DNA of 64,000 bases from Allobosea sp. LC85 (GTDB taxonomy: Bacteria; Pseudomonadota; Alphaproteobacteria; Rhizobiales; Beijerinckiaceae), in contig NZ_JPKG01000006.1 of NCBI RefSeq assembly GCF_000735605.1, forward strand, positions 1 to 64,000, given 5' to 3'. Below the pieces are notes generated by a model. It worked only from the letters and a program-made list of their open reading frames with translations, was not told the DNA's origin and did not search any database. The translations under genes and the position numbers were made by a program. Of the stretch, positions 1-64,000 are shown piece by piece. Each line of letters starts with the position of its first letter. The stretch's first letter is position 1.

Positions 1-2
1 GC

Positions 3-104
3 AAGCTCAAGGAGTTCAAACGCATCGCCATGCGGGCGGAGAAAACCGACCAGAGCTTCAAAGCCATGATCTACCTCGCAGCAGCCGTCATCAATTCACG
101 ATGA
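3..104 (+). CDS. IS5-family-like transposase, C-terminal fragment (runs off the left edge)
   Basis: The frame is open from the window edge and gives 33 residues plus a stop. It ends in a peptide of the type RADKTDQSF...YLAAAVINSR (here RAEKTDQSFKAMIYLAAAVI then NSR), which I recognise as the usual C-terminus of IS5-family (IS427-like) transposases of rhizobia. Only the tail lies in the window, so it cannot be said whether the element is intact. I could not pick out a convincing terminal inverted repeat in the bases after the stop. Confidence 0.7.
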   Translation, partial: KLKEFKRIAMRAEKTDQSFKAMIYLAAAVINSR

Positions 105-603
105 TCCCCCACAAGCCTTAGACCGCCGATCGCTCGTCAGCAGGTTTTCTCGAGTTCAGTATCCGCCAATCCTTATTCTTTCGTGGCTCAGATGAGTGCA
201 AAAGCCGCTTGTTGTCGTGCCTGCGAGCGAGCCGGAGATGTCGCTCATTTTGGCATGTACGAGCGGCTCAACAACATTGGCCTGACCTACTTCAGTCGCA
301 CAAGCCGCATTCTGGACGAAGCGAACTTTAAGTCCGGCATCCAAGGCGGGGACATCCAATCTTGGCCTATCCCGTTTCAATCTGGAATCGAGGAAGGAAC
401 TCTGTGCCCCCCGGGCGCCGCCACGTCTCCCCTCCCATTCGATTGCCCATCTTGAGCAAAACAACGCGCCCTTCGGCCCTCCGCCGCGGCGGCGCACGAG
501 CACGGCGTTCCCCGGTCGTCGAGCGGCAGCAAGACACTCAAGAACGCGTGGCGGCACAACGATCAGGGAAAGCTGAGATGGTCCGTGGCGGCAGAATCAA
601 GCG
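105..603. other. Intergenic stretch with no supportable gene
   Basis: About 500 bases between the transposase tail and the small exported gene. Short ORFs exist on both strands (183-455 plus, 156-557 minus). Neither has a good ribosome binding site, a recognisable domain or a consistent third-position GC preference. Part of it is probably the flank of the insertion sequence. Confidence 0.5.
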
Positions 604-846
604 CTATCGGCGAACGCCGACCCTGTTGACACCACCATTGCGATTTCCCGGACGAGGCGCCGTAACGGCACCGACCCCGACGGGCCGAGCCACGAGACGC
701 ACGCCGGGCCGCGCGACGCACCCGGCGGGATAACCGATATAGCTGCAGTAAATGACAGCATTTGCGGTTTCCGTTGTCGCAGCAAGACCAATGAAGCCGA
801 TTCCGACCGTCGCCATTGTGAAAATCGCAAGTTTAACTTTTGCCAT
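604..846 (-). CDS. Small exported protein of unknown function
   Basis: An 80-residue protein whose start at 846 is preceded by a G-rich ribosome binding site (GGGGG, about 8 bases upstream). A longer reading from 900 lacks such a site. Residues 1-28 form a typical signal peptide (MAKVKL, a hydrophobic core, then TANA|V). The mature part is short, with two cysteines (YCSYIGYPAGC) and then a Gly/Arg/Val/Pro-rich tail ending VRR. The composition resembles the short secreted Gly-Cys-Arg-Pro-Asn proteins common in Rhizobiales, but I cannot assign a family or function. Confidence 0.5.
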   Translation of the reverse strand: MAKVKLAIFTMATVGIGFIGLAATTETANAVIYCSYIGYPAGCVARPGVRLVARPVGVGAVTAPRPGNRNGGVNRVGVRR

Positions 847-1370
847 TTCAGGCCCCCAGGACTTTGAAGATAACAAGCGCTCGGAATGGTAACATTGCAT
901 CTACTAGGGCGAAAGGGCCGATAACAGCGCCAGGCACACCGGCAGGCGAGTCAAAAGCGCCGTGCTCCGGAATGGTGCCAACGCAATCTGGTGCCAGCGG
1001 CTGCACGTCGACATGCGTTTTGCATTGCGCGAACGACGGCTCAGTTGCCAAGTCACTCGCTGGCGGTCGCGGCAATGCGGATGGCGACGAGGCGATTGGC
1101 GGCGCGCCGGTCTCGACCCGGGACCGCTGCCTAGCCCATCGCAGGAGCCGACAGCTGCGTCAGGTCGCTCCGGCGATGCAGCGGATTTCGTCGCACCATG
1201 GCAAAGACGCTGCTCTGCATCGCGGCAAGGTTGGGAGGGAACCAGGAAGCCTGTGCTTCCTCTTGTTGGAAGCCGCCTGGAGCGGAAAATCTCAACCCCA
1301 GGGGACAGGCGAGGCCAGCTCGACCGGTCTCGTTCCCGACAACGCTCTACAATTACAACGAGGGGGAGAA
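847..1370. other. Intergenic stretch with no supportable gene
   Basis: About 520 bases between the small exported gene and tRNA-His. Overlapping ORFs on both strands (840-1436 and 962-1420 plus, 904-1413 minus) run into the tRNA or have no start signals or recognisable domains. I see no repeat or strong hairpin here. Confidence 0.5.
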
Positions 1371-1447
1371 TGGTACAGCCACCCCGGCTTGAACGGGGGA
1401 CCTCTAGATCCACAATCTAGCGCTCTAACCAACTGAGCTATGGCTGC
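1371..1447 (-). tRNA. tRNA-His (anticodon GTG), CCA encoded
   Basis: On the minus strand the cloverleaf is clear: acceptor GCAGCCA/TGGCTGT, D-arm TAGCTCAGTTGGTTAGAGC, anticodon stem CTAGA/TCTAG around loop TTGTGGA (GTG = His), T-arm CCCCG-TTCAAGC-CGGGG, then A73 and an encoded CCA. The base before G1 is T, so G-1 is not encoded. Position 73 is A rather than C, and the first pair is G1:U72. Loss of G-1 with A73 is the known alphaproteobacterial departure from the otherwise universal tRNA-His identity element. Confidence 0.97.
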
Positions 1448-1597
1448 ACGACACTCTCGGCGCCTTTTGGGCGCCCTGTCCGACGGCGCAAGAATGCGAA
1501 CTGGCCGGCGGCGCGGAACCTAGTGCCGTCGCGGCGCGATTGCAACCGCCGAAATGCACCGCACCACACGAAATCCAGCGCGCCGTCGTCCGCCTCT

Positions 1598-2593
1598 TCA
1601 ATCCTGCCGCAAAACGGCCTGCGCAGTGCGTGCCAGGTCCGTCACATGGGCGGAATAGGCCTCATAGCCGCGGCGCAGCGCCTTGGCGTGGATCACCACG
1701 GCGTCGGCGGGATTGTCGGTCCTGGCGAGAGTCTCCGCCTCATTCAGCGCCGCCTTCAGCTCGGCACAGGCATGGTCGAGAACCTTTGCCTGCAGCGCGC
1801 CAACCACGCGTGCGGCGGCGAGCGTCTGAGCCAGCCAGGTCGAGGCTGTCAGCGTTGCGAATTCCGGCGGTCGCGAAAGCGACGGCACTGCGGTCGCCAC
1901 GGGCTGGACCGCACTGGCAAGCTTGCGAACATCCGCGGAAACGGTGGCCGTTGCCTTCCTGACAGCTTCCGTGCCGGTCTTCACGGCGGCAGCGCTGACC
2001 TCTGCGGCCGATTTAAGGATAGCGGCCGGTCCGCTGGTGGCCGCGGTCGAAACCGCCTTGGCAGCGGCAGCTGGCTTTCTGGTCGCCTGCTTTGCGACGC
2101 GAACCTTGGTCGGCGGCTTGGCCTTGGCCGCGGCCGCCGCGGGCTGGCGCACCGCCTCGGGCTTCGCAGCGGTCGCCACTGAAGCCATGGCGGGGACAGC
2201 CGGGGCCTTGGCAGGAGGCGCGGCACTGGCGGCCTGGGCCGGCGCAACCGGAGGCTTGACGGCGCCCTTGGGCGCTTCAACCGGCTTCGCCGCGACTGCA
2301 GCCGCCGTCTGGGTGATGATGGGCGCAGGTGCCGGCTTGACCGGCGCAACCGCGACGGGTTCGGCAGGCGCAGGCGCGGGATCGGCATTCCCGGACACCG
2401 GGGCAGAGGCAACGGCAGCGGAGGGAACGGCAGCGAAGGAAACGGCAGGAGGCGCGCCTACCACCGGGCCGGTCGCGGCCGGGGCTGCCGGCACGACCTT
2501 CGACTCGGTCGGCGCTTCGCCCGAGAGAGCCTTGACGGGAGCGAGACTGATCGGCGCTTTGGACCCGATCTTTGGCGGAACAGGCTTAGCCAT
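1598..2593 (-). CDS. Phasin-family protein with long Ala/Pro/Lys-rich N-terminal region
   Basis: 331 residues. The ATG at 2593 is chosen over one six bases upstream because AAGGAG then sits 7-8 bases ahead. Residues 1 to about 240 are low-complexity Ala/Pro/Val. Within them is a basic, histone-H1-like stretch at about 157-180 (AKAKPPTKVRVAKQATRKP). Residues about 245-331 (FATLTASTWLAQTLAAARVV onward) form a helical phasin-like domain. It lies just downstream of the small phasin on the same strand, so both probably act on polyhydroxybutyrate granules. The basic segment recalls the DNA-binding phasin PhaF, but the domain order is reversed. Nucleoid binding is inference only. Confidence 0.7.
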   Translation of the reverse strand: MAKPVPPKIGSKAPISLAPVKALSGEAPTESKVVPAAPAATGPVVGAPPAVSFAAVPSAAVASAPVSGNADPAPAPAEPVAVAPVKPAPAPIITQTAAAVAAKPVEAPKGAVKPPVAPAQAASAAPPAKAPAVPAMASVATAAKPEAVRQPAAAAAKAKPPTKVRVAKQATRKPAAAAKAVSTAATSGPAAILKSAAEVSAAAVKTGTEAVRKATATVSADVRKLASAVQPVATAVPSLSRPPEFATLTASTWLAQTLAAARVVGALQAKVLDHACAELKAALNEAETLARTDNPADAVVIHAKALRRGYEAYSAHVTDLARTAQAVLRQD

Positions 2594-2693
2594 CGTCATT
2601 CTCCTTCAGCGAGCTAACGGTTGGAGCCGAGCCCTGGCCCAGCGCCGACGGCCTCTGTGGCGCGGGGCGGCGCAATGCAGCGCCGCCGGCGGC

Positions 2694-3089
2694 TCACTTC
2701 ATCTTGGTCGCCTTGGCTGCGGTCTCGGCAGCCTTGGCCGCAACCTCCTGGGCGGCAACGCCCAGATCCTTGAGCTGGCTCTGGAGAGCCGCAACCTGCG
2801 ACTTCACGAACTCGGACTGATGCTGCAGGACCTCGGTCAGGTCCTTCGACTTGACCAGCTTCTGGGCGAGGTCGAAGGCGGCGGCGACGTTGGTCTCGGC
2901 ATAGGTCATGGCCTTGCGGGTCACGTCCTGCGCGTTGACGCGTGCGGATTCGGCCGAACCATGCGCACCGTCCACGGCCTTGTGGGCTGCGTCGATGAAG
3001 CCATCGAAGGCCTTGCGGGCCTGCTCGACGCTGCGCTCGGCGAACTCGCGCATTTCGGTCGGCACTTCATAAGGCGTCTTGCCGGTCAT
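2694..3089 (-). CDS. Phasin (PHB granule-associated protein)
   Basis: 131 residues, a normal length for the rhizobial phasin family. It starts MTGKTPYEVPTEMREFAERS and then forms long amphipathic helices rich in Ala, Gln and Lys (VEQARKAFDGFIDAAHKAV; QHQSEFVKSQVAALQSQLKDL), ending in an Ala/Lys tail. Phasins coat polyhydroxyalkanoate granules in the cytoplasm. AGGAGG lies 7 bases before the ATG. A perfect palindrome about 50-70 bases upstream may be the operator for the PHB regulator PhaR. The second phasin-like gene follows about 100 bases downstream on the same strand. Confidence 0.9.
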   Translation of the reverse strand: MTGKTPYEVPTEMREFAERSVEQARKAFDGFIDAAHKAVDGAHGSAESARVNAQDVTRKAMTYAETNVAAAFDLAQKLVKSKDLTEVLQHQSEFVKSQVAALQSQLKDLGVAAQEVAAKAAETAAKATKMK

Positions 3090-3139
3090 GGGTGATCCTC
3101 CTGGCTGTGGATGGCTTGGTTTGCCACTCGATTGTGCAC

Positions 3140-3157
3140 TGCAATATCATTATTGCA
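3140..3157. promoter_or_regulatory. Palindrome TGCAATA-N4-TATTGCA ahead of the phasin gene (PhaR-like operator candidate)
   Basis: A perfect 7-base inverted repeat with a TCAT spacer lies 51-68 bases upstream of the small phasin start, where a promoter is expected. TGC/GCA-ended dyads are typical of PhaR (AniA) operators controlling phasin genes. The assignment is inference from position and base pattern. Confidence 0.4.
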
Positions 3158-3257
3158 ACGCGATGACAATCGCGTGACCCCGCCACGTTAACGCTGTTTC
3201 GATCAGACGCGGGAGAGCCTTGATCAGTTCCATGGATTTGCAGTCACTTGCCCGCTA

Positions 3258-3272
3258 TTAAGGCTTTGTTAG
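3258..3272 (+). promoter_or_regulatory. CtrA-like motif TTAA-N7-TTAG ahead of the PAS histidine kinase
   Basis: TTAA, seven bases, then TTAG ends 27 bases before the kinase start. This is one mismatch from the CtrA consensus TTAA-N7-TTAA. A separate GTTAAC lies about 70 bases further upstream. It is plausible for a cell-cycle kinase but unproven. Confidence 0.35.
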
Positions 3273-3299
3273 CCATATCGGCGCAGACCGAACGAGCGG

Positions 3300-6224
3300 A
3301 TGGGAATGAGCGAACCCGGGCAGGATTGGGCGATGCAGGGAACAGACGCAGCGAAAGACGCAGCGCTGGCGCCCTTCATTGCGGACGGCGCCTTGATGCT
3401 CTGGGACCAGAAGACCTCGCGGGTCGGCTTTGTCAACGCGGGCGCCGAGGCACTGCTCGGTCAGCATGTCGATGGCCCATCGCTGCCCGCGCCGACGCGC
3501 AGCAGGCTGGCGCTGCTCGCCGGCGGGCTCGCGCCTCGGGATCATTTGCGTCTTGAACGCCTCCGGCTGACGGCGGGCTTCACCGCCACGCTGGTGACAT
3601 GCGGCTGCAAGTTGTTGACGGGAGCAGACGGTCAACAGATTCTCGCGATCGCCATCGCTCCGTCGGAGCTGCGCCGACTCGGCATTACCGTCCCCCCGGC
3701 ACCGATTGCCGTGCCGCCAGCTATCCCTGCCGCAACCGTTGCTTCTCCCGCTCCGGCGCGGGCAATCGCCGCATCGAAGCGCGCGACCGTGCGTTTCGTC
3801 TGGCAAAGCGATGCCGACGGCCGCTTCACGAGTCTCTCGCCCGATATCGCCGAGATCGTCGGGGCCGATGCCGCCGCCAGCCTGATCGGCCGCAGCTGGC
3901 TGGAGCTGATCGATTGCGATCTCCTCGACCGAGAGGGCAGCCTGATCCAGCGGCTGGCCTCCGCCGCTACCTGGAGCGGACACCCGGTCCTCTGGCGGAC
4001 TGCTGGCCTCGCAGAAGGGGTTCGGGTCGAGCTTTCCGGTGTGCCTGTCCTCGATGCGAAGCGTGATCTTGCGGGTTTCCGTGGTTTTGGTCTCGCCCGC
4101 ATGATCGAGCGCGAACCATTCCCGCTGCCGACCAGTGCGTCGGACGGTCCCATGGCTCCCGCCTCAGCATCGGTGCCCCCTGCCCCAACCACCAACGACG
4201 TTGATTCCGCGCCCCTCATCGCAGAGTCCTCGGACAGCGCCGGCGAAGGCGAAGCCCCCGAGATCGGTGTCGACGTTCCGGCCACCGAGCCGACACCGGC
4301 GGCTCGCAGCGAAACTCCGCCTCCGAACGAGGCCGGCGCGAATGTCGTACCGCTTCGGAACGGCCATCTCACAGCGGTCAGACCGGTGCTCGAACCCTCG
4401 AAGGCGCTTCTGACATCCGCCGAGCGCAACGCTTTCCGCGAGATCGCCAAGGCGCTCGGCGCCCGCATCGCCGGAGACGACGAAGGCGAGCCACGGCTGC
4501 CACCTGCGGCCCCGTTGCGCCTGAGCGACGAAGTCAGCCGCTCCGACCGGCCGGCGCCCGAGCCGGCGAAGCCGAACGACACCACGGCAGCGGAATCCAA
4601 GCCGCCTGCAGCTGACGTTTCCTCCGTTTCCGAACCCGCACCATCGGCCGACACGCCCTCCGCACCTGCGGGGCGGCAGCGCCTGCCGAATTCGCATGCC
4701 GATGTGCTCGATCGCCTGCCCGTTGCAGTCCTGGTCAATCGCGGTGACGAACCACTCTATGCCAATCGCACGCTTCTCGACTTGCTCGACTATGCCGATC
4801 TCGCCGACCTGACGTCCGGCGGCGGTATCAGCCGCATGATCAAGGGCGCGGCCCGGGCCGATGGCGGCACCATGATCCTGGTCGACCGGACGGGCCATCT
4901 CGTCAGCGTCGATGCCCGCCTGTCGAGCGTCTCGTGGCAGGGCGAGCCGGCAACACTGATGGCCTTCCGTCACCCTGATGGCGGCGGCGAGGTCAAGGCA
5001 CTGACCGAGGAAGAGGCTGAGGAAGCGGAACTCGCAGCCGAATTCGAGGCCGAGGAGGCCGAGATTGCGGCGCGCGTCGACGCGTTGCGACTCGACATCG
5101 ATGCCCGTGAAGCCCGGATCAGCGAGATGATTGCGGTCCTTGATACCGCAACCGACGGCGTCGTCACCGTCGACGAGCGCGGCCGCATTCTCTCGCTCAA
5201 CAAGACCGCGGAGGCCCTGTTCGGTTACGACCAGCGCGAGGTCTCAGGCGAATTGTTCACACTGCTCTTCGCTCCGGAGAGCCACGCTCCTGCCCTCGAT
5301 TATCTCGAAGGACTCAAGGGCGGCGGCGTCGCCTCGGTGATGAATGACGGGCGCGAGGTCATGGCGCGCGTGCGTCAGGGCGGCCGCATTCCGCTGTTCA
5401 TGACCATGGGCCAGATCGCCGATGGCGCAGAGCGACGCTTCTGCGCGGTCCTGCGCGACATCACTGCCTGGAAGAAGACCGAAGGCGAACTGGTCGAGGC
5501 CCGCAAGGCGGCCGAGAAGGCCAGCGCCCAGAAGTCGGACGTGCTTGCCAAGATCAGCCATGAGATCCGCACGCCGCTGAACGCGATCATTGGCTTCGCC
5601 GAGGTCATGGCCGAAGAGCGCTTCGGGCCGATCGCCAATGAACGCTACAAGGAATACCTGCGCGACATCCACCAGTCGGGCGGCTATGTCATCAGCCTCG
5701 TCAATGACTTGCTCGACCTCGCCAAAATCGAGGCCGGCAAGCTCGATCTCGACTTCGTCAGCGTCAATCTGAACGAAATCGCGCTGTCCGTCGTCAATCT
5801 GCTGCAGCCCGAGGCTCAACGCGGGCGCGTGGTGCTGCGCTCCGGGCTCTCGCCCAAGCTGCCGCCGGTCGTGGCCGATCAGCGTTCGATCCGCCAGATC
5901 GTGATCAACCTGCTCTCCAATGCGGTGAAGTTTACCGATGCCGGCGGGCAGGTCATCGTCTCGACGGCCCTTGGTGATCAGGGCGAGGCGATCCTGCGGG
6001 TCCGCGATACCGGCATCGGCATGGACGACAGCGAAATCGCAATGGCGCTGGAACCGTTCCGGCAGGTGCCAACGACGCGGCGTGCGGGAGGCACAGGCCT
6101 TGGCCTGCCGCTGACCAAGGCGTTGGTCGAAGCCAACCGCGCGGCGATGACCATCACCAGCGTCAAGAAGGAAGGCACCCTGGTCGAGATCACCTTCCCA
6201 CCGCAGCGCGTCCTCGCGGGCTGA
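3300..6224 (+). CDS. Multi-PAS sensor histidine kinase of the PleC/DivJ/PdhS type
   Basis: 974 residues with no obvious membrane segment, so probably cytoplasmic. PAS-like segments lie near 165-260 (FVWQSDADGRFTSLSPDIAEI), 470-560 and 615-730 (LDTATDGVVTVDERGRIL). A Glu/Ala-rich coiled coil occupies about 565-612. A Pro/Ala/Glu-rich linker (about 270-460) separates the first two PAS regions. The HisKA motif KISHEIRTPLNAIIGF puts the phospho-acceptor at His754. The ATPase domain has INLLSNAVKFT, DTGIGMD and GGTGLGLPLTKALVEAN. The H-box and the length match the alphaproteobacterial PleC/DivJ/PdhS family, which sets DivK phosphorylation and cell fate. Which member it is cannot be told here. The start may be 3300 or 3306. 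Confidence 0.85.
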   Translation: MGMSEPGQDWAMQGTDAAKDAALAPFIADGALMLWDQKTSRVGFVNAGAEALLGQHVDGPSLPAPTRSRLALLAGGLAPRDHLRLERLRLTAGFTATLVTCGCKLLTGADGQQILAIAIAPSELRRLGITVPPAPIAVPPAIPAATVASPAPARAIAASKRATVRFVWQSDADGRFTSLSPDIAEIVGADAAASLIGRSWLELIDCDLLDREGSLIQRLASAATWSGHPVLWRTAGLAEGVRVELSGVPVLDAKRDLAGFRGFGLARMIEREPFPLPTSASDGPMAPASASVPPAPTTNDVDSAPLIAESSDSAGEGEAPEIGVDVPATEPTPAARSETPPPNEAGANVVPLRNGHLTAVRPVLEPSKALLTSAERNAFREIAKALGARIAGDDEGEPRLPPAAPLRLSDEVSRSDRPAPEPAKPNDTTAAESKPPAADVSSVSEPAPSADTPSAPAGRQRLPNSHADVLDRLPVAVLVNRGDEPLYANRTLLDLLDYADLADLTSGGGISRMIKGAARADGGTMILVDRTGHLVSVDARLSSVSWQGEPATLMAFRHPDGGGEVKALTEEEAEEAELAAEFEAEEAEIAARVDALRLDIDAREARISEMIAVLDTATDGVVTVDERGRILSLNKTAEALFGYDQREVSGELFTLLFAPESHAPALDYLEGLKGGGVASVMNDGREVMARVRQGGRIPLFMTMGQIADGAERRFCAVLRDITAWKKTEGELVEARKAAEKASAQKSDVLAKISHEIRTPLNAIIGFAEVMAEERFGPIANERYKEYLRDIHQSGGYVISLVNDLLDLAKIEAGKLDLDFVSVNLNEIALSVVNLLQPEAQRGRVVLRSGLSPKLPPVVADQRSIRQIVINLLSNAVKFTDAGGQVIVSTALGDQGEAILRVRDTGIGMDDSEIAMALEPFRQVPTTRRAGGTGLGLPLTKALVEANRAAMTITSVKKEGTLVEITFPPQRVLAG

Positions 6225-6294
6225 GGCCCGCGCGCTTTCGGCTTGCCTCTCGGGGCGCGCCGCCTTGTCGCAGCGGAAGCTGCCCGGCAGCCCT

Positions 6295-6522
6295 TTACTT
6301 TACTGTCGCCTTGCGCGCGCGGCCGCCGATCGCGCGCGCAATGTCGCCAAGGCCGCCGGACGCAATCGTGTCGAGGAAGACCGAGAGAGCTCCTGATCCA
6401 GGCTCATGCCGTCCCGCTTCTGGACGATGCGCACCAGATTCCCACCGAAATCGCGACAATCCTCAATCGACCTCGCAGGCGCCTGTGCTGACGGGCCGCG
6501 GGCGGAAGCGCCTGCCCGTCAT
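6295..6522 (-). pseudogene. Decayed small gene, two apparent frameshifts
   Basis: An ATG at 6520-6522 follows a ribosome-binding-like AAAGGG and reads MTGRRFRPRPVSTGACEVD before a stop. Allowing a one-base shift near 6464-6467 continues it as EDCRDFGGNLVRIVQKRDG MSLDQEL. Removing one CT from the CTCTCT run (6384-6389) continues it as SVFLDTIASGGLGDIARAIG and a basic end (stop 6295-6297). All three segments show strong coding-style third-position G/C on the minus strand, which none of the intact ORFs here does. The reassembled product is about 72 residues. I do not recognise the family. Sequencing error is an alternative. Confidence 0.4.
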
Positions 6523-6602
6523 AGTTTCGCCCTTTCCCACCGCACATAGGAGGCACCCCGATCTCGCAGGCAGAGTCGCGAAAAGTTCCGACCGACGGAG
6601 TC

Positions 6603-8567
6603 GTGTTGCGCCCGTTCTATGACGAAAACGTCGATGCGCTGATCGATCCGTTTGCGCCTCGCCCCAGACCCATGCCGCTGCGAGATCACGCCGCCTTCTC
6701 GGGACGGTGGCTTTCGGCCAGCCTGCTTCTGGGACTCGTCGGAGCCGGACTTCTCACCTCATCGCTCCTGGTTTCCGAGGCCGACAGTCCCGCCACGCGA
6801 AGCCCCGAAAGGGCCATGACGGCCTCGCCGCGTGGCGCCAACGCAAACGGCGCGGCCCGCAAGGGCGACCTGCTCGTGCAGCGCGGATTCTCGATTGGCA
6901 CGACACGTCATTTCCGTGCGCCGCTCACCGAAACGGTCGGCGCGCGCGAGATCACCAAAGTCCACGCACTCGTCCACGTCGCGGCCGAGCTTTCGCCGCT
7001 GGCCATAGCTGCTCCCAACATGCCAAGCCTCGAATCGCTCGGCCCTCCGCCCGGCGCAGGCCGGGAGGCCCCTCAGCAGGCGGCAGCTGATCCCGCCGAT
7101 GCCGATGTGTCGGTCGTCAGGCGCGATCTGGCCGATCACGCAGCGACGAGCACGGAGCCCGGCCTCTCGGATACCGCGGCCGCCGAGCAGGTTGCCGAGT
7201 TGCTCCGCCTCTCCGGATCGGAACCGCAACTGCCGCTGGAGTATTCGAACCAGCGCATCCTCTCGCGCACCCTTCGCCTGGCCGGGGAAGCGGAGGCGGA
7301 GCAGCCATCCCCCCTCGGCTCACCGGCCTTCGGCTCTCTGGATGTCAGAATCATCCCCGAGAACGTCACCAACATCCCTGTGCGCACGGGCTCCCAGGGG
7401 CCGTTCGAAGAGCGCGACGTCATGCTCGGCCATGGCGACACCCTGGCTTCCATCCTCCAGAACAATGGGGCCGACGATCAGCGGGTTGCGGCCATCGTCG
7501 CCGCGCTCGGAAAGCGCGCAAAGGCAGAGCTTCCGGAAGGCCAGCATCTGCGCCTCCTGATCGCCCCCGAAGGCAGCAGGCAAACCATCCAGCGCGTCAC
7601 TCTCTTCAACGAAACCGGCCCGGAAGAGATCGCCGCGGCCGATGATGGCGGCCGCTTCGTCTCAGTGGCCAAGAATGTCTCAGTGGCCAAGGATGACGCG
7701 CATCACGGCCCAGCCGAAGACAGCAGCGATGACGACGACGATGACAGCGGCGAGCGCGCCACCCTCTTCCAGAGCGTCTATGCAAGTGCGGTGAAGAGCC
7801 AGGTGCCGCGTGAGCTTATCGATGAGTTCGTCGGCATCTTCGCGTCGAATCTCGACCTCAAGCAGCGAACCAATGTCGGCGATCGCCTCGAGATGATCTT
7901 CAATGACGATGAAACGGCTCCGGCCGGCCGCCGCGAGTTGCTCTTCGCCGCCCTGACGGCGGAGGGAGAGACCCACCGCGTCTATCGCTATGCCTCGCCC
8001 GAGACCGGGGATGTCGACTATCTCGACGAAGAAGGGCTTTCACTGCGAAAACTCCTGCTGCGCCGGCCGGTCCAGATCGGACGCATAAGTTCGCCCTTCG
8101 GCATGCGCCGTCACCCGATCCTGCGCTATTCACGCCTTCACAGCGGCGTCGACTGGGCCTCGCCCCGCGGCACACCGATCATGGCGGCAGGCGACGGCAA
8201 GGTGGTGGCCGCCGGCCCGCACGCCGGCTACGGCAACCGTGTCGAGATCGAGCACGCGAATGGTTACGCCACCGCTTACAACCACATGGCCAGTATCGGC
8301 TCGCAGATCAGACCGGGGGCCACTGTCCGCATGGGCGAGATCATCGGCACCGTCGGCACGACGGGCCTCTCGACCGGGCCTCATGTCCATTATGAGGTGA
8401 CGATCAACAACCACTTCGTCGATCCGATGAAGGTCAAGCTGCCGAGCAACCATAGCCTGAGCGGCGCGGCGCTGACCGAGTTCAAGGATCACCAACGCCA
8501 GATCGAGAAGCTGCGGCAGCCCGGACCTGCCACCACGGTGGCGGTGCAGAACGGGCGCGCAGGCTAG
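6603..8567 (+). CDS. M23-family metallopeptidase, membrane-anchored (murein endopeptidase-like)
   Basis: 654 residues from a GTG; the ATG at 6672 is an alternative start. One transmembrane segment lies near 35-56 (WLSASLLLGLVGAGLLTSSL). It is followed by a long periplasmic region with a LysM/OapA-like stretch near 270-330 (DVMLGHGDTLASILQNNGA) and an acidic run of Asp residues near 375-380. The C-terminal M23 domain (about 490-615) carries zinc-binding HSGVD at His513 and HVHYEV at His594 and His596. This architecture is that of NlpD/MepM-like peptidoglycan hydrolases acting in division or envelope growth. The stop codon lies inside a dispersed palindrome. Confidence 0.9.
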   Translation: MLRPFYDENVDALIDPFAPRPRPMPLRDHAAFSGRWLSASLLLGLVGAGLLTSSLLVSEADSPATRSPERAMTASPRGANANGAARKGDLLVQRGFSIGTTRHFRAPLTETVGAREITKVHALVHVAAELSPLAIAAPNMPSLESLGPPPGAGREAPQQAAADPADADVSVVRRDLADHAATSTEPGLSDTAAAEQVAELLRLSGSEPQLPLEYSNQRILSRTLRLAGEAEAEQPSPLGSPAFGSLDVRIIPENVTNIPVRTGSQGPFEERDVMLGHGDTLASILQNNGADDQRVAAIVAALGKRAKAELPEGQHLRLLIAPEGSRQTIQRVTLFNETGPEEIAAADDGGRFVSVAKNVSVAKDDAHHGPAEDSSDDDDDDSGERATLFQSVYASAVKSQVPRELIDEFVGIFASNLDLKQRTNVGDRLEMIFNDDETAPAGRRELLFAALTAEGETHRVYRYASPETGDVDYLDEEGLSLRKLLLRRPVQIGRISSPFGMRRHPILRYSRLHSGVDWASPRGTPIMAAGDGKVVAAGPHAGYGNRVEIEHANGYATAYNHMASIGSQIRPGATVRMGEIIGTVGTTGLSTGPHVHYEVTINNHFVDPMKVKLPSNHSLSGAALTEFKDHQRQIEKLRQPGPATTVAVQNGRAG

Positions 8568-8669
8568 ATCATCGAACCGGATAGCGTATCCGGTCCGATG
8601 ATCTAGCTTTTTGTGTTTGCATCGGCTTTCCCGCAAAACCGCAATCCACTTTTCAGGCCAATGCTTTAG
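8564..8669 (+). repeat. Dispersed palindromic repeat, copy 1 (palindrome plus right-hand tail)
   Basis: The palindrome has 20-base arms (8564-8583 and 8587-8606, one mismatch) around GCG. A conserved tail follows (CTTTTTGTGTTTGCATCGGC, then a segment with CGCAATCCACTTTT). The same unit recurs at 37474-37578 (opposite orientation) and 38472-38540. The stop codon of the M23 gene is the TAG within the left arm. The run of five T after the stem suggests it also works as a terminator. Confidence 0.85.
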
Positions 8670-8695
8670 CCGCACCCCGTTCTGCAGGGCGGAGT

Positions 8696-10069
8696 TCAAA
8701 GTAATGTGCCGCCCAGGATCATCGCGGCCACGCCGAAATAGATCATCAGGCCGGTTACATCGACCAATGTCGCGACAAAGGGTGCCGAAGCACTCGCCGG
8801 GTCGAAGCCCAGGCGCTTGAGGATGAAAGGCAGCATCGAGCCGGTCAGCGAGCCGAAGGCGACGATACCGAGCAGAGCGACGCCGACGGTTGCCGCAATC
8901 AGGGCCCAGTGCTCGCCATAGTCGTACAGACCGAGCTTCTGCCAGGCGATGACGCGCACGACACCGATCGCGCCGAGGATGGCGCCGAGTGTCAGGCCAG
9001 TTGGAATCTCACGCAGCGCCACCCGCCACCAGTCAGCGAGCTTGATCTCGCGCAACGCCAGCGCACGGATCAGGAGCGAGGTGGCCTGCGATCCGGAATT
9101 GCCACCCGAGCTCATGATGAGCGGGATGAACAGGGTCAGCACGATCGCCTTCTCGAGCTGGCCCTCGAAGTGCTGCATCACCGAGGCCGTCAGCATCTCG
9201 CCGACGAGCAGGATGCTGAGCCAGCCGGCGCGCTTGCGGATCATCCGGCCAAAGCTGATCTCGGTGTAGGGCTCGTCGAGCGCCTCCATGCCGCCCAGCT
9301 TCTGCACGTCTTCCGTGGTCTCCGCGATCATCGCGTCGATGACGTCGTCGACCGTGACGATGCCGATGACGCGCTCGGCCGCATCGATGACGGGAACGGC
9401 AAGGAGGTCGTATTTCGTGATCAACCGCGCGACATCCTCCCGGTCCACCTCCGGCGTCACGCTGATCGGCTTCATCTCGGGCACGACGGAGGCGACGAGA
9501 GCCCCCGGATCGCCGCTGATCAGCCGGCGCAGCGAAACGGCCCGGACCAGCTTCCCGGTCGCGGGATCGAGGACATAGATCGCGTAGATCGTCTCGCGCG
9601 TACGCTCGACATGCCGGATGTAGTCGAGCGTGCGAGCGACAGTCCAGTCGGCCGGCACGCTGACGAATTCCGTCGTCATGATCGAGCCCGCGCTTTGCTC
9701 GGGATAGGCAAGCAGCCGGTTCAGCGTCGCGCGCGTGTCGTGGTCGACGCGACCGAGCAGGCGCAGGCGCAGCGGCTCGTCGAATTCCGGGACCACGTCA
9801 GCGACGCGGTCCGCCGACATGGCGGAAAGGAACTGCGCGGCACGCACCTCCGGCATCCGACCGAGCGCTTCGGAGGCTGCCGTCAGTTCATGCTGGTCCA
9901 GGACCTCGACGGCGCGTTCGAACGGCAGGGCAAGGAGCACGGCGGCAACCGTTTCCACGTCCTGCTCGGTCAAGGCCTCGACAATATCGGCGATATGGTC
10001 CCGCGCCAGCGTCTGGGCGAGAGTGACAGCGAGAAGATCCCGCTCCGGTGCGGTGGCAACGGCGTTCAT
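8696..10069 (-). CDS. mgtE: Magnesium transporter MgtE
   Basis: 457 residues, the usual family length, with all domains in order. The cytosolic MgtE N-domain spans about 30-135 (ADIVEALTEQDVETVAAVLL). Two CBS domains span about 140-260 (AGSIMTTEFVSVPADWTV; IGIVTVDDVIDAMI). Five membrane helices follow, with the signature LIMSSGGNSGSQATSLLIRA and a final PFVATLVDVTGLMIYF. MgtE is a Mg2+ channel gated by Mg2+ bound to the N and CBS domains. AAGGA sits 9 bases before the ATG. It is transcribed divergently from the acyl-CoA dehydrogenase. I see no M-box in the short leader, only a hairpin. Confidence 0.96.
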   Translation of the reverse strand: MNAVATAPERDLLAVTLAQTLARDHIADIVEALTEQDVETVAAVLLALPFERAVEVLDQHELTAASEALGRMPEVRAAQFLSAMSADRVADVVPEFDEPLRLRLLGRVDHDTRATLNRLLAYPEQSAGSIMTTEFVSVPADWTVARTLDYIRHVERTRETIYAIYVLDPATGKLVRAVSLRRLISGDPGALVASVVPEMKPISVTPEVDREDVARLITKYDLLAVPVIDAAERVIGIVTVDDVIDAMIAETTEDVQKLGGMEALDEPYTEISFGRMIRKRAGWLSILLVGEMLTASVMQHFEGQLEKAIVLTLFIPLIMSSGGNSGSQATSLLIRALALREIKLADWWRVALREIPTGLTLGAILGAIGVVRVIAWQKLGLYDYGEHWALIAATVGVALLGIVAFGSLTGSMLPFILKRLGFDPASASAPFVATLVDVTGLMIYFGVAAMILGGTLL

Positions 10070-10392
10070 AGCTCATATCCTTTGATCGGCCGTCATGGCC
10101 GATCGCAGGCGAGCCGGATTCCCCGGTCAGGCGCGCGAAACGGCGTCAGACGGCATCGACTGTCGACTGGGACTGTCGGTTGGCATTGGGTCGGGGTTCC
10201 TGTGAAACTGCCGCCGGAAGGCTTGCAGCGAGGCCGAGATGCACCTGAAGCCTCATCGCGTCAACCCCCATCTCCGCGAGTGGACCGCATGTGCGGGAAC
10301 GCCCGTCCAGCTTCGCAAGGACGAGCCGGTCACGCCGGTTGGCGGTTCGTCGCAGGCCCTCTAAGGTCGGCGAACGAAACGACGAGGGCAGC
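10070..10392. other. Divergent intergenic region mgtE / acyl-CoA dehydrogenase
   Basis: 323 bases that must hold both promoters. The clearest structure is the GATCGGCC dyad at 10084-10104. A GACTGTCG-type short direct repeat occurs near 10158-10180. I see no gene and no recognised riboswitch. Confidence 0.5.
10084..10104. promoter_or_regulatory. Hairpin/dyad in the mgtE leader
   Basis: Perfect 8-base inverted repeat GATCGGCC-GTCAT-GGCCGATC, ending 15 bases before the mgtE start. It could be an operator or an mRNA stem near the ribosome binding site; no T-run follows. Confidence 0.4.
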
Positions 10393-11550
10393 ATGGAATT
10401 CGCGCTGAGCGACGAGGAAGGGCTGATCCGGGAAGCCGCGCGAAAGATCGCGTCCGACCGGCTGGCGCCGCTGGCCGAGGCTCTCGATCGCGGTGAAGGC
10501 CGCAGCGAATTCCTGGCCAATCTGAAGACCCTCGCCGAAAACGGCTTCATGGCGCTCAATGTCCGTGGCGAGTTCGGCGGCAGTGAAGCCGGCACGGTCG
10601 CCTTCGCGTTGACACTGGAGGAACTCGCGGCAGCCTGCGCCTCGACCGCGGTCACGACCTCGGTGACCAACATGGTCGGAGAGGTCATCCAGGCGGTTGG
10701 CTCGGCCGAGCACAAGACGACCTATTTGCCAAGGCTCGCGGATGGCACCTATGCCGCCGGAGCCTTCTGCCTGACAGAAGCCGGAGCCGGCTCGGACCCT
10801 GCGGGCATGCGGATGCGGGCGCGCCGCGACGGCGACGGCTATGTGCTCGACGGCCAGAAGATTTTCATCACCAGCGGAGAATATGCCGGCCTCTTCGTGG
10901 TCTGGGCCGTGACCGACCCGGACGCGCCGAAGGGCAAGGGCATCTCGGTCTTCCTGGTTCCGGCCGATACGCCCGGCGTCAGCGTCGGCAAGGCCGAGAA
11001 GAAGATGGGCCAGACCGGCTCCGCCACGAATACCATCCATTTCGAGGGCGCGCGCATCCCGGCTTCGAACCTGATGGGCCGGGAGAATGACGGCTTCCGG
11101 GTCGCGGTCGGCGAGTTGGCCGGCGGGCGCATCGGCGTCGCCGCTGTTTCGCTCGGCATCGCGCGCGCGGCCATGGAGGCCGCGAAGTCCTACGCGAAGG
11201 AGCGGCAGCAATTCGGCCAGGCGCTCAGCGACTTCCAGGGCCTGCAATGGATGATCGCCGACCGCGAGCTCGATCTGCACGCTTCGCGGCTGCTGATCCT
11301 CGACGCTGCCGCCCGCAAGGATCGCGGCGAGCCCTTCGCCCGGGAAGCTTCGATGGCCAAGCTCTTCGCCTCGGAAGCGGCGCATCGCTGCACCGACACG
11401 GCAATCCAGATCCATGGCGGCGCTGGCTATTGCCGCGACTTCCCCGTCGAACGCTACGCCCGCGATGCCCGCATCACCCGAATCTATGAGGGCACCTCCG
11501 AAATCCAGCGCCTGATCATCGCCCGCGAGACCTTGCGCCAGACCGTCTGA
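10393..11550 (+). CDS. Acyl-CoA dehydrogenase
   Basis: 385 residues, standard length, from the ATG at 10393, which follows GAGG. An earlier in-frame start would add 34 unconserved basic residues. Family signatures are CLTEAGAGSDPAGMRMRA (FAD/substrate region), GRENDGFRVAVGELAGGRIG, YAKERQQFGQALSDFQGLQW, and the C-terminal IHGGAGYCRDFPVERYARDA followed by ITRIYEGTSEIQR, whose Glu is the usual catalytic base. It is an FAD enzyme oxidising acyl-CoA in fatty- or branched-acid breakdown and passing electrons to ETF; an ETF-QO is encoded at 32 kb. Chain-length specificity cannot be read. The GST gene follows after 27 bases. Confidence 0.95.
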   Translation: MEFALSDEEGLIREAARKIASDRLAPLAEALDRGEGRSEFLANLKTLAENGFMALNVRGEFGGSEAGTVAFALTLEELAAACASTAVTTSVTNMVGEVIQAVGSAEHKTTYLPRLADGTYAAGAFCLTEAGAGSDPAGMRMRARRDGDGYVLDGQKIFITSGEYAGLFVVWAVTDPDAPKGKGISVFLVPADTPGVSVGKAEKKMGQTGSATNTIHFEGARIPASNLMGRENDGFRVAVGELAGGRIGVAAVSLGIARAAMEAAKSYAKERQQFGQALSDFQGLQWMIADRELDLHASRLLILDAAARKDRGEPFAREASMAKLFASEAAHRCTDTAIQIHGGAGYCRDFPVERYARDARITRIYEGTSEIQRLIIARETLRQTV

Positions 11551-11577
11551 CCACCCCCAAACCTGAAAGCCTGCCTC

Positions 11578-12240
11578 ATGACCCTGACGATCTACGGGTG
11601 CTATCGTTCGCGCGCGACGCGCAATATCTGGCTCGCCAACGAGCTCGGCCTCGCCTTCAAGCATGAACCAGTGATCCAGGCTGGCCGAGTGCCTGATCCA
11701 AAGGCGGCGGATGCGCCGGTCCATACCCGCAGCGCCGAATTCCTGAAGGTGAACCCCAACGGGCATATTCCGTCGATCGACGACGATGGCTTCGTGCTGC
11801 ACGAATCGCTCGCAATCAACCTCTATCTCGCCCGGAAGCATGGCGGCCCGCTGGCACCGAAGGACGTCCAGGAAGAGGGACTGGCAGCGATGTGGTCGCT
11901 CTGGGCCGCAACCGAATGCGAGACCAACGCGCTCAACACCCTCTATCACCGCGTCGCCAAACCGCTGGCGGAACGCGACGGCAAACTGGCCGACGCCGCG
12001 GCCGAGGCCCTGCGCGCGCCGCTGGCTGTGCTCAACGATGCCCTCGCCAAGGACGGCTATCTCGTCGGCGGTCGCTTCACCGTCGTCGACATCAATGTCT
12101 CCGAAGTCATCCGCTATGCCCAGACCGGCGCGCCCGAGCTGTTTGCCGCCGTTCCGCTTGTGAAGGCCTGGCTCGAAGCCTGTCAGGCCCGCCCTGCCTT
12201 CAAGGCGATGTGGCAGGCGCGGGACGCCGAGGCGGCCTGA
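11578..12240 (+). CDS. Glutathione S-transferase family protein
   Basis: 220 residues. The thioredoxin-like N-domain (MTLTIYGCYRSRATRNIWLA) contains the glutathione-binding NPNGHIPSIDDDG and HESLAINLYLARK. A helical C-domain follows with the folding motif GRFTVVDINVSEV. It lies 27 bases behind the acyl-CoA dehydrogenase and is probably co-transcribed. The substrate is unknown; GSTs in this setting may detoxify acyl or electrophilic by-products, but that is inference. Confidence 0.92.
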   Translation: MTLTIYGCYRSRATRNIWLANELGLAFKHEPVIQAGRVPDPKAADAPVHTRSAEFLKVNPNGHIPSIDDDGFVLHESLAINLYLARKHGGPLAPKDVQEEGLAAMWSLWAATECETNALNTLYHRVAKPLAERDGKLADAAAEALRAPLAVLNDALAKDGYLVGGRFTVVDINVSEVIRYAQTGAPELFAAVPLVKAWLEACQARPAFKAMWQARDAEAA

Positions 12241-12323
12241 TCAGAAAGCGGGTGGCGGCTCGCCCGCCTTCGTCTTAGCGATCCTGCAACAGCGTTCCAG
12301 GATCGCGTCAAGGACCGAGCCCC

Positions 12324-13268
12324 ATGGCCTCTTCCCCCGCCTCCCCGCCCACCGCGATGGGCACGCGCGAGTGGCTTCTGCTGCTCGTGCTTTCGCTGCT
12401 CTGGGGCGGCTCGTTCTTCTTCGCCAAGATCGCGGTGACGGAATGGCCGCCGCTCGCAGTGGTGCTAGCGCGGGTCGCCCTTGCCGCAGCCGTCCTCCAT
12501 GTCGCCGTGCGCGCGCTTGGCCTGACGATGGCGGTGGGCGGCCGGATGTGGCTCGCCTTCTTCGGCATGGGCCTGCTCAACAATCTCATCCCCTTCGGCC
12601 TGATCTTCTGGGGGCAGACGCAGATCGGCGCAGGTCTCGCCGCGATCCTGAATGCGACCACCCCGGTCTTCGGCGTGGTGGTCGCTCATTTTTTCGGCAG
12701 CAACGAGAAGGCCACGCCACTGAAGATCACCGGCGTTCTGGCCGGTGTCGTCGGCGTCGCCATCCTGATGGGCCCGGATGTGATCAGTGGTCTGGGCAAT
12801 GCGCTGCTTCCGCAGCTCGCCTGCCTGGCGGCCGCGCTCTCCTATGGCTTTGCCGGCCTCTATGGCCGCCGGTTCCGGGAGCTCCCACCCTTGGTGACGG
12901 CAACCGGCCAGCTCAGCGCCACCACGGTCATGACCGTGCCACTGGTCCTGCTCCTCGCGCCGCCATGGCTCCTGCCGTTCCCATCCAGGGCCGCGATCGG
13001 CGCCCTGGTCGGGCTCGCCCTGCTCTCGACTGCACTCGCCTATGTCATCTTCTTCCAGATCATGAGGCGCGCCGGCGGCAGCAACGCCATGCTGGTGACC
13101 TTCCTCGTGCCGGTCAGCGCCATCCTGCTCGGCGTCGGGCTGCTTGGGGAAGCGCTGCTGCCACGGCATTTCCTCGGCATGGCGGCGATCTTCCTCGGCC
13201 TCGCCCTGATCGATGGACGGCTCTTCCGGCGCCGCAAAGGCGCTCATCCTCAGGAAAGCCGCATCTAG
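12324..13268 (+). CDS. DMT superfamily (EamA) transporter
   Basis: 314 residues with ten predicted membrane helices in two EamA repeats. The first begins WLLLLVLSLLWGGSFFFAKI and the second begins near ACLAAALSYGFAGLYGRRF. The inner-membrane metabolite/drug exporter family is certain, but the substrate cannot be inferred. It lies 83 bases after the GST gene on the same strand and ends in a basic cytoplasmic tail. No clear terminator follows before the LysR gene. Confidence 0.93.
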   Translation: MASSPASPPTAMGTREWLLLLVLSLLWGGSFFFAKIAVTEWPPLAVVLARVALAAAVLHVAVRALGLTMAVGGRMWLAFFGMGLLNNLIPFGLIFWGQTQIGAGLAAILNATTPVFGVVVAHFFGSNEKATPLKITGVLAGVVGVAILMGPDVISGLGNALLPQLACLAAALSYGFAGLYGRRFRELPPLVTATGQLSATTVMTVPLVLLLAPPWLLPFPSRAAIGALVGLALLSTALAYVIFFQIMRRAGGSNAMLVTFLVPVSAILLGVGLLGEALLPRHFLGMAAIFLGLALIDGRLFRRRKGAHPQESRI

Positions 13269-13402
13269 CCCACGGCTTTGTTGCCAAAAAATTATGAATT
13301 GCTCTACGGTCGCTTTCACGGCGCTAGCCGCTAAAGGCCATAACCGCGAAGGCTGGAAGATATCGCAAAAAGCGATACGCCAGAGGGGAGCAGACGATCG
13401 TC

Positions 13403-14392
13403 ATGGATGTTCGGCAACTGCGATGCTTCATCGCGGTGGCGGAGGAACTGCATTTCGGCCGCGCGGCTGAAAGGCTTGGCCTCGCACCACCAGCACTTTC
13501 GCGCCAGATCAGCACGTTGGAAGACGAGCTCGGCGTCAGCCTGCTCACGCGCACGACGCGTCAGGTCGCGCTGACCCGCGCCGGACTGCTCATGCTCGAG
13601 GAAGCCAAGGGCATCCTCGTCAAGATGGAACACGCGTCGCGCGCCGTGCGCGAAGCCTCGCTCGCCTCCAGCAAGGTGCTGCGGGTCGGAGCGATCGATG
13701 CCGCCTCCTCCAGCTTCGTCCCACAAGCTCTCGTCGCCTTCCGCGAGCGCCACCCCGGCATCGAGATCAAATTTGTCGAAGCGATGACCGCGGCACTGAT
13801 CCAGATGCTGGAAGCCGGCAAGCTCGACATCGCGCTCGTGCGTCCGCCGCGCAAGCCGACAGACTGCGCCTTCGAGATTTTGCGTGTCGAACGGCCGATC
13901 GTGGTGCTCAACGAGACCCATCCGCTCGCCGCCCGCGAGAGCCTGACGATGAACGACCTGATCGGCGAACCGTTCGTCGTTCCGTCCAAGCGGATCCGGC
14001 CCTTCGCCTATGATCTTGTGATGGCCTATTTCGAAAGCGTTGGCTCGGTGCCGAACGTGACGATCGAGGCCACCGAAAAGCCTGCCATGATGTCCGCCGT
14101 CGCGGCCGGGCTCGGCATGGCGCTCGCCCCCGACTGGGTCTCGCGGCTGACCTTTCCCGGCGTGACAATGCGCCGCCTGCGTGGCGCGTTGCTCGATCCG
14201 CCGCCGCCTGGCGCCCTTGTCGGCGTCGCCTGGCGCCCGCATCAGAAACTCGCGGCGCGCGACGACTTTCTGAACATTCTTCGCGAAAGCGTGACGCTGA
14301 TCGACGAGAAGAACGTCCTGCCATTCACCATGCCTGTCAAAAAACTGAAGCGTGCGGCCCAGATCGCCAGACCGCAGACTGGAGGAGCCTGA
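13403..14392 (+). CDS. LysR-family transcriptional regulator linked to tctBAC
   Basis: 329 residues. The N-terminal winged helix MDVRQLRCFIAVAEELHFGR ... LGLAPPALSRQISTLEDELG is classic LysR. A periplasmic-binding-like effector domain covers about 90-295. Its stop overlaps the tctB start by one base (TGATG), so regulator and transporter share a transcript in the same direction. This is unusual for LysR genes, which are more often divergent. The effector is presumably the transported carboxylate. Confidence 0.95.
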   Translation: MDVRQLRCFIAVAEELHFGRAAERLGLAPPALSRQISTLEDELGVSLLTRTTRQVALTRAGLLMLEEAKGILVKMEHASRAVREASLASSKVLRVGAIDAASSSFVPQALVAFRERHPGIEIKFVEAMTAALIQMLEAGKLDIALVRPPRKPTDCAFEILRVERPIVVLNETHPLAARESLTMNDLIGEPFVVPSKRIRPFAYDLVMAYFESVGSVPNVTIEATEKPAMMSAVAAGLGMALAPDWVSRLTFPGVTMRRLRGALLDPPPPGALVGVAWRPHQKLAARDDFLNILRESVTLIDEKNVLPFTMPVKKLKRAAQIARPQTGGA

Positions 14393-14910
14393 TGAGCTTG
14401 AACAAGATCGAACGCGCGCAGGGCCTGCGTGTCCGTTCGCAACAGGATCTGGCCGCCGGGCTGTTCATGATCCTTCTCGCGATCGTGGCGCTGGTCCTCG
14501 CCAGGGATCTGCCGATGGGGTCGCTCCGACAGATCGGGCCGGGCATGTTGCCGAAGGCCTTTGCCGTCATCTGTGCCGGCCTCGGAGTGCTCCTGGCCTT
14601 GAGCTCGCTGCGCTACCACGGCGAGAAGCTCTCGGGCTGGTCCTGGCGCGGAGTGATCTTCGTGCTGGGCGGCGCCGTTGTCTTCGGCCTCACCATTCGC
14701 GGCTTCGATCTGGGGCCGATCAAGATTCCGCAGCTCGGTCTCGTCGTTGCCGGCCCCCTGGTCGTGCTGATCGCCGGCCTGGCGGCGGATGACCGCAAGA
14801 TCAAGGAACTGGTGATCTTCGCGCTCGTCATGACGACCTTCTGCGCGCTGCTGTTCAAATATGCATTGGGCCTGCCGATCCCCCTGGCGCCCTGGCTGTT
14901 GGGGATCTGA
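14392..14910 (+). CDS. tctB: Tripartite tricarboxylate transporter small membrane subunit TctB
   Basis: 172 residues with four hydrophobic helices (LAAGLFMILLAIVALVLARD; MLPKAFAVICAGLGVLLAL; WRGVIFVLGGAVVFGLTI; the last near 130-170). The motif GSLRQIGPGMLPKAFAV is typical of TctB. It is the small membrane subunit pairing with TctA. It overlaps the LysR gene by one base, and tctA begins five bases after its stop, so the cluster is tightly coupled. Confidence 0.93.
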   Translation: MSLNKIERAQGLRVRSQQDLAAGLFMILLAIVALVLARDLPMGSLRQIGPGMLPKAFAVICAGLGVLLALSSLRYHGEKLSGWSWRGVIFVLGGAVVFGLTIRGFDLGPIKIPQLGLVVAGPLVVLIAGLAADDRKIKELVIFALVMTTFCALLFKYALGLPIPLAPWLLGI

Positions 14911-14914
14911 TTCA

Positions 14915-16417
14915 ATGAGTGAAATGATTGCACATCTGCAGCTCGGCTTCGGCGTCGCGCTCTCGCTGCAGAATATCGCGCTCGCTTTCGCCGGCTGCCT
15001 CGTCGGCACACTGATCGGCGTACTGCCCGGCGTCGGGCCGATCGCCACCATCGCCATGCTGCTGCCGATCACCTTCGGGCTCGATCCTGTCGGCGCGCTG
15101 ATCATGCTGGCCGGCATCTATTACGGGGCCCAGTACGGCGGCTCGACCACAGCGATCCTGGTCAACATCCCCGGCGAGGCGACGGCGGTCGTCACCACCC
15201 TCGACGGTCACCAGATGGCCAAGCAGGGCCGCGCCGGCGTTGCGCTCGGAACGGCAGCGCTCGGCTCCTTCTTCGCCGGCTGCGTCGCCACGTTGGTTAT
15301 CGCCGCGCTCGGCGCACCGTTGACCAAGCTCGCGCTGCTGTTCGGTCCGGCCGAGTATTTCTCGCTGATGGTCATGGGTCTTTGCTTCGCGGTCGTGCTT
15401 GCGCGCGGCTCGATCCTCAAGGCCTTCTGCATGATCATGCTCGGCCTTCTGCTCTCGACGGTCGGCACCGATCTCGAGACCGGCCAGGAGCGCATGACCT
15501 TCGGCTTCCCACCTTTGTCCGACGGCATCGACTTCGCCGTGCTCGCAATGGGCGTGTTCGGTTTCGCCGAGGTGCTGCGGAACCTCGAGAACCCAGAGAC
15601 CCGCGACGTCGTGCGCGCCAAGATCGGCCGCCTGCTGCCGGACTGGAACGACATCAAGCAGTCGATCGCCCCCGTCTTGCGCGGCACGGCGATCGGCGGC
15701 ACGCTCGGCATCCTGCCTGGCAATGGTGCGGTACTGGGCCCCTTCGCGAGCTACACGGTCGAGAAGAAACTGGCCAAGGACCCATCCCGCTTCGGTCGCG
15801 GCGCGATCGAAGGCGTCGCCGGTCCTGAATCGGCCAACAATGCCGGCGCGCAGACCGCCTTCATCCCGCTGCTCACGCTGGGCATCCCGCCGAATGCGGT
15901 GATGGCGCTGATGGTCGGCGCGATGACGATCCACGGCATCATTCCCGGCCCACAGGTCATGACCAAGAACCCGGAGCTGTTCTGGGGCATGATCGCGTCG
16001 ATGTGGATCGGCAACCTGATGCTGCTCATCATCAACCTGCCGCTGGTCGGTCTCTGGGTGAAGCTGCTGCAGGTGCCTTACCGCCTGATGTTCCCGGCGA
16101 TCTTGATCTTCTGCTGCATCGGCATTTACTCGGTGAACAACCAGCCGGTCGATGTCGCGTTCACGGCGCTGTTCGGGCTGTTCGGCTACATCCTGATCAA
16201 GCTCGGCTTCGAGCCCGCTCCGATGCTGCTCGGCTTCGTGCTCGGCAAGCTGATGGAGGAGAAGCTGCGTCAGGCGCTGATCATCTCGCGCGGCTCGTTC
16301 ATGACCTTCATCGAGCGGCCGATCTCCGGCGGCCTGCTGGCTGTCGCCGTGATCATCCTGGTGATCGCGCTGCTGCCCTCGATCTCGAAGAAGCGCGACG
16401 AGGTGTTCACCGAATGA
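14915..16417 (+). CDS. tctA: Tripartite tricarboxylate transporter large permease TctA
   Basis: 500 residues, about twelve membrane helices, from the ATG at 14915 (an in-frame start 54 bases earlier lies inside tctB). Signatures are GTLIGVLPGVGPIATIAMLL, the ligand-proximal YGGSTTAILVNIPGE, and in the second repeat GILPGNGAVLGPFASY and PESANNAGAQTAFIPLLTLG. It forms the inner-membrane Na+- or H+-driven channel that accepts substrate from TctC. Specificity is set by the binding protein and is not readable. Confidence 0.96.
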   Translation: MSEMIAHLQLGFGVALSLQNIALAFAGCLVGTLIGVLPGVGPIATIAMLLPITFGLDPVGALIMLAGIYYGAQYGGSTTAILVNIPGEATAVVTTLDGHQMAKQGRAGVALGTAALGSFFAGCVATLVIAALGAPLTKLALLFGPAEYFSLMVMGLCFAVVLARGSILKAFCMIMLGLLLSTVGTDLETGQERMTFGFPPLSDGIDFAVLAMGVFGFAEVLRNLENPETRDVVRAKIGRLLPDWNDIKQSIAPVLRGTAIGGTLGILPGNGAVLGPFASYTVEKKLAKDPSRFGRGAIEGVAGPESANNAGAQTAFIPLLTLGIPPNAVMALMVGAMTIHGIIPGPQVMTKNPELFWGMIASMWIGNLMLLIINLPLVGLWVKLLQVPYRLMFPAILIFCCIGIYSVNNQPVDVAFTALFGLFGYILIKLGFEPAPMLLGFVLGKLMEEKLRQALIISRGSFMTFIERPISGGLLAVAVIILVIALLPSISKKRDEVFTE

Positions 16418-16478
16418 CGGGGTTGCTCCGCCATCAGCTTCCCCGCCACGCTGTCCCATCGATTTCAGGGAGGATTCC

Positions 16479-17453
16479 ATGAAGAAACTTGCAATTGGCC
16501 TCGCGGCCACCTTCGCGCTGGCCCTTGCCGGCGGTGCGCAGGCGCAATCGAAATACCCGGAGAAGCCGATCACCATGATCGTGCCCTTCGCGGCCGGCGG
16601 CCCGACCGACATCATCGCCCGCATCGTCGGGGAGAACATGTCGAAGACACTCGGCCAGCAGATCGTGATCGAGAACGTGGCGGGTGCCGGCGGCACGACC
16701 GGCATCACCCGCGCTCTGACCGCAACGCCTGACGGCTACACCATCGCGATGGGTCATCTCGGCACATTCTCGGCTGCGCCGGCGACCTATCCCGGCCTGA
16801 AATACGACCCGATCAACGGCATGCAGCCGATCGGTCTCGCCGGCGGCACGCCGATCCTGATCGTCGCCCGCAAGAATTTCGAGCCGAAGGACCTGAAGGA
16901 GTTCGTCGCCTATGTGAAGGCGAACGCCGACAAGGTGAACGAGGCCCATGCCGGCGTTGGATCGGTCTCCTGGACAACCTGCACCCTTTTGAAGGGCCAG
17001 CTTGGCGTGCCGAAGCTGAACGCCGTCGCCTATCGCGGCACGGGCCCTGCCCTCAACGATCTCGTCTCCGGCCAGATCGATTTCATGTGCGACCAGATCG
17101 TCAGCGTCGCCGAGCAGGTCAAGGCCGATACGATCAAGGCCTATGCGGTTGCTTCGGCGGAGCGTTCACCTGCCCTGCCGAACGTGCCGACCACCAAGGA
17201 AGCTGGCCTGCCCGAGTATCAGATCGAGGCCTGGAACGGCATCGCCGCGCCTAAGGGCACGCCGAAGGAGGTCGTCGACCGGCTCGTCGCCGCGCTCGAC
17301 AAGGCGCTGAAGGACGAAGGCGTCAAGAAGCGCCTGCTCGATCTCGGCACCGTTCTGCCGAGTGCCGAGGAGCGCACGCCAGCCGGCTTCGGCGCGTTGA
17401 TCAAGCGCGATGCCGACAAGCTCAGCCCGACCCTGGCGGCGGCGCCGAAGTAA
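16479..17453 (+). CDS. tctC: Tripartite tricarboxylate transporter periplasmic binding protein (TctC/Bug family)
   Basis: 324 residues; GGGAGG lies 5 bases before the ATG. A signal peptide (MKKLAIGLAATFALALAGGA then QAQ) is followed by the Bug-family opening YPEKPITMIVPFAAGGPTDI and later RKNFEPKDLKEFVAYVKAN. It binds a carboxylate in the periplasm and delivers it to TctAB. It is the last gene before a strong intrinsic terminator, closing the lysR-tctB-tctA-tctC unit. Confidence 0.96.
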   Translation: MKKLAIGLAATFALALAGGAQAQSKYPEKPITMIVPFAAGGPTDIIARIVGENMSKTLGQQIVIENVAGAGGTTGITRALTATPDGYTIAMGHLGTFSAAPATYPGLKYDPINGMQPIGLAGGTPILIVARKNFEPKDLKEFVAYVKANADKVNEAHAGVGSVSWTTCTLLKGQLGVPKLNAVAYRGTGPALNDLVSGQIDFMCDQIVSVAEQVKADTIKAYAVASAERSPALPNVPTTKEAGLPEYQIEAWNGIAAPKGTPKEVVDRLVAALDKALKDEGVKKRLLDLGTVLPSAEERTPAGFGALIKRDADKLSPTLAAAPK

Positions 17454-17477
17454 GCGCCCTCCCTCTCGGGTTCCGTG

Positions 17478-17507
17478 ACGGCGGGCCCAGCGGCCCGCCG
17501 TTTTCTT
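17478..17507 (+). terminator. Rho-independent terminator after tctC
   Basis: Perfect 10-base stem ACGGCGGGCC-CAGC-GGCCCGCCGT followed by TTTCTTTT. It ends the tct operon and separates it from the ureidoglycolate lyase gene. Confidence 0.9.
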
Positions 17508-17534
17508 TTGGCTCCGAACCGGTAGCATCGCGGC

Positions 17535-18062
17535 ATGATCGAGAACATCACCCTCACCGTCGAGCCTCTCACCGCCGAGACCTTCGCGCCCTATGGCCGG
17601 CTGCTGGCGCCCGAGGGGCCCCGCGACGCCGGGCGTGAGGGATACGACATCTGGATCAAACCCTTTGGCGCCGAGAGCCAGGCCCGGCTCCAGATCGTGC
17701 GCTATCACGCCCGCCCCTTCCTCGTGCGGGTCATGGAACGGCATCTTCATGTCACTGAAACCCGGATGCCGCTGGGGGGACCAGCCGCCATCCTCGTGGT
17801 CGCTCCTCCCGAAGCAGATCGCCCGACAGGGGCCAACCTGCGTGCCTTCCGCCTCGAGCGAACCGGCATCCTCCTGCATCGCGGCACCTGGCATTCGATC
17901 GACGCCTATCCCGAGTCAGGCCCGCATGCCGATTTTCTCTTCCTCTCGGAGGAGGCGACCGTGAGCGAACTTTTCGACACGCCAGACCTTCCCCCTCAGA
18001 GGACCGAAGTCGTGAACCTCATCAAGCGCGACATTCACGCCGTGATCGACGTTAGTCGTTGA
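17535..18062 (+). CDS. allA: Ureidoglycolate lyase (AllA) family protein
   Basis: 175 residues, normal for PF04115. Family features are the opening VEPLTAETFAPYGRLL, ERHLHVTETRMPLGG (metal/active-site His region), and LLHRGTWHSIDAYP in the cupin core. AllA releases urea from ureidoglycolate to give glyoxylate, the last step of allantoin breakdown. No other purine catabolism gene is adjacent, so its partners are elsewhere or it acts on a related ureido compound. It lies just after the tct operon but behind a terminator. Confidence 0.85.
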   Translation: MIENITLTVEPLTAETFAPYGRLLAPEGPRDAGREGYDIWIKPFGAESQARLQIVRYHARPFLVRVMERHLHVTETRMPLGGPAAILVVAPPEADRPTGANLRAFRLERTGILLHRGTWHSIDAYPESGPHADFLFLSEEATVSELFDTPDLPPQRTEVVNLIKRDIHAVIDVSR

Positions 18063-18184
18063 TATCGCGGGCAGATCACGAGCTCTTTCGTGATCAGTCA
18101 CATCTCGTTACCTCGAAGGCCCGGAACCTAACCTGCGATACATCGTTCTCCTCCCAGTTTCCCGAGTTTCGAAGGAGAACGAAA

Positions 18185-18616
18185 ATGATCAAGAAGCTCC
18201 TTATTGCTGCGGTCCTCGCTGCAACGCCTGCCGTAGCCCTTGCCCAAACTGATACCGCACCGAAGGGAGGCGCCATCGGTGGCGCAACCAGCGGGGCGGT
18301 GAGCGGCGCCGTGGGTGGCGCGGTCGTCGGTGGACCGGTCGGCGCTGTTGTCGGCGGCGTCGGCGGCGCAGTGGTCGGTGCGATCATCGGCGACACGACG
18401 ACGCCGCGCTTCCGCCAATATGTCGTCGAGCAGCAGGTCCCGTCCTACACCTATGCCGAGCCGGTCGTCGTCGGCACGGTCCTGCCGGAGCAGGGCGTCG
18501 TCTACCGTCAGGTACCGGCGGAGTACGGCGCGCCGAACTATCGCTATACGGTCATCAACAACCGCGCCGTGCTGGTCGAGCCGCAGACGCGCCGCATCGT
18601 GCAGGTGATCGAATAA
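18185..18616 (+). CDS. Exported glycine-zipper protein with DUF1236 domain
   Basis: 143 residues; AAGGAG precedes the ATG at 18185, and longer in-frame readings lack one. A signal peptide (MIKKLLIAAVLAATPAVALA|Q) is followed by a Gly/Ala/Val zipper (about 28-70: SGAVSGAVGGAVVGGPVGAV and on). The DUF1236-type C-terminus starts near FRQYVVEQQVPSYTYAEP and ends VEPQTRRIVQVIE. Such proteins are common in Rhizobiales and probably sit in or on the outer membrane. The function is unknown. Confidence 0.85.
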   Translation: MIKKLLIAAVLAATPAVALAQTDTAPKGGAIGGATSGAVSGAVGGAVVGGPVGAVVGGVGGAVVGAIIGDTTTPRFRQYVVEQQVPSYTYAEPVVVGTVLPEQGVVYRQVPAEYGAPNYRYTVINNRAVLVEPQTRRIVQVIE

Positions 18617-18641
18617 TCAAAGCGGCATCGCCGCGATGAAA

Positions 18642-18689
18642 CGATCCGAAGGGCTGCCTCGTATCGAGACCCGGCCGTCCTTCGGATCG
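18642..18689. repeat. Inverted repeat downstream of the DUF1236 gene
   Basis: Perfect 11-base arms CGATCCGAAGG and CCTTCGGATCG separated by 26 bases, 25 bases after the stop. A second GC-rich stem (GGGCCCGC...GGCGGGCC) follows directly. There is no T-run, so it may act as a Rho-dependent end or mRNA 3' stabiliser. Confidence 0.5.
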
Positions 18690-18729
18690 GGCCCGCTCCA
18701 GCAATGGGGCGGGCCTCGATCTCAGGGTC

Positions 18730-18841
18730 AGAGCATGCTGCGAAAACGTGGCAACGGTTTTTCGCATAAAGCATGCTCTAAATTATCAGACTCGATCACG
18801 TTTTCTGCGTTTGGACGATTTCGTCCAAACGCAGCGTGATC
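18730..18841. repeat. Tandem palindromes between the DUF1236 gene and upp
   Basis: The first palindrome has arms AGAGCATGCT (18730-18739) and AGCATGCTCT (18770-18779), with an inner GCGAAAAC/GTTTTTCGC stem. The second has outer arms GATCACG/CGTGATC (18794-18841) and perfect inner arms CTGCGTTTGGACGA/TCGTCCAAACGCAG. The second reaches the upp stop codon. The form resembles the intergenic repeats scattered in Rhizobiales genomes, but it differs from the 8.6/37.5/38.5 kb family. Confidence 0.75.
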
Positions 18842-19482
18842 TAGCGCGTGCCGAACATCCGGTCGCCCGCATCGCCGAGACCCGGCACGATATAGCCGTG
18901 CTCGTTCAGGCGCTCGTCGATCGCGGCTGTCCAGATCCGCACATCCGGGTGAGCGGCGCGCAGGCGCGCAACGCCCTCCGGCGACGCCAGCAGGCAGACG
19001 AAGCGAAGGTCCTTGGCGCCGCGTTCCTTCAGCCGATCCATCGCCGCCACGGCCGAGTTTGCCGTGGCCAGCATCGGGTCCATGACCACGATCATGCGGT
19101 CGGCTATGTCGGAAGGGGCCTTGAAGTAATACTCGACCGCCTGGAGCGTATCGGGATCGCGATAGAGCCCGATATGGGCGACGCGCGCGGCCGGAACCAG
19201 TTCCAGCATGCCATCGAGGAAGCCGACGCCGGCCCGCAGGATCGGCGCGAAGACCAGCTTCTTGCCGGCGATGATCGGCTGCATGCTCCTGGTCAGCGGC
19301 GTCTCGATCTCGATCAGTTCAGTCGGCAGGTCGCGCGTGACCTCGTAGCAGAGCAGCATGCCGATCTCGTTCAGGAGCTGCCGGAAGCTCTTGGTCGAGC
19401 GATCCTTCTCCCGCATCAGCGTCAGCTTGTGCTGGACCAGCGGATGGTCGACCACGGTGACGCCGTCGGAATGCATGGTCAT
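18841..19482 (-). CDS. upp: Uracil phosphoribosyltransferase
   Basis: 213 residues. It has the UPRT core [16 protein letters not shown] and the PRPP-binding [20 protein letters not shown], and it ends in the conserved [20 protein letters not shown] ... [10 protein letters not shown]. It joins uracil and PRPP to give UMP. Here it is the third gene of a URC1-URC4-upp operon, so it corresponds to yeast URC6, acting in catabolism by activating uracil as UMP as well as in salvage. GAGGGG lies about 8 bases before the ATG. The stop codon abuts a palindrome. Confidence 0.97.
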
Positions 19483-19508
19483 ACGCTCTACCCCTCATCG
19501 TTCTCGTG

Positions 19509-19533
19509 AGCCTTCGCTGCGAAGGCGAAGGCT
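19509..19533 (-). promoter_or_regulatory. Intercistronic hairpin between URC4 and upp
   Basis: Perfect 9-base arms AGCCTTCGC and GCGAAGGCT around a 7-base loop, in the 72-base gap of the operon. It may tune or stabilise upp mRNA relative to the upstream genes. Confidence 0.5.
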
Positions 19534-19554
19534 GATGCTCGTGTCAGCACGGTC

Positions 19555-20772
19555 TCAGAATACCGTGCCATCGCTGACGATGGTCAAGGGCGGCCCGCCA
19601 TCCCCGCGTTTTTCTCGCGCGATGCGCCGCCCGGCCGCCCAGGTCCCGCCCTCGAGAACCTTGGCGAGCGGGAGTTCGTCCCGCGAGCGATCAAGCCGCT
19701 CCCGAATGAGCGCGCCCAACTCGTCGAGCAGAGCAACGGTGAGTGCCCGCCATTCGACCACGAGCGGCGACGCGACCTCGTGGCTGCGCGCCGCATCGGC
19801 CGCATGCTTGAGCGTGATGACCCCCAGATCCAGAAACAGCCCACCATTGCGATATTCGGGCAAGCCGGTGAGGTCATCGATGTCCAAGACGGTGATGCCG
19901 GCCCATTGCAGCGGTTCGATCAGCGAATAGGAGAGCCATTGCGAGAGCTTGTGGAACGGCACGAGCCCCGCCGTGGAGGCTCCCACGGCGATCAGCGGAT
20001 GACGCCAGGTATCGCCCAAGGCAATTCCCGCAATCGTCAGGCGTGACGGCCAGATGCCGCCAAAAGTGCCGAGAACCTCGGCCAGGATGTGGGCGGCGCG
20101 GATTGAACCGCCCGACGCCGTTTCGATGAAGCGATCGAAGAGATCGCCCGGCCGTGTCAGGCCCTGACGTTCGAGCTCCTCGCCGAGGCGGTTCAGCAGG
20201 GCGGCCCTCCCTTCGAGCGCAAGCAGGGGATTGGCCGGGCCAACCTGGAAACCGGTGGCCAAGGCCTCGGCATCGAGCCGTTTCAGCGCCTCGGCATCGG
20301 CCCGCAACGGGTCCGTCGCGTCGCTCGAGAACAGTCCCGCAGCGAACATGTCGAGCGAGGCGAGTGCCAGCCCCTCAGATCGGCCGATCGGCTTGCCCGT
20401 CACCCGGTCGTGATAACTCCAGGCAGGCCCCGCTCCGGCGTCCAGCAGAACGCTGACGACCGCGAGGTCGTAGGCCGCGCGACCGCGCGCTCCGGCATCC
20501 GGGAAATGCGTCCCGCGCTCAAGCATGGTCCAGCGATCCATGCCGCCGACCACGAAATGGCGCCAGCGCGCGTGGAAGGGAATGTCGAGCCTCGGATAAT
20601 TCGCCCGGATCGTGTCGAGGACATAGTCGGCGCAGGCCGCCAGCCGCTCGGGATGCACGGAGAAATGCAGCAGCCGGCCCTCGCGACCGAGCTGGAGCAT
20701 TTCCTGCGCCCGCTCACGGATTGCAGCGGGCTTGAGGAGCCGGCGGACGGCCTCGGGGTCGCGGTCGGGCAT
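19555..20772 (-). CDS. URC4/Urg3-family protein (DUF1688), uracil catabolism
   Basis: 405 residues, full family length. It starts MPDRDPEAVRRLLKPAAIRE and has the conserved HFSVHPERLAACADYVLDTI, IPFHARWRHFVVGG and SDATDPLRADAEALKRL. The family is the product of yeast URC4/URG3, required for the URC route of uracil breakdown; its chemical step is not firmly known. It lies 15 bases after URC1 and 72 bases before upp on the same strand. Context therefore supports the same role here. Confidence 0.88.
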   Translation of the reverse strand: MPDRDPEAVRRLLKPAAIRERAQEMLQLGREGRLLHFSVHPERLAACADYVLDTIRANYPRLDIPFHARWRHFVVGGMDRWTMLERGTHFPDAGARGRAAYDLAVVSVLLDAGAGPAWSYHDRVTGKPIGRSEGLALASLDMFAAGLFSSDATDPLRADAEALKRLDAEALATGFQVGPANPLLALEGRAALLNRLGEELERQGLTRPGDLFDRFIETASGGSIRAAHILAEVLGTFGGIWPSRLTIAGIALGDTWRHPLIAVGASTAGLVPFHKLSQWLSYSLIEPLQWAGITVLDIDDLTGLPEYRNGGLFLDLGVITLKHAADAARSHEVASPLVVEWRALTVALLDELGALIRERLDRSRDELPLAKVLEGGTWAAGRRIAREKRGDGGPPLTIVSDGTVF

Positions 20773-20787
20773 GGGCGGCGGATGCTC

Positions 20788-22050
20788 TCAGAACTTGTCG
20801 AGGTCGCGACCGACGGTCGCCTTCAGCGTGTTGTCGCCCGGCGTGCCCTCCGGCGAATAGTAGCCGGCCGCCTTCTTGGCCTCGATCTCGACCGAGGCAT
20901 CGGGCGGGATCAGCTCCGGCGGAATGGCAACACGCTCGCCGATCTCGATGCCCGACTGCACCATGGCGTCGAATTTCATGTTCGACATCGACATCAACCG
21001 GTCGATGCGCGTGACACCGAGCCAATGCAGCACATCCGGCATCAATTGCTGGAAGCGGGCATCCTGCACGCCGGCGACGCATTCGGTGCGCTCGAAATAG
21101 GTCGCAGCGGAATCGCCGCCCTCCTGGCGCTTGCGGGCATTGTAGACGAGGAACTTGGTGACCTCGCCAAGGGCCCTGCCCTCCTTGCGGTTGTAGACGA
21201 TGAGGCCGACACCGCCGCTCTGCGCTTCCTTCACGGCCTCCTCGATGCCATGCACGAGATAGGGCCGGCAGGTACAGATATCGGAGCCGAAGACGTCAGA
21301 GCCGTTGCATTCGTCGTGGACCCGGCAGGCAACCCTGCGCTTCGGATCGGTGATCGCCGCGAGATCGCCGATGACGTAGCAGGTGATCGAGCCGATCGGC
21401 GGCAGGAAGACGTGCAGATCGGGCCGGGTGACGAGTTCGGGGTACATGCCGCCGGTCTGCTCGAACAGGGTGCGGCGCAGTTCCTGCTCCGACGTGCCGA
21501 AGCGCTCGGCAATGCCCGGCAGGTGCCAGACCGGGTCGATCGCGATCTTGGTGACGCTGATATCGCCGGATTTGTGCAGGATGCCCTCGTCGGCCGCGAG
21601 CCTGTGGCCAGCCATCGCCGCGAGAATCTCCGGCAGGTTCAGCCGTGCCCTGGTGATGGCGATGGTGGGCCGGATATCGACGCCCTCGGCGATCAGCCGC
21701 CCGAAATCCTGCGCGACCCGATGGCCGTAAGGATCGAGCGAGACGATCTTGCCGGGCTCGGCCCATTGCGGCTGCGGCAGGATGTCGGTGGTCGGCTGTG
21801 TGTTCGTCAGGTCCGGGCGCTGCGACGGGTTCATCGCGCGCGCCGAGATCGCGAGCGCACGATAGACCGAATAGGAGCCGCCATGGGCGCCTATGACGTT
21901 GCGGTCGGCCGGGTTGGTGGTCGAGGCAATGACCGGGCCGCGCTCGGTGGCGGTTTCCCCACCCCAGTGGATCGGGAAGCGCATGGCGGCGCTGCCAGGC
22001 TCGGGATGCGAAGTCAGGCGGATATGGGTGGTGCGGTTCTGCGAATTCAT
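20788..22050 (-). CDS. GTP cyclohydrolase II-like protein, URC1 type (uracil catabolism)
   Basis: 420 residues, about twice the size of riboflavin RibA. An N-terminal extension of about 190 residues precedes the RibA-like domain. The zinc ligands are kept with RibA spacing: Cys248, Cys259 and Cys261 in RVHDECNGSD...DICTCRP (C-x10-C-x-C). The catalytic loop reads YNRKEGRALGE where RibA has YHRQEGRxIGL. A C-terminal extension (about 385-420) ends GDNTLKATVGRDLDKF. It is the first gene of the URC1-URC4-upp operon, matching yeast URC1, a GTP cyclohydrolase II homologue needed to open a uracil-derived nucleotide. No ribB, ribD or ribE gene is near, so a riboflavin role is unlikely. Confidence 0.87.
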   Translation of the reverse strand: MNSQNRTTHIRLTSHPEPGSAAMRFPIHWGGETATERGPVIASTTNPADRNVIGAHGGSYSVYRALAISARAMNPSQRPDLTNTQPTTDILPQPQWAEPGKIVSLDPYGHRVAQDFGRLIAEGVDIRPTIAITRARLNLPEILAAMAGHRLAADEGILHKSGDISVTKIAIDPVWHLPGIAERFGTSEQELRRTLFEQTGGMYPELVTRPDLHVFLPPIGSITCYVIGDLAAITDPKRRVACRVHDECNGSDVFGSDICTCRPYLVHGIEEAVKEAQSGGVGLIVYNRKEGRALGEVTKFLVYNARKRQEGGDSAATYFERTECVAGVQDARFQQLMPDVLHWLGVTRIDRLMSMSNMKFDAMVQSGIEIGERVAIPPELIPPDASVEIEAKKAAGYYSPEGTPGDNTLKATVGRDLDKF

Positions 22051-22069
22051 CGCGACGCTCTCGAATCGG

Positions 22070-22104
22070 AAAAGGGCCCATGACGGAGTCGTCCGGGCCC
22101 TTTT
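22070..22104 (-). terminator. Terminator/attenuator hairpin in the URC operon leader
   Basis: Perfect arms AAAAGGGCCC and GGGCCCTTTT around a 15-base loop. Reading on the minus strand, the stem ends in TTTT only 20 bases before the URC1 start. It lies 57 bases after the stop of the small membrane gene. It can end that gene's transcript, but any URC promoter upstream of it must read through the stem. Confidence 0.75.
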
Positions 22105-22160
22105 GACCGAAGGGAGAGTGGATCAGTGCTCAGCGCACGTCAATCGATCCGCGCGGGCGC

Positions 22161-22322
22161 TCAGAAGACCGCGAGATAGCGCAGCAGCGCGATGATGCCG
22201 ATGATGATGACGATGATCTGGACGATGTTCTTGATCTGGGCATCGAGCGGCAGCATGCGCACGAGATAAAGCACCAGACCGATCACCAGAATCGTGATCA
22301 GAAGCGAAATCAGAAGTCCCAT
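22161..22322 (-). CDS. Small membrane protein (53 residues)
   Basis: AAGGA lies 9 bases before the ATG. The product is almost entirely hydrophobic, with two helices: MGLLISLLITILVIGLVLYL, then after RMLPLDAQIKN the second, IVQIIVIIIGIIALLRYL. The two-helix form with a short polar loop resembles the small Thivi_2564-type membrane proteins. The function is unknown. It precedes the URC operon on the same strand but is separated by a terminator-like hairpin. Confidence 0.75.
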   Translation of the reverse strand: MGLLISLLITILVIGLVLYLVRMLPLDAQIKNIVQIIVIIIGIIALLRYLAVF

Positions 22323-22577
22323 AGCCCACATCCTTTGTCGCGGCCGCTCGCCGGCCCCCCGGAGGCCGCGCGCGAGGCGTTCGCGACACGGATTCTCTGC
22401 GAGACAGAACGTCGCAGGGTGGGAATTGGTTCCGTTTCAGGGGCCGAGCGCCGGCTTTCCCCGAGTTAGAACGCCATTTCCGGCCTGGCCGGGCTTGGTC
22501 CGACCAGGCGTGTCTTCGCCTTATCCGCGTCGCAGGGTGTGGATGCTCGCCACCAGGGCGAGCCAGGATGGCGCGCG

Positions 22578-24896
22578 TTAGCCTGCGATCCGCGAGAAAT
22601 CCGCCACGGCGCGCGTCGCCTCGCGCAGCTGGTTGAGCAGCTTGAGACGGTTGGCGCGCAGGCCCGGATCAGGGTCGTTGACCGTGACCTTGTCGAAGAA
22701 GGCGTCAACCGCCGGGCGAAGCTCGGCGAGCGCGGCCATCGCCCCCTCGAAATCCTCCTTGGCAACCGCGGCCCCGGCCTTCGGCGTCGCCTGGGCGAGC
22801 GCAACGGCGAGCCCCTTCTCCTCGATCAGGCCGGCATCGGCGATGAGCTGGAGATCGGCTGCGCCGGCAAAAGTGCCCTCGCCGTCCTTCTTCTCCTCGG
22901 CCTTGAGGATATTGGCGGCGCGGCGATATCCGGTCAGCAGGTTCGCACCGTCGACCGTATCGAGGAAGCGGCTGAGTGCATCGACGCGACGGACAATGAG
23001 GAGGAGGTCGTCGTTGTTCGACGTGCTCTCGCCGAGCACTGCGTCAACGAGATCATAGCGTGCGCCCTGGTCACGGAGCACAACCTTCAAGCGGTCGTGG
23101 AAGAAGGCGAGGAGGTCGGCAAGCAAGGGGGCTTCATCGGCCTGAGCCGCGGCTCCAAACCTCAATCTCGACCCAAGCTCCGTCGCTTCCTTACTCAGCG
23201 CCGCATAGCGTGGCCCTGTCACGGGATTTTGCTTAGCAGCAGCAGTCGAAAGGATACGCTGTTCCGCAACATTTGCGTGGACACGCGAGAAGCGGAGAGG
23301 GTGAACAAGCCTATTCAGCAGGCCCAACCTCACCCCATTCTCAACCACAAGCCGGATCACGCCCAGCGCCGCCCTTCGCAGCGCGTAAGGATCCTTGCTC
23401 CCGGTCGGCTTCTCGTCGATAGCCCAGAAGCCGACCAGCGTGTCGAGCTTGTCGGCCAGTGCGACGGCAACCGAGACGGGATCTGTCGGCACGCGATCGG
23501 ACGGGCCGAGCGGCTTGTAATGCTCCTCGATCGCTGCCGCGACCGACGGATTCTCGCCCTGCAGCTCGGCATATTTCCGACCCATCAGCCCCTGCAATTC
23601 GGGGAACTCGCCAACCATCTCGGTCGGCAAATCGGCCTTGGCGAGCTTTGCCGCGCGCTCGGCAAGATCGGGGGCGGCACCGACGATCGGTGCAAGCTCA
23701 CGGGCGAGCGCCGCGATGCGCTGGACGCGCTCACTCTGCGTGCCGAGCTTGGCGTGGAAGACGACGCCGAGCTTGTCGAGCTTGGCCATGCGCTGGTCGA
23801 GCGGCTTGGCGAGATCGAGGCCGAGCTTTCCGGCGCTGTCCCTGAACGTGTCGAGATCGGGCAGCGAGCCCTTGTCGGTCGCGAAGAAATAGGCTGCGTC
23901 CGAGAGGCGCGCCCGCACGACGCGGCCATTGCCGGCGACGATCGCGCTGCCGCCATCGCTGGCATTCAGGTTCGACACCAGGATGAATTTGTTGGCGAGA
24001 GCACCGGTCGCCGGGTCGCGCAGCACGAAGCATTTCTGGTTGGCGCGGATCGTGGCGCGGATCGCCTCGCCCGGGATTTCCAGGAAGCGCTCCTCGAACG
24101 CGCCCATCAGCACGACCGGCCATTCGACGAGGCCGGCGACCTCCTCGAGCAGGCCCTCGTCCTCGACGAGGTCCAGCCCCTGCGCGAAGGCGAGGTTCCG
24201 GGCGTCGGTGAGGATGATTTCCTTGCGCCGGTCGGGATCGAGCACGACCTTGGCCTTCTCGAGATGCGCGACATAATCGTCGAAGCGCCTGACCGTGATG
24301 GCCTGAGGCGCGTGGAAGCGGTGGCCATAGGTGGTGCTGCCAGAGGCAATGCCGTCGACCTCGAAGCGCACCACCTCGGGCTCCTCGGTCTCCGGCCCGA
24401 AGGTGCAGAGGATCGAGTGAAGCGGGCGCACCCAGCGCAGGCTCGCGCCGGCGGCGGAGGCCTGGCCCCAGCGCATCGATTTCGGCCACGGGAAGCTGCG
24501 AATCACCTGCGGCACGATCTCGGCAATGGCCGCGACCGTCTCCTGCCCCGGCTTCTCGATGATGGCGACGTAGGAGTCGCCCTTCTTCGGATCGCTGACG
24601 ATGGTCGCCTGGTCGAGCGAGGCAAGCCCTGCCGCCTTGAGGAAGCCCTGGACGGCGGCGTCGGGCGCGCCGACGCGCGGGCCCTTGCGCTCCTCGCGGA
24701 TCACGCGGCCGCGCACCGGCAGTTCAGCGATGTGCAAGGCGAGGCGGCGAGGCGTCGCAAAAGCCCTGGCGCCCTCATAGACGAGGCCGCGTTCGACCAG
24801 CGCATCGGTGACGAGCTTCTTGAGATCGTCCGCCGCCTTGCGCTGCATACGGGCGGGGATCTCTTCAGAGAAGAGTTCGAGCAGGAGATCGGGCAT
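22578..24896 (-). CDS. glyS: Glycyl-tRNA synthetase beta subunit
   Basis: 772 residues from the ATG at 24896; an earlier in-frame start would lie inside glyQ. The opening [20 protein letters not shown] is diagnostic of GlyS, and the C-terminus has the anticodon-binding DALRRA-like region ending [20 protein letters not shown]. It is longer than the roughly 690 residues of E. coli, with extra segments in the middle. It pairs with GlyQ in the alpha2beta2 enzyme that charges tRNA-Gly. The glyQ stop and glyS start share one base (TGATG), implying coupled translation. Confidence 0.97.
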
Positions 24897-25813
24897 CAGT
24901 TCGCTCCCCCGCCGGCGGTCTTCAGCCAGGCTGCACCGCAGGCCTTGGACAGTTCGCGCACGCGCAGGATGTAGCTCTGGCGCTCGGTGACCGAGATCAC
25001 GCCGCGCGCATCGAGCAGGTTGAACATGTGGCTGGCCTTGATGCACTGGTCATAGGCCGGCAGCGCCAGCGAGTGGCGCGCATCATTGGCCCCCTCTCCG
25101 GCTTCGCCGGCGGCGAGCAGCGCCCTGCACTCGGCCTCGGCGTCGTTGAAGTGGCGGAACAGCATCGCCGTGTCGGCGTGCTCGAAATTGTAGCGCGAGA
25201 ATTCCTGCTCGGCCTGGAGGAAGACATCGCCGTAGCTGACGCGATCCTCGCCCTCGAGCCCGTTGAAATTCAGGTCCATGATGCGGTCGACGCCCTGCAG
25301 ATAGCAGGCGAGGCGTTCGAGCCCGTAGGTCAGCTCACCGGCGACAGGAGCGCATTCGACACCGGCGACCTGCTGGAAATAGGTGAACTGGCTCACCTCC
25401 ATGCCGTCGCACCAGCACTCCCAGCCGAGCCCCCAGGCGCCCAGCGTCGGGCTCTCCCAATCGTCTTCGACGAAGCGGATATCGTGGAGCCCCATGTCGA
25501 CGCCGATGGCCTGGAGCGAGTCGAGATAGAGCTGCTGCAGGTCCGGCGGCGATGGCTTCAGGATGACCTGGAACTGGTAATAATGCTGCAGGCGATTGGG
25601 GTTCTCGCCATAGCGGCCGTCCTTCGGCCGGCGCGAAGGCTGGATATAGGCAGCCTTCCAGGACTTGGGTCCGAGTGCGCGCAGCGTCGTCGCCGGGTGG
25701 AAGGTACCGGCGCCGACTTCCATGTCGTAGGGCTGCAGGACGACGCAACCGCGCTCCGCCCAGAAGCGCTGCAAGGTCAGCAGCAGGCCCTGGAACGAGC
25801 GGGTCGGGTTCAT
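24896..25813 (-). CDS. glyQ: Glycyl-tRNA synthetase alpha subunit
   Basis: 305 residues, the normal length, when started at the ATG at 25813 ([20 protein letters not shown]). A GTG at 25894 would add 27 unconserved residues. Class II motifs include [40 protein letters not shown] and [20 protein letters not shown]. It provides the catalytic core, making glycyl-adenylate and charging tRNA-Gly with GlyS. It is first in a glyQ-glyS operon. Confidence 0.97.
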
Positions 25814-26051
25814 CGGATCGGAGACGGGAGCACCGGCCAAGAGCTTGAGCCTTCCAGACAATCTAAGAATAGCGGCGTGCTTAGGGGCAGCCACGGCGCG
25901 CGGTCAAGCATTCAACGCATGACCAGAGAACCGATGCGGACAGCATTCGTTCATGATCAGCGGGATAATCTCCGCAGCAACCGTACAGTCCGCGGCGTTC
26001 GGGGCGAGCGCTTGAGACGGGCCGGCGGCGTCAGCCAGCAGGAGTAGCTTA

Positions 26052-26342
26052 ATGCTGTCATCACGTTTCATTGCCGCGCTCTTCGGAGCGCTCACCCTCA
26101 TGTTCGCGGCCTTCACCGTCGCCCCCGCAACGGCCGCACCGGTCAGCACCGGCACGATGCAGACGACGCAGGCCCCGACCGACCTGGTCCAGCAGGCGCA
26201 GTACTACGGCCCGCGTCGCTACTATGGCCCGCGCCGCCCCTATTACGGTCGCCCGGTCTATCGTCCGCGCTGCTACTACAGCAATCGCCGCGTCTGGAAC
26301 GGCTATCGCTGGGTTGTGCGTTCGGTGCGCGTCTGCCGCTGA
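26052..26342 (+). CDS. Small exported Tyr/Arg-rich protein
   Basis: 96 residues; AGGAG lies 9 bases before the ATG. A signal peptide (MLSSRFIAALFGALTLMFAA ... ATAA|P) is followed by a basic Tyr/Arg/Pro-rich mature part (YYGPRRYYGPRRPYYGRP). It ends RCYYSNRRVWNGYRWVVRSV then RVCR, with two cysteines bracketing the last part. It is similar in plan and C-terminus to the next gene, suggesting tandem duplication. The function is unknown; the cell surface or periplasm is likely. Confidence 0.8.
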   Translation: MLSSRFIAALFGALTLMFAAFTVAPATAAPVSTGTMQTTQAPTDLVQQAQYYGPRRYYGPRRPYYGRPVYRPRCYYSNRRVWNGYRWVVRSVRVCR

Positions 26343-26389
26343 TCGCGGCGTGAATCGTGGCTGCCATGCGGCGGCCTGATGAAGGATAG

Positions 26390-26420
26390 CTGAACGGCGC
26401 GGTGTCGCGCCGTTCAGTTT
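26390..26420 (+). terminator. Rho-independent terminator after the first Tyr/Arg-rich gene
   Basis: Perfect 12-base stem CTGAACGGCGCG-GTGT-CGCGCCGTTCAG followed by TTT, 48 bases after the stop. Confidence 0.85.
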
Positions 26421-26500
26421 CGAGGGGCTAGGATTCTCCTGGAATTGGCGTTGGACCGCGCGGCAAGGGCCGCCGGCGCCGGGCAGAGAGGAAACTCGCC

Positions 26501-26803
26501 ATGCTTCGCAAAATGCTTCTCGGAGTCGCGGCGGCTGCCACCCTCGGTGGCGCGGTTGCCGTCAGCGCGCCCGCTTCCGCCCAGTCGGTGACCTTCAGCT
26601 TCGGCTCGCCCGGCTATTACGGCTACGGCCATCGCCCGGTGCAGTATGGCTGGGGCGGCGGCTATTATGGCCGCCCCCATTACGGACCCCGCTCCGATTA
26701 CGGCTATGGCCGGCCATACTACGGTCCGCGCTGCTATGTCCGCCCGATGCGCTACTGGGATGGCTGGGGCTGGGCAGTGGAACACCGGCGCATCTGCCGC
26801 TGA
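26501..26803 (+). CDS. Small exported Gly/Tyr-rich protein, paralogue of the preceding gene
   Basis: 100 residues with a signal peptide (MLRKMLLGVAAAATLGGAVA ... ASA|Q). The mature part is rich in Gly, Tyr, Arg and Pro (YYGYGHRPVQYGWGGGYYGR). It ends RCYVRPMRYWDGWGWAVEHR then RICR, aligned with the Cys-Arg ending of the previous gene. GAGAGG sits upstream of the ATG. The function is unknown. Its transcript probably ends at the hairpin lying inside the opposing methyltransferase gene. Confidence 0.8.
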   Translation: MLRKMLLGVAAAATLGGAVAVSAPASAQSVTFSFGSPGYYGYGHRPVQYGWGGGYYGRPHYGPRSDYGYGRPYYGPRCYVRPMRYWDGWGWAVEHRRICR

Positions 26804-26810
26804 GCGCCGG

Positions 26811-27566
26811 CTAGGATAGCAGTGCTCTGCCGCGGTGAATCGCTTCGCTGACATCAGTGAAGCGACCATCCGGGCCGTTGAGGACGAAAGCCGGCAGCAG
26901 CTCTGCCGGCTTTTTGCTGTTCAACGTGGCCGTCACGATGACGCGGATCGCCGGCCGATCGGCCGAGGCGTGCACGGGGCGGATGGCGACGCCGCCGAAG
27001 CCGGTCTCCAGCCCGTTCAGGATAACCCCCAGCGCCTCGGAGCGATGAATGATCGCGACGCGCCCGCGCGGCCTGAGCAGCCGGCGCGCTGCCTTCAGCC
27101 AGGCTTCGAGCGGCTGGTCGGCGACATGCGCCGTTCGCCGATTGCCGACTGGCGATGCCCTCACCGTGTCATCGGCAAAGAAGGGCGGGTTCATCGCGAC
27201 GCAGCCGAAACCTGCTGGCGCAAGGCCGGCCTCGCCGGAGCCCCCGACGTCAGCCGCAACGATCCTGACCCGAGCGCCCAAGCCGTTCAGGACAATGTTC
27301 CGCTCGGCCAGCGCCGCAAGGCCGGGATGCCGCTCGATCAGAGTGACCGTCAGCTCCGGCCGAAGCATCGCCGCTGCAAGACCGACCGTTCCGACACCAG
27401 CGCCGAAATCAGCCAGCGGGCCGACCTCATCTTCCGATAGAGCCGCGGCGAGCAGGATCGCATCTGTGCCGGCACGATGCCCCTTCTTCGGCTGGCGCAG
27501 GATCAGTCGGCCACCGAGCAGACGGTCCTCGACGATGTCGCCGAGCTCCGTCTCCGAATCACTCAT
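26811..27566 (-). CDS. tRNA1(Val) adenine-37 N6-methyltransferase-like protein (TrmN6 family)
   Basis: 251 residues. The Rossmann SAM site reads LADFGAGVGTVGLAAAML, followed by acidic TLIERHPGLAALAERN. The amino-MTase motif IV MNPPFF marks N6-adenine methylation. The opening LGGRLILRQPKKGHRAGTDA is typical of the YfiC/TrmN6 family. It likely modifies A37 of tRNA-Val; the specificity is inferred from family. Its start overlaps the 3' end of the DUF2007 gene by 8 bases. The last third contains a plus-strand terminator hairpin. Confidence 0.88.
   Translation of the reverse strand: MSDSETELGDIVEDRLLGGRLILRQPKKGHRAGTDAILLAAALSEDEVGPLADFGAGVGTVGLAAAMLRPELTVTLIERHPGLAALAERNIVLNGLGARVRIVAADVGGSGEAGLAPAGFGCVAMNPPFFADDTVRASPVGNRRTAHVADQPLEAWLKAARRLLRPRGRVAIIHRSEALGVILNGLETGFGGVAIRPVHASADRPAIRVIVTATLNSKKPAELLPAFVLNGPDGRFTDVSEAIHRGRALLS
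26887..26915 (+). terminator. Plus-strand intrinsic terminator embedded in the opposing trmN6-like gene
   Basis: Perfect 11-base stem AAAGCCGGCAG-CAGCT-CTGCCGGCTTT, then TT, on the plus strand 84 bases after the Gly/Tyr-rich gene's stop. It lies within minus-strand codons for ...SKKPAELLPAFVL. The convergent gap itself is only 7 bases, so this is the nearest place where plus-strand transcription could stop. Confidence 0.75.
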
Positions 27567-27783
27567 CGCGCAGCTCCCCGCCGAACCCCGCCTCGATCAA
27601 AAGCGCTCGAGCTCTTCGGCGATCCGCTTCGCGCACGAGCAGGCGCCTCTGGAAGGCTCCGGTCATGCCTTCGAGCGCGCTCATATGCTGGTCGGCGATC
27701 AGACAATCGAGATCGGCGGAGGCGAGCAGCGCCTCAATGGCGCCGAGCAGGACAAGGTCATTGGTGCGGACGAGTTCGTGCAT
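27559..27783 (-). CDS. DUF2007 family small protein
   Basis: 74 residues, normal for the family. It begins MHELVRTNDLVLLGAIEALL and continues ASADLDCLIADQHMSALEGM, ending in RRLLVREADRRRARALLIEA plus a short acidic tail. DUF2007 is a small ferredoxin-like fold often annotated as a putative signal-transducing protein; its role is unknown. It overlaps the methylase gene by 8 bases and is co-transcribed with it, an arrangement I recall from other Rhizobiales. It is divergent from the polyprenyl synthase. Confidence 0.82.
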   Translation of the reverse strand: MHELVRTNDLVLLGAIEALLASADLDCLIADQHMSALEGMTGAFQRRLLVREADRRRARALLIEAGFGGELRDE

Positions 27784-27933
27784 TGTGTCATGGAGACGAA
27801 GGCAGGGTCCGTGCGCAAGCCATTTTCGGCCCTGGACTCGCGGGTGCGGCGTCAAAGTGCAATTGCGGGGGCTGGCCACCCATGCAACGGTTGTGGCAAT
27901 GCAACAAAGCTGAAATCGGCCGGAGTGAGCAGC

Positions 27934-28950
27934 GTGGGCGTCGTCGTACCCTTCGAGGACAAGGAACAGGCACAGGCCAGCATCGATGGTCTCGTCGGCC
28001 TGACACGCACCGACATGGAGCGCGTCAATGCGATGATCCTGTCGCGCACCGGCTCGGACGTCACCATGATCCCCGAAGTCGCCAACCACCTGATCTCGTC
28101 GGGTGGCAAGCGCCTGCGGCCGATGCTGACGCTCGCGACGGCTGCGCTCTGCGGCTATCGCGGCGACGGTCATGTCAAGCTCGCGGCCAGCGTCGAGTTC
28201 ATGCACACCGCAACGCTGCTCCACGACGATGTCGTCGATGAGAGTGACATGCGCCGCGGCAAGCTCGCGGCCCGCATGGTCTGGGGCAATGAGGCGAGCG
28301 TGCTGGTCGGCGACTTCCTGCTCGGCCAAGCCTTCAAGATGATGGTCGAGGTCGGCTCTCTCCGCGCGCTTGATATTCTCTCCACTGCAGCCGCCGTCAT
28401 CGCCGAAGGCGAGGTGATGCAGCTCGCCGCGGCCAAGAACACCGCAACGACCGAGGACGAGTACCTCGCCGTCATCCGCGGCAAGACGGCGGAGCTGTTT
28501 GCGGCGGCCTGCGAAGTCGGACCGGTGATCGCGGAATCCCCCAAGGCCGATGCTGCCGCCTGCCGCAGCTTCGGGCTCAATCTCGGCATCGCCTTCCAGC
28601 TCATCGACGACGCGCTCGATTATGGCGGCGTCGCGAACAAGCTCGGCAAGAACACCGGCGACGATTTCCGCGAGGGCAAGATCACCCTGCCGGTCGTGCT
28701 CTCCTTCCGACGCGGTGACGAGGCTGAGCGCGCCTTCTGGCGCCGCACGCTGCAGGATGGCGAGATCAAGGACGGCGATCTCGAGGAGGCGCAAGCGATC
28801 ATGCGCCGCCACCGCGCCCTCGACGATACGATCGAGCGGGCTCAGCACTACGCCAAGATGGCGAAGGATGCGCTCGGCCTCTTCCCGGCCTCGCCGATGA
28901 AGCAGGCGCTGAACGAGGCGGTCGATTTCTGCGTGGCGCGGGCGCACTGA
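27934..28950 (+). CDS. Trans-polyprenyl diphosphate synthase (octaprenyl/decaprenyl type)
   Basis: 338 residues from a GTG at 27934 with GGAG 8 bases ahead; a GTG at 27925 overlaps that site. The first Asp-rich motif LLHDDVVDESDMRRG starts at Asp98. The second is FQLIDDALDYGG, with GGKRLRPMLTLATAAL near the N-terminus. It condenses isopentenyl diphosphate into the long side chain of ubiquinone. The chain length (C50 is usual in this group) is not provable here. ispE lies convergently 14 bases downstream, giving two isoprenoid genes at one locus. Confidence 0.95.
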   Translation: MGVVVPFEDKEQAQASIDGLVGLTRTDMERVNAMILSRTGSDVTMIPEVANHLISSGGKRLRPMLTLATAALCGYRGDGHVKLAASVEFMHTATLLHDDVVDESDMRRGKLAARMVWGNEASVLVGDFLLGQAFKMMVEVGSLRALDILSTAAAVIAEGEVMQLAAAKNTATTEDEYLAVIRGKTAELFAAACEVGPVIAESPKADAAACRSFGLNLGIAFQLIDDALDYGGVANKLGKNTGDDFREGKITLPVVLSFRRGDEAERAFWRRTLQDGEIKDGDLEEAQAIMRRHRALDDTIERAQHYAKMAKDALGLFPASPMKQALNEAVDFCVARAH

Positions 28951-28964
28951 GCGTCCCGCAGACC

Positions 28965-29849
28965 TCACCTCAGCAAGGTCGGCTTGATCCACCAATCCGG
29001 CCGCTCAACCGCCAGCAGCTTCGCAGCGGCAGCGCTCTGGCGGCAATCGTCGAACAGGGCAAAGCAGGTCGCGCCCGAGCCTGACATTCTGGCGAGCCGG
29101 TAGCCCGGCAGCCGGGACAGCCGCTCCAGGACCTCGGTGATGACCGGTGCGACCTGGGCCGCCGGTGCTTCGAGATCGTTGCCGGTGCGCTGCAGCGCGG
29201 CAAGCAATTCCGGAGCAGCCGCAAAGCTCTCGTCCGCGCCGAAGCCCGCTTCCGCGGCGGCTGGGCAAGACTGCCCCCACGCGAGTCCGAGCGCACGGAA
29301 GACGTCTGCGGTGCCGATGGCGACATTCGGGTTGACCAGAAGGGCGAAGAGCGGCGGCAGGCAGAGCGTGGGGCCGAGACGCTCGCCAATCCCGGCCATG
29401 ATGCGTGCGCGCGACTCGAGGCAGACCAGGACATCGGCGCCAACCTTGACGGCGGCGCGCTGTAGCTCGGGCGAGGCAGGCGGGAGACCGTTCAGCCTCG
29501 CCAGCAGGCGCAAGGCTGCTGCCGCGTCGGCTGAGCCTCCGCCAATACCGGAGGCGACCGGCAGACGTTTGACGAGGTGGAAATGTCCGGCTCGCAGTCC
29601 CGGAAGCTCGTCCGCCAGCGCCTGCACGGCACGGAGAACCAGATTGCCGTCATCCGCGACAAGACCGGTGCCTTGCGGACCGCTGATCGTCAGGTCGAGG
29701 GCCGAAGCCGGCTCAAGCGCCAGCGAATCACCGACGCTGGCGAAGGCGACGAGGCTTTTCAGCTCGTGATACCCGTCGGCGCGACGGCCGAGGATTTTCA
29801 GATCGAGATTGACCTTGGCGCGAGCGCGGGTCGTCAGCGCAACAGGCAC
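28965..29849 (-). CDS. ispE: 4-diphosphocytidyl-2-C-methyl-D-erythritol kinase
   Basis: 294 residues. GHMP kinase motifs are ARAKVNLDLKILGRRADGYH at the N-terminus, the ATP loop PVASGIGGGSADAAAAL, and C-terminal ARMSGSGATCFALF. It phosphorylates CDP-methylerythritol in the MEP route that feeds the polyprenyl synthase encoded next door. The start is a GTG. Its last codons lie 14 bases from the convergent polyprenyl synthase. The TPR gene is upstream on the same strand with 32 bases between. Confidence 0.96.
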   Translation of the reverse strand: MPVALTTRARAKVNLDLKILGRRADGYHELKSLVAFASVGDSLALEPASALDLTISGPQGTGLVADDGNLVLRAVQALADELPGLRAGHFHLVKRLPVASGIGGGSADAAAALRLLARLNGLPPASPELQRAAVKVGADVLVCLESRARIMAGIGERLGPTLCLPPLFALLVNPNVAIGTADVFRALGLAWGQSCPAAAEAGFGADESFAAAPELLAALQRTGNDLEAPAAQVAPVITEVLERLSRLPGYRLARMSGSGATCFALFDDCRQSAAAAKLLAVERPDWWIKPTLLR

Positions 29850-29881
29850 GCGAGGTCCGTCACGGCGTCACAACGCATCGG

Positions 29882-31660
29882 TCAGCCACCATCCGCCTTC
29901 GGCTCGGCGGCATTGGCGGACGGGGGCTCCTCGAGCCCTTTCTCGATCTTGTGCTTGATCTTGGCCAGATCCTCGGGCTCCGGGCTGAGGTCACGTGCGG
30001 CGTTCCACTGGAACACCGCCTCCAGCTTGCGGCCGACGCGCCAATAGACATCGCCGAGATGATCGTTGATCACGGGGTCCGAGGGCCGCAGCTCCATGGC
30101 GCGCTCGAGTTCGCGCGCCGCCTCGGTAAAGCGGCCGAGCCGATAATAGGCCCAGCCGAGCGAATCGGTGATGTAGCCGTCACGCGGGCGCAGCTCGACA
30201 GCCCGGCGCAGCATGCCCAGCGCTTCATCGAGCTTGAGATGCTGGTCGACCAGCGAGTAGCCGAGATAATTGAGCACCAGCGCCCGCTCGCGCCCCAGCG
30301 CCTCTGGCATCAGCTCGAGGGCCTTGCGCAGATCCTCCTCTGCCTCCGCCCAACGCTTGATGCGCTCGCGGGCAATGCCACGGAAGTAATAGAGGTCCCA
30401 GTTCGAGCGGCCCGGCGAAGCGAGTTTCGCGATCGCCTTGTCATAGGTGTCGGCTGCCTCGGCGAAGCGCTTGCGAGAGCGGTAGACATTGCCGAGCGCC
30501 GAGAGCGCATCGACATCATCAGGACGCGCTGTGATCAGCGTTTCGAGATGCTTCACCGCCTCGTCCGACTTGCCAAGCGCTTCCAGCGCCAGACCGGACT
30601 GGATCTCGGCATTGGCAGCCAGCGGCGAACCCGACGGCATGCGGTTGTAGACCGTCACCGCATCGTCGAGCTGCTTGGCCCGCTCGAGGATGTCGCCGAG
30701 CGTCAGGACAGCGAGATCGTGATTGGGGTCGAGATACAGCGCCAGCCTGAGATAGAGCAGCGCCGCCGCCTCATCCCCCTGGCGATTCCCGGCACTGGCG
30801 AGACCATAGAGCACTTCGGCTGCGCCCTGCTGCGCCGTGGCGACCGTACGGGCAAGCGGCTCCTTGGCGGCAACCCGGGTCAATCCGTCACGCACGATGG
30901 GGTGATTCGGCAGAAGCCTGTCGAAGGCGCCATAGGTTGCCGCGGCTCCGTCGAAATCGCCGGAGCGGGCCTGGAAGCGAGCCCAGAGATCGACGAGGCG
31001 CAGCGTCGTCTTCTCGGCCTCATAGGCCGCCTTGAGCCGGCGCTCGGAATCAGCTTTGCGGCCGGCGATGTCGAGGATCAGGCCGGCATGATAGTCGCGG
31101 AAAAGGTTGTAGGAGGGCTCACCCTTGAGCCGCTCCAGCGTCTCGATCGCGCGGTTGGTCTGGCCGGAGCCGGCATAGGACCAGGCGGAGAGCAGTGTCG
31201 CCGTGATGTCGGCGGAACGCCCGCGCCCACCGCGCTGCAAGTGATTGCGCGCCGTCTGATACTGCTTTTGCTTGATGGCGCGAATGCCGATCGCGAGTTG
31301 CGCCAACCCGTTGCTCGGGTCGCGCTGCACCAGCTTCTCGGCGGCGCGGAACGCGTCATCCATGGAGCCATCGGCCAGGAAAGCGACGAAACCGCGCTCA
31401 AGCAGATCGTTGTTCTTCGGATCGCCCTTGATCGCCTCCCGCAGGTAGACCGAGGCCGCACCAAGGTCTCGGCCGGCACCGGCCACGATCGCAGCCAGAT
31501 AATTGCCTTCAAGGCTTTCGGCAGGCTCAAGCGGCTCGGTGGTGCGGGTCGGCGCATTGGCTTGAGTGGTGGCCTGCGCAGCGGCCCCGGCATGAAGCGC
31601 GACAAACATGGCCAAGGCCAATGTCACGCCGGCCCCGCGGCCGTTCATTCGAAACGTCAC
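29882..31660 (-). CDS. Exported tetratricopeptide-repeat protein
   Basis: 592 residues from a GTG at 31660 with GGGAG about 10 bases upstream; an ATG four codons later is possible. A signal peptide (MNGRGAGVTLALAMFVALHA ... AAA) is followed by about twelve TPR units spanning the rest. Examples are NNDLLERGFVAFLADGSMDD, ADDVDALSALGNVYRSRKRF (read approximately as RPDDVDALSALGNVYRSRKR) and ELRPRDGYITDSLGWAYYRL. It is likely a periplasmic scaffold. It lies 32 bases ahead of ispE on the same strand; I recall a TPR gene next to ispE in related genomes. A long TPR superhelix implies protein-protein contacts, with the partner unknown. Confidence 0.88.
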   Translation of the reverse strand: MTFRMNGRGAGVTLALAMFVALHAGAAAQATTQANAPTRTTEPLEPAESLEGNYLAAIVAGAGRDLGAASVYLREAIKGDPKNNDLLERGFVAFLADGSMDDAFRAAEKLVQRDPSNGLAQLAIGIRAIKQKQYQTARNHLQRGGRGRSADITATLLSAWSYAGSGQTNRAIETLERLKGEPSYNLFRDYHAGLILDIAGRKADSERRLKAAYEAEKTTLRLVDLWARFQARSGDFDGAAATYGAFDRLLPNHPIVRDGLTRVAAKEPLARTVATAQQGAAEVLYGLASAGNRQGDEAAALLYLRLALYLDPNHDLAVLTLGDILERAKQLDDAVTVYNRMPSGSPLAANAEIQSGLALEALGKSDEAVKHLETLITARPDDVDALSALGNVYRSRKRFAEAADTYDKAIAKLASPGRSNWDLYYFRGIARERIKRWAEAEEDLRKALELMPEALGRERALVLNYLGYSLVDQHLKLDEALGMLRRAVELRPRDGYITDSLGWAYYRLGRFTEAARELERAMELRPSDPVINDHLGDVYWRVGRKLEAVFQWNAARDLSPEPEDLAKIKHKIEKGLEEPPSANAAEPKADGG

Positions 31661-32081
31661 GACTGCTATTCTCCCTCGGTCCGCTGCCTCGTGTGGCACA
31701 GGGGCTGGGTCCATTCAGCGCGACCGTGACCGCTTCGCATAGGCGCGCAAGATGGCCGTTTCCAGGCGCCCCGGCAAGCCGCAAAGCCGGCGGCAGATCG
31801 CCTCCGTAGCAAGGATGCAACAGGCACTGCAATCATTTCGTGCGGCGCACAAATGCAGGAATTCCACGCTGCAAATCGGCACGCCATCACCGTAGCAGCT
31901 GCATCGTTCGGATCTGTGGCGGCGTTTCGTCCAGGAGCATCCAAGAGGGAAGATCGTTCGCTCAAGTCGCCGCCGTCATCGACCGCGCCTCGCAGGGGCC
32001 AAGCGACCATTGCGGCAGGAAAGACCGCCGCCCTGGCAGGGGCGCGGCCTCCTTATTGCACCGGTCGCCGTCGCCGCCTCA
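31661..32081. other. Intergenic stretch with no supportable gene
   Basis: About 420 bases between the TPR gene and the end of the ETF-QO gene. Several short ORFs (for example 31840-32097 plus, 31666-32010 minus) lack ribosome binding sites and known domains. It must contain the TPR/ispE promoter. No strong hairpin was seen. Confidence 0.5.
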
Positions 32082-33761
32082 TCACATGTTCGAGTAACCC
32101 GGGCCACCGCCGCCCTCGGGCACGACCCAGGTGATGTTCTGGGCAGGATCCTTGATGTCGCATGTCTTGCAGTGCACGCAATTCTGCGCGTTGATGACGA
32201 AACGCGGATCGCTCTTCGCCTCGTTATCGCTGTAGACGACCTCGTAGACGCCGGCCGGGCAATAAAGCGGAGCGGGCTCGCCATAGAGCGGCAGGTTCTT
32301 CGCCACCGGAATAGACGGGTCGGTCAGCTTCAGATGGGCGGGCTGATCTTCCTCGTGATTGGTCGAGGACAGGAACACCGACGACAGCTTGTCGAAGGAG
32401 AGCTTGCCGTCCGGCTTGGGATAGGTGATCGGCGTCACGTCGCTCAGCGGCTTCAGCGTCGCGTAATCGGGTTTGCCATGCTTGAGCGTGCCGAAAGGCG
32501 ACCAGCCGAAGAGCTGGTTCAGCCACATGTCGATGCCGCCGAGCAGAACACCGCCAATCGTCCCGAACTTCGACCAGAGCGGCTTGACGTTGCGGACCGG
32601 CTTGAGGTCGCGGCCAATCGGGGATGAGCGCCAGCTGGTTTCGATCTCGCTGACTTCATCATGGGCGCGTCCCGCTGCCAGCGCCGGCACGAGATGCTCG
32701 GCCGCCAGCATGCCGGACAGGATCGCGTTGTGGCTGCCCTTGATGCGCGGCACGTTGACGAAGCCGGCCGCGCAGCCGACCAAGGCCCCTCCCGGGAAGC
32801 TCAGCTTCGGCACGGACTGCCAGCCACCTTCGGTGATGGCGCGCGCGCCATAGGACAGGCGCTTGCCGCCCTCGAAGACCTCCCGGATCATCGGGTGCGT
32901 CTTGAAGCGCTGAAACTCGTCGAAAGGCGAGAGCGTCGGATTCTCGTAGTTGAGATGCACGACGAAGCCGACCGTGACGAGATTGTCGTCGAAATGATAG
33001 AGGAACGAGCCACCACCGGTCTTGCCGTCGAGCGGCCAGCCGAAGGAGTGCTGCACCCGGCCCTTGTGGAACTTCTCCGGCTTGACCTGCCAGATTTCCT
33101 TGAGGCCGATGCCGTATTTCTGAGGCTCACGATCCTTGTCGAGGCCAAAGCGCTGGATCGCGATCTTGGAAAGCGAGCCGCGCGCACCTTCGCCGAGCAG
33201 CGTGTAGCGCCCGCGCAGTTCCATGCCGCGGGTGAAGCGTTCGGAGACCGTGCCGTCCTTGGCGATCCCCATGTCACCCGTGGCGACACCGGTGACGGCG
33301 CCCTTTTCATCGAAGAGAAGCTCAGCGGCGGCGAAGCCGGGATAGATCTCGACGCCGAGCGCTTCGGCGCGGGCCGCGAGATATCGCGTCACCAGCCCGA
33401 GCGAGCCGACGAAATTGCCGTGATTGTTCATCAGCTTCGGCATGCCGAAATTCGGCAGCCGCAGCCCGTTCGGCTCGGTCAGGAAATAGAAGATATCCTC
33501 GCTGACTTCCGTGGTCAGCGGGCGAGCCTCGTCCGCGCGCCAGTCGGGCAGCAGGGTGTCGAGGCCAATCGGATCGATCACCGCGCCAGAGAGGATATGG
33601 GCGCCGACCTCGGCCCCCTTCTCGACCACGACCACCGAGATGGCCTCGTCGAGCTGCTTGAGGCGAATGGCGGCTGCAAGACCGGCGGGACCTGCGCCGA
33701 CGATGACGACGTCATAGTCCATGCTCTCGCGCGGGGTGCTTTGCGCTTCCTCGAGTTCCAT
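32082..33761 (-). CDS. Electron transfer flavoprotein-ubiquinone oxidoreductase
   Basis: 559 residues from the ATG at 33761, with GGAGG 5 bases ahead. The N-terminal FAD site is YDVVIVGAGPAGLAAAIRL. The C-terminal [4Fe-4S] ligands are CPAGVYEV and, further on, QNCVHCKTCDIKDP. The ubiquinone-binding core includes FVNVPRIKGSHNAILSGMLA. It sits on the inner membrane and passes electrons from ETF to ubiquinone, serving acyl-CoA dehydrogenases such as the one at 10.4 kb. It is divergent from the UDG gene with about 220 bases between. Confidence 0.97.
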   Translation of the reverse strand: MELEEAQSTPRESMDYDVVIVGAGPAGLAAAIRLKQLDEAISVVVVEKGAEVGAHILSGAVIDPIGLDTLLPDWRADEARPLTTEVSEDIFYFLTEPNGLRLPNFGMPKLMNNHGNFVGSLGLVTRYLAARAEALGVEIYPGFAAAELLFDEKGAVTGVATGDMGIAKDGTVSERFTRGMELRGRYTLLGEGARGSLSKIAIQRFGLDKDREPQKYGIGLKEIWQVKPEKFHKGRVQHSFGWPLDGKTGGGSFLYHFDDNLVTVGFVVHLNYENPTLSPFDEFQRFKTHPMIREVFEGGKRLSYGARAITEGGWQSVPKLSFPGGALVGCAAGFVNVPRIKGSHNAILSGMLAAEHLVPALAAGRAHDEVSEIETSWRSSPIGRDLKPVRNVKPLWSKFGTIGGVLLGGIDMWLNQLFGWSPFGTLKHGKPDYATLKPLSDVTPITYPKPDGKLSFDKLSSVFLSSTNHEEDQPAHLKLTDPSIPVAKNLPLYGEPAPLYCPAGVYEVVYSDNEAKSDPRFVINAQNCVHCKTCDIKDPAQNITWVVPEGGGGPGYSNM

Positions 33762-33980
33762 CCTGCCCTCCGCCAGCAACTTTCGCCTCGACAGCGATAG
33801 TTTATATATGAACGATCATGCCCTCTGGCTCAAGCCAAACCGAAACCAGATTGGAACCCCTCTATCCGAGCCCACGTTCCAATTTGCAACCGCGATCGAC
33901 GGGCCGGCAAGCACGCGAGCGCCGGGACAGCAGCCCAAGAGGTGTCGCGGAGCCGCGCCGGACCGTGCTAAGACGCCGGG

Positions 33981-34793
33981 ATGATCCCTGCTGGCCACGA
34001 TCCCGTCGAACTCATTGCCTGGTACGCCGAGATGGGCGTCACCGAGATGCTCGACGAGACGCCGCATGATCATTTCGCCGAATCCGCACAGGCTGCCGAA
34101 GCAGCCGCCACGCAAACTGCAGCCCGCCGCAATCCTCTGCGTGCGGTTCCCGCCGCACGCGTCATCGCTGCCGACGGCACGGCGCCTGACGAAGCGATGC
34201 AGAGCGCGCGCCTGCTCGCCGGGCAGGCCAAGACCCTCGACGAATTGAAGGCGGCGCTGGCCAGCTTCGAGGGTTGCGCGCTCAAGGCGACGGCGAAGAA
34301 TCTCGTCTTCGCCGACGGCAATCCGGAGGGGCGGGTGATGTTCGTCGGCGAGGCCCCCGGTGCGGATGAGGACCGGCTCGGCCTGCCCTTCGTCGGCCGC
34401 TCCGGCCAGTTGCTCGACCGGATGCTGGCCGCCATCGGCCTCAACCGGCAGGAACATGTCTACATCGCCAACCTTCTGCCCTGGCGTCCGCCCGGCAACC
34501 GTACGCCGACTCCGCAGGAGGTAGCGATCTGCCTGCCTTTCATTCAGCGGCAGATCGAACTCGCCAATCCCGATATCCTCGTCTGCATCGGCGGCCCCTC
34601 TGCCCAGGGCCTGCTCGGCTTCACCGGCATCCTCGCCTCGCGCGGCAAGTGGACGGAGTATGAAATGGGCGGCCGGCGCATCCGTGCGCTTGCCACGCTT
34701 CACCCCGCCTATCTGCTGCGCCAGCCCCTGCAGAAGCGCCTCGCCTGGCGCGACATGCGAGCGCTCAAGACAGCGCTCGACGCAATCAGCTAA
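33981..34793 (+). CDS. Family-4-like uracil-DNA glycosylase, Fe-S ligands incomplete
   Basis: 270 residues. Family motifs are VMFVGEAPGADEDRLGLPFV (motif 1), WRPPGNRTPTPQE (a conserved internal loop) and TLHPAYLL (motif 2). It should remove uracil from DNA. Of the four cysteines that hold the [4Fe-4S] cluster in thermophilic family-4 enzymes, only Cys99 (FEGCALK) and Cys184 (AICLPF) remain. The second is Lys102 and the third is Trp168, so a normal cluster looks impossible. An N-terminal extension of about 90 Ala-rich residues is present. I recall the same substitutions in rhizobial homologues. Confidence 0.88.
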   Translation: MIPAGHDPVELIAWYAEMGVTEMLDETPHDHFAESAQAAEAAATQTAARRNPLRAVPAARVIAADGTAPDEAMQSARLLAGQAKTLDELKAALASFEGCALKATAKNLVFADGNPEGRVMFVGEAPGADEDRLGLPFVGRSGQLLDRMLAAIGLNRQEHVYIANLLPWRPPGNRTPTPQEVAICLPFIQRQIELANPDILVCIGGPSAQGLLGFTGILASRGKWTEYEMGGRRIRALATLHPAYLLRQPLQKRLAWRDMRALKTALDAIS

Positions 34794-34859
34794 AGTATTC
34801 GCCTGCGACAACGCGGCCCTGCCTCTGCGACACTCCGGCCCCTCGCGCAGCTTCTGATT

Positions 34860-34875
34860 TGACTAATTTGCGTCA
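34860..34875. promoter_or_regulatory. Dyad TGAC-N8-GTCA upstream of the bd oxidase genes
   Basis: TGAC, eight bases, GTCA, ending 68 bases before cydA. The overlapping TTGAC could also be a -35 element. Its position suits an operator or promoter of the oxidase genes. No named regulator is claimed. Confidence 0.3.
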
Positions 34876-34943
34876 CAGCGACGATGCTGTGCGGGCAGAG
34901 TCGTTTCAAGCCGCTCGCGCGGCGTGCCGGCCGGAGCCTTGCG

Positions 34944-36374
34944 ATGGAAATCGACGCCTTTCTGCTTTCGCGCATTCAGTTTGCTTTCACGGTTTCCTTC
35001 CACATCGTCTTCCCCGCCTTCACGATCGGGCTCTCAGCCTATATCGCGACATTGCTCGGCCTTTGGCTGAAGACCGGCGACGACAAGTTTCACCTGCTGG
35101 CTCGGTTCTGGACCAAGATCTTCGCGGTCTCATTCGCGATGGGCGTGGTCTCGGGCATCGTGCTGTCGTACCAGTTCGGCACGAACTGGAGCCGGTTCTC
35201 GACCGTGGTCGGCAACGTCATCGGCCCGCTGATCGGCTACGAGGTGCTGAGCGCCTTCTTCCTCGAAGCCTCCTTCCTCGGGGTCATGCTGTTCGGCTGG
35301 AAGCGCGTTCCGCCCTGGCTGCATTTCCTGTCGGCGGTGATCGTCGCCGGCGGAACGGCATTGTCGGGGTTCTGGATCCTCTCCGCCAATAGCTGGATGC
35401 AATATCCGACCGGCCACGAGATGCGCGACGGCATCGCCTACCCCGTCGACTGGCTGCAGATCATCTTCAATCCGACCTTCCCCTTGCGCTTCATGCACAT
35501 GATGACGGCGGCCTATCTGACCACGGCCTTCGTGGTGCTGGCGACGGGAGCGCGCCATCTCCTGGCCGGGACGAGCATCGAGCCTGCCAGGACGATGGTG
35601 CGGATGGCGATCCTGATGATCGGGCTGACGGCTCCGGTCCAGGCCGTCATCGGCCATCAGCACGGCGAGGACACGGCAAAATACCAGCCGGCGAAGCTCG
35701 CCGCGATCGAGGCGCATTGGGATTCGTCCAAGCCCGGCGCCCTGGTTCTCTTCGCCTGGCCTGACGAGCAGGCCGGCATCAACCGTTACGAAATCGCGAT
35801 TCCCGGCCTCGCCAGCCTCGTGACCCATGGCAGCATGAGCGCCCTCTTTCCCGGCCTGAATGATTTCGCGCCGCAGGACCGACCACCCGTCAAGATTCCC
35901 TTCTTCGCCTTCCGCCTGATGGTCGGCATCGGCTTCCTCATGATCGGCTTCGGCTGGCTCGGCGCCTATCTCTGGTCGCGCGGCAGAGTGTTTGCGGCAC
36001 GACGCTGGCTCTGGCTGGCGCAATACACCTGGCCACTCGGATTCGTCGCCATCCTGGCGGGCTGGTTCGTGACCGAGGTCGGGCGCCAGCCCTGGCTCGC
36101 AACGGGCGTGCTACGCTCGGTCGACTCCGTCTCGCCGGTGACGACGACGCAGGTCGCAATCTCGCTCGCTCTCTTCGTCTGCGTCTATTCCGTGGTCTTT
36201 GCGGCCGGAATCTTGCTGATGAACCGGTTGATCGACAAGGGACCTGACGCCCTCCTTGCCAAGGACCCGCCAGAGCAACCCTCGAAACGGACGCTCAAGG
36301 CGACGCAGGAGGACGCCTCGATCCTGTTCGGCGACGGCCATCCCGGCGACGACAAGATCCAGCCGGCGAATTGA
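34944..36374 (+). CDS. cydA: Cytochrome bd-type ubiquinol oxidase subunit I (cyanide-insensitive CioA type)
   Basis: 476 residues from the ATG at 34944 (MEIDAFLLSRIQFAFTVSFH). Haem b595 ligand His20 is in VSFHIVFP. The quinol loop is short and the VTEVGRQPWLATGVLRS motif is typical of the CIO branch rather than E. coli CydA. About nine membrane helices. It is the main haem subunit of a high-affinity terminal oxidase in the inner membrane, alternative to the cytochrome c oxidase at 61-64 kb. cydB follows after 13 bases. Confidence 0.96.
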   Translation: MEIDAFLLSRIQFAFTVSFHIVFPAFTIGLSAYIATLLGLWLKTGDDKFHLLARFWTKIFAVSFAMGVVSGIVLSYQFGTNWSRFSTVVGNVIGPLIGYEVLSAFFLEASFLGVMLFGWKRVPPWLHFLSAVIVAGGTALSGFWILSANSWMQYPTGHEMRDGIAYPVDWLQIIFNPTFPLRFMHMMTAAYLTTAFVVLATGARHLLAGTSIEPARTMVRMAILMIGLTAPVQAVIGHQHGEDTAKYQPAKLAAIEAHWDSSKPGALVLFAWPDEQAGINRYEIAIPGLASLVTHGSMSALFPGLNDFAPQDRPPVKIPFFAFRLMVGIGFLMIGFGWLGAYLWSRGRVFAARRWLWLAQYTWPLGFVAILAGWFVTEVGRQPWLATGVLRSVDSVSPVTTTQVAISLALFVCVYSVVFAAGILLMNRLIDKGPDALLAKDPPEQPSKRTLKATQEDASILFGDGHPGDDKIQPAN

Positions 36375-36387
36375 GGGGAGAGCTGAG

Positions 36388-37392
36388 ATGGAATGGTATC
36401 TCCCCGTCATCTGGGCCGTCCTGATCGGCACGGCCGTGATGCTCTATGTCGTACTCGACGGTTTCGACCTCGGCATCGCGATCCTCTTCCCGACAACCAG
36501 GGACGAAGGCGAACGCGACCAGATGATGAACTCGGTCGCGCCCTTCTGGGACGGAAACGAAACCTGGCTCGTGCTCGGCGGCGGCGGCCTATGGGTCGCC
36601 TTTCCGACCGCCTACGCCATCATCATGCCGGCCTTCTACACGCCGATCATCCTGATGCTGCTCGCGCTGATCTTCCGCGGGGTCGCCTTCGAATTCCGCT
36701 GGGTCGCCAAACCGCATCACAGAAAATGGGACATCGCCTTCTGGCTCGGCTCGACCCTTGCCGCCTTCGCTCAGGGGCTCGTGCTCGGCGGGCTCATCCA
36801 GGGCATTACCGTGAACAACCGCGAATTTGCCGGCGGCCCCTTCGACTGGCTGACGCCGTTCTCGGTGATGTGCGGAGCCGGGCTGGTCGTCGGCTACGCG
36901 CTGCTCGGCGCGACCTGGCTCGTCTTCAAGACGGAAGGTGCTGTCGCGGACAGGGCGCGGCAACAGGCGAAATGGCTGCTGCTCGGGTTGATGGCCTTCG
37001 CGGCGCTCGTCTCGCTGTGGACGCCCTACGCCCATCCGCGCATCGCCGAACGCTGGTTCACGCCGTCCAACATGCTGCTGCTCTGGCCGTTCCCGGTCCT
37101 GACTGCGTTCTGCGGCTACATGGTCTGGAAGCGGCTGCAGGGGCAGCACGAATTCACGCCCTTTGTGTTCACCATCGCGATCTTCCTGCTCTGCTTCCTG
37201 GGGCTCGCGATCTCGAACTACCCCTATCTCGTGCCGCCGAGCCTAACGATCTGGGATGTGGCCGCAGCGCCATCGTCCCACATCTTCGTCCTTATCGGCG
37301 TCTGTTTCCTGCTGCCGATGATCCTGTTCTACACCGCCTTCGTCTACTGGACCTTCCGCGGCAAGGTGAGGGCCGACAGCGGCTATCATTGA
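36388..37392 (+). CDS. cydB: Cytochrome bd-type ubiquinol oxidase subunit II
   Basis: 334 residues. A GGGGAG ribosome site precedes the ATG at 36388. The conserved opening is MEWYLPVIWAVLIGTAVMLY then VVLDGFDLGIAILFP. It has FWDGNETWLVLGGGGLWVAF and a final ILFYTAFVYWTFRGKV. About eight membrane helices. It partners CydA. No cydX-like small gene or cydDC assembly transporter follows, which is usual for the CIO type. A dispersed repeat begins about 80 bases downstream. Confidence 0.97.
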   Translation: MEWYLPVIWAVLIGTAVMLYVVLDGFDLGIAILFPTTRDEGERDQMMNSVAPFWDGNETWLVLGGGGLWVAFPTAYAIIMPAFYTPIILMLLALIFRGVAFEFRWVAKPHHRKWDIAFWLGSTLAAFAQGLVLGGLIQGITVNNREFAGGPFDWLTPFSVMCGAGLVVGYALLGATWLVFKTEGAVADRARQQAKWLLLGLMAFAALVSLWTPYAHPRIAERWFTPSNMLLLWPFPVLTAFCGYMVWKRLQGQHEFTPFVFTIAIFLLCFLGLAISNYPYLVPPSLTIWDVAAAPSSHIFVLIGVCFLLPMILFYTAFVYWTFRGKVRADSGYH

Positions 37393-37473
37393 GAAGACGG
37401 GAACCACCTTCGCACGCGCCGGTTGACGAACAGCTTGAGTTCCGGGCCTCTCTCCACGAGATTGCTCGGGACT

Positions 37474-37578
37474 AATGCATCGGCCCGAAATGTGGATTGC
37501 GGTTTTTCGGGAAAGCCGAAGCAAACACGGAAAGGTTAGATCATCGGACCGGATACGATATCCGGTCCGATGATCTAG
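37474..37578 (-). repeat. Dispersed palindromic repeat, copy 2 (inverted relative to copy 1)
   Basis: Perfect 19-base arms TAGATCATCGGACCGGATA (37537-37555) and its complement (37559-37577) around CGA. The tail seen in copy 1 here lies to the left in reverse orientation (contains GGATTGCGGTTTTTCGGGAA). It ends only 15 bases before the metallopeptidase start, so it is probably transcribed in that leader. Confidence 0.88.
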
Positions 37579-37592
37579 ACGGGGGCTTCGCC

Positions 37593-38474
37593 ATGCGTTG
37601 GGACGATTATCGCCAGTCCGAGAATCTCGAGGACAGGCGCAATGGCGGCGGCGGCTTCGGCGGGCTTCCCGGCGGACGCGGCGGTATCGGCATCGGAACC
37701 ATGGTCGTGCTCGGCCTTGTCGGCTGGGCGCTCGGGATCGATCCGCGCATCCTGATCGGCGGCGCCGAGATGCTCGGGGTCGGTCGCAGCGGCCCGCCCC
37801 AGGAGAGCCGTCCGGCCTCAGGTCCGCCGCAGGATGAGATGGGCCGCTTCGTTTCGGCGGTGCTGGCGCAGAACGAGGATATCTGGACCAAGCTCCTGCC
37901 GCAGCAGGCGAACCGCCGTTACGAGCCCCCGAAGCTCGTGCTGTTCTCGCGCGTCGATCGCTCGGGTTGCGGCACGGCGCAGGCAGCGATGGGGCCGTTC
38001 TATTGCCCGGAAGACAAGAAGGTCTATCTCGACCTCTCCTTCTTCCAGGAGATGCAGCGCAAGCTCGGCGGCGGCGGCGACTTCGCCTATGCCTATGTGA
38101 TCGGCCATGAGATCGGCCATCACATCCAGAACCTGCTCGGCATCCTGCCCAAGGTGAATCAGCTGCGTCAGCGCATCTCGGAGCGCGAATCGAATGCGCT
38201 ATCGGTGCGGGTCGAGCTGCAGGCCGACTGCTTCGCCGGCGTCTGGGCGCATAATGTCCAGGCGATGGGCCGCATCGACCAGGGCGATGTCGAGGAGGCG
38301 ATGCGGACGGCGGCGGCGATCGGCGATGACCGGCTGCAGCAGGTGTCGCAAGGCGTGGCCGTACCCGACTCCTTCACCCACGGCTCGTCGGCGCAGCGCA
38401 CACGCTGGTTCACGACCGGCTTCAAGTCCGGCTCGCTGCAAAGCTGCGATACCTTCCGCACCAACCAGCTTTAG
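37593..38474 (+). CDS. Putative neutral zinc metallopeptidase (YpfJ family)
   Basis: 293 residues. The N-terminus MRWDDYRQSENLEDRRNGGG is the family hallmark. A Gly-rich segment and one membrane helix follow (about 36-58, GIGTMVVLGLVGWALGI). The zinc site is HEIGHH, with His172, Glu173 and His176. Conserved Cys lie in SRVDRSGCGTAQAAMGPFYC, and ELQADCFAGVWAH supplies the third ligand region. The protein is likely inner-membrane anchored with a periplasmic catalytic domain. Its substrate is unknown. The gene is bracketed by inverted copies of one repeat, and its stop lies inside the downstream copy. Confidence 0.92.
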   Translation: MRWDDYRQSENLEDRRNGGGGFGGLPGGRGGIGIGTMVVLGLVGWALGIDPRILIGGAEMLGVGRSGPPQESRPASGPPQDEMGRFVSAVLAQNEDIWTKLLPQQANRRYEPPKLVLFSRVDRSGCGTAQAAMGPFYCPEDKKVYLDLSFFQEMQRKLGGGGDFAYAYVIGHEIGHHIQNLLGILPKVNQLRQRISERESNALSVRVELQADCFAGVWAHNVQAMGRIDQGDVEEAMRTAAAIGDDRLQQVSQGVAVPDSFTHGSSAQRTRWFTTGFKSGSLQSCDTFRTNQL

Positions 38475-38540
38475 ATCATCGGACCTTTTTGTGTTTGCAG
38501 CGGCTTTCCCGAAAACCGCAATCCATTCCGATGCATTAGG
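38472..38540 (+). repeat. Dispersed palindromic repeat, copy 3 (palindrome half lost)
   Basis: It starts TAGATCATCGGACC, the left arm, then jumps directly to the tail TTTTTGTGTTTGCAGCGGCT and on to CGATGCATTAG. The right arm is deleted. The TAG of the metallopeptidase is its first three bases. It ends 2 bases from the stop of the convergent glycosyltransferase-like gene. Confidence 0.85.
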
Positions 38541-38542
38541 TC

Positions 38543-39031
38543 TCAGGATACGGCACGCTCCCGGCGCACCGAAAGACGCCGCGGCGCGGCATTCAGCCGC
38601 CCAGCCAGAACCAGTCCCTTCGGCACCACAAGGCCGGCCCGCAGTCGGCGCGGGCCGAATGACAGCGCGGCGCGCTCCCTGAGCGACGCCGCAACCCCGC
38701 TCAGCGGCAGCAATGCCGGCCTGTCCGGAGCAAGCAGCAGATGGCGTTCGGCCGCCTGAATCCAGTTCGGCTGCAGAATGTCGCCCGCGCTCAACAGTAG
38801 CAGCCAATCGCCCCGCGCCTGTACGGCGCCGGCATGCCAGCTTTCAGGCACGGCGGCCCTGACATAGGTTGCGCCCGTCACGTCGGCGAGACGTTCCACG
38901 TCCCCCTCACCGTCCGCATCGACGACCACGGCGTGGCCGAGAAAACCGTCGGCAACGGCCGGGATCAGCACGGAAAAGGTCGCGGCGAGCGCTCTGGCCG
39001 GTCCGTCGGCCCTGATGACGGCTGTAAGCAT
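38543..39031 (-). CDS. Short glycosyltransferase-2-like protein
   Basis: 162 residues starting MLTAVIRADGPARALAATFS. It has a GT-A-like core: VLIPAVADGFLGHAVVVDAD, then WHAGAVQARGDWLLLLSAGD in place of the usual DDD/DAD metal motif, then PNWIQAAERHLL. It is about half to two-thirds of a typical GT2 domain and lacks its C-terminal part, so catalysis is doubtful. It is divergent from the radical SAM gene, with a LexA box between them that could serve either. Confidence 0.65.
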   Translation of the reverse strand: MLTAVIRADGPARALAATFSVLIPAVADGFLGHAVVVDADGEGDVERLADVTGATYVRAAVPESWHAGAVQARGDWLLLLSAGDILQPNWIQAAERHLLLAPDRPALLPLSGVAASLRERAALSFGPRRLRAGLVVPKGLVLAGRLNAAPRRLSVRRERAVS

Positions 39032-39085
39032 GGCCCATTGATTATGACGCAGCGCAACACGCCGCAATCCCGCCACTTGCATAAT

Positions 39086-39100
39086 GTTCTCTATATGTTC
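39086..39100. promoter_or_regulatory. LexA (SOS) box, GTTC-N7-GTTC
   Basis: GTTC, TCTATAT, GTTC: an exact match to the alphaproteobacterial LexA operator. It lies 55 bases upstream of the minus-strand gene at 39031 and 58 bases before the radical SAM gene at 39159. The nearby AT-rich bases (CTATAT) suit a -10 region. Confidence 0.72.
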
Positions 39101-39158
39101 ACATTGATGGCCACGGAAACACCGATTCTTACGGCCCTCTCAGGAACGGCTCAGCGCC

Positions 39159-40349
39159 ATGCAGCAAGCCAGACCCAGTTCGCGACCGATCGCAGCCCAG
39201 CCCCTCAGACGTCATGACGGCGAAACGCTGTCGGCATCCGTGCGTGTCGCCCCGGTGGAGCCGCTCGCCTACGCCGGCCACCGCATCGACCCGGAACGGC
39301 GGCGCGGACGCGGCGCAACGATCAATCCGGGCGGACGCTTCGAGACCGAGCAGCGCGTCGCCGAAGATGACGGCTGGGGCTCGCTCGGCGAATTGCCCGC
39401 CTTCAAGACCGAAGTCGCGATCGAGAAGGCGCGCACGATCATTACGCGGAACGATTCGCCGGATATTTCGTTCGACCGCTCGATCAACCCCTATCGCGGC
39501 TGCGAGCATGGCTGCGTCTACTGCTTCGCGCGGCCGAGCCATGCTTATCTCGGGCTTTCACCCGGACTCGATTTCGAAAGCAAGCTGACGGCGAAACCCG
39601 ACGCCGCGCTGCTGCTCGAGAAGGAATTGTCGGCACCGTCCTACCAGCCGCGCACCATCGCGATCGGCACCAATACCGACGCCTATCAGCCGATCGAGAA
39701 GAAGCTTCGGATCATGCGCTCGATCCTGGAGGTGCTGGCGCGCTTCCGCCACCCGGTCGGCATCGTCACGAAATCGGCATTGGTGCAGCGCGACATCGAC
39801 ATCCTGGCGCCGATGGCAGCGCAGGGGCTCGTCAAGGTCGCGATCTCCGTGACGACGCTCGATCCCAAGGTGGCGCGCGGCATGGAGCCGCGCGCCGCCG
39901 CGCCGGCGAAGCGGCTGGAGACGATCAGGCGATTGTCGGATGCCGGCATCCCGGTGACCGTGCTGGTCGCGCCAATCATCCCGGCGATCAACGAGCAGGA
40001 AATCGAGCGCATTCTCGACGCCGCCAAGGCCGCCGGCGCACGCGAGGCCGGTTACGTGCTGCTGCGCCTGCCGCTGGAGGTGAAGGATCTCGTCCAGGAC
40101 TGGCTCCTGACCCACCACCCGGACAAGCTGCGCCATGTCGTTTCGCTGATCCGTTCGACACGCGGCGGCAAGGATTACGACTCGGCCTGGGGCCAGCGCC
40201 AGGTCGGTTCCGGGCCCTATGCCTGGATGATCGGGCGGCGCTTCGAAATGGCGGCGGAACGACTCGGCTTCAACGCAACGCGACTGAGACTCCGCAGCGA
40301 CCTTTTCCTCAAGCCGGAAAAGGAAAAGGCACAGCTCAGCCTGTTCTAG
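39159..40349 (+). CDS. PA0069-family radical SAM protein (SplB/spore-photoproduct-lyase-like)
   Basis: 396 residues. The radical SAM cluster ligands are Cys115, Cys119 and Cys122 in YRGCEHGCVYCFARPSH (CxxxCxxC, the SplB-type spacing). Further motifs are TDAYQPIEKKLRIMRSILEV and ITKSALVQRDIDIL-like IVTKSALVQRDIDIL. COG1533 members include DNA photoproduct lyases; PA0069-type proteins have no proven substrate. A LexA box upstream argues for a DNA-damage role. rnhB follows after 51 bases on the same strand. Confidence 0.9.
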   Translation: MQQARPSSRPIAAQPLRRHDGETLSASVRVAPVEPLAYAGHRIDPERRRGRGATINPGGRFETEQRVAEDDGWGSLGELPAFKTEVAIEKARTIITRNDSPDISFDRSINPYRGCEHGCVYCFARPSHAYLGLSPGLDFESKLTAKPDAALLLEKELSAPSYQPRTIAIGTNTDAYQPIEKKLRIMRSILEVLARFRHPVGIVTKSALVQRDIDILAPMAAQGLVKVAISVTTLDPKVARGMEPRAAAPAKRLETIRRLSDAGIPVTVLVAPIIPAINEQEIERILDAAKAAGAREAGYVLLRLPLEVKDLVQDWLLTHHPDKLRHVVSLIRSTRGGKDYDSAWGQRQVGSGPYAWMIGRRFEMAAERLGFNATRLRLRSDLFLKPEKEKAQLSLF

Positions 40350-40400
40350 ACGATTGCCTTCCGGCATAAGCCCGGCAACGATTTCATTCCTGGACCGGGC

Positions 40401-41012
40401 ATGGCCGCCGATTTCAGCCGCGAGGCGCACGCAATAGAGCAAGGGTTCTGGCCGCTGGCCGGCGTCGACGAGGTCGGGCGCGGGCCGCTGGCGGGACCGG
40501 TGGTGGCGGCAGCCGTCATTCTCGATCCCGACCTGATTCCGGTTGGCCTCGCCGATTCCAAGGAACTCGGCGCCGCAAAGCGCGAAGCGCTGTTCGGGCA
40601 GATCGCCAAAGCCGCGCTCGGCATCGGCATCGGCAGCGCGACGGCGCAGGAGATCGACACGATCAACATCAGGCAGGCGACGCTGCTCGCGATGAAGCGC
40701 GCGATTGCCGGTCTGCCGATAAAGCCGCGGCAAGTGCTGGTCGATGGCAACGACCCTCCCACTCTCCCCTGCCCCTGCGATGCGATCATCAAGGGCGATG
40801 GCAGCGTGGCCTCGATCGCGGCAGCATCGATCATCGCAAAGGTGACGCGCGACCGGATGATGGCGCGCCTGGCGGCGCATTATCCGGCCTATGGTTTTGC
40901 CGGGCACGCCGGCTATGCGACCGCCGAGCATCGCGCCGCGATACAGGCCCATGGTCCATGCCCGGAGCACCGTTTTACCTTCGCGCCGATCAAGGGCGTC
41001 TGGCGGCGCTGA
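40401..41012 (+). CDS. rnhB: Ribonuclease HII
   Basis: 203 residues. Active-site motifs are [19 protein letters not shown] (Asp-Glu at the start), LVDGNDPP and [17 protein letters not shown]. It cuts RNA in RNA-DNA hybrids and single ribonucleotides in DNA. The rnhB-ccrM-mutY neighbourhood is one I recall from related genomes. A 275-base leader separates it from ccrM. Confidence 0.97.
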
Positions 41013-41038
41013 GCGGCTGCCCGATGGCCTGCAAGACG

Positions 41039-43439
<2,401 letters not shown>

Positions 43440-43498
43440 TGCGAGGGTCATCTCCCCGGTTTAGCGTGCCGCCCTCCGGCCGCAAGATGCTAACGTCA

Positions 43499-44113
43499 AT
43501 GAGCTCCCGCGATCACATGACCATCTCGCCGGAGAGCCCTGCGCCGCGCGACGCTCTCACGATCAAGCGGATCGTGCGCGTGAACCATGCCGGGGAATAC
43601 GGAGCGATCCGCATCTACTCCGCGCAGATCGCGGTGGCGAGGCGGCTCTTGCCCGATATGGTCCCGGCTTTGCAGCAGATGCTCGCCGACGAGATCGACC
43701 ATTGCGCCAAGTTCTATGCAGCCATGCCGGCACGCAATTCACGTCCCTGCCGGATCATGAAGCTGTGGAGTCTCGGTGGCTCACTGCTCGGCGTGATGAC
43801 GGCATTGATGGGGCGGCGCGCGATTTGGGTTTGCACGGCAGCGGTGGAAGAGACCGTACACCGTCATCTCGATGAACAACTGCATTTCCTACAGGGCCGG
43901 GACGCCGATCTCCACGCCGTCATCAGCAGCATCCGCGAGGAAGAGCTGGCGCATCTTCATCATGCCGAAGCGCAACTCGGCGACAAAGCAAGACGCGCAC
44001 TGCAGACCATGCTGCAATCCGCCATTGCGATAGTGACCGAAATTCTGATCTGGCTATCGACCTGGGGGGATTCCACCCGCATGACACGCGCGCTGCGGCA
44101 AGCGCGCTCGTAA
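43499..44113 (+). CDS. coq7: COQ7/CAT5-type demethoxyubiquinone hydroxylase
   Basis: 204 residues from ATG 43499; starts at 43439, 43487 and 43517 are possible. Diiron ligands are visible as RVNHAGEYGAIRIYSAQ, MLADEIDHCAKFY, AAVEETVHRHLDEQL and REEELAHLHHAE (ExxH pairs). Two helices near 105-125 and 185-200 suit a membrane-surface hydroxylase. It adds the C6 hydroxyl in ubiquinone synthesis, fitting the polyprenyl synthase at 28 kb. It lies between mutY and a GNAT gene. Confidence 0.85.
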   Translation: MSSRDHMTISPESPAPRDALTIKRIVRVNHAGEYGAIRIYSAQIAVARRLLPDMVPALQQMLADEIDHCAKFYAAMPARNSRPCRIMKLWSLGGSLLGVMTALMGRRAIWVCTAAVEETVHRHLDEQLHFLQGRDADLHAVISSIREEELAHLHHAEAQLGDKARRALQTMLQSAIAIVTEILIWLSTWGDSTRMTRALRQARS

Positions 44114-44125
44114 CGGCGAACGACC

Positions 44126-44689
44126 ATGTCGACAGCATCGCAAACCATCCCCGCCCTTGATACGCGCCGCCTGCTCCTCAAGCCGCTGACGCTCGACGAT
44201 GCACCGGCGATCCAGACGCTGTTCCCTCACTGGGAGATCGTGCGCTATCTCACCAGCCGGGTGCCCTGGCCCTACCCGCCCGACGGCGCGCTCACCTTTC
44301 TGCACGAGGTCGCCCTGCCAGGGATGGCGCAGGGCACTGATTGGCACTGGAGCCTGCGCCTGAAGACCGAGCCCGGCCAACTCGTCGGCCTGATCTCGCT
44401 CAGGGAAGGCGAGGACGAGAACCGCGGTTTCTGGCTTGGCCTGCCCTGGCAGGGGCAAGGGCTGATGAGCGAAGCAGCGGCCGCAGTCACCGATTTCTGG
44501 TTCGATGTCCTCGGGCGTTCGGTGCTGCGCGTGCCGAAGGCAGCCGACAACATCGCGTCCCGTCGCATCTCCGAGAGCGGCGGCATGCGCGTCATCCGGG
44601 CCGAGATGCGCGATTATGTCGGCGGCCGGCATCTTTCGGAGATCTGGGAGATCAGCGCCGAGGAGTGGCGAAGTCACCGGAACAGCTGA
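44126..44689 (+). CDS. GNAT-family N-acetyltransferase (RimJ/RimL-like)
   Basis: 187 residues. It begins DTRRLLLKPLTLDDAPAIQT, the usual RimJ/RimL-type start. The acetyl-CoA region reads RGFWLGLPWQGQGLMSEAAA with VTDFWFDVLG, then AADNIASRRISESGGM. The substrate is unknown (protein N-terminus or small molecule). It starts 12 bases after coq7 and is likely co-transcribed. Its stop is 48 bases before dciA. Confidence 0.92.
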   Translation: MSTASQTIPALDTRRLLLKPLTLDDAPAIQTLFPHWEIVRYLTSRVPWPYPPDGALTFLHEVALPGMAQGTDWHWSLRLKTEPGQLVGLISLREGEDENRGFWLGLPWQGQGLMSEAAAAVTDFWFDVLGRSVLRVPKAADNIASRRISESGGMRVIRAEMRDYVGGRHLSEIWEISAEEWRSHRNS

Positions 44690-44737
44690 TAGAGCTTCGG
44701 CCCTTGTCGCGCGGATGCGCCGGACCCAGAATACAGC

Positions 44738-45220
44738 ATGGCAGCCAAACCCCTCGCCGACCTGATCGATGATTGCCTCGCGCCCGCGCTCGCCGCCCAG
44801 GGGTTTGCCGGGCGCGCCATCGTCTCGCTCTGGCCGGAGATCGTCGGCGAGCGGCTGGCGGCACGATCGCGGCCGCTCAAGATCGACTGGCCGCGCCGGC
44901 GCCCGGCGCCCGGCGAGACATCGGAACCGGCGACGCTCGTCGTGCGCGTTGAGGGCGCCTTCGCGCTCGACATGCAGCAACTCGGGCCCCTGGTCCTGGA
45001 GCGGGTCAACACCCATCTCGGCTGGCGAGCCGTCGGCAAACTCGTGCTGAAACAGGGACCGGTCGAGGCGCCCCAGCAGAAGCCGGCTCCTGCGCCGCCC
45101 GATCCGGCCGTCGTCGGGCGGATCGCGCAGCAGGTCGCCCATATCGAAGACCCGGAACTCCGGGCCGCGTTGGAACGGCTCGGCCTGGGCGTTGCGCAGA
45201 AATCCGCCACCACGAGATGA
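44738..45220 (+). CDS. dciA: DUF721 protein, DciA-type helicase operator
   Basis: 160 residues. The N-terminal DUF721 domain reads LADLIDDCLAPALAAQGFAG, then IVSLWPEIVGERLAARSRPL, then VVRVEGAFALDMQQLGPLVL. An Ala/Pro linker and a short helix end the protein. DciA proteins load the replicative helicase DnaB in bacteria lacking DnaC/DnaI. Position between mutY and dsbA-smc is one I recall from other Rhizobiales, supporting the call. Confidence 0.88.
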   Translation: MAAKPLADLIDDCLAPALAAQGFAGRAIVSLWPEIVGERLAARSRPLKIDWPRRRPAPGETSEPATLVVRVEGAFALDMQQLGPLVLERVNTHLGWRAVGKLVLKQGPVEAPQQKPAPAPPDPAVVGRIAQQVAHIEDPELRAALERLGLGVAQKSATTR

Positions 45221-45327
45221 TGACACGGCTTCGTGAGGAAGCCGTCATTGCCCGCGAACCGATCTTGCCACATTCGTGTTGACCACTATGGTCCCGACAC
45301 CGATTTGGCCCCTTAGGATATTGCACG

Positions 45328-45957
45328 ATGACGAACAGGCGACAGCTTCTGACCGGCGCGGCCGGGATCGCAGCCGCCGCGATGCTGGGTTCCGCTCCGG
45401 CCCGGGCGCAATCCTCGACTGCCGATCTCGCCGTCGCCGGCCCGCTGGGCGATGTCTGGCTCGGCAAGCCCGACGCCAAGGTCACCATCATCGAATACGC
45501 CTCGCTGACCTGCAGCCATTGCGCGACCTTCCATCGCGATACCTGGCCGGCGCTGAAGGCGAAATACATCGACACCGGCAAGGCGCGCTTCACGCTGCGC
45601 GAATTCCCGCTCGACCCGCTGGCGACCGCGGGCTTCATGCTGGCGCGCTGCAACGGCAACGACAAATATTATCCGATGTCGGACCTGCTGTTCGACCAGC
45701 AGCGCAACTGGGCTTTCACCGAGAAGCCGGTCGACGCGCTGGCCGCGATGGTGAAGCAGGCCGGTTTCACACAGGAATCTTTCGAAGCCTGCTTGAAACG
45801 GCAGGATATCTATGACGCCGTCACGCAAGTGAAGGATCGCGGGGCCAAGGCTGGTGTCGACTCGACGCCGACCTTCTTCATCAACGGGCAAAAGCGTGCA
45901 GGTGCGCTTTCGATCGCGGAATTCGACAAGATCCTCGAGCCGCTGCTGGCCGGCTAA
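45328..45957 (+). CDS. DsbA-family thiol:disulfide interchange protein
   Basis: 209 residues. A signal peptide with basic MTNRRQLL start (residues 1-27, ending ARA|Q; possibly Tat-like, but without a full twin-Arg box). The thioredoxin fold has the active site Cys62-Ser-His-Cys65 in ASLTCSHCATFH. The cis-Pro loop is STPTFFING. It oxidises or isomerises disulfides in the periplasm. It precedes smc by 42 bases on the same strand, an arrangement common in this order. Confidence 0.93.
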   Translation: MTNRRQLLTGAAGIAAAAMLGSAPARAQSSTADLAVAGPLGDVWLGKPDAKVTIIEYASLTCSHCATFHRDTWPALKAKYIDTGKARFTLREFPLDPLATAGFMLARCNGNDKYYPMSDLLFDQQRNWAFTEKPVDALAAMVKQAGFTQESFEACLKRQDIYDAVTQVKDRGAKAGVDSTPTFFINGQKRAGALSIAEFDKILEPLLAG

Positions 45958-45999
45958 GCCCACGCGCCATTCTGCCCGCTTGGACCTTGAGGCGCGTCG

Positions 46000-48900
46000 A
46001 TGCATCTGACGCGCCTCAAGCTGACCGGCTTCAAGACCTTCGTCGAGCCGTCCGAATTCCTGATCGAGCCCGGACTGACGGGAATCGTCGGACCCAATGG
46101 CTGTGGCAAGTCGAACCTCGTCGAAGCCCTGCGCTGGGTGATGGGCGAGAGTTCGTTCAAGAACATGCGCGCGTCCGGCATGGACGACGTCATCTTCGCT
46201 GGTTCCTCCGAACGTCCCGGCCGCAACATGGCCGAAGTCGCGCTCACCCTCGACAATAGCGACCGCAAGGCTCCAGCGGCCTTCAACGATACCGATGTCC
46301 TCGAAGTGACCCGCCGGATCGAGCGCGAGGAAGGCTCGACCTATCGTGTCAATGGCAAGGAGGTGCGCGCCCGCGACGTGCAACTGCTCTTTGCCGATGC
46401 GGCGACCGGTGCCCGCTCGCCGGCACTGGTGCGGCAGGGGCAGATCAGCGAGCTGATCGCCGCCAAGCCGCAGTCCCGCCGCCGCATCCTTGAAGACGCA
46501 GCCGGTATTGCGGGCCTGTACAGCCGACGACACGAGGCCGAGCTCCGGCTCAGGGGGGCGGAGGAGAACCTGACGCGGCTCGAGGACGTCCTCGGCGAGA
46601 TCGACACGCAGGTCGATGCCTTGCAGCGGCAGGCACGGCAGGCCGGGCGCTATCGCAGCCTTGCCGCCGACATCCGCCGCGCCGAGGCCACGCTGGCGCT
46701 GATCGCCCATCGCGACGCGCGCGACCATGCGGCCGCTGCCGACCGGGCCCTGGAAGCGGCCGTCCGCGGCGTTGCCGAACAGACGGGCATCCAGGCCGAG
46801 GCGGCACGCCGTCAGGCTGTGGCGGCGCATGCGCTGCCGCCGCTGCGCGAGGCCGAGGCCGCCGCCGCGGCCGCGCTGGTCAGGCTCAAGCGCGGCCTCG
46901 ACGAGCTCGAGGCCGCCAACAGGCGCGCCAAACAACGCGCAGATGAACTTGGCAAGCGCCTGACCGAACTGCAGAGCGATCTCACGCGCCAGGACCGCGT
47001 CGCCGACGATGCCACGGAAAGCCTCGCACGGCTGACTGGGGAAGATGAGGCGCTTGCCAGCGAAGCCAGCGCAGCCACGACCGTGGGAGAGAGTGCAGGC
47101 GCCTCGCTGGCAGAGGCTGAAACGATCCTGCTTCAGGCAGAGGGCGAGCATTCCACGGCGCAGGCAAGATTGTCCGAATTCGCAGCCCGCCGCGATGCCA
47201 TGGAGCGGACGCTCCGTGATGCTCAGGGCCGCGAGGCCAGGAGTGCCTCGGAGCGGGACAAGTTGCGGCGCGACCTCACCGCGCTCGACGCGGATGATGC
47301 CGCCGCCCAGCTCGACAGGTTGAAGGGCGCGCACGCCCTGGCCGAGCAGGCCATGCGGGAGGCCGATGCCGCCGCGGCCAGCGCAAGAACGGCTCTTGGT
47401 GCAGCCCGTGAAGACGAAACCCGGCTGCGCGCGCCGCTGGCCGAGGCCGATCGCACGGCCCAGCGCCTCGACACGGAAATCCGCACGCTGCAGAAACTAC
47501 TGGCACCAGCGGCCGGCGACCGCTGGCCGGCGATCCTCGAATCGATCAGCGTCACGAAGGGATACGAGACCGCGCTTGGTGCGGCACTTGGCGATGATCT
47601 CGACGCCGCCTCCGATACAGCTGCACCGGCTCATTGGCGCGATATGGGCAAGGCTGCCGGGGACCCTGCCCTTCCCGATGGCGCCGAGGCGCTGGCCCGG
47701 CATGTGCGCGGGCCGCAGGCACTGGCGCGGCGCCTGGCTCAGGTCGGCATCGTCCCCCGCGAGGAGGGCCCGCGGCTTCGCGCCTCGCTACAGCCCGGCC
47801 AGTGCCTGGTCTCGCGCGAAGGAGACATCTGGCGCTGGGACGGCTTCACCAGCGCTGCGGAGGCCCCCTCCCCGGCGGCCCGGCGCCTCGCCGAAAAGAA
47901 CCGGCTTGGCGACCTCGAACGCGAGGCGGAGGCCGCGCGCGGGGCTGCGGAGCTTGCGCGGCAGGGCCTCGATGCGGCCAGCCAGGCGGTTCGCGCCTCC
48001 TCGCAGGCTGAAACGACCGCCGTCGAATCCGTGCGGCTCGCGCGGCGCGATCTGGATCAAGCCCGAGAGCGGCTCGCAGGCGCCGAGCGCAAGGCGAGCG
48101 AGACAGCCGCACGCCGCTCGGCGCTCAATGAGGCCGTCGCCCGCCTTGGCCAGGCGATCGCGGAGGCAACGGCCCAGGCTTCTGCAGCTGAAGAGGCGCT
48201 GGCCGCGCTGGCGCCGGCTACGGAGCTCGAGAGCGCCCTCCTGAAAGCGCGCGCCGCCCTCGGGGAGCAGCGTGCAGCCGCTTCGGATGCACGGGCCCGC
48301 GTCCAGACCCTGGCGCGAGAGGCGGAGCTTCGCGAGCGTCGCCGCGCCACGATCTCCGCCGATATCCAGGCCTGGCAGGAGCGAGCCAAGACCAGTGCCC
48401 AGACCGCCGATGAGACGAAACGGCGCATCGCGACGGCGGAGACCGAACGCAAGGCGCTGCTCGAAGCGCCGGATACCTTCCTGGTCGAGCGCCGGCGCCT
48501 GGTCGGCGAGATCGAGGCGGCGGAGACGGCGCGCCGCGAGGCGGCAGACAGCCTGGCCGCCGCAGAGACCGCCCAGGCTGAAGCCGATCGGCAGGCCAGA
48601 GCGGCACTGGAAACCCTCTCCGGTGCGCGCGAGGTCCGTGCCTCGGCCGATGCGCGCCTCGAGGCCGCCCGACAGCGCCTGGCCGACGTGGAGCGGCAGA
48701 TCGAGGATGGGCTCGAGACCGGGCTCGCCGGCCTCCAGGAACTGACTTTGATCAAGCCGGGCGACGCGCTGCCGAATCCCGCCGACATCGAAGGCCGCCT
48801 CGCGGGGCTGAGGGCCGAACGCGAGCGTCTCGGCGCCGTGAACCTGCGCGCCGAGGATGAGCTCGCCGAAATCCAGACCAAACGTGCAGGCCTGACAGGG

Positions 48901-49455
48901 GAGCGCGACGACCTGAGTGAGGCGATCCGGCGCCTGCGTCAGGCCATCGGCGCGCTGAACCGCGAAGGCCGCGAGCGGCTGCTGGCCGCGTTCGAAGTGG
49001 TGCACGGGCATTTCCAGCGCCTGTTCAGCATCCTGTTCGGCGGCGGCACGGCTGAGCTCCGGCTGGTCGATTCGGAGGATCCTCTCGAGGCCGGGCTGGA
49101 AATCTTCGCGCGCCCCCCGGGCAAAAAGCCGCAGGTGATGACCTTGCTCTCCGGCGGCGAGCAGGCCCTGACCGCGACCGCCCTGATCTTCGCCGTGTTC
49201 CTGACCAACCCCTCGCCGATCTGCGTGCTCGACGAGGTCGACGCGCCGCTCGACGACGCCAATGTCGAGCGCTACTGCGATCTGCTCGACGATATGGCGC
49301 GGAATACCGAGACACGCTTCCTTTTGATCACCCACAACCCCATCACAATGGCGCGCATGGAACGGCTGTTCGGCGTGACCATGGCCGAGCGAGGGGTCAG
49401 CCAACTGGTCTCGGTCGACCTCGCAACCGCGGAACAAATCCGCGAAGCCGTCTGA
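46000..49455 (+). CDS. smc: Chromosome segregation protein SMC
   Basis: 1151 residues. The N-terminal ATPase has Walker A GIVGPNGCGKSNLVEALRWV. Two long Ala/Glu/Arg-rich coiled coils (about 165-500 and 640-930) flank a hinge near 505-620 (ILESISVTKGYETALGAALG). The C-terminal head has the signature LLSGGEQALTATALIFAVFL and Walker B PICVLDEVDAPLDDANVERY. It forms the condensin that compacts and segregates the chromosome. It follows dsbA closely. A small hairpin lies 25 bases after the stop, before the ATP synthase operon. Confidence 0.98.
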   Translation: MHLTRLKLTGFKTFVEPSEFLIEPGLTGIVGPNGCGKSNLVEALRWVMGESSFKNMRASGMDDVIFAGSSERPGRNMAEVALTLDNSDRKAPAAFNDTDVLEVTRRIEREEGSTYRVNGKEVRARDVQLLFADAATGARSPALVRQGQISELIAAKPQSRRRILEDAAGIAGLYSRRHEAELRLRGAEENLTRLEDVLGEIDTQVDALQRQARQAGRYRSLAADIRRAEATLALIAHRDARDHAAAADRALEAAVRGVAEQTGIQAEAARRQAVAAHALPPLREAEAAAAAALVRLKRGLDELEAANRRAKQRADELGKRLTELQSDLTRQDRVADDATESLARLTGEDEALASEASAATTVGESAGASLAEAETILLQAEGEHSTAQARLSEFAARRDAMERTLRDAQGREARSASERDKLRRDLTALDADDAAAQLDRLKGAHALAEQAMREADAAAASARTALGAAREDETRLRAPLAEADRTAQRLDTEIRTLQKLLAPAAGDRWPAILESISVTKGYETALGAALGDDLDAASDTAAPAHWRDMGKAAGDPALPDGAEALARHVRGPQALARRLAQVGIVPREEGPRLRASLQPGQCLVSREGDIWRWDGFTSAAEAPSPAARRLAEKNRLGDLEREAEAARGAAELARQGLDAASQAVRASSQAETTAVESVRLARRDLDQARERLAGAERKASETAARRSALNEAVARLGQAIAEATAQASAAEEALAALAPATELESALLKARAALGEQRAAASDARARVQTLAREAELRERRRATISADIQAWQERAKTSAQTADETKRRIATAETERKALLEAPDTFLVERRRLVGEIEAAETARREAADSLAAAETAQAEADRQARAALETLSGAREVRASADARLEAARQRLADVERQIEDGLETGLAGLQELTLIKPGDALPNPADIEGRLAGLRAERERLGAVNLRAEDELAEIQTKRAGLTGERDDLSEAIRRLRQAIGALNREGRERLLAAFEVVHGHFQRLFSILFGGGTAELRLVDSEDPLEAGLEIFARPPGKKPQVMTLLSGGEQALTATALIFAVFLTNPSPICVLDEVDAPLDDANVERYCDLLDDMARNTETRFLLITHNPITMARMERLFGVTMAERGVSQLVSVDLATAEQIREAV

Positions 49456-49480
49456 AAAAAAGCCACATTCGGGTTCGCAA

Positions 49481-49498
49481 TGCGGCAAGAATGCCGCA
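49481..49498 (+). terminator. Terminator-like hairpin after smc
   Basis: Perfect 7-base stem TGCGGCA-AGAA-TGCCGCA. There is no T-run, only an AT-rich segment further on, so termination may be Rho-dependent. Confidence 0.4.
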
Positions 49499-49549
49499 CA
49501 CAGCGCTAATATCAAATATTTTCAATAACTTAACACCAATCCCCCTGCC

Positions 49550-49578
49550 TTGACAGTCGCCGGAGCGGACAATAAAGG
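49550..49578 (+). promoter_or_regulatory. Putative sigma-70-type promoter for the atpIBEF'F operon
   Basis: TTGACA at 49550-49555 is a perfect -35. After 17 bases, TAAAGG is a weak -10. It lies about 95 bases before atpI in a region made locally AT-rich upstream (49505-49540). Confidence 0.4.
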
Positions 49579-49674
49579 AAACGCGCTGACAACGGCTCGG
49601 CCTGCGGGTCCGGACAGGTTCGCGGCAATTTCGGACGCGGTCGTGGCCATGACACGGTCGGTAGGGAGTTGCTG

Positions 49675-50022
49675 ATGTCTGAATCCGACCCGAACGGCTC
49701 CGATCCGAAGTTGCGGGAAAGACTGGACTCGCTGAAGGCCGCCCTCGGGCGTGTCGAAGCCGCCGAGAAGGCGGATTCAGAGAAGGCGGGTCCCGACAAA
49801 GCGCTTGCTGGCGCAATGTCATCAGGTTTTCGCGCGGCCACGGATATGGCTGGCGGCGTTATCGCTGGTGCCCTGATCGGGTATTTCGGCGACCGGTGGT
49901 TGGGAACGTCGCCGTTCCTGCTGATCGCCTTCCTGGTGATCGGAACCATCGCCGGCCTGCGCTCCGCCTATCGGCTCGGAATGCGCCCTTCCTCACCGAA
50001 GGGCGGCGAACCGGAACGTTGA
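49675..50022 (+). CDS. atpI: ATP synthase accessory protein AtpI
   Basis: 115 residues from ATG 49675 with AGGGAG ahead. The N-half is charged (SDPKLRERLDSLKAALGRVE). Two helices follow: GFRAATDMAGGVIAGALIGY and LLIAFLVIGTIAGLRSAYRL, joined by FGDRWLGTSP. AtpI helps assemble the c-ring. It heads the Fo operon, 44 bases before atpB, with a short stem TGCCCCG-AAC-CGGGGCA (50035-50051) between. Confidence 0.92.
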   Translation: MSESDPNGSDPKLRERLDSLKAALGRVEAAEKADSEKAGPDKALAGAMSSGFRAATDMAGGVIAGALIGYFGDRWLGTSPFLLIAFLVIGTIAGLRSAYRLGMRPSSPKGGEPER

Positions 50023-50066
50023 ATGTGTTTGCAGTGCCCCGAACCGGGGCAATTTAGGGGTGACTT

Positions 50067-50825
50067 ATGGCGGCTGGCGGCGGAATCGATCCGATCCACC
50101 AATTCGAGATCAAGCCGATCCTGGGCCTGCGGCCGTTCGGCCTCGATTTGTCCTTCACCAATGCTTCGCTGTTCATGGTGGTGGCCGTCGCGGTGATCTC
50201 CGCCATCATGATCTATGGCTCGAGCCAGCGGGCGACGGTTCCGGGCCGCCTGCAGTCGCTCGCCGAGATGCTCTACGAGTTCGTCGCGTCCACCATCACA
50301 GGCGTGATGGGCCGGGACGGGATGCGCTTCTTCCCTTTCGTCTTCTCGCTCTTCATGTTCGTGCTGACGGCGAACCTGCTCGGCATGGTCCCGGGCTCGT
50401 TCACCGTCACGAGCCAGGTCGTCGTCACGGCTGCCTTCGCGCTCCTCGTCATGAGCATCGTGCTGGTCTACGGCGTCATGAAACATGGCAGCCACTTCTT
50501 CGGCCTGTTCGTGCCGTCGGGCGTGCACCCGCTGATGCTGATCATCCTGGTGCCGATTGAGGTGGTCTCCTTCGTCTCGCGCCCGATCTCGCTCAGCCTG
50601 CGTCTGTTCGGCAACATGCTGGCCGGCCACATCGCGCTCAAGGTCTTCGGCGGCTTCGTCGTCGCCCTGACGGGCGCCGGCGTCTACGCCACCCTGGCGC
50701 CACTGCCGCTGTTCCTGGCAGTCGCGCTGACCGCGCTTGAGTTCCTCGTCGCCGCTCTGCAGGCCTATATCTTCGCGATATTGACCTGCGTCTATCTCAA
50801 CGACGCTCTTCATCCCGGACACTGA
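50067..50825 (+). CDS. atpB: ATP synthase Fo subunit a
   Basis: 252 residues. The essential Arg lies in [20 protein letters not shown]. The C-terminal helix ends [20 protein letters not shown], and an early motif is HQFEIKPI. About six membrane helices. It forms the two proton half-channels against the c-ring. It is second in the Fo operon; the F1 genes are not in this window, as expected for alphaproteobacteria where Fo and F1 loci are separate. Confidence 0.98.
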
Positions 50826-50889
50826 CCGGGCGAGCTCGCGAGACTTCACCCTTCCACCACTCTCAACTGTTTTACATCGGAGAAAGACT

Positions 50890-51117
50890 ATGGATCCCGT
50901 CGCAGCTAAGTATATCGGCGCTGGTCTCGCCAGCCTCGGCATGGGCCTCGCCGCTATCGGCGTCGGCACCATCTTCGGCAACTTCCTGTCCGGCGCCCTG
51001 CGCAACCCGTCGGCTGCCGACGGCCAGTTCCCGCGCGCCTTCATCGGCGCGGCGCTCGCGGAAGGTCTCGGCATCTTCGCGTTCGTCGTCGCGCTCGTTC
51101 TGCTCTTCGTCGTCTGA
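50890..51117 (+). CDS. atpE: ATP synthase Fo subunit c
   Basis: 75 residues, two helices with the polar loop [16 protein letters not shown]. The proton-binding carboxylate is Glu in [18 protein letters not shown]. No Asp/Thr signature of a Na+ ring is evident, so H+ coupling is expected. AGAAAG precedes the ATG. A large hairpin follows in the gap before atpF', probably keeping this high-copy message stable. Confidence 0.98.
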
Positions 51118-51130
51118 CGAGCATTCACTG

Positions 51131-51165
51131 CGGCTCCGCAGGCGTTATCATGCGCCGCGGAGCCG
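51131..51165 (+). promoter_or_regulatory. Intercistronic hairpin after atpE
   Basis: Arms CGGCTCCGC and GCGGAGCCG around a 17-base loop, in the 80-base gap between atpE and atpF'. A stem at the 3' side of the c-subunit gene could raise c-ring output relative to b and b'. Confidence 0.55.
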
Positions 51166-51197
51166 TCATTCGTTGACGCAACCTTCAGAGGCGTTCC

Positions 51198-51782
51198 ATG
51201 CAGGTTCGCGCTTCCCGCGCACAGCGCATCGGGGTCGTATCAGCCGCCGCCAGCGTTATGGCGGTTTCGGCCGACACGGCGTTCGCGAAGGGCGCTTTTC
51301 CACCCTTCGACCCGACCTTCTTCGCCAGTCAGATCTTCTGGCTCGCGATCAGCTTCGGGGCGCTCTACTGGCTCATGTCGCGGGTCGCCCTGCCGCGTGT
51401 CGGCGAGGTTCTTGCCGAGCGCAGCACGACGATCGCTCGCGATCTCGACCAGGCAACCGAGATCCACGCCAAGGTCGAGGCCGTCGCCAAGGACCATGAG
51501 CAGGCGCTCGCCGAAAGCCGTCGCAACGCCCAGGCCATCGCTCAGGAGGCTCGCACTGCCAGCGCTCGCGAGACCGATGCCAAGCGTCACGCGACCGAAG
51601 CGGAGCTCGGCGCCAAGCTCGCAGCCGCCGAGAAGACAATCGCGGATCGCAAGACCGCCGCGATGAAGCATGTCGAGACGATCGCTGCCGGCGCTGCCGC
51701 CGAGATCGTTGGCAAGCTGACGGGTCAGAGCCCGACCGACGCCGAGACCGCTGCCGCGGTCAAGTCCGTCCTGAGCGCCTGA
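51198..51782 (+). CDS. atpF': ATP synthase Fo subunit b'
   Basis: 194 residues. A longer N-terminus (about 1-35, possibly a leader) precedes the single helix at FASQIFWLAISFGALYWLMS. A long Ala/Glu coiled coil follows (EAVAKDHEQALAESRRNAQA). The paired b/b' genes are typical of alphaproteobacteria and phototrophs, in contrast to b2 homodimers. It forms the peripheral stalk with subunit b. atpF follows after 12 bases. Confidence 0.95.
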   Translation: MQVRASRAQRIGVVSAAASVMAVSADTAFAKGAFPPFDPTFFASQIFWLAISFGALYWLMSRVALPRVGEVLAERSTTIARDLDQATEIHAKVEAVAKDHEQALAESRRNAQAIAQEARTASARETDAKRHATEAELGAKLAAAEKTIADRKTAAMKHVETIAAGAAAEIVGKLTGQSPTDAETAAAVKSVLSA

Positions 51783-51794
51783 GGAGACCGAACC

Positions 51795-52271
51795 ATGGAT
51801 ACCGTCTGGGTTGCGGTTGCCCTCGTCATCTTCCTCGGCATTCTGGGGTATTTTGGCGTCCACAAGTCGCTTCTGAGCGCGCTCGACTCGCGTGGCGAGA
51901 AGATTGCCCGCGAGCTTTCCGAAGCCCGCCGGCTGCGTCAGGAGGCTGCCAAGCTGCTCGCCGAATATGAGGCGAAGCGCAAGGCCGCCGAGGGCGAAGC
52001 CGAGGCGATCGTCGCCGCAGCCAAGGACGAGGCGATCCGCCTTGCCACCGAGGCTGAGGAGAAGCTCGCCGATTTCGTCACCCGCCGGACCAAGTCCGCC
52101 GAAGACAAGATCGCGCAGGCCGAGATGGAGGCTACCGCGGAAGTCCGCGCTGCCGCTGCCGAGGCCGCTACGCTGGCCGCCGAAGGCATCCTGCGCAGCC
52201 AGATGGGTGGCAAGGCCGGCGAAAGCCTGTTCGCCACCGGTCTGAAGGAAATCAAATCCAAGCTGAACTGA
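51795..52271 (+). CDS. atpF: ATP synthase Fo subunit b
   Basis: 158 residues. One N-terminal helix (VWVAVALVIFLGILGYFGVH) then a coiled coil (LSEARRLRQEAAKLLAEYEA through EDKIAQAEMEATAEVRAAAA). It pairs with b' as the stator. It is the last gene of the Fo operon, closed by an intrinsic terminator 25 bases downstream. Confidence 0.97.
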   Translation: MDTVWVAVALVIFLGILGYFGVHKSLLSALDSRGEKIARELSEARRLRQEAAKLLAEYEAKRKAAEGEAEAIVAAAKDEAIRLATEAEEKLADFVTRRTKSAEDKIAQAEMEATAEVRAAAAEAATLAAEGILRSQMGGKAGESLFATGLKEIKSKLN

Positions 52272-52296
52272 GCGATCAGTGCCGCAAGGGAATACG

Positions 52297-52333
52297 ACGC
52301 CGCGAACCTTCGGGTTTGCGGCGTTGTCGTTTT
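52297..52333 (+). terminator. Rho-independent terminator of the Fo operon
   Basis: 12-base stem ACGCCGCGAACC / GGTTTGCGGCGT (one G-T pair) with a TTCG tetraloop, followed by TGTCGTTTT. Confidence 0.85.
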
Positions 52334-52346
52334 CACACCCCGCGCC

Positions 52347-53201
52347 GTGTCGAGCTCTGGCACGCAAGTCGAACCCTGCCGAGATGGAGCCACCATCCTG
52401 ATCGCTCGCCTGGCACTGGCCACGATCGCAATGCTCGCCTGCGCCATGCCGGCCCGCGCGATGGAGCAGATCACATTCCCGTCACGCGACGGCACTGCCC
52501 TGACCGGCTGGGTCGTCAAACCCGCTGGACCAGGCCCCTTCCCCGCCGTGGTCGCCCTGCATGGCTGCAGCGGCCTCTGGCGGGCCTCTGGAGGGCTCAG
52601 CGCACGCGAGAGCGACTGGAGCGCCAGGCTGGTCGCAGCCGGCTTCGTCGTGCTCCTGCCCGACAGTTTTCGACCACGCGGGATCGTCGCGCTCTGCAAT
52701 GATCGCGAACGTGCGCTGCGACCGGCGGATCGCGCCAGCGATGCATTCGGCGCGGCCGACTGGTTCGCCAGTCAACCCTTCACCAAACCCGCCGGGATCC
52801 ATCTGATCGGCTGGTCGAATGGCGGCTCGACGGCGCTCCACGTCGCCGGCAATCGCGCGGCCGCGGGCCCCAGGGGATTTCGGGCCGTCATCGCCTTCTA
52901 TCCTGGCTGCAGGGTCATGCTGAAGCGCGACTGGCACACTCGGGTGCCGACAACGATCCTTCAGGGACTGGCGGATGACTGGACGCCAGCGGCGCCCTGC
53001 GAGGCGCTGGCGCAGCAAGGCGGCGCACGCTTCGTGGGCTTCGCTGGCGCCTATCATGATTTCGACCATCCAGATCTGCGGCTTCGGGAGCGCAACGCGG
53101 CCTATTCGCAGCGCCCAGACGGCAAGGTGACGATCGGGACGGATGCCGCGGCGCGCTCCCGAGCCATCAGCGAAGTGATGGCGATCCTGCGGGCGCCCTG
53201 A
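52347..53201 (+). CDS. Secreted dienelactone hydrolase-like alpha/beta hydrolase
   Basis: 284 residues from a GTG; no ATG fits ahead of the signal peptide. A hydrophobic leader at about 18-38 (LIARLALATIAMLACAMPAR) suggests export. The nucleophile is Ser in IGWSNGGSTALHVAG. The acid is in GLADDWTP and the His in GAYHDFDH. An oxyanion-type HGCSG is seen in VALHGCSGLW. It is a hydrolase of unknown substrate. It sits between the ATP synthase terminator and the convergent L,D-transpeptidase (6-base gap). Confidence 0.8.
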   Translation: MSSSGTQVEPCRDGATILIARLALATIAMLACAMPARAMEQITFPSRDGTALTGWVVKPAGPGPFPAVVALHGCSGLWRASGGLSARESDWSARLVAAGFVVLLPDSFRPRGIVALCNDRERALRPADRASDAFGAADWFASQPFTKPAGIHLIGWSNGGSTALHVAGNRAAAGPRGFRAVIAFYPGCRVMLKRDWHTRVPTTILQGLADDWTPAAPCEALAQQGGARFVGFAGAYHDFDHPDLRLRERNAAYSQRPDGKVTIGTDAAARSRAISEVMAILRAP

Positions 53202-53207
53202 TGTCTC

Positions 53208-54485
53208 TCAGTTGACGGCGGTGACCGCCTTCACCGTCGCGGCCCTGGCCGGCGCCACAAGCGGGCTCGGAGCAGCCGGCGCCGGACGAGCCTCGAGCTT
53301 GGCAGGCTGCACCTTCGGCTTGGGCTTGCGCGCCTGGATCGTCGATGTGACGATGCCCTGCGGGGTGTCGAGCCCATAGATGTCCTCGCGGAACTGGACC
53401 AGCCCGTCGGCGCCCTGCCAGCCGGTCAGATAGACCCAGGCCACGGGTACCGCCTTCTTCAGCCGGATGTCCTTGCGCTCGCCTTTGGCGATCTCGGCCT
53501 CGATCGCCGGCTCGGTCCATTCGGTCCCTTCAAGCAGCCAGGCCGCGAGGTCGCGCACACCCTCGATGCGGGCGCAGCCGGAAGAGTTGAAACGGACATC
53601 CGAACGGAACAGCGTCTTCTTCGGCGTGTCGTGCATGTAGACCGCTTCGGTATTCGGCATGTCGATCTTGAGCTGACCAAGCGCGTTGAGCGGACCGAAA
53701 TCCTGCCGAACGGTGAAATAAGGCGAGGTCAGGCTCGCCCAATTCACAGTCGCCGGATCGATCTCACGATTTTCTGCTCCGAGAAGGCGCATGTTCGACT
53801 TCACGATGAAGTCGGGCTCCTTGCGCATCTTGGGGATGATGTCGGCCTTCACGATCGAGGTCGGCACGGTCCAGTAGGGGTTGAGGTTCACCGAGGTAAT
53901 GTTGGCCTGGAGCACCGGCGAAGGCCGATCAGGACGACCGACGACCGCGAGATGCTTGCGCTGAACCACGCCGTTCTCGACCGCCTCGACGCTGGCGCCG
54001 GGAATGTTCACGACGACATAGCGCTCTGCAAAGACGAAGCCGTTGCTCTTCAGCCGCTCCAGGGTCGCAGTGAGCTGGTTCAGGCGGACTTCAACGGGAA
54101 CGTTCAGCGCCTTGAGCGTCAGGCGGCCGACCGTTCCGAGATCGGACAGGCCGTGACGGACCTGGAAGCGCTTCACGGCTGCGATCGTCGCAGCGTCATA
54201 GATATCGCCCGGCAAGGCCGTCGGCGGCAGATCTCCGCTCAACATCAGGCGCTGCTTCAGCGCAACGACGTCGGGCCCCTGCGAATCCGGCTTCAAGGCG
54301 GAGACACTGCCGACGAGCCTGGGCCAGCCGCCGCGCGACGCGATCTCCTCATGGGTGACCAGCGCCTCAAGGGTGCGGTCATAGGTGTTGGGGCCGTAGC
54401 TCGGCTCTTGCGCACGCGCGACGCCGACCGTCAAAATGAGAGCGGCAACGGCAACTGCGGAGCTCCGGACAAAAGAGCAATACAT
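53208..54485 (-). CDS. L,D-transpeptidase (YkuD domain) with peptidoglycan-binding domain
   Basis: 425 residues from the ATG at 54485; an ATG at 54527 abuts GAGG with no spacing. A signal peptide (residues 1 to about 25, ending ARA|Q) precedes a PG-binding domain (about 60-135: DVVALKQRLMLSGDLPPTA ... AVKRFQVRHGL). The YkuD catalytic part (about 150-370) has MHDTPKKTLF and the active-site Cys in NSSGCARIEGV. A Pro/Ala/Lys tail closes it. It makes 3-3 peptidoglycan or protein cross-links, common where L,D-links dominate, as in Rhizobiales. Confidence 0.92.
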   Translation of the reverse strand: MYCSFVRSSAVAVAALILTVGVARAQEPSYGPNTYDRTLEALVTHEEIASRGGWPRLVGSVSALKPDSQGPDVVALKQRLMLSGDLPPTALPGDIYDAATIAAVKRFQVRHGLSDLGTVGRLTLKALNVPVEVRLNQLTATLERLKSNGFVFAERYVVVNIPGASVEAVENGVVQRKHLAVVGRPDRPSPVLQANITSVNLNPYWTVPTSIVKADIIPKMRKEPDFIVKSNMRLLGAENREIDPATVNWASLTSPYFTVRQDFGPLNALGQLKIDMPNTEAVYMHDTPKKTLFRSDVRFNSSGCARIEGVRDLAAWLLEGTEWTEPAIEAEIAKGERKDIRLKKAVPVAWVYLTGWQGADGLVQFREDIYGLDTPQGIVTSTIQARKPKPKVQPAKLEARPAPAAPSPLVAPARAATVKAVTAVN

Positions 54486-54612
54486 CGACTGTTCCCAAGG
54501 CGCGAAAACACGCACCAAGGGAATCATCCTCGCACATGGTCAAAGAATGCTTAAGACCGAGGGAAGGTGACGATAGGGCAGCATTCCATGGCTGCCCCAT
54601 CGATTGAGAATC

Positions 54613-56187
54613 CTACTCCGCCGCAGCTGCAATCGGTTCCGGCTTCACCCATTTCAGGATCGGCTGGCGGGCAGCGCGCGTCTCGTCGAGACGGCGGATC
54701 GGGGCGTGGTGCGGCGCCGCGGTGAAGCGAGCCTTGTCATTGCCCTTCGCGGCCATGGCCAGGTCGCGCAGCGTCGCGATGAAGAGGTCGAGCGAGGCCT
54801 TTGACTCCGACTCGGTCGGCTCGATCAGCATCGCGCCATGGACGACCAGCGGGAAATACACCGTCATCGGGTGATAGCCCTCGTCGATCATCGCCTTGGC
54901 AAAGTCGAGCGTGGTGACTCCGGTGCCCTTCAGCCACTCATCGTCGAACAGCGCCTCGTGCATCGAGGGGTGGTCGGGGAAGGGCAGAGACATCAGGTCG
55001 GACAGGCCGGCGCGGATGTAATTGGCACTCAGCACCGCATCCTCCGAGGCCTGCTTCATGCCGTCGGCACCATGGCTCAGCATATAGGCGAGCGCGCGCA
55101 CATACATGCCCATCTGGCCGTGGAAGGCGGTCATGCGACCGAAGGGATCATTGCCCGCCGGCGCGTCGCTGGCGTGCTCCACAAGCCGCGCCGCACCGCC
55201 CTCGACATGGATGAACGGCACGGGCGCATAGGGAGCGAGCCTGCTCGACAGCACGACCGGACCGGCGCCCGGACCGCCGCCGCCATGCGGTGTCGAGAAG
55301 GTCTTGTGCAGGTTGATATGCATGGCATCGACGCCGAGATCGCCCGGCTTCGCCTTGCCGACGATGGCGTTGAAATTCGCGCCGTCGCAATAGAAATATG
55401 CGCCGGCCGCATGCAGCGCAGCGGCGATTTCGACGATCTGCGGCTCGAAGATGCCGCAGGTATTGGGGTTGGTCAGCATGATCGCGGCAATGTCCGGCCC
55501 GAGCAGGGCCTTGACGTCCTCGACTGCTACTGTGCCATCCGGGCGTGCCGGGACGGACCTGACCTCGAAGCCGATCAGCGCCGCGGTCGCCGGATTGGTG
55601 CCGTGCGCCGATTCCGGCACGAGCACGACCTTGCGTGTCTCGCCCTCGCCCTTGGCGGCAATGGCGGCCTTGATCGCCATCATGCCGCAGGCCTCGCCAT
55701 GGGCACCGGCCTTGGGCGACAGTGCCACGGCCGGCATGCCGGTCAGCGTCATCAGGTAGCGCGCGAGCTCCAGCATCAGCTCGAGCGCGCCCGGCACGGT
55801 CGAGACCGGCTGGAGCGGATGAACATCCGAGAAGCCCGGCAGCCGCGCCATCTTCTCGTTGAGGCGGGCATTGTGCTTCATCGTGCAGGAGCCGAGCGGG
55901 AAGAGCCCGGTGTCGATGCCGTAGTTCTTCTGGCTGAGACGCACGTAGTGGCGCATCGTCTCCGGCTCGGAGAGACCTGGCAGGCCGATGCCGTCCTTGC
56001 GCGCATGCTTGCCGAGGCGGCTCTTGAACGGCACCGGCTTCTCGATGTCGACACCTGTCGTCTCATGATGGCCGATCTCGAAGATCAGCGGCTCGATCTG
56101 CTGCAGCGCGCGATTGCCGGTGAAGGTCTCGCGGCCGTGATCCACGGAGGAAGCAGCCTGGGTGGGACGTCCCTGACGGTTCAGCAT
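54613..56187 (-). CDS. gcvPB: Glycine dehydrogenase (decarboxylating) subunit 2
   Basis: 524 residues from the ATG at 56187, with GGAGG 7 bases upstream and a one-base overlap with the gcvPA stop (TGATG). The PLP lysine is Lys295 in INLHKTFSTPHGGGGPGAG. Other motifs are RLSQKNYGIDTGLFPLGSCT and PESAHGTNPATAALIGFEV. It is the C-terminal half of the two-subunit P protein, which decarboxylates glycine onto the lipoyl arm of GcvH. It is the last gene of gcvT-H-PA-PB. Confidence 0.98.
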   Translation of the reverse strand: MLNRQGRPTQAASSVDHGRETFTGNRALQQIEPLIFEIGHHETTGVDIEKPVPFKSRLGKHARKDGIGLPGLSEPETMRHYVRLSQKNYGIDTGLFPLGSCTMKHNARLNEKMARLPGFSDVHPLQPVSTVPGALELMLELARYLMTLTGMPAVALSPKAGAHGEACGMMAIKAAIAAKGEGETRKVVLVPESAHGTNPATAALIGFEVRSVPARPDGTVAVEDVKALLGPDIAAIMLTNPNTCGIFEPQIVEIAAALHAAGAYFYCDGANFNAIVGKAKPGDLGVDAMHINLHKTFSTPHGGGGPGAGPVVLSSRLAPYAPVPFIHVEGGAARLVEHASDAPAGNDPFGRMTAFHGQMGMYVRALAYMLSHGADGMKQASEDAVLSANYIRAGLSDLMSLPFPDHPSMHEALFDDEWLKGTGVTTLDFAKAMIDEGYHPMTVYFPLVVHGAMLIEPTESESKASLDLFIATLRDLAMAAKGNDKARFTAAPHHAPIRRLDETRAARQPILKWVKPEPIAAAAE

Positions 56188-57527
56188 CACAGCACCTCCG
56201 CGAGCGTCGCCACGAAGGCCGCCCGATCCTCATCCGTGTTGATCTCGGTATTGGCGACGATCAGCAGATCGTCGAGCCCGGCCCCCGGCAGCAGGCGCGA
56301 GGCCGGCACGCCGCCAAGCACGCCCTTCTCGGCCAGTGCCTCGACGACCTCGGCCGCTGGCTTCGACAGCTTCAGCGTGAACTCGTTGAAGAAACTCTCA
56401 GTGAGCAGCTTCACCCCCGTCACGCCGGCCAGCATGTCGGCAAGCTTCACGGCATTGGCGTGATTGAGCTCGGCCAGACGCGAGAGCCCGGCCTCGCCGA
56501 GCAGGGTCATATGAATGGTGAAGGCCAACACGCAGAGGCCGGAATTGGTGCAGATGTTCGACGTCGCCTTGTCGCGCCGGATATGCTGCTCGCGGGTGGA
56601 GAGCGTCAGCACGAAGCCACGATGTCCGTCGGCATCGATCGTTTCGCCGCAGAGCCTGCCCGGCATCTGGCGCAAGTATTTCGACTTGGCAGCGAAGAGG
56701 CCGACATAGGGGCCACCGAAGTTCAGCGCATTGCCGATCGACTGGCCTTCCCCGACGACGATATCGGCGTCCATCGCCCCCGGAGGCGTGACCGCGCCCA
56801 GCGACACGACTTCGGTGAAGACGGCAATCAGAAGCGCACCATGGGCATGAGCCTTGTCGGCGATCGGCTTCAGGTCGCGGAGATTGCCGAAGACGTCCGG
56901 AGACTGGACGACGACGCAGGATGTTTGATCGTCGATCTGCGCGAGGATGTCCTCCTTGGCGGCGACATCGGGTGCGAGCGCCACGACCTCGTCGCTCGCC
57001 ATGCCGGAAAGGGTCTTCACCACGTCGGTGTAGTGAGGATGCAGACCACCCGACAGCACCGCCTTGCGGCGCTTGGTGACGCGGTGAGCCATCAACACGG
57101 CTTCGCCGGTCGCGGTCGAGCCGTCATACATCGAGGCGTTGGCGACCTCCATGCCGGTCAGCGCGGCGATCTGGGTCTGGAATTCGAAGAGGTATTGCAG
57201 CGTGCCCTGCGCGATCTCGGGCTGATAGGGCGTGTAGCTGGTCAGGAATTCCGAGCGCTGGATCAGGTGATCGACGGTCGCCGGAACATGGTGCTTGTAG
57301 GCGCCCGCGCCAACGAAGAACGGAGCCGCGGAAGCTGCGACATTCCTGGCGGCCATCCGGCCCATGATGCGCTCGACTTCGAGTTCACCCTTGGCGCGCG
57401 GCAGGTCGACGGGTGCCTTCAGCAGCTTGCCGGCTGGCACGTCGCTGAACAGGGTGTCGATATCGGGAACGCCGATGCGCGCGAGCATATCCTCGCGGTC
57501 GGTGTCGGTGAGGGGCAAATAGCGCAT
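56187..57527 (-). CDS. gcvPA: Glycine dehydrogenase (decarboxylating) subunit 1
   Basis: 446 residues from the ATG at 57527 ([20 protein letters not shown]), which has AAGGA 8 bases ahead; the in-frame ATG at 57545 lacks a site. Conserved [20 protein letters not shown] and [20 protein letters not shown] are present. It is the N-terminal half of the split P protein and pairs with GcvPB. The split P arrangement is the one found in many non-enteric bacteria. Confidence 0.98.
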
Positions 57528-57609
57528 CGGGCTTTCCTTGATCATTCCAGGACCGGGCGCAGCGCACGCCCGGCACCGGACATTCAGGTCACAGGCAATG
57601 AAGCGCTGC

Positions 57610-57984
57610 TCACAGCGTCTTCACGTAGTCCTGATATTCGGCCTCGCTGAGCAGGCTCTCGAGTTCAGCAGGGTTGGTCAGCTTCAGCTTGACGAACCAG
57701 CCCTTGCCGGCCGGATCCTCGTTGACCGCGCCAGGCGCGGCCTCGAGTTCGCTGTTGACCGCGACGACCTCGCCCGAGACCGGGGCATAGACCTCGGACG
57801 CGGCCTTGACGCTCTCGACCACAGCAGCCTCGCCGCCCTTGACGACCGCCTTGCCGACAGAAGGCAGCTCGACGAAGACGACATCGCCAAGCTGGCCCTG
57901 GGCATAGTCGGTAATGCCGATGGTGCCGGTGTCACCCTCGATGCGGATATATTCGTGGTCCTTGGTGTAACGGGTCTCGGCCAT
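57610..57984 (-). CDS. gcvH: Glycine cleavage system H protein
   Basis: 124 residues with AGGAGG before the ATG. The lipoyl attachment Lys60 is in [19 protein letters not shown], and the start [20 protein letters not shown] is canonical. It carries the aminomethyl group between P, T and L proteins. It lies between gcvT and gcvPA on one transcript under the glycine riboswitch. Confidence 0.99.
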
Positions 57985-58016
57985 GATGGTCCTCCTGATC
58001 GGGATAAGGTCGGGAA

Positions 58017-59174
58017 TCAGCGCTTGTAACGGTTGGGCACGAAGGGCATCGGCGCGACGGTCGCCGCCAACGGCTTGCCGCGCACGATCAGATCAAGGCG
58101 TGTACCGGGAGCCGAGTGGGCCTTTGCGACATAGCCCATCGCACAGGGCGCGTTGAGCGTCGGGCCGAAACCGCCGGATGTGACCTTGCCGACGATCTCG
58201 CCTTCCGGCGTCGCGATATCGGCTCCCTCGCGGGCAGGAGCGCGGCCCTCGGGCAGGAGCCCGATCCGGACGCGCGAAACACCTTCGGCGAATTCGCGCT
58301 GGATGCGGACAGCGCCCGGGAAGCCGCCTTCCTCGCGTCGGCGCTTCTGGATCGACCAGTTCAGCCCGGCCTCCACCGGCGAGGTCGTGGTGTCGATGTC
58401 GTGCCCATAGAGGCAAAGCCCGGCCTCGAGTCGCAACGAATCGCGGGCACCAAGTCCGATCGGCTTGACGCGCGGATCGAGCAGGAGCGCGTCCCAGATC
58501 TCGCCGATCCTGTTTGCCGCAGCGGAAATCTCGTAGCCATCCTCACCGGTATAGCCGGAGCGGCTGAGATTGGCCTTGACGCCTGCAACCTTCATGCTGC
58601 GCGCGCTCATGAAGCCCATCTCGGCAGCCTCGGGCGCCAGCGCGGCGAGAGCCTCGGCGGCGGCAGGCCCCTGCAGCGCGATCAACCCGCGATGTTCCGC
58701 GCGGACGAGCTTCACATTGGCCGGCAGGCGCGCCTCGATATGGGCATAGTCGGCCGTCTTGCAGGCGGCATTGACGATGAGAAGGAGAGCGCCATCCTCG
58801 TCGGGTTCGATCGAGCGCGTCACCATCAGATCGTCGAGGATGCCGCCATTCTCATCGAGGAGCTGCGAATAACGCTGCTTGCCGGGGGCGAGATTGACGA
58901 TGTCGGCGGGGACCAAAGCCTCCAGCGCGCGCGCCGTGGTTTCGTGATCGGGCCCGAGCAGAAAGGCCTGGCCCATATGCGAGACGTCGAAGAGCCCAGC
59001 TTTCTCGCGCGTCCAGTTATGCTCGGTGAGAATACCCATCGGGTACTGCACTGGCATGTCATAACCGGCGAAGGGCACCATGCGGGCGCCGAGCGTGACG
59101 TGACGGGAATGAAGCGGGGTCTTGAGCAGCGCCTCGGCGCCTGCGGCATCAGCTTCAACGGCTTCGGCAGCCAT
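58017..59174 (-). CDS. gcvT: Aminomethyltransferase (glycine cleavage T protein)
   Basis: 385 residues from ATG 59174 with AAGGGG ahead; an earlier in-frame start at 59201 is unlikely. Family motifs are MVPFAGYDMPVQYPMGILTE, GLFDVSHMGQAFLLGPDHE, and folate-site RSGYTGEDGYEISAAANRI. It transfers methylene to tetrahydrofolate, releasing ammonia. It is first in the gcvTHPAPB operon, directly behind the riboswitch. The lipoamide dehydrogenase (L protein) is not here. Confidence 0.98.
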   Translation of the reverse strand: MAAEAVEADAAGAEALLKTPLHSRHVTLGARMVPFAGYDMPVQYPMGILTEHNWTREKAGLFDVSHMGQAFLLGPDHETTARALEALVPADIVNLAPGKQRYSQLLDENGGILDDLMVTRSIEPDEDGALLLIVNAACKTADYAHIEARLPANVKLVRAEHRGLIALQGPAAAEALAALAPEAAEMGFMSARSMKVAGVKANLSRSGYTGEDGYEISAAANRIGEIWDALLLDPRVKPIGLGARDSLRLEAGLCLYGHDIDTTTSPVEAGLNWSIQKRRREEGGFPGAVRIQREFAEGVSRVRIGLLPEGRAPAREGADIATPEGEIVGKVTSGGFGPTLNAPCAMGYVAKAHSAPGTRLDLIVRGKPLAATVAPMPFVPNRYKR

Positions 59175-59227
59175 GGCGGCCCCTTCCAGAATCGAGCGCA
59201 AGCCCCGGACGGAATGTCCGGAGCGCG

Positions 59228-59427
59228 CCCCCTCTGTCTTGGGACCTGAGAGATTTCCCCGAACCGGCTCGATCAGCCGGACAGGTTACACCCGTCGGTG
59301 GGCGGACTTGCATCCGCCGCTTTCCAGAGCGCCAATTCCCACGCGGTCCGTTTGCCTGAGCGTTTCCGGGGCGGTTGCGCCTTCGGCGCCGGGCCTGGAC
59401 AAGTCCGGGCCCGGTCTCTCCCGCGGG
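59228..59427 (-). ncRNA. Tandem glycine riboswitch
   Basis: On the minus strand two glycine aptamers run in series ahead of gcvT. The first has GCCGAAGGCGCAACC, CCCGGAAACGCTCAGGCAAA, CGGACC and CTCTGGAAAG. The second has CACCGACGGGTGTAACC, GGGGAAATCTCTCAGGTCCC and AAGACAGAGGGG. These are the conserved cores of the tandem gcvT motif. The RNA ends about 54 bases before the gcvT ATG. In other bacteria it turns the operon on with glycine. Confidence 0.95.
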
Positions 59428-59445
59428 GATGATGCGGCGTCAGCA

Positions 59446-59473
59446 CAGATACAAGACGCCGCCTTCGAGTCAA
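59446..59473 (-). promoter_or_regulatory. Putative promoter of the gcv operon
   Basis: On the minus strand TTGACT, 16 bases, TATCTG, ending about 19 bases before the first aptamer. The -35 overlaps a GACTC (GANTC) site, so CcrM methylation could touch it; that is speculation. Confidence 0.45.
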
Positions 59474-59527
59474 TCGGCGCCTTGCCTCAGTTCACGGCAA
59501 ACACCGGTGCCGATCGCGGCAACGGGA

Positions 59528-60139
59528 CTACCGGCGCCGCGCGCGAGCCGGCGCCGCAGCCCCAGCGGTGTTGAGGCCGACGATGATCTCGACGTCGCCC
59601 TTGCCCGGCGGGACGACGATGCCGTCCTCGATATGGCTGAAGTCGGTACCCGCCTGGCCGGACGAGATCGTGCCGCCGACGCGCGCCGCACGGCGCGCAA
59701 CGACGGTCGTCCCGCGCAGGACCTGCGTGCTCATCGACGCATAATAGCTGCCTGGGCCACCCGCCGGACCGGCCAGCACACGGCCTTCGGCACCGACCTT
59801 CAGCCTGAAGCCACCACCGCCCGTCGGCGTGCACTCGCGCGCCACGTTCAGGATCGAGATCTGGTGCCGGAGGCTGCCGCTATCGGTCCCGGACTGGGCG
59901 CGAATGGCAGCCCCCCCATCGGCGATGGTCACGGCCGGACAGACGAAGTCCTGCTCCTCATCGGCCTTCGAACGCTCCACGGGCGGAGGCGGCTTGGTCG
60001 ACTGGAACATCACGATATTGCTCAGGGTCTGCATGCCGCTCTGTTCGCCCGAAGACGAACGCGACCCGCAACCGGCGAGGCCAAGGCACAGCATCGAGGC
60101 AGCCAGCATAGTCAGCCGGCGAGGCATCACATCATTCAC
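59528..60139 (-). CDS. Lipoprotein of unknown function
   Basis: 203 residues from a GTG at 60139, with GGAG 8 bases upstream; the start overlaps the stop of the upstream IalB gene (GTGA). The lipobox is LGLAGC in TMLAASMLCLGLAGCGS. The mature part has PPPPVERSKADEEQDFVCPA, VPPGKGDVEIIVGLNTAGAA and a basic Ala/Arg tail. I do not recognise a named domain. Coupling with the IalB-like gene suggests a joint envelope role. Confidence 0.75.
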   Translation of the reverse strand: MNDVMPRRLTMLAASMLCLGLAGCGSRSSSGEQSGMQTLSNIVMFQSTKPPPPVERSKADEEQDFVCPAVTIADGGAAIRAQSGTDSGSLRHQISILNVARECTPTGGGGFRLKVGAEGRVLAGPAGGPGSYYASMSTQVLRGTTVVARRAARVGGTISSGQAGTDFSHIEDGIVVPPGKGDVEIIVGLNTAGAAAPARARRR

Positions 60140-60648
60140 GGCAGGGTCTCCACGCCAGGCCCGAATCCGGAAAGCGAGACGGGGATACCCACGCCCTCCT
60201 CCGGTGTCTGAAATACGATGAATGTGGCGCTTTTTCCGGCCTTGAGCTGGCCGAGCAGCGTATCGTCCATCACCACCTCGGCTACGCAGCCCGTGGTCAG
60301 GCAACGAACGAAGCCGGCGCGGCCGATATCCTTGTCGTCGATCTTGAGGCCGAGCCCCGACGGCAGCAGCACTCCGAGCGGCGCCACGACCCGCAACAGC
60401 CGGCTCTTCTGGTCAGCCGTCTTCAGCACGATGACCAGCAACGTCAGATTCGGCCGGTCCTCGGCCGCGACATTCTGCACGAGAGCGCATTGCTCGGCCT
60501 TGGCGCCTGGCGGCACCTCGCAGCGCAATTGCCAATCGCCATGCGTCGACTTCACGGCGCCCTGGGCGAAAGCCACGCCGCTCGAACCCAGACATACGCC
60601 CACGGCCGCCAGCGCGGCCGCGAAGACAGGTCCGATGAACTTGCCCAT
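60136..60648 (-). CDS. IalB (invasion-associated locus B) family exported protein
   Basis: 170 residues from ATG 60648 with AAGGGA 9 bases before; upstream ATGs at 60657 and 60750 fit less well. A signal peptide (MGKFIGPVFAAALAAVGVCL ... AFA|Q) precedes the IalB core. That core has HGDWQLRCEVPPGAKAEQCA, VVAPLGVLLPSGLGLKIDDK and RCLTTGCVAEVVMDD, with two cysteine pairs. The family is widespread in alphaproteobacteria, including Bartonella IalB, but its biochemical role is unclear. It is translationally coupled to the lipoprotein downstream. Confidence 0.88.
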   Translation of the reverse strand: MGKFIGPVFAAALAAVGVCLGSSGVAFAQGAVKSTHGDWQLRCEVPPGAKAEQCALVQNVAAEDRPNLTLLVIVLKTADQKSRLLRVVAPLGVLLPSGLGLKIDDKDIGRAGFVRCLTTGCVAEVVMDDTLLGQLKAGKSATFIVFQTPEEGVGIPVSLSGFGPGVETLP

Positions 60649-61094
60649 CCCCGTCATTCCCTTCAAACCGGCACGAATAGCCGGACATCGCCCCCTGGAG
60701 CCGGATCGCCCTTGCAGGAATCGTTCGTCCGATTCCAACAAAACCGCCATCCGTCTCTAATCATATTCGAGAGGGCGATCCATGTTTTGAGGGATACCAA
60801 AAGGGCTTCCACACAAAACAATCACGCTCCGAATGTGCCTGCGTTGGGACCATGCAGCCCCCGCCCTGTCAAGGACAGAGCCGCAATCGAACCACTTCTT
60901 GGGGCCAAGACCTCGCGCGATTATGCCGCACGGGCTGCGTGGAAGGCCTGCATTGCCCCTCTGGCGCAAGCGTGATCTTTGATTTATCGCAATGCCGAAG
61001 AACGAGGCGGGCCGATCAGCCGGCCTCGTTGCGCGTGGGCCGCATAGACAAGGACAGCGGGCCGCGACGGGATCACAGGAGCTATGTCGGACCG
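60649..61094. other. Divergent region IalB / coxB
   Basis: About 445 bases holding promoters for both sides. The notable element is a near-consensus FixK/FNR site at 60979-60992. Plus-strand ORFs at 60490-60975 and the N-terminal extension of coxB (60852 on) have no start signals or known domains, so I treat them as non-coding. Confidence 0.5.
60979..60992. promoter_or_regulatory. FixK/FNR-like site upstream of coxB
   Basis: TTGA-N6-GCAA, one mismatch from the TTGA-N6-TCAA consensus of FixK/FnrN, 102 bases before coxB. Oxygen control of a terminal oxidase would make sense, but a single imperfect site is weak evidence. Confidence 0.3.
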
Positions 61095-61979
61095 ATGCGA
61101 TTTCTGAGCAGGACCATTGCAACAGTGGCCGCAGCGGCCCTCGCCGCGGGCGCGACGACGCTTCTTCCTGAAAGTGCGCTGGCCGGCACCGGCATGCCTT
61201 CGCCCTGGCAGTTGAATCTGCAGGGCGCCGCCACCGAAGTCGCGGAATACATCCACTGGTTCCATGACTGGCTCAACGTGATCATCTTCGCGATCTCGAT
61301 TTTCGTGCTGGCGCTGCTGATCTACGTCGCGTGGCGCTTCAACGAGAAGAAGAACCCCGTCCCCTCCAAGACGACGCATAATCCGCTGCTGGAAGTAGCC
61401 TGGACGGTCATCCCGGTCCTGATTCTCGTCGTCATCGCCATCCCCTCCTTCCGCCTTCTCAAACTCCAGCTCGAGATTCCGCAGTCGGACCTGACCGTTA
61501 AGGTCACCGGCAAGCAGTGGTACTGGTCCTACGAGTACCCGCAGGACGGCGGCGCCTTCGGCTTCGATTCGCTGATGCTCGACGAGAAGCAGCGCGCCGA
61601 AGCAATCGCCGGCAACAAGATCGCCGAAGCCGAGGCTCCGCGCCTGCTCGCAGTCGACAACGAGGCGGTCGTGCCCGTCGGCAAGATCGTGCGCGTCCAG
61701 GTGACCGCCGCCGACGTCATCCACAAGTTCACCGTGCCGTCCTTCGGCATCAAGATCGACGCCATCCCCGGCCGCCTCAACGAGACCTGGTTCCGCGCCG
61801 ATCGCGAAGGCATCTATTATGGCCAGTGCTCGTTCATCTGCGGGCAGAACCACGCCTATATGCCGATCGCGTTCCGTGTCGTGAGCGCCGAGCGCTATGC
61901 GGCCTGGCTTGCCGAATCGAAGAAGAAATTCGCCAGCGCCGGCGACGCCGCCGGCAAGGTCGCCGCCGCGGCCGAGTGA
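61095..61979 (+). CDS. coxB: Cytochrome c oxidase subunit II
   Basis: 294 residues from ATG 61095. A signal peptide (1 to about 30) is followed by two helices ([37 protein letters not shown]). The Cu-A site is [12 protein letters not shown] with Cys245, Cys249 and His253; [10 protein letters not shown] is the electron-entry motif. The periplasmic domain accepts electrons from cytochrome c. AGGAG lies about 13 bases before the ATG. coxA follows after 56 bases. Confidence 0.98.
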
Positions 61980-62035
61980 ACGAACCAGATCTGACAGAAC
62001 TCACGCGAACAGATTTCGCACGAGGAGACGAATCC

Positions 62036-63670
62036 ATGGCAACTGCGGCTCCGGGCGCCCACGCCCACGCACACGGACATGATGACGCCCACGCCCACCC
62101 GACCGGGTGGCGGCGCTGGCTGCTCTCGACCAATCACAAGGACATCGGGACGCTCTATCTGATCTTCTCGATCATGGCTGGTCTGGTCGGCGGCTTCCTC
62201 TCGATCATGATGCGCATCGAGCTGCAGCAGCCCGGCCTGCAGTTCTTCGCCAACGGCCAGAGCTACAACGTCTTTGTCACTGGACACGGTCTGATCATGA
62301 TCTTCTTCATGGTCATGCCCGCCGTGATCGGCGGCTTCGGCAACTGGTTCGTGCCGCTGATGATCGGCGCGCCGGACATGGCCTTCCCGCGCATGAACAA
62401 CATCTCGTTCTGGCTGACCGTCGCCGGCTTCGTGCTGCTCGTCATCTCGATGTTCGTCGAAGGCGCGCCTGGCGCCCATGGCGTCGGCACGGGCTGGACG
62501 ATCTACCCGCCCTTCTCGTCGTCGGGCCACCCCGGTCCCTCGGTCGATTTCGGTATTCTCGCTCTCCATCTCGCGGGCGCCGCCTCGATCCTCGGCGCGA
62601 TCAACTTCATCACCACCATCCTGAACATGCGCGCGCCTGGCATGACCATGCACAAGATGCCGCTGTTCGCCTGGGGCGTTCTGGTCACCGCCTTCCTGCT
62701 GCTGCTGTCGCTGCCCGTGCTGGCCGGCGCCATCACCATGCTGCTGACGGACCGCAATTTCGGCACCACCTTCTACGACCCGGCCGGTGGCGGCGACCCG
62801 GTGCTCTACCAGCACCTGTTCTGGTTCTTCGGTCACCCCGAAGTGTACATCATGATCCTGCCGGCCTTCGGCATCGTCAGCCACATCATCTCGACCTTCT
62901 CGAAGAAGCCGATCTTCGGCTATCTCGGCATGGCTTATGCGATGGTGGCGATCGGCGTCGTCGGCTTCATCGTGTGGGCGCACCACATGTACACCGCCGG
63001 TCTCTCGCTCAACACGCAGCGCTACTTCGTCTTCGCCACGATGGTGATCGCGGTGCCGACCGGCATCAAGATCTTCTCCTGGATCGCGACGATGTGGGGC
63101 GGCAGCCTGCGCTTCACCGCGCCGATGCTCTGGGCGATCGGCTTCATCTTCCTGTTCACCGTCGGCGGCGTGACCGGCGTGGTGCTGGCCAATGCCGGCG
63201 TCGACCGCTCGCTGCATGCGACCTATTACGTCGTGGCCCATTTCCACTACGTGCTGTCGCTCGGCGCCGTGTTCGGCATCTTCGCCGGCTTCTACTACTG
63301 GTTCCCGAAGATGTCGGGCTATGTGATCCCGGACTGGATCGGCAGGCTGCACTTCTGGGTCGCCTTCTTCGGCGCCAACCTGCTGTTCTTCCCGCAGCAC
63401 TTCCTCGGCCTTGCCGGCATGCCGCGTCATTATGCGGACTATCCGGATGCCTTCGCCGGCTGGCATTTCTGGTCCTCGATCGGCTCCTATATCTTCGCTG
63501 CCGGCCTGCTGATCTTCTTCTACGGCGTCATCGTCGCCTTCACGAAGAAGCAGCTCGCCGGAGACAATCCGTGGGGCGAAGGTGCAACGACGCTGGAATG
63601 GACCCTGTCCTCGCCTCCGCCGTTCCACCAGTTCGAGACCCTGCCGCGCATCGTCGGCTCGGACCACTGA
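62036..63670 (+). CDS. coxA: Cytochrome c oxidase subunit I
   Basis: 544 residues; GAGGAG precedes ATG 62036. A His/Ala-rich N-terminus ([16 protein letters not shown]) may bind metal. The aa3-type core is complete: a haem a ligand in [20 protein letters not shown], the Cu-B His-Tyr region [29 protein letters not shown], and [14 protein letters not shown]. About twelve helices. It is the haem-copper catalytic subunit. A GC-rich hairpin follows, then ctaB. Confidence 0.98.
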
Positions 63671-63677
63671 TCCATCA

Positions 63678-63703
63678 GGCGGCGGGCTCTCCGGCCCGCC
63701 GCC
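63678..63703 (+). terminator. GC-rich hairpin after coxA
   Basis: Perfect arms GGCGGCGGGC and GCCCGCCGCC with a 6-base loop, followed by C-rich DNA and no T-run. It may slow polymerase or stabilise the coxBA message rather than terminate fully. Confidence 0.55.
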
Positions 63704-63814
63704 GCCCCTCCCCCGAGCGCCACCTGCGGCGTTCCGGAGATGGGCGGCAAAACCGCCCCCTCTCATTCCCCACGGCCGCTGGCGGCCGTCGCAAAGAGTG
63801 AATCGACAAGACCG

Positions 63815-64000
63815 ATGTCTGCTGCGTTCGACAGATTCGTTTCCCGCACCGATGGCGCGATAAGCTCCACCGGTGAGGCGCGCGATTTCTTCGCACTCCT
63901 GAAGCCACGGGTGATGTTCCTTGTCGTCGTCACGGCGCTTGGCGGCATGGCGACGGCCCCCGGCACGATTCACCCCGTGATCGGCCTCGCCTCGCTGCTT
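63815..64000 (+). CDS. ctaB: Protohaem IX farnesyltransferase (haem O synthase), N-terminal part
   Basis: 62 residues visible before the window ends: [20 protein letters not shown], then [36 protein letters not shown] is the conserved first helix of CtaB/CyoE, which makes haem O from haem B for aa3 oxidase. It lies 144 bases after coxA, the classic coxB-coxA-ctaB order. The rest is outside the window. Confidence 0.92.

Follow-up and report, generated by a model that had tools for sequence, protein, structure and literature searches.

Do three adjacent genes on one strand give a bacterium a way to draw nitrogen from uracil, and what does the DUF1688 protein among them contribute? The URC pathway, a route discovered in yeast, is known from Lachancea kluyveri and is reportedly the subject of Andersen et al. 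2008. The window (the whole stretch of DNA analysed, 64,000 nucleotides of a Bosea genome) was said in an earlier, sequence-only reading to hold a compact bacterial counterpart, and the following features are relevant here.

20788..22050, minus strand: URC1, UTP cyclohydrolase family, 420 aa (NF005536; PDB 7EEV/7EJ3)
19555..20772, minus strand: URC4 (DUF1688), 405 aa (PF07958); predicted N-glycosidase of the Qng1 fold
18841..19482, minus strand: upp, uracil phosphoribosyltransferase (URC6-type step), 213 aa (TIGR01091)
22070..22104, minus strand: candidate attenuator, a hairpin and short U-run in the URC1 leader (leader folding, Bosea alignment)
22133..22145, minus strand: GATTGACG, a possible -35 region preceding the hairpin (suggested by the Bosea leader alignment)

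The three genes lie where they had been placed and run in the single direction claimed for them, URC1 first, then URC4 and upp, all on the minus strand; the intergenic gaps of 15 and 72 bases were confirmed. The reading of the trio as a URC operon also stands, as URC1 occurs together with a protein that matches Pfam PF07958 (DUF1688) at 475.6 bits (gathering score 25) and with a upp equivalog (TIGR01091, 270.5 bits; cut-off 208.35), the sole upp over the cut-off in a search of its own genome. The three-gene set is a bacterial URC operon, one of many of known type. Conserved synteny, which the sequence-only reading had suggested looking for, is evident among the 397 Pseudomonadota genomes of one sample: DUF1688 is present in 28 and URC1 over its cut-off likewise in 28, the same genomes, with a lowest URC1 score of 731.8 bits among them and 58.8 bits in the next genome. 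With the window's own genome set aside, 27 loci are left (one of the same genus); upp comes next on the same strand in 24 of them. Because URC1 adjoins URC4 on the same strand in all 27, and DUF1688 occurs in 57 of the 61 genus genomes searched (the window's own included), the trio is not a chance arrangement. Four loci have no URC1 beside URC4, and in all four URC1 lies elsewhere in the genome.

The wider gene company varies. In Azospirillum the trio is followed by a BMP-type ABC transporter and a cytosine-deaminase-family gene, and a phosphopentomutase cluster, of which one member was tested, lies near the trio in 14 loci. A ureidoglycolate-lyase-like gene (17535-18062) was considered as a further partner and rejected: it has the opposite orientation, is grouped with a tripartite transporter set, falls below the cut-offs of all eight NCBIfam models that it matched, and has a counterpart near the trio in just 7 of the 14 loci from the genus and in none of 26 other loci.

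The identity of URC1 bears directly on the pathway, as NCBIfam NF005536 (736.4 bits; cut-off 403) and RefSeq products label it GTP cyclohydrolase II. It is indeed, as had been described, a RibA-like protein of 420 residues with zinc-type cysteines (Cys248, Cys259 and Cys261) and the loop YNRKEGRALGE. These cysteines align with Cys54, Cys65 and Cys67 of E. coli GTP cyclohydrolase II, and Tyr303, Asp330 and Arg332 align with its Tyr105, Asp126 and Arg128; we take the six E. coli residues to be zinc ligands or part of the cyclohydrolase II core. The cysteines do not vary in either of two alignments (25 and 32 sequences, counting that of the window), and the other three residues are invariant in the larger one. 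Both the database name and the kept residues would suit a second GTP cyclohydrolase II, making riboflavin or another GTP-derived product. We consider this highly improbable, as the best solved relatives, PDB 7EEV and 7EJ3 (577 bits, residues 7-418, 63-64% identity), are titled UTP cyclohydrolase, and URC1 scores far below the RibA family cut-offs (TIGR00505, 50.2 against 205.85; PRK00393, 60.5 against 148). Another contig of the genome carries separate riboflavin genes, namely a RibA (PRK08815, 492.9; cut-off 464) and a gene whose RibB domain exceeds its cut-off, and URC1 over cut-off accompanies URC4 in 28 of 28 genomes. On these grounds, RibA was rejected as the identity of URC1. The structure model of URC1 was poor (pLDDT 67.7) and was used just for the titles of clear structural matches. 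Judged by its sequence relatives, URC1 is a predicted UTP cyclohydrolase and not the riboflavin enzyme, the latter in agreement with the earlier reading. UMP had been suggested as the substrate for in vitro tests; the titles of 7EEV and 7EJ3 indicate UTP instead. Because the nearest solved relative is so titled and a 2021 UTP cyclohydrolase paper is cited for the URC pathway in a passage of PMC12507026, UTP is the candidate substrate, and less is in doubt about the URC1 step than had been implied. The name GTP cyclohydrolase II in NF005536, and in the RefSeq products that depend on it, thus appears misleading for a UTP cyclohydrolase.

For URC4, the Pfam label of DUF1688 still reads 'unknown function', and the literature searched, available partly as listings and passages, contained no settled biochemistry, as the sequence-only reading had stated. 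The confident predicted model (pLDDT 91.7, pTM 0.90) suggests that URC4 folds like Qng1, queuosine-5'-phosphate N-glycosidase. All 11 Foldseek matches in the PDB with E ≤0.001 were Qng1/DUF2419, the next match had E 0.74, and the best row gave E 1.3e-9 with TM scores of 0.62 (query) and 0.76 (target); the URC4-Qng1 identity is only 16-18%. By sequence alone, support for the kinship is weak. A broad URC4 profile found three PDB sequences at E ≤10, all of them Qng1 (best whole-sequence E 0.018), with no single stretch passing alone (best stretch E 14); a single-sequence search and a search with profile A3 found no PDB matches, and when three plasmid Qng1 sequences were compared with URC4 profile to profile, the probabilities (0.3% and 0.1%) fell short of significance. 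As a control, the score of the solved Qng1 fragment (10.1 bits) was set beside those of 5000 shuffles, of which 2 did as well, and of 1271 unrelated real proteins, of which one reached 10.2. Two plasmid Qng1 sequences were unremarkable: 1276 and 89 of the 5000 shuffles did as well as they, and so did 236 and 5 of the 1271 real proteins. Pfam Q_salvage (PF10343) does not match the window's URC4; it matches 16 of 46 relatives weakly (best E 0.00063) and none of seven others at E ≤1. Searches of 11 and of 398 genomes yielded no Q_salvage match, and the control gave none either.

The predicted fold allows the Qng1 pocket to be mapped. Lys199 and Asp231 of Qng1, which are the mutated residues in the titles of 7u5a and 7ulc, align with Lys275 and Glu306 of URC4 in all three alignments made, and both URC4 residues are invariant in alignments of relatives. 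The positions of Qng1 Tyr232 and Trp302 correspond to Tyr307 and Trp378, the tryptophan being kept in three of three alignments, and Asp298 corresponds to Glu374 in just two of the three. According to passages of PMC11592518, Asp298 and Trp302 belong to the Qng1 active site. Candidate catalytic residues of URC4 are thus Lys275, Glu306 and Trp378 and, less surely, Glu374. Fold similarity does not fix a reaction, and the acid is Glu rather than Asp; moreover, a queuine pocket need not suit a much smaller leaving group, and the product of URC1 is stated nowhere in the passages of literature searched. URC4 might therefore combine a Qng1 fold with other chemistry, with URC1 just opening the ring and URC4 finishing, for example by hydrolysing ureidoacrylate or an amide bond. 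We regard this as unlikely: the Lys, acid and Trp so mapped belong to a glycosidase pocket and do not vary, and a passage of PMC7530994 has ribosylurea degraded to urea by URC4.

If URC4 is an N-glycosidase, the following route can be proposed. Upp would convert uracil and PRPP to UMP, which housekeeping kinases would presumably raise to UTP. URC1 would open the UTP ring and release C4-C6 as an acid of three carbons; N-ribosylurea, probably phosphorylated at the 5' position, would remain. URC4 would hydrolyse the bond that links ribose C1' to the urea nitrogen, yielding urea and ribose (5-phosphate), and urease would free ammonia from the urea. The urease alpha gene lies away from the operon (966.3 bits; cut-off 680). 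From the observed genes, their order, co-occurrence and families, the predicted fold, the conserved residues and the urease gene, we infer every reaction in Bosea, the phosphorylation state and the regulation. It is quite probable that the operon lets Bosea draw nitrogen from uracil in this way, by upp, the UTP cyclohydrolase URC1, the N-glycosidase URC4 and urease. The trio that had been called self-sufficient is present, but that term is too strong, as the UMP-to-UTP kinases, urease and the handling of the three-carbon product come from outside the operon. The trio could instead serve mainly for salvage or for lowering the UTP pool; its upp, as the only one over the cut-off in the genome, probably serves salvage too. 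We find this quite unlikely as the main role, given the urease gene and the transport and deaminase genes beside the trio in some other bacteria.

Other pyrimidine routes were searched for in the same genome. The Rut route was rejected, as no RutA over the cut-off was found (best 79 bits against 498.3). The reductive (Pyd) route was rejected as well: beyond the one dihydroorotate-dehydrogenase-type (DHO_dh) gene over the cut-off, taken to be PyrD, there was no dihydropyrimidine dehydrogenase. Three dihydropyrimidinase-type genes are over the cut-off, one of them beside an Asp/Glu/hydantoin racemase family gene.

The URC1 leader may carry a switch. It folds at -38 kcal/mol (z -5.31), with none of 200 shuffles as good, and the hairpin is kept in Bosea, with 4 of its 13 pairs changing on both sides in some row. 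With a loose threshold, hairpins were present in 83 of 102 URC1 leaders, in 95 of 279 controls and in 133 of 306 URC1 leaders shuffled in blocks; a stricter, de-duplicated test separated URC1 leaders from controls better, and in it terminator-like hairpins were commoner in the former. The hairpin of the window was not listed by a standard terminator scan and matched no Rfam family, and a sigma-70 scan upstream of URC1 gave no promoter. We treat the hairpin as a candidate attenuator. Two related loci from outside the class to which the window belongs have a RutR-like palindrome close to URC1; in the window none was found. Taken as a whole, we give about an even chance to the proposal that the Qng1 N-glycosidase superfamily has a second branch, DUF1688/URC4, which cleaves (phospho)ribosylurea into urea plus ribose (5-phosphate) and so closes the URC gap, and that many Alphaproteobacteria switch the operon by a URC1-leader attenuator hairpin, plausibly responsive to pyrimidine nucleotides.

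What is new is the Qng1 fold of the URC4 model with its mapped residues, a concrete guess at the function of the least understood URC enzyme. That URC4 may act as an N-glycosidase on ribosylurea-5'-phosphate is a concrete and cheaply testable idea for a family of 'unknown function', and the leader hairpin offers a regulatory lead.

Compared with the UTP cyclohydrolases 7EEV and 7EJ3, URC1 is similar over residues 7-418, with no difference of kind seen. Over most of its length URC4 is predicted to fold like Qng1/DUF2419 (PDB 7U07, 7UK3, 7ULC, 7U91 and 7UGK), but it has Glu306 in place of Asp, is about 80 residues longer than bacterial Qng1, and has different gene company. In S. pombe, urg1 and urg3 are given as orthologues of URC1 and URC4 in passages of PMC3869809, in a cluster that also has uracil transport and phosphoribosyltransferase genes; that cluster is fungal, with a uracil-regulated promoter according to PMC2174524, whereas the Bosea trio is bacterial. 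The three genes had been equated with the needed set of L. kluyveri, which is too narrow, as PMC7530994, in the passages available, names URC1-6 and URC8 as essential. The L. kluyveri pathway and the Bosea operon have in common URC1, URC4, a uracil phosphoribosyltransferase and, as proposed for Bosea, urea as an end product; L. kluyveri uses the urea amidolyase URC3/URC5, according to the same passages, whereas Bosea has a bacterial operon and a urease gene.

The three uracil-breakdown genes of the window, which the sequence-only reading had described as a URC operon, are arranged as follows:

20788-22050, minus strand, URC1
19555-20772, minus strand, URC4
18841-19482, minus strand, upp

The outline of that description is right, as order, strand and the gaps of 15 bases (URC1/URC4) and 72 bases (URC4/upp) are as claimed. 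Upstream of URC1 and in the same direction stand two genes that we take to be glyQ and glyS; a hydrophobic open frame of 53 codons (22161-22322, minus strand) lies between the putative glyS and URC1. At 17535-18062 (plus strand) lies a gene whose product belongs to the Pfam ureidoglycolate lyase family and stays below cut-off in the corresponding NCBIfam models; its neighbours are a LysR-type regulator and a set of tripartite tricarboxylate transporter genes. Two adjacent glycine riboswitch aptamers occupy 59232-59433 (minus strand), and the second scores lower, at 38.1 bits where the gathering threshold is 32.

The association of these genes extends well beyond the window. When 397 Pseudomonadota genomes were searched twice with identical settings, DUF1688 (the family of URC4) was found in 28 and URC1 over its cut-off in 28, and comparison of the lists side by side showed that they are the same 28 genomes. 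The suggested search for conserved synteny bore out the proposed gene order: among 27 stretches other than the window's own, one of them from the same genus, URC1 adjoins URC4 on the same strand in all 27 and upp shares the strand of URC4 in 24, the other three having a divergent upp, a contig end or no upp within the stretch. In a larger, partly redundant set of 110 loci, same-strand URC1 was present in 106 and same-strand upp in 102. The four loci without URC1 beside URC4 (L075, L081, L102 and L130; three of these are Enterovirga records, and the other is a Rhizobiales genome) carry URC1 elsewhere in their genomes. Shortly 3' of upp, L075, L081 and L102 have a gene from a cluster whose single tested member belongs to the 2-keto-3-deoxy-galactonokinase family. 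The URC4 gene itself has eight named relatives at 76-81% identity, all recorded under Bosea and in several cases labelled as a-proteobacteria.

URC1 scores 736.4 bits with NCBIfam NF005536, and the six RibA-type models that touch it all remain far below cut-off. Its best solved relatives are PDB 7EEV and 7EJ3 (577 bits, 63-64% identity), entitled "Structure of UTP cyclohydrolase" and "UTP cyclohydrolase", with GTP cyclohydrolase II as molecule name. Separate RibA and RibBA-type genes are encoded on another contig of the same genome. UTP should therefore replace UMP, the substrate on which URC1 was to have been tried. The zinc cysteines are invariant among 32 URC1 sequences, as are three residues (Tyr, Asp and Arg) aligned to the E. 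coli cyclohydrolase II core; in RibA, this retained arginine is tied to pyrophosphate release. NF005536 and the RefSeq products in three other loci (L137, L138 and L139) call URC1 proteins GTP cyclohydrolase II, which does not match the titles of the closest solved entries. In a passage of PMC12507026, the URC pathway is supported by citation of a 2021 UTP cyclohydrolase paper.

The three-gene route had also been held to be self-sufficient, which we judge to be wrong. A urease alpha subunit is encoded in the genome, which comprises 74 contigs totalling 6.56 Mb, and the operon upp is the only upp there over cut-off. No RutA was found over cut-off in the genome, and no dihydropyrimidine dehydrogenase was seen, since we take the single dihydroorotate-dehydrogenase-type gene over cut-off to be PyrD. 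Three dihydropyrimidinase-type genes exceed cut-off, one of them adjoining an Asp/Glu/hydantoin racemase family gene.

The window's URC1 leader has a folding energy of -38 kcal/mol, whereas its shuffled versions average -21.8 (z -5.3; none of 200 folds as well), and it contains the following element:

22070-22104, minus strand, hairpin in the URC1 leader, its stem ending in UUUU

A GAGAG stretch 3' of it is a possible ribosome site. The hairpin was not listed by a standard terminator scan and had no family match in Rfam, and a promoter scan ahead of URC1 returned no promoter. It is kept in related leaders, where both sides change at 4 of 13 pairs in some row, although RNAalifold gives a covariation term close to zero. 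A terminator-like hairpin also stands shortly before the URC1 start in L015, L037, L038, L044, L053, L090, L126, L131 and other loci, including some whose neighbour is divergent. The six loci that are not of the window's class (L012, L021, L025, L032, L034 and L035; best -10.1) lack it, as do a number of loci within that class. From the fetched loci, 102 distinct leaders other than the window's were reduced to 57 by removal of near-copies, and an upstream neighbour could be assigned for 56, with gene calls from a codon-usage script. A hairpin next to a divergent neighbour cannot serve as that gene's terminator, and in this setting a terminator-like hairpin of -18 kcal/mol or better occurs in 11 of 22 URC1 leaders, as compared with 13 of the 247 control leaders, which belong to other genes with divergent neighbours (Fisher 1e-7, an optimistic value because the gene calls come from that script, leaders of the same lineage are non-independent and five thresholds were examined). 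The corresponding counts are 9/22 and 3/247 at -20, and 14/22 and 51/247 at -12; with a co-directional neighbour, they are 16/34 and 12/258 at -18. We read the hairpin as a candidate attenuator and, beside the prediction for URC4, as a second useful addition.

A palindrome, CTGACCANNTGGTCAG, begins 26 and 55 bases 5' of URC1 in two related loci that do not belong to the class of the window (L034 11911-11926 and L035 11887-11902). It lies two mismatches from what we take to be the RutR operator consensus, and the 1.85 Mb of fetched loci yielded a list of nine sites of that quality. Azospirillum has, after the trio, a BMP-family ABC transporter and an NCBIfam cytosine deaminase gene (amidohydrolase family protein in RefSeq); L021 likewise has a BMP-family gene 3' of the trio, a phosphopentomutase cluster (one member tested) is near it in 14 loci, and adenosine deaminase in L093. 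Neighbours in some distant lineages therefore fit nucleobase or nucleoside use, whereas other tested neighbours do not (sulfatases, a cation efflux protein, a 2-keto-3-deoxy-galactonokinase-family protein, oligopeptide-type permeases and others).

The Pfam family of URC4 is still DUF1688, and single-sequence and narrow-profile searches of PDB returned no solved relative. A model built from a 46-sequence alignment (pLDDT 91.7, pTM 0.90) gave 11 Foldseek matches in PDB at E <= 0.001, all of them chains of Qng1/DUF2419, the queuosine-5'-phosphate N-glycosidase; the next-best match had E 0.74. An independent search with a broader URC4 profile, run to a limit of E 10, brought up three PDB sequences, every one of them Qng1; the best E for a whole sequence was 0.018, with no single stretch significant alone. 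The Pfam Q_salvage model touched 16 of the 46 URC4 sequences (best E 0.00063) and none of seven further ones at E up to 1, and a profile-profile comparison with Qng1 was not significant. In a control test, 2 of 5000 shuffles scored as well as the solved Qng1 fragment, but 1 of 1271 unrelated proteins equalled its score, and two plasmid Qng1 sequences were indistinct from background. The proposed kinship rests on the predicted fold and the register of conserved residues, pure sequence support being weak. No link between DUF1688/URC4 and Qng1 was found in the literature searched, subscription papers being mostly outside its scope.

This register was mapped with 62 URC4 and three Qng1 sequences by three alignment methods. 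In all three alignments, Qng1 Lys199, Asp231, Tyr232, Lys233 and Trp302 correspond to URC4 Lys275, Glu306, Tyr307, Arg308 and Trp378, which are invariant in both URC4 alignments; Asp298 corresponds to Glu374 (conserved at 90% or more in both) in two of three. Going by their titles, solved Qng1 entries carry mutations at Lys199 and Asp231, and Asp298 and Trp302 are active-site residues of Qng1 according to a passage of PMC11592518. The 5'-monophosphate is named as the primary substrate of Qng1 in a passage of PMC12301720, and the L. kluyveri URC4 is described as degrading ribosylurea to urea in one of PMC7530994. Such a step needs an N-glycosidase, which fits the prediction made here. Because Qng1 is said to use a 5'-monophosphate and URC1 keeps the pyrophosphate-release arginine of RibA, ribosylurea 5'-monophosphate might, as a first guess by analogy, be the URC4 substrate. 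Qng1 cuts queuine from queuosine 5'-monophosphate; URC4 is likewise predicted, from its modelled fold, to be an N-glycosidase that would act through the residues named here, and this prediction is a useful addition.
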